Made by a program: the position numbers and the translations under genes. Source: Actinomycetota bacterium (GTDB taxonomy: Bacteria; Actinomycetota; Coriobacteriia; Coriobacteriales; RUG844). From it: 14,800 nucleotides of DNA. The first letter of the stretch is position 1, and each line of letters begins with the position of its first letter. Location of the stretch: the NCBI GenBank assembly GCA_013335845.1, contig JAAXUU010000007.1, positions 1 to 14,800 of the forward strand, given 5' to 3'. Below are positions 1 through 14,800 of this stretch, piece after piece. The notes beneath the pieces are model-generated. The model had not been told where the DNA came from. It searched no databases and saw only the letters and a program-made list of their open reading frames with translations.

Positions 1-583
1 TCGTGCGGCTGGCCAACGATCCGATATCCAGAAGCGGGTTGCATCTCTCCTGTTCTACCGCAACCGAGGTCCTTTGCGAAGCCGTAATTCCTCCACTCGG
101 TCGAATCCGATGTCATACAAAAAGAGCGGTTTTTTCTACTTGCCTCATTCGTGTGCTCGCGAGGAAGATCGGGAAAACTGAACCATGACATCTAACGCTT
201 GATTCTTATCAGCTTGGGCCACTAGGCTAAAAACAGCCATGCAGCTTTCCGCCAAAGCGGAATTTGAATTTCTCTCCGAACCATGCGAACAACTCATCGA
301 TTCCACTCCGCGTGCTCCCCATTATCACTCCCATTGCAACTATGCAGGTACGTATAGGTGGATATGTATCTCACGCGAAAACGGTGAGAAGTGTTTTTGA
401 TAGCAAAATGGGGGTTAATTTCAAATAGCCCGTTTTCTTGTGATTACCCCTTTGCGCTTCGTAGCCTATTTTAGCAACGGGCAGGATATTTAACAAATCT
501 GTTGCTGCATAAACTTCATCGACAAACAGCGCAACTCATTTGGACCCTGCCAATCTATCACTGGTGTTTGAGGGAGGAACAGA
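1..583. other. Intergenic stretch with inverted repeats, no supportable gene
   Basis: I find no convincing gene here. The open frame at 3-188 has no family resemblance and no visible ribosome binding site. A tail of an upstream gene entering from the left edge cannot be excluded. Structures seen are a small hairpin at 247-262 (TTCCGC, loop CAAA, GCGGAA) followed by a weakly T-rich stretch, a palindrome at 369-389, and a gapped inverted repeat at 411-450. The last two lie in the likely promoter and leader region of the FAD reductase that starts at 584. Confidence 0.5.
369..450 (+). promoter_or_regulatory. Paired inverted repeats upstream of the FAD reductase (possible operator)
   Basis: Two inverted repeats sit 134-215 bases before the FAD reductase start. 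TCTCAC (369-374) and GTGAGA (384-389) are perfect 6-base arms around a 9-base spacer. GGGGTTAAT (411-419) and ATTACCCC (443-450) are complementary with one bulge around a 23-base spacer. A TATTTT at 467-472 could be a -10 element just after the second repeat. Eggerthellaceae respiratory reductases are often induced by their substrate, so operators here are plausible, but no regulator gene is in the window and no consensus was matched. Confidence 0.25.
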
Positions 584-2386
584 ATGAAAAGAAGTGGTAA
601 TTGGGAAGATGGACTCGCAATGGATCGCCGTAGCTTTCTTACCGGCGCAGCAGCAACCGGGGCGCTCGCAGCTGTAGGGTCCCTTATCGGATGCGGCTCG
701 CCGAAGAGTTCGAGCACGGAAGCTGCAGCCGCCGAAACCGCAACAGCAACTGCGACTTGGGACGCCAAGCCGGCTTCGGTCGCCGACCAGGTCGCCTCGA
801 CCGAGGATCATGAGGTGATAATCGTCGGTGGCGGCAACTCGGGTATCGTATGCGCTCTCGAAATCGCCCAGCTCGGTGGCGAAGTCGTCGTTCTCGAACG
901 CTCCGGCGGATCGACCATGTGGGCCGGCGACATCGACGCACTCGATAGCCAGATCCAGAAGGACTTGGGAATCACCCTCGACAAAGAGTTCATCATCCAC
1001 GATCTCGTCCGCTACGGGAGCGGTAAAGTCGACGAGAACCTCATCCGTCTTTGGGCATACAACTCGGGAGCCTTCGTCGATTGGTACCAGAAGAATCTCC
1101 AGGCAAAGGGCGCCGATGTCATGGTAGACACCGTCACCAAGAAGTTCCACCCGGAGAATAGCTTCTATTCGCCCGCTTCCTGCCACACCGCGTTTGTGCC
1201 ACCCTTGAAACCAAGCGCCAACAGCATGGGTTCCGAAGTCGCCATGCCTGCGATGCTCGAACTCCTCGGCGAGGCCGGCGGTGTCGTCAAGAACTTCATG
1301 ACCGTCGTCGAACTCATCCAGGATGAAACCGGGAAAGTCACCGGTGTCATCGCTCAGGCGGAAGATAAGTCCTACATCCAGTACAATGCGAGTAAAGCCG
1401 TCGTTCTTGCAACCGGTGGTTTCCTCGGCAACAAGGACATGATGGACCAACTCGGTGTCGTCTCCCACAAGTTCTGCTCGAACCATATCGGTGGAGACGG
1501 TCGCGTGGGTGATGGTATCAAACTCGCCACATGGGCAGGTGCCGAGCGTGATTCCTCCTTCGCCGGTTCCATGCTCATCTTCGACCGCGGTGCGTTGCTG
1601 GAGGGCGAAGACCTCGGTACTCAGGGAGGGACAAGTCCTTCGTTCTGGTGGCCAGGCTCCCAGCCGTTCTTACGCGTGAATTCTCTCGGTCAGCGCTTCT
1701 GCAACGAGGATGGACCCTATGACTTCGTATTCAACCTTGCGACCATGCAGCCCGGTCATTATTGGTGGCAAGTCTTCGACAGCTCCTGCTGGGACGATAT
1801 CGTATCATTCGGCACCACCATATGCTCGCGCCTCGTAGCTGAAGAAGGAGCCAAGAACTGCTTACTCCTCGGTAAGTTCTACCCCTGCACAAGCGCCGAG
1901 GAATTCGACTCGGTCTACCTCCAGCCGAACATCGAGCAAGGTATAGTCCGCAAGGCCGAAACGCTTGATGAGCTCGCTGATATCATGGGTGTTCCCAAAG
2001 AAACATTCCTCGCTACCGTCGATCGCTACAACACCGTCTCGAGCTCCGGAGTAGACACCGATCACGGCAAGGCCCCGTGGCGTCTCTCCAATCTCGATAC
2101 CCCTCCGTACTACGCAGCGAAACTTGCCGGCTGGGCATTGGCAACCTTAGGCGGTGTGCACGTCAATCACGACTTCAACGCCATCTCTCCGGAGGGGCAC
2201 GCCATCGAAGGCCTCTACATGGCCGGTCTCGATGTGGGCGGTTTCTTCAACGGTAACTACCCTGAGTACTACGGTGGACTCTGCATGGGTCGTGCAGTGA
2301 CACTGTCATGGCTCGCCGCGCACGCTATCATGGGAGAGGCATACCCCATTCCTGTCGAGAGCGCCCGCCTCGCTTATGAGGCATAA
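584..2386 (+). CDS. Tat-exported lipoprotein FAD-binding reductase (fumarate reductase/KstD superfamily)
   Basis: A 600-residue flavoprotein, probably an extracytoplasmic reductase of an unsaturated organic substrate. The N-terminus carries a twin-arginine motif (DRRSFLTGAA, RR at 15-16), a hydrophobic stretch and a lipobox LIGC with Cys37. An Ala/Thr-rich linker follows, then an FAD Rossmann motif GGGNSG (82-87, GxGxxG) and the superfamily's C-terminal signature (TPPYYA at 506-511, TLGGVHVN at 521-528, GLYMAG at 543-548). Where fumarate reductases have the catalytic Arg of the NE..TRD segment this protein has Tyr379 (NEDGPYD), and the second substrate Arg is replaced in NYPEYYGG (558-565). 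Fumarate itself is therefore unlikely as substrate. No cytochrome partner or fused heme/FMN domain is present. The start is fixed by GGGAGGA 5 bases upstream; an internal ATG at 620 would give the bare Tat signal but has a weaker site. Substrate unknown. Confidence 0.88.
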   Translation: MKRSGNWEDGLAMDRRSFLTGAAATGALAAVGSLIGCGSPKSSSTEAAAAETATATATWDAKPASVADQVASTEDHEVIIVGGGNSGIVCALEIAQLGGEVVVLERSGGSTMWAGDIDALDSQIQKDLGITLDKEFIIHDLVRYGSGKVDENLIRLWAYNSGAFVDWYQKNLQAKGADVMVDTVTKKFHPENSFYSPASCHTAFVPPLKPSANSMGSEVAMPAMLELLGEAGGVVKNFMTVVELIQDETGKVTGVIAQAEDKSYIQYNASKAVVLATGGFLGNKDMMDQLGVVSHKFCSNHIGGDGRVGDGIKLATWAGAERDSSFAGSMLIFDRGALLEGEDLGTQGGTSPSFWWPGSQPFLRVNSLGQRFCNEDGPYDFVFNLATMQPGHYWWQVFDSSCWDDIVSFGTTICSRLVAEEGAKNCLLLGKFYPCTSAEEFDSVYLQPNIEQGIVRKAETLDELADIMGVPKETFLATVDRYNTVSSSGVDTDHGKAPWRLSNLDTPPYYAAKLAGWALATLGGVHVNHDFNAISPEGHAIEGLYMAGLDVGGFFNGNYPEYYGGLCMGRAVTLSWLAAHAIMGEAYPIPVESARLAYEA

Positions 2387-2436
2387 GAAGTACTAGACGA
2401 TAAGGTTCGATCAGGTCGAATACTTCGCTGCTATTC

Positions 2437-2466
2437 CGAGGCTCCCGCATGCAAGCGGGGGCCTCG
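2437..2466 (+). terminator. GC-rich hairpin after the FAD reductase
   Basis: A 12-base stem (2437-2448 with 2455-2466, CGAGGCTCCCGC against GCGGGGGCCTCG, one T-G wobble) closes a 6-base loop 50 bases after the reductase stop codon. The stem is strong but the following bases are not T-rich, so termination is likely rather than certain. Confidence 0.45.
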
Positions 2467-2488
2467 ACTTGTAAGGCGGAACCTTATG

Positions 2489-2512
2489 CTTACCATCACC
2501 CTTACCATCACC
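2489..2512. repeat. 12-base tandem duplication
   Basis: CTTACCATCACC occurs twice without interruption or mismatch at 2489-2500 and 2501-2512. It lies in noncoding DNA between the reductase terminator and the sensor gene. It may be a simple slippage product or a duplicated binding site. Confidence 0.7.
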
Positions 2513-2711
2513 GGAAGCGAAACAATTGTACGAACCACGCGACCACGTAAACCGCGTATATCACCGGTGCATTATGCGGTTGTAATCGGCAAAGAAGAGA
2601 GAAGCCGAGCACATCATATGGTAGTATTCCCATCCGAGGTCCTTACCAAACGAACACCAAGATCGAACCGTTGCCACATCGCAGTAGAAACGCACTCAGA
2701 AGACGGGTTAT

Positions 2712-5258
2712 ATGCTAATGGTGATACAAACGTTGAAGAAATCGAAGCACGTTGTCAAGCGCATATTGTTTCTCTGCATAGTCATCCACGTCGTTGTCGA
2801 CACGGCGTATCTCTATTATTCATGGAACAACTACAGAGCCCAGGCTAAGAACGATGCAATCGGACTTGCCCAGTCCGCAGCAGCTTTGATCGACCCGAAT
2901 CAGATACTTACATTAAAGGGGACACCCGAGGATATCGAATCTTCTGAATACCAAATGATCAAAAATGGTTTGATGGATTTCAAAACATATAACGATAAGG
3001 TGAGCTTCGCCTATATCACAATGTTAAAAGACGGTAAGATTTACTTTCTGGTAGACTCCGAATCACCTTTATCTGAGGATTACTCACCTCCTGGCCAAGA
3101 ATATTCAGAAGCAGGCGAACAAGATAAGCTGCCGTTTTTCAATGGTGAGGCCCTACTCACAGCACCGGCTGCCGACAGATGGGGTACTTGGGTTAGCGCT
3201 TTGGTGCCGATCAGGGACGCTGAAACCGGAAAGGTCATCGCAGTATTCGGAATCGATTACCCCGAGGAGTATTGGAACGCCGGACTTTTCCGCCAAGTGA
3301 TGCAGGACGCAACAGTTGTCGTCAGTATCCTTCTCCTTCTAATCGGGCTTTATCGAATTTATAGAGATAATATCAACATCGGGGCTATCGGTGCGAAGTT
3401 AGCTGAAAGCGAAACGTTGTTCAAGACGGTATTCGAGCAGGCGCCCGTAGGGGTCGCCATCGTCACCAACTACTTCTTTTTCTCGGAGGTCAATTCCGAG
3501 TTTGCAAGAATACTTGGCAGATCGAAAGAGGATATAACATCATTGAACTGGGTTGACATCACGCATCCGGATGATCTCGAAATGGACATGGAACAATATG
3601 AGCGCTTCAAGGCTGGCGAGATAAGCGGATATTCCTTGGAAAAACGTTATATCAGACCAGACGGAACAGATGCCTGGATCTACATGGTCATCGCCGGAAT
3701 CCACATCGTCGATGAAACCTCCGGATATAAAAGACATATCGCCATCATCCAGGATATCAACGAACGCAAAATTGCCGAGGAGAATCTCCGTGAAAGCGAA
3801 CGAAGCAAAAGCATGTTGCTTTCGAATCTACCCGGAATGGCATATCGATGCGAATACGATAGTGACTGGACGATGCAGTTCTTATCGGAAGGGTGCCATG
3901 AATTGACCGGATACGAACCGGAGAGTCTCATCGACAACAATGAGCTGCCATTCGAAGATCTGATCGCACCGGAATACAGGGACATCCTCTGGAATGAATG
4001 GACGCGCACACTCAAACTACAAGCCCCTTTCAGGCATGAGTACGAAATCATCACCAAGGAAAACGAACGCAAATGGGTGCTCGAAATAGGGCAGGGAGTC
4101 TTCGGGAGCGAAGGAGCCGTCGAGGCGCTTGAAGGTATCGTCATCGATATCACGGAATCCAAAAAGCGGCTCGATGAAATCAGATACATAAGTGAGCATG
4201 ACTACACCACCGGACTCTATAACCGCAAACAATATGAGACCGAGAAGAGGCACCTCGACAACGATAGATGCGCTTCCGCTTCTATAATCAAAGCAGATAT
4301 CAATGGTGTCCGTTTGATAAATGATGCGTTCGGGCATGCCGAGGGCGATCGTTTGATCGTCGAGACCGCAAGAATCATGCAAAGCTGTTGCCGAGAAGGC
4401 GATATTCTCGCGCGAACCGGTGGCGATGACTTCAGCATGCTTCTGCCCAATACCGGTCATGACGACGCATACGAGCTGGTAAATGCCATACTGGCGGCAT
4501 GCGAAAATTACAACCTAGCGTTATCGGATGACGAGCGACCGATCAATCTATCCATCGGCTTCGGCACTACGGATACCGAGAAGCCCACCTTGGATGATGC
4601 CGAAAAAGAAGCCGAAGAGTATCTGCGCACACGCAAGCTTTTCGAACGGGAGAGTTACCATAGCGCATTGCTCTCTTCTGTTATGGCGACGATGTACGCC
4701 CGAAGCCAGGAAACCGAAGAGCACGCCATCCGAATCGCAGAGCTCTGCAAGATCGCCGGCAAGAAAATGAACCTTACCCAACAAGATTTGGATGAATTGC
4801 AGCTTTTCTCTATGCTCCACGATGTCGGCAAAGTCGGAATCGACGATCACATATTGAACAAACCCGGGAGGCTCACAGACGAAGAATGGGTCGTTATGAA
4901 GGCGCACCCGGAAATCGGGTATCGGATCGCCATGTCCGTTCCCGAGTTGAAGAACGTAGCTGAATATATCTTGACGCACCATGAGCGCTGGGACGGGTGC
5001 GGATACCCGCAGGGCATGCGCGGAGAAGAGATCCCCTTGTTGTCGAGAATACTTGCCGTCGCGGATTCCTACGATGCCATGACGGAAGATCGCGTGTATA
5101 GAAAGGCCTTGTCGAGAGCCGCCGCCATCGAGGAAATCGAGAAGAACGCGGGCCTGCAATTCGACCCCGCAATCGTGCGGATATTCATTGAAATCATGCA
5201 GGAGCCGATGCAGGATACGGAGCCGTCAGGTTTCAATCGAGCATCGTCGGTAGCGTGA
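2712..5258 (+). CDS. Membrane sensor with two PAS domains, degenerate GGDEF and HD-GYP (c-di-GMP phosphodiesterase)
   Basis: An 848-residue signalling protein that most likely hydrolyses c-di-GMP in response to an extracytoplasmic cue. A membrane segment (about 17-37) and a second (about 200-217) bracket a periplasm-facing sensor region of about 160 residues that looks Cache-like. Two PAS domains follow (about 232-355 and 362-485), then a GGDEF domain (about 490-645) and an HD-GYP domain (about 660-830). The GGDEF signature reads GGDDF (570-574). The inhibitory RxxD site (R561-D564) is kept at the canonical 5-residue spacing, suggesting c-di-GMP binding rather than robust synthesis. The HD-GYP core is complete: H671, H703-D704 (HDVGKVGI), HHER (756-759), GYP (764-766). 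The ribosome binding site before 2712 is weak, and ATG at 2718 is an alternative start. It converges with the methyltransferase gene 16 bases away. Confidence 0.9.
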   Translation: MLMVIQTLKKSKHVVKRILFLCIVIHVVVDTAYLYYSWNNYRAQAKNDAIGLAQSAAALIDPNQILTLKGTPEDIESSEYQMIKNGLMDFKTYNDKVSFAYITMLKDGKIYFLVDSESPLSEDYSPPGQEYSEAGEQDKLPFFNGEALLTAPAADRWGTWVSALVPIRDAETGKVIAVFGIDYPEEYWNAGLFRQVMQDATVVVSILLLLIGLYRIYRDNINIGAIGAKLAESETLFKTVFEQAPVGVAIVTNYFFFSEVNSEFARILGRSKEDITSLNWVDITHPDDLEMDMEQYERFKAGEISGYSLEKRYIRPDGTDAWIYMVIAGIHIVDETSGYKRHIAIIQDINERKIAEENLRESERSKSMLLSNLPGMAYRCEYDSDWTMQFLSEGCHELTGYEPESLIDNNELPFEDLIAPEYRDILWNEWTRTLKLQAPFRHEYEIITKENERKWVLEIGQGVFGSEGAVEALEGIVIDITESKKRLDEIRYISEHDYTTGLYNRKQYETEKRHLDNDRCASASIIKADINGVRLINDAFGHAEGDRLIVETARIMQSCCREGDILARTGGDDFSMLLPNTGHDDAYELVNAILAACENYNLALSDDERPINLSIGFGTTDTEKPTLDDAEKEAEEYLRTRKLFERESYHSALLSSVMATMYARSQETEEHAIRIAELCKIAGKKMNLTQQDLDELQLFSMLHDVGKVGIDDHILNKPGRLTDEEWVVMKAHPEIGYRIAMSVPELKNVAEYILTHHERWDGCGYPQGMRGEEIPLLSRILAVADSYDAMTEDRVYRKALSRAAAIEEIEKNAGLQFDPAIVRIFIEIMQEPMQDTEPSGFNRASSVA

Positions 5259-5286
5259 AAGGGCAACGCTAAACTCAGCGAACCTT
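5259..5286. terminator. Weak hairpin between convergent genes
   Basis: AAGG (5259-5262) and CGCT (5267-5270) can pair with AGCG (5277-5280) and CCTT (5283-5286) around the loop AAACTC, with an internal loop between the two short helices. It spans the 16-base gap between the sensor and methyltransferase stop codons and runs into the methyltransferase end. No T-tract is seen. Confidence 0.22.
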
Positions 5287-6051
5287 AAGGATCAGATAGG
5301 TATTCAGGTTGCCGGTTCTACCATCTGCTTCGAATCGTGAGACCTCGCTTGCCAGTTCCGCAACCGATGCAACCAACACGTCGATCTCGGGTTCCGAGAA
5401 GTTGTGACAATAGCGGTACTCCCCCGGCATATTCTTCCAGCCCAACAGGTAATCGCCGCTATCCAATTCCGGAAGACCCAGTTCTTCCAGAGCGCGTGCG
5501 TTGGTGACCTGTGCCTTCTCGGCCATTTCCGCATTCTTACAAAACTGCCAAAACGACACCATGACGTATCCGCCGGAACGCGTTTGCCTGATAAGGCTTC
5601 GCAATACCTCTTCGCGATATTCTTCGAGCGGAACGTGATGCATGAATCCGAACGAAACAGACAGGTCGCAAACCGGCGCCTCGAGCTTATCGTTGATGCA
5701 GAGGCCATCTCGCAACACAGCCAAGATGTCGAGGGTCTGATAGTTCACGGAAAGTGTATTGGGCACAAGGCTATCGCAGTTATCGACAGCATAGAAAACG
5801 ATACGAGCCGGCTCCAACGCAGACGCAAGAAACGCTTCGAACCTGAGATTGCCACATGCAAGGTCGAAAACCGAAAGGGTCGGGCTGTCGCTTACGCGTG
5901 TGGGGTCGAGAAGGCAGTCGCCCCTGACTATATCGAGGCATCGTTCCCATCCGGACCAAGGTGACTTACGTGTTGCCGAAAACGAATCGGCATGGTTTCG
6001 ATAGAAGTCGTTGTTCAGCTTGCAGAGTGTTTCAACTGTTTCAGCATTCAT
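5275..6051 (-). CDS. Trm9/ALKBH8-like SAM-dependent methyltransferase (candidate tRNA wobble-uridine methyltransferase)
   Basis: A 258-residue class I methyltransferase. The SAM-binding motif I is VFDLACGNLRF (61-71), and the active-site region has FGFMHHVP with His138-His139. Three segments resemble the eukaryotic Trm9/ALKBH8 family that methylates cm5U34 to mcm5U34. These are the opening NNDFYRNHADSFSATRKSPW (13-32), like the YN..A..FS.TR..PW start of Trm9; the HH after motif IV; and the late segment GEYRYCHNFSEPEI (210-223), like the KYRYYHLYREGEL of Trm9. The divergent neighbour is Elp3, the enzyme that makes the cm5U precursor, which strongly supports this role. I compared motifs from memory, so a different small-molecule or RNA methyltransferase remains possible. 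No good ribosome binding site precedes the ATG at 6051. Sampled GC (about 57% in one line) is higher than in elp3. Confidence 0.75.
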   Translation of the reverse strand: MNAETVETLCKLNNDFYRNHADSFSATRKSPWSGWERCLDIVRGDCLLDPTRVSDSPTLSVFDLACGNLRFEAFLASALEPARIVFYAVDNCDSLVPNTLSVNYQTLDILAVLRDGLCINDKLEAPVCDLSVSFGFMHHVPLEEYREEVLRSLIRQTRSGGYVMVSFWQFCKNAEMAEKAQVTNARALEELGLPELDSGDYLLGWKNMPGEYRYCHNFSEPEIDVLVASVAELASEVSRFEADGRTGNLNTYLILKVR

Positions 6052-6111
6052 CGCGTGTCAATTCTGTATTAGTAAGGAGTTCCTGATGTCTTGTAGTATA
6101 GAATACGCTTT
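6052..6111. promoter_or_regulatory. Divergent intergenic region of the methyltransferase and elp3
   Basis: These 60 bases must hold the start signals for both genes. On the plus strand TAGAAT (6099-6104) has the TANNNT form of an actinobacterial -10 element. It would put the transcript start at about 6111-6112, exactly at the elp3 ATG, so elp3 could be leaderless. No clear -35 accompanies it. A strong AAGGAG (6074-6079) is present but serves a different frame (see the 16-codon open frame at 6086). An in-frame TAG at 6094 blocks any elp3 start further upstream. Confidence 0.4.
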
Positions 6112-6136
6112 ATGGAAACGATTCTGCTGGAAATAA
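6086..6136 (+). CDS. Possible 16-residue leader peptide overlapping the elp3 start
   Basis: ATG at 6086 lies 6 bases after AAGGAG, the best ribosome binding site in the region, and opens a frame that reads MSCSIEYALWKRFCWK and ends at TAA 6134-6136. It runs across the assigned elp3 start (6112) in a different frame and stops 5 bases before a second in-frame elp3 ATG (6142). That arrangement could couple translation of the two. Its codons include ATA, GAA, TTA, CGA and two AAA, several of which are read by tRNAs with wobble uridine. This could be chance. Confidence 0.3.
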   Translation: MSCSIEYALWKRFCWK

Positions 6137-7947
6137 TCAACATGCTTAAAGAAGCGAACAACACCTGTGACGTGGATGGCGCGGGCAGGATCGACGACAG
6201 GCTTCTTGAGAAACTCCTCCGCAAACACAATAGAAATCTCACCCACAACGCGCAGCATCACTCCAAGAAAAAACTTATGCCTTTCTATCTTAAAGTGAAG
6301 GAGTCGGATCCTTTGCGCTGGGCCGGTTGGGGCATCGATCAAGCGCTTGAAGAGCAGTTGCTTCGGATACTGCAGATCAAACCGAGACGTACCGCTTCCG
6401 GAGTGGCAACCATAACCGTTCTCACAAAACCTTGGAAGTGCTCAAGTAATTGCCTGTATTGCCCCAATGACTTGACCATGCCGAAAAGCTATTTGAGCGA
6501 TGAACCCGCTTGCCAAAGAGCCGAGCGGAACTACTTCGACCCTTACCTGCAAGTAGCATCGCGACTGCGTGCCTTAACACAGATGGGGCACGTCACCGAT
6601 AAAGTCGAGTTGATCATCCTCGGTGGAACGTGGAGCGACTATCCGGCAGAGTACCAGATCTGGTTCGTGTCCGAGCTATTCAGGGCGCTCAATGAAGGAA
6701 ACGAAGCGGAACATACCTGCGCCAAGAGACGGGCGTTCTACAAGAAAAAGGGACTGAGTAATCAGAAAGAAGAGTTGGCGGAGTTCGTTCGGGAACAGCA
6801 GCAACTGGTGAATAATGGCTCCCTTACGTATAACCAAGCGTGGTCTCGTCTCTATGAAGATAACGATGTTTGGAGGCGCATCTCCGCCAACCAAGTATCC
6901 ACATTCACTGAGCTGAAAGCGCAGCACACGATCAATGAGCATAGTCATCATAGAGTTGTCGGATTGGTTATCGAAACGCGTCCTGATGCAATCACCTGCG
7001 ACAGCCTGAAGCTACTCAGGCAGCTTGGCTGCACCAAAATCCAGATGGGCATTCAAAGCCTTAATCCCTCTATCCTCAAGCTGAATCACCGCAACATATC
7101 CATTGATAAGATCCAGGAGGCTTTTTCGCTCCTAAGGATCTTCGGTTTCAAAATACATGCACATTTTATGATGAACCTTTTCGGGTCTTCCTGCAGCGAA
7201 GACAAGCGCGACTACAGGCGCCTCGTAACGGAAAAGCCATACCTACCCGACGAAGTGAAGCTCTACCCCTGCGTTCTTGTGGGTGGTACAAAACTATGTG
7301 AGCACTTTGCGGATACTACTTGGCAGCCTTATAGCGAAGAGGATCTGATCGATGTTCTGGTAACGGACACGCTTATAACACCGTCTTTTATCAGAATATC
7401 GCGCATGATCAGGGATATCTCCGCTCACGATATCGTCGCAGGAAACAAAAAGGTCAACCTTCGGCAATTGGTCGAGCGCAAGATCGACCAAGCCGGTGAA
7501 AACGTATCTGAGATTCGCTACCGAGAAATAAGTACGCTTGATGCCGATGTGCAAAACCTCACACTTGAGACCGTTCATTACGAAACCACGGTAACCGATG
7601 AATACTTTTTGCAGTGGGTTACCCCCGAAAACAAAATCGCAGGTTTCTTGAGGCTGTCATTGCCCCATGCCGATTACGTATGCCGATATGAATCGCTGCT
7701 GCCCGTTGCGCCCTTCGAAGCGATGATTAGAGAAGTGCATGTGTACGGCAAAGTCGCCGGGCTGCACGAAACCGGAAAGGGTGCTCAGCACCTTGGACTG
7801 GGAAAGCAGCTTATCAAAGAGGCTTGCGCGATTGCGAAAGACCAAAGCTACAGGAAGATCAATGTTATCAGTTCGGTTGGCACGCGGGAGTACTACCGAA
7901 ACCTTGGATTTATCGACACCGAGCTGTACCAGCAGATGACACTCTAG
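6112..7947 (+). CDS. elp3: Elp3: tRNA uridine(34) radical SAM/acetyltransferase
   Basis: A 611-residue Elp3 homologue, the catalytic subunit of Elongator, which uses SAM and acetyl-CoA to build the carboxymethyl group on C5 of wobble uridine 34. The approach segment KPRRTASGVATITVLTKPWK (90-109) leads into cluster cysteines C110, C114 and C117 in the standard radical SAM spacing CX3CX2C. Further family blocks are YFDPYLQVASRLRALTQMGH (141-160), LGGT (170-173), GLVIETRPDAI (284-294), MGIQSL (312-317) and LYPCVLVGGTKL (384-395). The GNAT half follows: REVHVYG (540-546), the acetyl-CoA loop QHLGLGKQL (559-567) and ISSVGTREYYRNLGF (586-600). It is longer than yeast Elp3 (557), mainly through a charged insertion at about 200-262. 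The start is uncertain: ATG 6112 has no ribosome binding site but a possible leaderless promoter, and ATG 6142 is the alternative. Three sampled lines gave 50, 45 and 40% GC, below the respiratory genes. Confidence 0.94.
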   Translation: METILLEIINMLKEANNTCDVDGAGRIDDRLLEKLLRKHNRNLTHNAQHHSKKKLMPFYLKVKESDPLRWAGWGIDQALEEQLLRILQIKPRRTASGVATITVLTKPWKCSSNCLYCPNDLTMPKSYLSDEPACQRAERNYFDPYLQVASRLRALTQMGHVTDKVELIILGGTWSDYPAEYQIWFVSELFRALNEGNEAEHTCAKRRAFYKKKGLSNQKEELAEFVREQQQLVNNGSLTYNQAWSRLYEDNDVWRRISANQVSTFTELKAQHTINEHSHHRVVGLVIETRPDAITCDSLKLLRQLGCTKIQMGIQSLNPSILKLNHRNISIDKIQEAFSLLRIFGFKIHAHFMMNLFGSSCSEDKRDYRRLVTEKPYLPDEVKLYPCVLVGGTKLCEHFADTTWQPYSEEDLIDVLVTDTLITPSFIRISRMIRDISAHDIVAGNKKVNLRQLVERKIDQAGENVSEIRYREISTLDADVQNLTLETVHYETTVTDEYFLQWVTPENKIAGFLRLSLPHADYVCRYESLLPVAPFEAMIREVHVYGKVAGLHETGKGAQHLGLGKQLIKEACAIAKDQSYRKINVISSVGTREYYRNLGFIDTELYQQMTL

Positions 7948-8049
7948 TCTCCACCATTACTGCCCGCGCACAGTAAAGATAACGAAGCTGCAAATGCTAA
8001 ACAATTGTCAGGGCAAAGTTGCGCGTTATAGGCAAAGCCACAATCACAA

Positions 8050-8085
8050 AGGGGAACACACTCAAATGTGTCTCCCCTCTTTGGT
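8050..8085. terminator. Bidirectional terminator between elp3 and arsC
   Basis: AGGGGAACACA (8050-8060) pairs with TGTGTCTCCCCT (8067-8078) with one bulged C around the loop CTCAAA. On the plus strand it is followed by CTCTTT and on the minus strand by TTTGTGATTG. It lies between convergent genes, so it can serve both. Confidence 0.55.
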
Positions 8086-8093
8086 GCCTTCCC

Positions 8094-8525
8094 TCAATCA
8101 ACATTTGAAATATTGTCCAATTCTTCACCCAGATCGAGCATATCTGCCTTCAATTCCATGACCTTATTCTCGATGGTACGCGCGCACTTGATATATTCAT
8201 CGTGAGATTTACCCGTTGGATCCTCCAAGCCCCAGTCCGTATGATAAGGAGCGTACAAGGTTGGACACGTTACGCCGCATCCCATAGTCACAACTATATC
8301 CACGTCCGGTAGCTCGGACACATCTTTAGGCCGTTGAGTTGCATTCATATCGATTCCGTACAGCTCGCGGATAGTCGCAACCGCTTCCTGGTTTATCGAC
8401 TCGGCAACCTCGGTACCCGCCGAGTACGGCTCGAAGATATCGGATGCGAAGAGCCTCGTGATGGCTTCGGCCATCTGTGAACGACAGGAGTTGTGTACGC
8501 AAATAAAAGCAATCTTATACTTCAT
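8094..8525 (-). CDS. arsC: ArsC-type arsenate reductase (low-molecular-weight phosphatase fold)
   Basis: A 143-residue protein of the low-molecular-weight tyrosine phosphatase/ArsC family, which reduces arsenate to arsenite. Numbering from the chosen start, the P-loop is CVHNSCR (C9 to R15) followed by SQMAEA. Resolving-type cysteines lie in VTMGCGVTCP (C83 and C87), and the catalytic aspartate is in WGLEDPTG (Asp102). The CX3C spacing of the second pair differs from the longer spacing of the Staphylococcus enzyme and fits the MGCG...CP subgroup. An ATG three codons upstream (8534) touches the AGGAG directly, so the ATG at 8525, 9 bases from AGGAG (8535-8539), is the better start. No arsR, acr3 or arsB lies next to it, so the gene is an orphan here. 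A protein phosphatase role is less likely because of the extra cysteine pair. Confidence 0.82.
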   Translation of the reverse strand: MKYKIAFICVHNSCRSQMAEAITRLFASDIFEPYSAGTEVAESINQEAVATIRELYGIDMNATQRPKDVSELPDVDIVVTMGCGVTCPTLYAPYHTDWGLEDPTGKSHDEYIKCARTIENKVMELKADMLDLGEELDNISNVD

Positions 8526-8595
8526 CTTACTCATCTCCTAAAATATCGAATCTTCCAACCGTTCTGAGAATTTCGCAGAATGTTAGCGTGCGAAT

Positions 8596-8624
8596 AGTAG
8601 ACTATCCATATTGGTGATTGTCAA
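8596..8624 (-). promoter_or_regulatory. Candidate arsC promoter with palindrome
   Basis: On the minus strand TTGACA (8624 to 8619) is a perfect -35 hexamer, followed after 17 bases by TCTACT (8601 to 8596), a 4/6 match to the -10. The palindrome ATAGT-AG-ACTAT (8594-8605) covers the -10 and could be a repressor site. The leader to the arsC start is about 65 bases. Confidence 0.4.
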
Positions 8625-8678
8625 CGTTTAGAGTAGCAACAACATAGGCATGAGCGACCCCACGTCCGATATCCGCCC

Positions 8679-8713
8679 AAAAAAAGGGGGTCTTCTCCGC
8701 CGAGAAGACCCCC
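8679..8713 (-). terminator. Strong intrinsic terminator of the SDR gene
   Basis: A perfect 12-base stem (GGGGGTCTTCTC at 8686-8697 with 8702-8713) closes the 4-base loop CGCC. Read on the minus strand it is followed by seven T (8685 to 8679). It lies about 30 bases after the SDR stop codon. Confidence 0.9.
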
Positions 8714-8743
8714 TTCTGATTGCTCTGGATTCTAGTTTTGATT

Positions 8744-9529
8744 CTAGTACTGGTTGGCCTGTCCGCCATCGATTGCGATGATCTGGCCGTTTACATAGCT
8801 TGCCTTGTCCGAGAAAAGGAAGGAAACCACGTATGCGACCTCGAAAGGAAGACCGAGTCTTCCTGTTGGGTTGTTAGCGGCAAAAGCTGCCTCTGCTCCC
8901 TCAGGATCGGCCGGGTTCATCTTCTTGAATGCCTCGGCAACCATTGGGGTCTTGATGGCGCCCGGAGCGATAGCGTTGATCCTGATGCCCAATTTGCCAT
9001 ACTCGGCTGCCATGTTCTTGGTCATGCCGGCAACTGCATGCTTCGATGCGACATAGGGTGACTGGTTCACAACACCGCGAAGGCCACCGACTGATGAAGA
9101 GTTGACGATGGAGCCGCTACCCTGCTTCACCATGACTTCGAGAACTGCTTTGAGACCGTAAGCAACACCGAGGAGGTTGATGTTGATGACTTCTCTGAAA
9201 TCATCCATGTCATAATCGAGAAGCGATTTCTGGGTTCCTTCGATACCGGCGTTGTTGAAGAAATAGTCGATCCTGCCATACTCTTTGACGGTTTCGTCGA
9301 CGAATTTCTTGACACCCTCCTCGGAGGAGACATCTGCAGATATCGTCAATACTTCTGCATCGGGAGCGTGCGCGATGATCTCTTTCTCAGCTTCGTCGAG
9401 AGCGCTGGTTCTTCTTCCGACAATGGCGATTTTAGCGCCTTCCATTGCCAAGTCGATTGCAGTCGATAGACCGAGTCCTGAGCTACCGCCGGTGATGAGG
9501 GCGACCTTGCCTTCGTGCATTTTACCCAT
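8744..9529 (-). CDS. Classical SDR family NAD(P)-dependent oxidoreductase
   Basis: A 261-residue short-chain dehydrogenase/reductase of the classical type, interconverting an alcohol and a ketone with NAD(P)H in the cytoplasm. The cofactor motif TGGSSGLG is at 13-20, NNAG at 92-95, catalytic Ser146, and YVASK with Tyr159 and Lys163. The PG motif after strand 6 and a closing NGQIIAIDGG are also present. Arg39-Arg40 after the second strand suggest NADP(H), but only weakly. In Eggerthellaceae some relatives are bile-acid hydroxysteroid dehydrogenases; nothing in this sequence fixes the substrate. The start is well supported: AGGAGG (9537-9542) lies 7 bases before the ATG. The gene appears monocistronic, with its own strong terminator and a palindrome TTAGG-AA-CCTAA (9558-9569) in its leader. 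Confidence 0.9.
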   Translation of the reverse strand: MGKMHEGKVALITGGSSGLGLSTAIDLAMEGAKIAIVGRRTSALDEAEKEIIAHAPDAEVLTISADVSSEEGVKKFVDETVKEYGRIDYFFNNAGIEGTQKSLLDYDMDDFREVININLLGVAYGLKAVLEVMVKQGSGSIVNSSSVGGLRGVVNQSPYVASKHAVAGMTKNMAAEYGKLGIRINAIAPGAIKTPMVAEAFKKMNPADPEGAEAAFAANNPTGRLGLPFEVAYVVSFLFSDKASYVNGQIIAIDGGQANQY

Positions 9530-9557
9530 TTGAAGACCTCCTATTGCTGGATACCGT

Positions 9558-9569
9558 TTAGGAACCTAA
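9558..9569 (-). promoter_or_regulatory. Palindrome in the SDR leader
   Basis: TTAGG-AA-CCTAA is a perfect 5-base inverted repeat with a 2-base centre, about 30 bases before the SDR start and just upstream of its ribosome binding site. It may be an operator or chance. Confidence 0.2.
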
Positions 9570-9719
9570 CAAACAAAACGTATCCCATACAATCCGCGCC
9601 GTCTATGCTCAGTCCATAAAAGGAATTTCAAGGACGGCGAGGGCAGAAGTCTCCTCGGCTATCGGTAACTATCGCTTTGCGGGAGGCTTATGTAGGGATT
9701 TGTGCAGGTTGTGCCTGCG

Positions 9720-11006
9720 TTATCCTATTTCCTCTTCACCGCTCCTCGTAACTCCGCTCTCGAGCTTTCTCACGCTGGGGAATAGATACGCCCCCACCGC
9801 CACCAAGCCGAGAAGCCCCCCGCAAATAGCGTACCAGATCGGCACACCGATTCTATCCGAGATAGGTCCGGCGATAAGAAGCCCGATTGGGCTGGCGATG
9901 ATCATGAAGAACATGGACAACGAAATAACACGTCCCAACTTGGCTGGTTCGACCGTCATTTGCAGCAACGCAGTGTATGGGCCGCCGAAGAACGGCGTGA
10001 CAAGAGCCATGACGACGTTCAGAACCACGAACCAGACAAACCCACCACTTGGGAGTAAGCCTGCGGCAAAACAGGCGATACCGATTACAAGCATCGACCC
10101 GCAGATGAGCAGAGACAAGCGTTTACCCCCTCCCCATATACCCAAGACGATGGAGCCAATCAACATTCCGACACCCCACAGGCCTTCGATGAGTGAAGCC
10201 TCGAACCCACCGCCTCCGAAATGTTGCGTCGTCATGAGGGGATTCAGTGCGGCAACCGGGAAATAGAACAACGTTCCCAGTGTTATAGCCATGGTGAGCG
10301 CGAAGATACCACGATGGCGTCGTAATTCTTGCCAACCTTCCTTCATCTCGTGCAATGTTCCCATGCGCTCAGCAGAAACACCATGCACGTTAGGAATGAA
10401 AACCACGAGTAAGGCACTGATGGCACAAGCCGCGCCGATCACATCCGAGAATAGGGCGAACTGCATGCCGAACATCTCGTATATGAAAATACCGAGCGCC
10501 GGGCCGCCGATATTGGCGAAGGAGGCCAAGGCCATCTGGATACTGCCTATGCGCACCAACTGATCCTGCGGCACAATGTGAGGTGTGGCCGCTTGAAAAG
10601 CCGGCTGTTGAAACGCAGTTGCAACGCTACGGATCACCAGTAGGATGAACACCGCAGCGAGGGGTACATCATCGAGCACCATGAACAGCATCGCGATTAT
10701 TCCCGCAGATGCTGCGATGGTTATATCCGCCGCTATCATGATGGTTTTCCTGTTATAACGATCCACTACGGTGCCCGCATAGGGGCTGATAAGACCTTGC
10801 GGCAGAATAGCGGCGATAGTGGCCAAAGAGAGAACCGTGGCCGAACCGGTGGTGCTAGTGAGATACCAGATCACGGCGAAACCGGCAGCCGAAGAAGACA
10901 GCAACGAAAAAGCCTGCCCCGCGAAAATGACGGCCATCGTCTTTTTCCAATTGCCGGGATAGGGAGCATAATAGGGCGCGTCTAGTGAGGAAATCGGAGT
11001 ATCCAT
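9720..11006 (-). CDS. MFS exporter (macrolide/drug efflux-like)
   Basis: A 428-residue major facilitator superfamily protein with about 12 hydrophobic segments, a charged central loop near 205-232 and a short hydrophilic C-terminus. Motif A after the second segment reads GTVVDRYNRKT (78-88), and a degenerate copy GPISDRIG (380-387) sits in the second half. This is the pattern of proton-driven exporters, and the layout resembles the MefA-like drug efflux subgroup. The substrate cannot be told from sequence, and resistance should not be assumed. The ribosome binding site is modest (AGGA, 4 bases before the ATG). It follows the 62-residue cysteine-rich gene by 89 bases with its own candidate promoter, so it is probably transcribed separately. 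Confidence 0.88.
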   Translation of the reverse strand: MDTPISSLDAPYYAPYPGNWKKTMAVIFAGQAFSLLSSSAAGFAVIWYLTSTTGSATVLSLATIAAILPQGLISPYAGTVVDRYNRKTIMIAADITIAASAGIIAMLFMVLDDVPLAAVFILLVIRSVATAFQQPAFQAATPHIVPQDQLVRIGSIQMALASFANIGGPALGIFIYEMFGMQFALFSDVIGAACAISALLVVFIPNVHGVSAERMGTLHEMKEGWQELRRHRGIFALTMAITLGTLFYFPVAALNPLMTTQHFGGGGFEASLIEGLWGVGMLIGSIVLGIWGGGKRLSLLICGSMLVIGIACFAAGLLPSGGFVWFVVLNVVMALVTPFFGGPYTALLQMTVEPAKLGRVISLSMFFMIIASPIGLLIAGPISDRIGVPIWYAICGGLLGLVAVGAYLFPSVRKLESGVTRSGEEEIG

Positions 11007-11028
11007 AGAATCCTAAGATAGCGGTTTC

Positions 11029-11060
11029 AAGTGATAGCACTTTAGCAGGTTTTATTCCAA
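11029..11060 (-). promoter_or_regulatory. Candidate MFS promoter overlapped by a palindrome
   Basis: On the minus strand TTGGAA (11060 to 11055) and TATCAC (11036 to 11031) are 4/6 matches to -35 and -10 with an 18-base spacer. A perfect palindrome AAGTG-ATAG-CACTT (11029-11042) covers the -10 and is placed where a repressor would block transcription. Confidence 0.33.
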
Positions 11061-11095
11061 CTGTCAGTTATCACTACCCTGCGCGCCCTTACCTC

Positions 11096-11284
11096 TTACC
11101 TCTTGCGTCCCGGAGGAGCGGGTGGAACCGGAGGGAGAAGCGTGCCGCACTCCGGACACTCTTTCGGAGAATCGTCGAGCGACGCTTTGCCACATGCCGG
11201 GCAACAGCGGTCAGGGTCGATCTTCGGCATTCTATCAAGCTTGCCACACTTGTTGCACATCGTGCAACCATAGCAGATCGTCAA
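11096..11284 (-). CDS. Small cysteine-rich zinc-ribbon-like protein
   Basis: A 62-residue protein of unknown function. It has two metal-binding-type regions: an N-terminal CYGCTMCNKC (C4, C7, C10, C13, CX2CX2CX2C) and a zinc ribbon made of C28-x2-C31 and C43-x2-C46, with an additional C27. The tail is proline-rich and basic (PPVPPAPPGRKR). The start codon is TTG at 11284, supported by AGAGG 6 bases upstream. It begins 31 bases after the SlyD-like gene on the same strand, so the two are probably co-transcribed. The regular cysteine spacing and ribosome binding site argue that it is a real gene despite its size. The first motif could hold zinc or an iron-sulfur cluster. Confidence 0.7.
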   Translation of the reverse strand: MTICYGCTMCNKCGKLDRMPKIDPDRCCPACGKASLDDSPKECPECGTLLPPVPPAPPGRKR

Positions 11285-11315
11285 CTTCGGCCTCTAACGG
11301 GATTATCTACCGGGG

Positions 11316-11777
11316 TTACTTTTTTATCGAGGCCCCATTATCGTCTAGCACGTCGACAAGTTCCAACCAGTATTTTAGATTCTTCCCTGCAAGCAGGTGA
11401 TTGAAATCGATAGTCACGGTATTTTCCGTCGCTTCGATGCATTTTACCGGAACCGGCTTATGTGTCACAGGATGCTCCCATGCGAAGATGACGCCGACTT
11501 CCAGCTTATCGCCGTTCTTGATGAACGAACGGGTATAACGCTGCACACCCTCCGGATCGTGGTTCCCATACGCTTGGTCGCATGGAATGACCACAGTGCG
11601 CTTTTCGCCGATCTCCATATCATAGAAGGCTTCTTCGATTCCCTTGGGAACCTGGCCGCCACCTATGATGATGCCGATAGGATCACCCTTGGAATAATCC
11701 TCGAGTATCTCCTCCCCCTCAGCACCCCCACGATATCGAACAAGCGCGTATTTACCGGAATATTCTTTGTGCATCAT
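11316..11777 (-). CDS. FKBP-type peptidyl-prolyl isomerase, SlyD-like
   Basis: A 153-residue FKBP-fold prolyl cis-trans isomerase and chaperone. It shows IGGGQVPKGIEEAFYDMEIG (38-57), the AYG turn (69-71), an inserted flap region (about 72-115) and the closing DFNHLLAGKNL (124-134), which matches the NH.LAG.NL block of SlyD. It lacks the His/Cys-rich metal-binding tail of E. coli SlyD. The frame is open back to 11861, but GAGGTGA 7 bases before the ATG at 11777 marks the real start, and the extra 28 codons would run through a terminator-like hairpin. It is followed by the cysteine-rich gene and preceded by the molybdoenzyme operon. A role in folding or metal insertion for these redox proteins is possible but unproven. 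Confidence 0.88.
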   Translation of the reverse strand: MMHKEYSGKYALVRYRGGAEGEEILEDYSKGDPIGIIIGGGQVPKGIEEAFYDMEIGEKRTVVIPCDQAYGNHDPEGVQRYTRSFIKNGDKLEVGVIFAWEHPVTHKPVPVKCIEATENTVTIDFNHLLAGKNLKYWLELVDVLDDNGASIKK

Positions 11778-11827
11778 TGCAACGTCACCTCTACTTGGAT
11801 GTATAGCTTTCATGGCGGGTCTAAGAG

Positions 11828-11863
11828 CAGTGCCACTCCACTTTTGACGGCGGAGTGGCACTG
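11828..11863 (-). terminator. Hairpin after the molybdoenzyme operon
   Basis: A perfect 12-base stem, CAGTGCCACTCC (11828-11839) with GGAGTGGCACTG (11852-11863), around a 12-base loop. It lies 14 bases after the stop codon of the ferredoxin subunit and before the SlyD-like start. The T-tract on the minus strand is poor (CTCTTAG), so it may attenuate rather than fully stop transcription. Confidence 0.5.
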
Positions 11864-11876
11864 ATTACTTGGAAAC

Positions 11877-12368
11877 TTAATCTTTGAGACCGGTTTCGGT
11901 ACGACTGTCACTTCTCTGAGAGCTTGTCGAAAAGTTCTCGTTCGTGGCAACCTCGACGGCTGCAGCCTTGTGACGACCCTCTTTGAACTTGTTCTTGGGA
12001 ACGAACTCGCCCTTAGCCTCGAAAGGCTTGTACTGTGGAACGAAAAGTACCTGCTTGGTCTTCTCGGCCAACTTGGGAGCAAGTTCGGCTATGGTGCCAT
12101 ACTGCATGACGTTCGCCAAGCAGTGGTGGACACAAACCGGTTCACGTCCGACTGCGGCACGGTCTGTGCAGAGGTCGCAAAGATCTGTCGGTACCGGAAT
12201 CTTGTTCCAGTTGAAGATTTCAGGCTCCATTTCCCATGGGCCATCGTCATGGACTCGGATACCCCACTTACCAACCGGATAATTGTGCTCTTCCTTGCAA
12301 GCAACCTCGCAGGACTGGCAACCGGTGCAGTATTCGTAGTCTATAAGAAGTCCGTAAGTGTTTTCCAT
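11877..12368 (-). CDS. 4Fe-4S dicluster ferredoxin subunit of the molybdoenzyme
   Basis: A 163-residue electron-transfer subunit. The first cysteine group is C14, C17, C20, C24 (CTGCQSC plus EVAC) and the second is C64, C67, C79, C83. That is enough for two [4Fe-4S] clusters rather than the four of DmsB, and the C-terminal half expected of a four-cluster subunit is absent. The start at 12368 overlaps the stop codon of the catalytic gene as TAATG, so translation is coupled, and GAGAGG lies 7 bases before it. The frame is open further upstream (to 12458), but that part lies inside the catalytic gene. There is no signal peptide, so the complex should be cytoplasmic. No NrfD/DmsC membrane anchor follows. 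Confidence 0.88.
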   Translation of the reverse strand: MENTYGLLIDYEYCTGCQSCEVACKEEHNYPVGKWGIRVHDDGPWEMEPEIFNWNKIPVPTDLCDLCTDRAAVGREPVCVHHCLANVMQYGTIAELAPKLAEKTKQVLFVPQYKPFEAKGEFVPKNKFKEGRHKAAAVEVATNENFSTSSQRSDSRTETGLKD

Positions 12369-14722
12369 TACTGGTCCTCTCTCTTGAATTTGGTCCAAAC
12401 TTCCTGCATATCGGTGTCGTAGCTTTCCTTTATCGGCTTGATGTTGGCGATCATGCACTTGAAGGGAGCGCCGAAACCAAGCTTGCCGAAGTGGAAGTTG
12501 GGAACAAGATTGTTGACATTCGAGCGGAAGGTGCCGTAGAGGTTGGGCTCATCCGGATCATCCTCAGGGAACCACCAACCGTGCTGACAGTGCAGGGTGT
12601 TCTCATCGACGATTGCAGAAACCTTCGCCTTCATCTTGCAGGAACCGAACTGATTCCAGACCTCACACCACTGCCCATCGGCGATACCGAGTTCCGCTGC
12701 ACGCTTAGGATTGATCTCTACCAATGGATCGGGGTTGAGTTCACGGCAGAATGGGATCTGACGGTTCTCGGAGTGGAAGAACGCGAACGTCCTAGCACCG
12801 GTCGTCAAGACGAATGGATAATCCTTCATGAGTTCAGGAGTCTGAACCGGGCTGTATGCCGGCTCCTCGTAGTAAGGCAGAGGATCCTCGCCGAACTGCT
12901 GGAAGATCGTCGAGTAAAGCTCGACGCGCCCACTGGGGGTGTTGAAACCAAGCTGCCCGTCAGGACGCAGGCGACCTGTCTCGTACTTGTAGTAATCGCA
13001 ACCGCTGAGAACATAGACTTCTTTGGCAACATCCTTGAAGTGATGCTTCTTGAAGAGGCGGAGATGATCGATGAAGTCATAGACGTCATTGTAATCTTTC
13101 CACATGTGCGGGTTGAGGCGCTTGCCGACTTCGAGACAGGTCTCCATGTCGGTCTTGCACTCTCCGACGCTCAACGCCTTGTTCATGAAACCGGTTCCTA
13201 CGGGAGTCGCACCATAGTGGGCGAACTCGACGCCGTCTTCCTCGGCAGATGTTGCCAAAGGCAGGAAGATATCGCATGTAGCCTGTGCGGAAGGAGTCAT
13301 GAAGCAGTCGACGGTGAAGCAGAAGTCAAGAGTCTTGACCATCGCATCGTGCCAGCGCTTCGGCTCTGCACTTGTGCAGGACATGAGGTTGTTTCCGGCG
13401 TAGAATCCCATCTTGATCGGATAGGGTTCACCGGTCTCCATCGCCCTCAAGGTCAGGTCGGCATGTGCATTCAAAATCGTATTGGCATAGGCGGGATACT
13501 CGTGAAGACCGATCATCTTGGCAATAAGCTCCTTGCCCAAGCCCTCTTCGAAACCGAAGCCGGACTCGTTCTGGCCGGCGCTGGCATCGCCGAGGATCTG
13601 ACCACCGGGGATGTCGAGGTTTCCGGTGATAGCCATCAGGCAGATAACGCTGTGGCTGAGCTGCATTCCGTTCGCCTTCTGGTCGAAAGCAAGACCCCAT
13701 TGGATGGATGCAGGCGAAGCGTTTGCATACATACGAGCAGCGTTCTTGATCTTGTCGACATCGATGCCGCAGATTTCCGCTGCTTTCTCGGCGGGCATGG
13801 TCTTGACACGTTCAGCCAACTCTTCGAAGCCGTAGCACCAGTACTCGACGAAATCATGGTCGTAGAGATCCTCTTCGATGATGACGTTGAGCATGGCCAT
13901 GGCAAGGGCGGTGTCGGTACCGGGACGCAGGCGCAAGTGATAGTCGGCACGGGTTGAGAGCCAGTTCGCACGTGGGTCGACGACGATCAAACGTGAGCCC
14001 CTGCGCATGAGGTCGCACAGAGCGTGACCGAAGAAACCATCGGGGTTGGAAGCCAGAGGAGCCTTACCCCAAACGACGATGCACTCCGGCACTTCGAATT
14101 TAGGATCGTCGAAACGACCTTCGAGACCACCGGCATAGTCGATTTCAGGATAGGGGCTACCGATGTTGTAGGCAGCAGCTGCCATACGGGGGACGTAGCA
14201 CGCATAACCGGATTGAGTGTAGCAGTAGTTGGGTGAGCACAGCATATAGGTGTGCCAAGGACCGAGTGTACCACCTTCACGACCGGTACCTGCGAAGCAT
14301 ACGATGCTCTCGCGGCCAAACTCGGCAGTGATCTTGCGGTAGTTCTCCTCGATGATATCGATGGCCTCTTCCCAATCGCAACGCTCCCACTTGTCATTCT
14401 GACCGCGGAATTCTTTTGCGCGCTTCATGGGATACGTGATACGGCTTGGGTTGTAGATGTAATCCTTGAGGGTCAGACACCTTACGCAGAGACGACCCTG
14501 TGTGATCGGGTGGTTTTCGTCACCTTCGACTTTTACAAGTTTCCCCTCATCATCGACGTAGAGCTTCAGACCGCAACCTACCGGGTGACACCCCGGAGGA
14601 GACCAGGGCGAGGTGCGTGTCACAGTAAGACCGTCCTCTTCCCACCTCCATGGTTTTCCCAGGTCATTCACGTCTGTTAACGTTGGAAGTGGCACTGCTG
14701 GTACAGCCTTCATTTCTCCCAT
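12368..14722 (-). CDS. Molybdopterin-dependent oxidoreductase catalytic subunit, acetylene-hydratase-like clade
   Basis: A 784-residue catalytic subunit of the DMSO reductase superfamily binding a bis-molybdopterin cofactor. Several blocks recall acetylene hydratase: PGTDTALAMAMLNVIIEEDL (267-286), then YGFEELAERV, ASPASI, and late PSGRVELYS and DPLPYYEEP. The same broad clade includes gut actinobacterial catechol dehydroxylases, but the substrate here is unknown. The likely metal ligand is Cys175 in SPNYCYTQSGYACYVPR (163-179). The N-terminal cluster site is unusual: C45 and C50 (CX4C), then C79 and C82 in GRLCVRC, instead of CX2CX3C plus one Cys. There is no Tat signal, so it is cytoplasmic. 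ATG 14722 is supported by AGGGG 6 bases upstream. Nothing further upstream is visible except 78 bases of leader. Confidence 0.9.
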   Translation of the reverse strand: MGEMKAVPAVPLPTLTDVNDLGKPWRWEEDGLTVTRTSPWSPPGCHPVGCGLKLYVDDEGKLVKVEGDENHPITQGRLCVRCLTLKDYIYNPSRITYPMKRAKEFRGQNDKWERCDWEEAIDIIEENYRKITAEFGRESIVCFAGTGREGGTLGPWHTYMLCSPNYCYTQSGYACYVPRMAAAAYNIGSPYPEIDYAGGLEGRFDDPKFEVPECIVVWGKAPLASNPDGFFGHALCDLMRRGSRLIVVDPRANWLSTRADYHLRLRPGTDTALAMAMLNVIIEEDLYDHDFVEYWCYGFEELAERVKTMPAEKAAEICGIDVDKIKNAARMYANASPASIQWGLAFDQKANGMQLSHSVICLMAITGNLDIPGGQILGDASAGQNESGFGFEEGLGKELIAKMIGLHEYPAYANTILNAHADLTLRAMETGEPYPIKMGFYAGNNLMSCTSAEPKRWHDAMVKTLDFCFTVDCFMTPSAQATCDIFLPLATSAEEDGVEFAHYGATPVGTGFMNKALSVGECKTDMETCLEVGKRLNPHMWKDYNDVYDFIDHLRLFKKHHFKDVAKEVYVLSGCDYYKYETGRLRPDGQLGFNTPSGRVELYSTIFQQFGEDPLPYYEEPAYSPVQTPELMKDYPFVLTTGARTFAFFHSENRQIPFCRELNPDPLVEINPKRAAELGIADGQWCEVWNQFGSCKMKAKVSAIVDENTLHCQHGWWFPEDDPDEPNLYGTFRSNVNNLVPNFHFGKLGFGAPFKCMIANIKPIKESYDTDMQEVWTKFKREDQ

Positions 14723-14800
14723 AACCTACCCCTTTCTTTTCTGTCAGTATCGTTCATGAAAACAGGTACGTGCGTCAATTCGAAGTCGTTACACGTCGAG

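Follow-up and report, generated by a model that had tools for sequence, protein, structure and literature searches.

In eukaryotes, mcm5U34 is formed by the Elongator complex (Elp1-6) together with Trm9-Trm112 or ALKBH8-TRMT112. A sequence-only reading of the locus studied here had described both steps as known from eukaryotes, which is correct, but they are not confined to eukaryotes: according to passages in PMC7694415 and PMC2584109, cm5U is a product of archaeal Elp3, archaea too have a working Trm9-Trm112, and the Elp3 and Trm9 genes of Sulfolobus solfataricus are clustered. Archaeal Trm9 is described as partnered by Trm112 (PMC7694415), and mcm5U is documented in Haloferax volcanii (PMC7663514). 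A 2020 review assigns cm5U and mcm5U to archaea and eukaryotes, not to bacteria. Passages of PMC7663514 describe MnmE/MnmG as the route of most bacteria and name Dehalococcoides, from which a lone bacterial Elp3 was known earlier, as the Elp3-bearing bacterial clade, adding that direct evidence on the products of this Elp3 is lacking in these hard-to-grow bacteria. Among main-text passages of PMC10531406, none concerns MnmE/MnmG in mycobacteria, and a bacterial Elp3-Trm9 pair was not found among the matches listed from the open-licence PMC literature, preprints excluded.

The window analysed here, a stretch of 14,800 nucleotides of Actinomycetota DNA, carries an elp3 gene and a methyltransferase gene arranged head to head (Table 1), the 60 bases between their ATGs presumably holding both promoters. 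The ORF coordinates bear out the divergent arrangement and the 60-base distance given in the sequence-only reading, and both motifs that it cited are present in the methyltransferase, YRNHADSFSATRKSPW as residues 17-32 and GEYRYCHNFSEPEI as residues 210-223. It was also right that no other Elongator gene is near, in the sense that none occurs among the window proteins scanned, to which the search for Elp1, 2 and 4-6 was confined. The locus shares with the eukaryotic pathway the Elp3 catalytic subunit, a Trm9-related methyltransferase and common catalytic residues; it differs in being bacterial, in lacking other subunits among those scanned proteins and a Trm112 that tracks Elp3, and in an additional helical insertion in Elp3. 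With the archaeal systems of H. volcanii and S. solfataricus it has in common a stand-alone Elp3 and, for S. solfataricus, gene clustering (passages in PMC2584109 and PMC5372719), whereas the present genes come from bacteria, have diverged far and, across a class, occur strictly as a pair. The Dehalococcoides mccartyi enzyme, DmcElp3, is likewise a bacterial stand-alone Elp3; unlike it, the window Elp3 lacks the linker Cys, carries the insertion and has a Trm9-like partner. MnmE/MnmG also modify U34 at C5, MnmA supplying the 2-thio group, but these enzymes are unrelated, give cmnm5U/nm5U, and were not found in the sampled Elp3 genomes. New here are a Trm9-like partner in bacteria, the strictness with which it is paired with Elp3, and the MnmEG-free background.

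Table 1. Position of the two genes and of their main features in the window
Feature	Coordinates	Strand	Basis
Trm9-like class I methyltransferase, 258 aa, predicted to convert cm5U34 to mcm5U34	5275..6051	-	A1/A2 profiles, hhalign, AF2
C-terminal motif D200-x4-W205 ... R213-Y-C215-H ... E222	5383..5454	-	alignment A4
SAM-binding motif VFDLACGNLR, residues 61-70	5842..5871	-	alignment A4
N-terminal Trm9 motif, residues 17-35	5947..6003	-	alignment A4; R28 aligned with yeast R29
60-base divergent intergenic region, predicted site of both promoters	6052..6111	.	ORF coordinates
elp3, 611-aa Elp3-family radical SAM/GNAT enzyme, predicted cm5U34 maker	6112..7947	+	TIGR01211, Pfam and PDB matches
Elp3 Fe-S cluster motif C110-x3-C114-x2-C117	6439..6462	+	three Cys invariant in alignment A3
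~70-residue Elp3 insertion, residues about 196-268, within radical SAM domain	6697..6915	+	PDB alignment gap, A3, AF2
Elp3 GNAT (KAT) half	7600..7911	+	Pfam Acetyltransf_1 match, residues 497-600

The Elp3 is full-length with its radical SAM and GNAT halves intact, as had been claimed. It scores 407.6 bits against TIGR01211 (cut-off 350), matches Pfam Radical_SAM, Radical_SAM_C and GNAT above their cut-offs, and matches Elp3 chains among PDB sequences (best E 2.1e-82); its AF2 model has a pLDDT of 89.2. The three cysteines of the cluster motif are unchanged in all 26 Elp3 sequences of alignment A3. In archaeal MinElp3, K150, E207, K266, K302, Y304 and Y517 are required, and an H463A mutant is still active, according to passages in PMC6367351 and PMC13315578. 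Counted by hand along the 6iaz alignment, the six required residues correspond to K164, E288, K347, K383, Y385 and Y594 of the window Elp3, all invariant in the 26 sequences, while H463 is kept and Q461 is replaced by E541; in our reading, E386 of DmcElp3 is the counterpart of this Q461. Valine and tyrosine (V465, Y470) occupy the positions of the MinElp3 linker cysteines C384 and C389. The linker Cys, presented in PMC6367351 passages as conserved in bacterial and archaeal Elp3 and missing in eukaryotic Elp3, is not universal in this family. The insertion, missing in archaeal Elp3 and in the three non-Coriobacteriia Elp3 of A3, is modelled as helical with pLDDT block means of 89-97, and the window Elp3 scores about 190 bits below other bacterial Elp3 of the phylum sample. 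From its sequence, the enzyme is predicted to make cm5U34 on tRNA.

The relationship of the methyltransferase is less immediately visible. Taken singly, its sequence gives generic sub-threshold Pfam matches only (Methyltransf_11, 16.7 bits, cut-off 21.2), no NCBIfam match, and Trm9 among PDB sequences at no better than E 0.36; when six relatives were scanned against Pfam, one (P0109) had no match at E up to 0.01. Since the scans of the single sequence were uninformative, a family profile was needed to test the proposed Trm9 likeness. Profile A1 (31 sequences: 23 picked by hand from 120 of 1623 matches, and eight locus translations) ranked the Trm9 chain 5cm2_Z first among PDB sequences (E 4.4e-5). 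Aligned by hhalign with the Trm9 alignment A2 (24 sequences from 120 of 1737 matches, the named ones fungal or called TRM9, the others unnamed), the family gave a probability of 98 and E 2.2e-13, and in the reverse direction the A2 profile recovered the window methyltransferase among 5003 ORFs (E 7.8e-5). Identity to Trm9 is about 20% in A4, an alignment of 20 sequences; of the six relatives from outside the Coriobacteriia it includes all but L059, which is near-identical to L060. Judged by these comparisons and by shared motifs, the methyltransferase is genuinely, though distantly, related to Trm9, as the sequence-only reading had supposed. D63, C66, G67 and N68 of the SAM motif are invariant in A4, as are D200, W205, R213, Y214 and H216, and nearly E222, of the C-terminal motif, which is common with Trm9 (QDVMVPW ... 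RYYH ... EL). The AF2 model has a pLDDT of 92.1.

Passages of PMC5372719 report that yeast Trm9 needs R29, H115, R241, Y243 and N271, documenting the effect of R29A and a strong reduction of tRNA affinity and activity by Y243A. Four of the five are kept in the window protein as R28, H138 or H139, R213 and N250, and R28, H138, R213 and N250 are invariant in the 20 sequences. The yeast numbers were placed on the motifs by the spacing in A2 and by what we take to be the yeast N-terminus. The position of Y243 is occupied by C215, and because Y243A is damaging in yeast, this weakens the claim to strict Trm9 membership.

The two genes occur together. Both were found in 72 of 148 Coriobacteriia genomes, about half of the sample, Elp3 alone in one (73 in total), the methyltransferase alone in none, and neither in 75. 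Measured between matched stretches, 66 of the 72 pairs share a contig, are divergent and lie no more than 5 kb apart (46 below 1 kb, 20 at 1-5 kb); two are on the same strand less than 1 kb apart, two on different contigs, and two far apart, by 242 kb in G118 and 78 kb in G137. As both genes are still present in these last two genomes, the pairing is more than linkage. At 44 of 45 loci taken from other genomes, more than chance would give, Elp3 and the methyltransferase are divergent neighbours; at the remaining one, L025, the contig edge lies 2.0 kb upstream, close to the point at which other Collinsella loci have the start of Elp3. Within the genera g12 and g24, gain or loss of both genes coincides across members. 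Each of the six genomes with Elp3 from other classes has a Trm9 homologue (A2 profile, E 1.3e-26 to 1.8e-32), clearer than that of the Coriobacteriia, and in four of them it lies divergently beside Elp3; that of G179 was missed by one search and recovered as an ORF by the A2 profile.

The sampled genomes with Elp3 lack the usual bacterial enzymes. MnmE was over cut-off in none of the 148 Coriobacteriia genomes and MnmG in one, which is without Elp3; in the phylum sample of 246, 43 genomes had MnmE and 34 had MnmG, none of them among the 22 with Elp3, the genome searches having scored part of the first-look candidates where there were many (e.g. 10 for MnmE, 7 for MnmG). Neither protein was over cut-off in G000, a genome 85.75% complete, which also gave no match to Trm112. 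The thiolase MnmA is present in 147 of the 148 genomes. Trm112 was over cut-off in 29 of them, in open frames of 141-852 aa, namely in 19 of the 73 genomes that have Elp3 and in 10 of the 75 that do not; by this weak test no Trm112-like protein tracks Elp3.

We therefore consider it quite probable that the pair forms a minimal two-gene pathway for wobble-uridine modification, possibly extended by MnmA. Elp3, acting alone, would draw on SAM, acetyl-CoA and its [4Fe-4S] cluster to carboxymethylate U34 at C5, giving cm5U, and the divergently encoded Trm9-like enzyme would then methylate the carboxylate with SAM, without Trm112, to give mcm5U34; in some tRNAs MnmA may add the 2-thio group (mcm5s2U), and the pair would stand in for the absent MnmE/MnmG. 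The idea of a two-protein mcm5U pathway, put forward from the sequence, held at the level of the genes, and the computational checks named with it came out in its favour, that on Trm112 weakly so; what each enzyme does and makes, in which order, on which tRNAs and without Trm112, we infer from the genes.

Other readings have to be weighed. On one of them the two genes are no more than neighbours, common ancestry having kept an orphan Elp3 next to a methyltransferase of small molecules that is unrelated to it. This could appeal to the generic single-sequence matches and to the non-independence of related genomes, but it is very improbable, since co-occurrence survives unlinking in G118 and G137, both genes appear and disappear jointly within g12 and g24, and the divergent pairing is found again in other classes, where Elp3 is of another kind. 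A small-molecule methyltransferase was set aside on co-occurrence and homology. The partner might instead act on another tRNA position, e.g. as an m3C32 enzyme like METTL6, or on another RNA, and share only regulation with Elp3. This was considered because METTL6 heads the structural list: it was top in one search, with Trm9 not among the best 50 matches there, while Trm9 ranked second in a Foldseek search of the model. Yet the profile matched 12 PDB sequences at E up to 1 with Trm9 first and no METTL6 chain, the C-terminal D-x4-W and RYxH motifs agree with Trm9, and the methyltransferase occurs in 72 of the 73 Elp3 genomes and in none of the 75 others, as expected if the Elp3 product is required. 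The METTL6-type reading was accordingly set aside, and we regard action elsewhere in RNA as improbable.

Somewhat less remote, though still unlikely, is that the partner takes the cm5U34 formed by Elp3 as its substrate and gives another end product, e.g. through a step towards the amide ncm5U. The distance from Trm9 and the Cys at the Y243 position would fit this, and several known products branch off from cm5U (passages in PMC7694415); against it are the intact SAM motif, the conserved Trm9 residues and the first rank of Trm9 by sequence profile. Three observations point away from mcm5U: METTL6 is highest by structure alone, Y243 is a Cys, and the tRNA set is not as predicted. Fewer C34 isoacceptors were expected in an Elp3 genome than in an Elp3-less congener, and no such difference was seen in the one pair compared, G073 (whole, 45 tRNAs) and G047 (the first 1.24 of 1.60 Mb, 41 tRNAs), each of which carries U34 and C34 tRNAs for Lys, Glu, Gln, Arg (UCU, CCU), Gly and Leu (UAA, CAA).

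Returning to the mcm5U pathway, record titles show Elp3 and its Trm9-like partner to be present in named Collinsella, Slackia, Raoultibacter and Gordonibacter strains. These strains are culturable. With Elp3 and a dedicated partner in named strains, the question of the product reduces to one LC-MS experiment. On balance we think it likely that bacteria make mcm5U or mcm5s2U34 by means of just Elp3 and a Trm9-like enzyme that is free of Trm112, that some half of the Coriobacteriia sampled, named strains of Collinsella and Slackia among them, use these two in place of MnmE/MnmG, and that the divergent pair is met again in further classes of Actinomycetota, there with another kind of Elp3. If true, this would reduce to two proteins a pathway, that to mcm5(s2)U, for which yeast employs 15 proteins or more (passages in PMC5372719), with a Trm9 that may function without Trm112, and it would provide another bacterial route to the modification of U34 at C5.

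In the window, the methyltransferase and Elp3 genes lie head-to-head with a separation of 60 bases (see table), and we read the pair as a putative bacterial two-protein mcm5U34 pathway, because the chemistry of Elp3 and Trm9 is known from archaea and eukaryotes and no report of a bacterial Elp3–Trm9 pair was found among the matches listed from the open-licence PMC literature. According to excerpts of PMC7694415, cm5U is made by archaeal Elp3 and methylated by Trm9–Trm112 in archaea and eukaryotes; cm5U, mcm5U and ncm5U are placed there in these two groups and not in bacteria, and bacteria are excluded for mcm5s2U. Elp3 and Trm9 genes are clustered in Sulfolobus solfataricus (PMC2584109), Elp3 occurs alone in numerous bacteria (PMC13315578), and Dehalococcoides is named as the bacterial clade with Elp3 in an excerpt of PMC7663514, according to which evidence of its Elp3 products is lacking.

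Genes and features of the window by position
Feature	Position	Strand	Basis or remark
FAD-binding protein	584-2386	+	domain scan; TAT-signal match weak
Large PAS-PAS-GGDEF-HD sensor protein, after the FAD-binding protein	2712-5258	+	domain scan
Methyltransferase, 258 aa	5275-6051	-	ORF
Elp3, 611 aa	6112-7947	+	ORF
Elp3 insertion, residues about 196-268	6697-6915		
Low-molecular-weight phosphatase/arsenate-reductase-like protein	8094-8534	-	67.9 bits, far under the curated arsenate reductase cut-off of 215
FKBP-type isomerase, ferredoxin-like protein and molybdopterin oxidoreductase, in one direction	11316-14722	-	ferredoxin-like protein read as such from its cysteines; oxidoreductase under the cut-offs of 25 NCBIfam subfamilies among the matches listed

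The window Elp3 scored 407.6 bits against TIGR01211 (cut-off 350), and its PDB matches included solved Elp3 structures from archaea and bacteria (E 2.1e-82 to 1.1e-68) and the Elp3 chains of Elongator (E 9.7e-64 to 2.5e-61). Invariant across 26 aligned Elp3 sequences are the Fe-S cysteines C110, C114 and C117 as well as K164, E288, K347, K383, Y385, H543 and Y594, read off the 6iaz alignment as K150, E207, K266, K302, Y304, H463 and Y517 of archaeal MinElp3. Mutants of the Fe-S cysteines and of MinElp3 K150, E207, K266, K302, Y304 and Y517 are described as having lost activity, and H463A as retaining acetyl-CoA hydrolysis (PMC6367351, PMC13315578). In the 6iaz alignment the position of MinElp3 Q461, whose equivalent in Dehalococcoides mccartyi Elp3 is taken to be E386, is E541 in the window protein, which does not have the linker cysteines (MinElp3 C384 and C389). 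Its radical SAM domain is split by an insertion of about 70 residues, found neither in the archaeal chain nor in the three non-Coriobacteriia Elp3 aligned; the insertion varies in length within Coriobacteriia, being reduced in loci L019 and L024 (26-sequence alignment), and is predicted to be helical, with pLDDT block means of 89-97 (whole Elp3 model, 89.2).

Judged by sequence comparison, the window methyltransferase is a Trm9 relative. As a single sequence it gave only generic, sub-threshold Pfam matches, no match in the NCBIfam scan and, in the PDB, Trm9 at E 0.36 only. Among about 5.8 billion proteins searched, 1623 relatives were found, and five of the 120 among the matches listed (P0006, P0008, P0010, P0095 and P0109) are named 'tRNA (uracil-5-)-methyltransferase TRM9' by a source, so that automatic annotation already hints at Trm9. 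With a profile of 31 family members, Yarrowia Trm9 (5cm2_Z) was the top match among 177,635 PDB sequences, at E 4.4e-5 overall and 4.3e-4 for its best stretch; the second-ranked match had E 0.01. Comparison of this family profile with one of 24 close Yarrowia Trm9 relatives gave a probability of 98.0 and E 2.2e-13 over 182 columns at 22% identity, the FSxTRxxPW and RYxH motifs lining up. In the reverse search, with E-values that refer to a small set of 5003 locus ORFs, the Trm9 profile matched 52 ORFs at E <= 0.01: the six non-Coriobacteriia relatives (1.3e-26 to 1.8e-32), the window methyltransferase (7.8e-5), further family members and one non-family protein (L052). The invariant columns of a joint alignment of 20 sequences (six Coriobacteriia, five of the six other bacterial relatives and nine Trm9) include R28, W32, D63, C66, G67, N68, D90, H138, R146, G161, W168, D200, W205, R213, Y214, H216 and N250. 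With yeast Trm9 residue numbers assigned by motif spacing, four of the five key yeast positions are presumably conserved in the window methyltransferase, Y243 being replaced by C215. The yeast substitutions R29A, H115A, R241A, Y243A and N271A have a strong effect on tRNA affinity and activity (PMC5372719).

In loci from other genomes, Elp3 adjoins the methyltransferase in 44 of 45, divergently in all 44; in the exception, L025, the contig starts 2.0 kb upstream. Spacing in Collinsella loci is usually about 2 kb, and in L035 a DUF4097 gene (4124-5020) sits between the two. A TrmB-type tRNA methyltransferase gene (PF02390; 6980-7828) follows the Trm9-like gene in Collinsella locus L028. Among 148 Coriobacteriia genomes, including the window's own (G000), a strong Elp3 match (>200 bits; weaker matches span only part of the radical SAM domain) was found in 73 and the methyltransferase in 72: both in 72 (G031 being counted on partial matches, with a run of N in its stretch), Elp3 alone in one, the methyltransferase alone in none and neither in 75. 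In the one Elp3-only genome (G087), where a Trm9-like partner was undetected, the Elp3 contig (L064, G087:C62) starts about 1.2 kb upstream of Elp3. Measured between matched stretches, the 72 pairs are divergent at <=1 kb in 46 and at 1-5 kb in 20; of the remainder, two share a strand at no more than 1 kb, two lie on separate contigs and two are far apart (78 and 242 kb). Presence varies within genera: in g12, G035, G059 and G073 have both genes and G047 neither, and in g24, G117 has both and G103 neither.

A phylum-wide sample of 246 genomes (25 Coriobacteriia and 221 others) held strong Elp3 in 22, namely 16 Coriobacteriia and six others, whose Elp3 outscores that of Coriobacteriia (594-605 bits) and has the linker cysteines in the three aligned. 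The family profile matched 24 genomes at E <= 1e-3; all 21 with E < 1e-10 have Elp3, and the other three (G298, G345 and G367) have weak matches and no Elp3. With the Trm9 profile, a Trm9 relative was found in all six non-Coriobacteriia Elp3 genomes (L058, L059, L060, L065, L066 and L067), on the same contig as Elp3 and divergent in G179, G201, G212 and G355 and on separate contigs in G334 and G348.

In profile searches that put 9 of 14 control genomes over the cut-off for each protein, MnmE passed in none of the 148 Coriobacteriia genomes and MnmG in one (G062, without Elp3); across the phylum sample of 246, 43 genomes had MnmE over the cut-off and 34 had MnmG, and neither protein passed in any of the 22 Elp3 genomes. 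The genes neighbouring the G062 MnmG (L076, G062:C8, 4773-6719) look foreign, which points to putative contamination or transfer. MnmA was over its cut-off in 147 of 148 Coriobacteriia genomes (380 bits in G000). Trm112p (PF03966) passed in 29 of the 148, every time in open frames of at least 141 aa, and in 19 of 73 Elp3 genomes versus 10 of 75 others; it passed in one of the six non-Coriobacteriia Elp3 genomes, in a 333-aa frame, and in G212 a frame of 79 aa gave a match under the cut-off. Given this distribution, Trm112 is unlikely to be a universal partner of the Trm9-like enzyme. No Trm112p was over the cut-off in G000, an assembly 85.75% complete, so that absences seen in it alone carry little weight.

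If a modified U34 took over G-ending codons, Elp3 genomes might have shed C34 tRNAs. Such loss was not seen in G073, with Elp3, or in G047, of the same genus and without Elp3 (78% of the chromosome), both of which retain C34 tRNAs. The role of the modified U34 may thus be to tune decoding and not to substitute for tRNAs.
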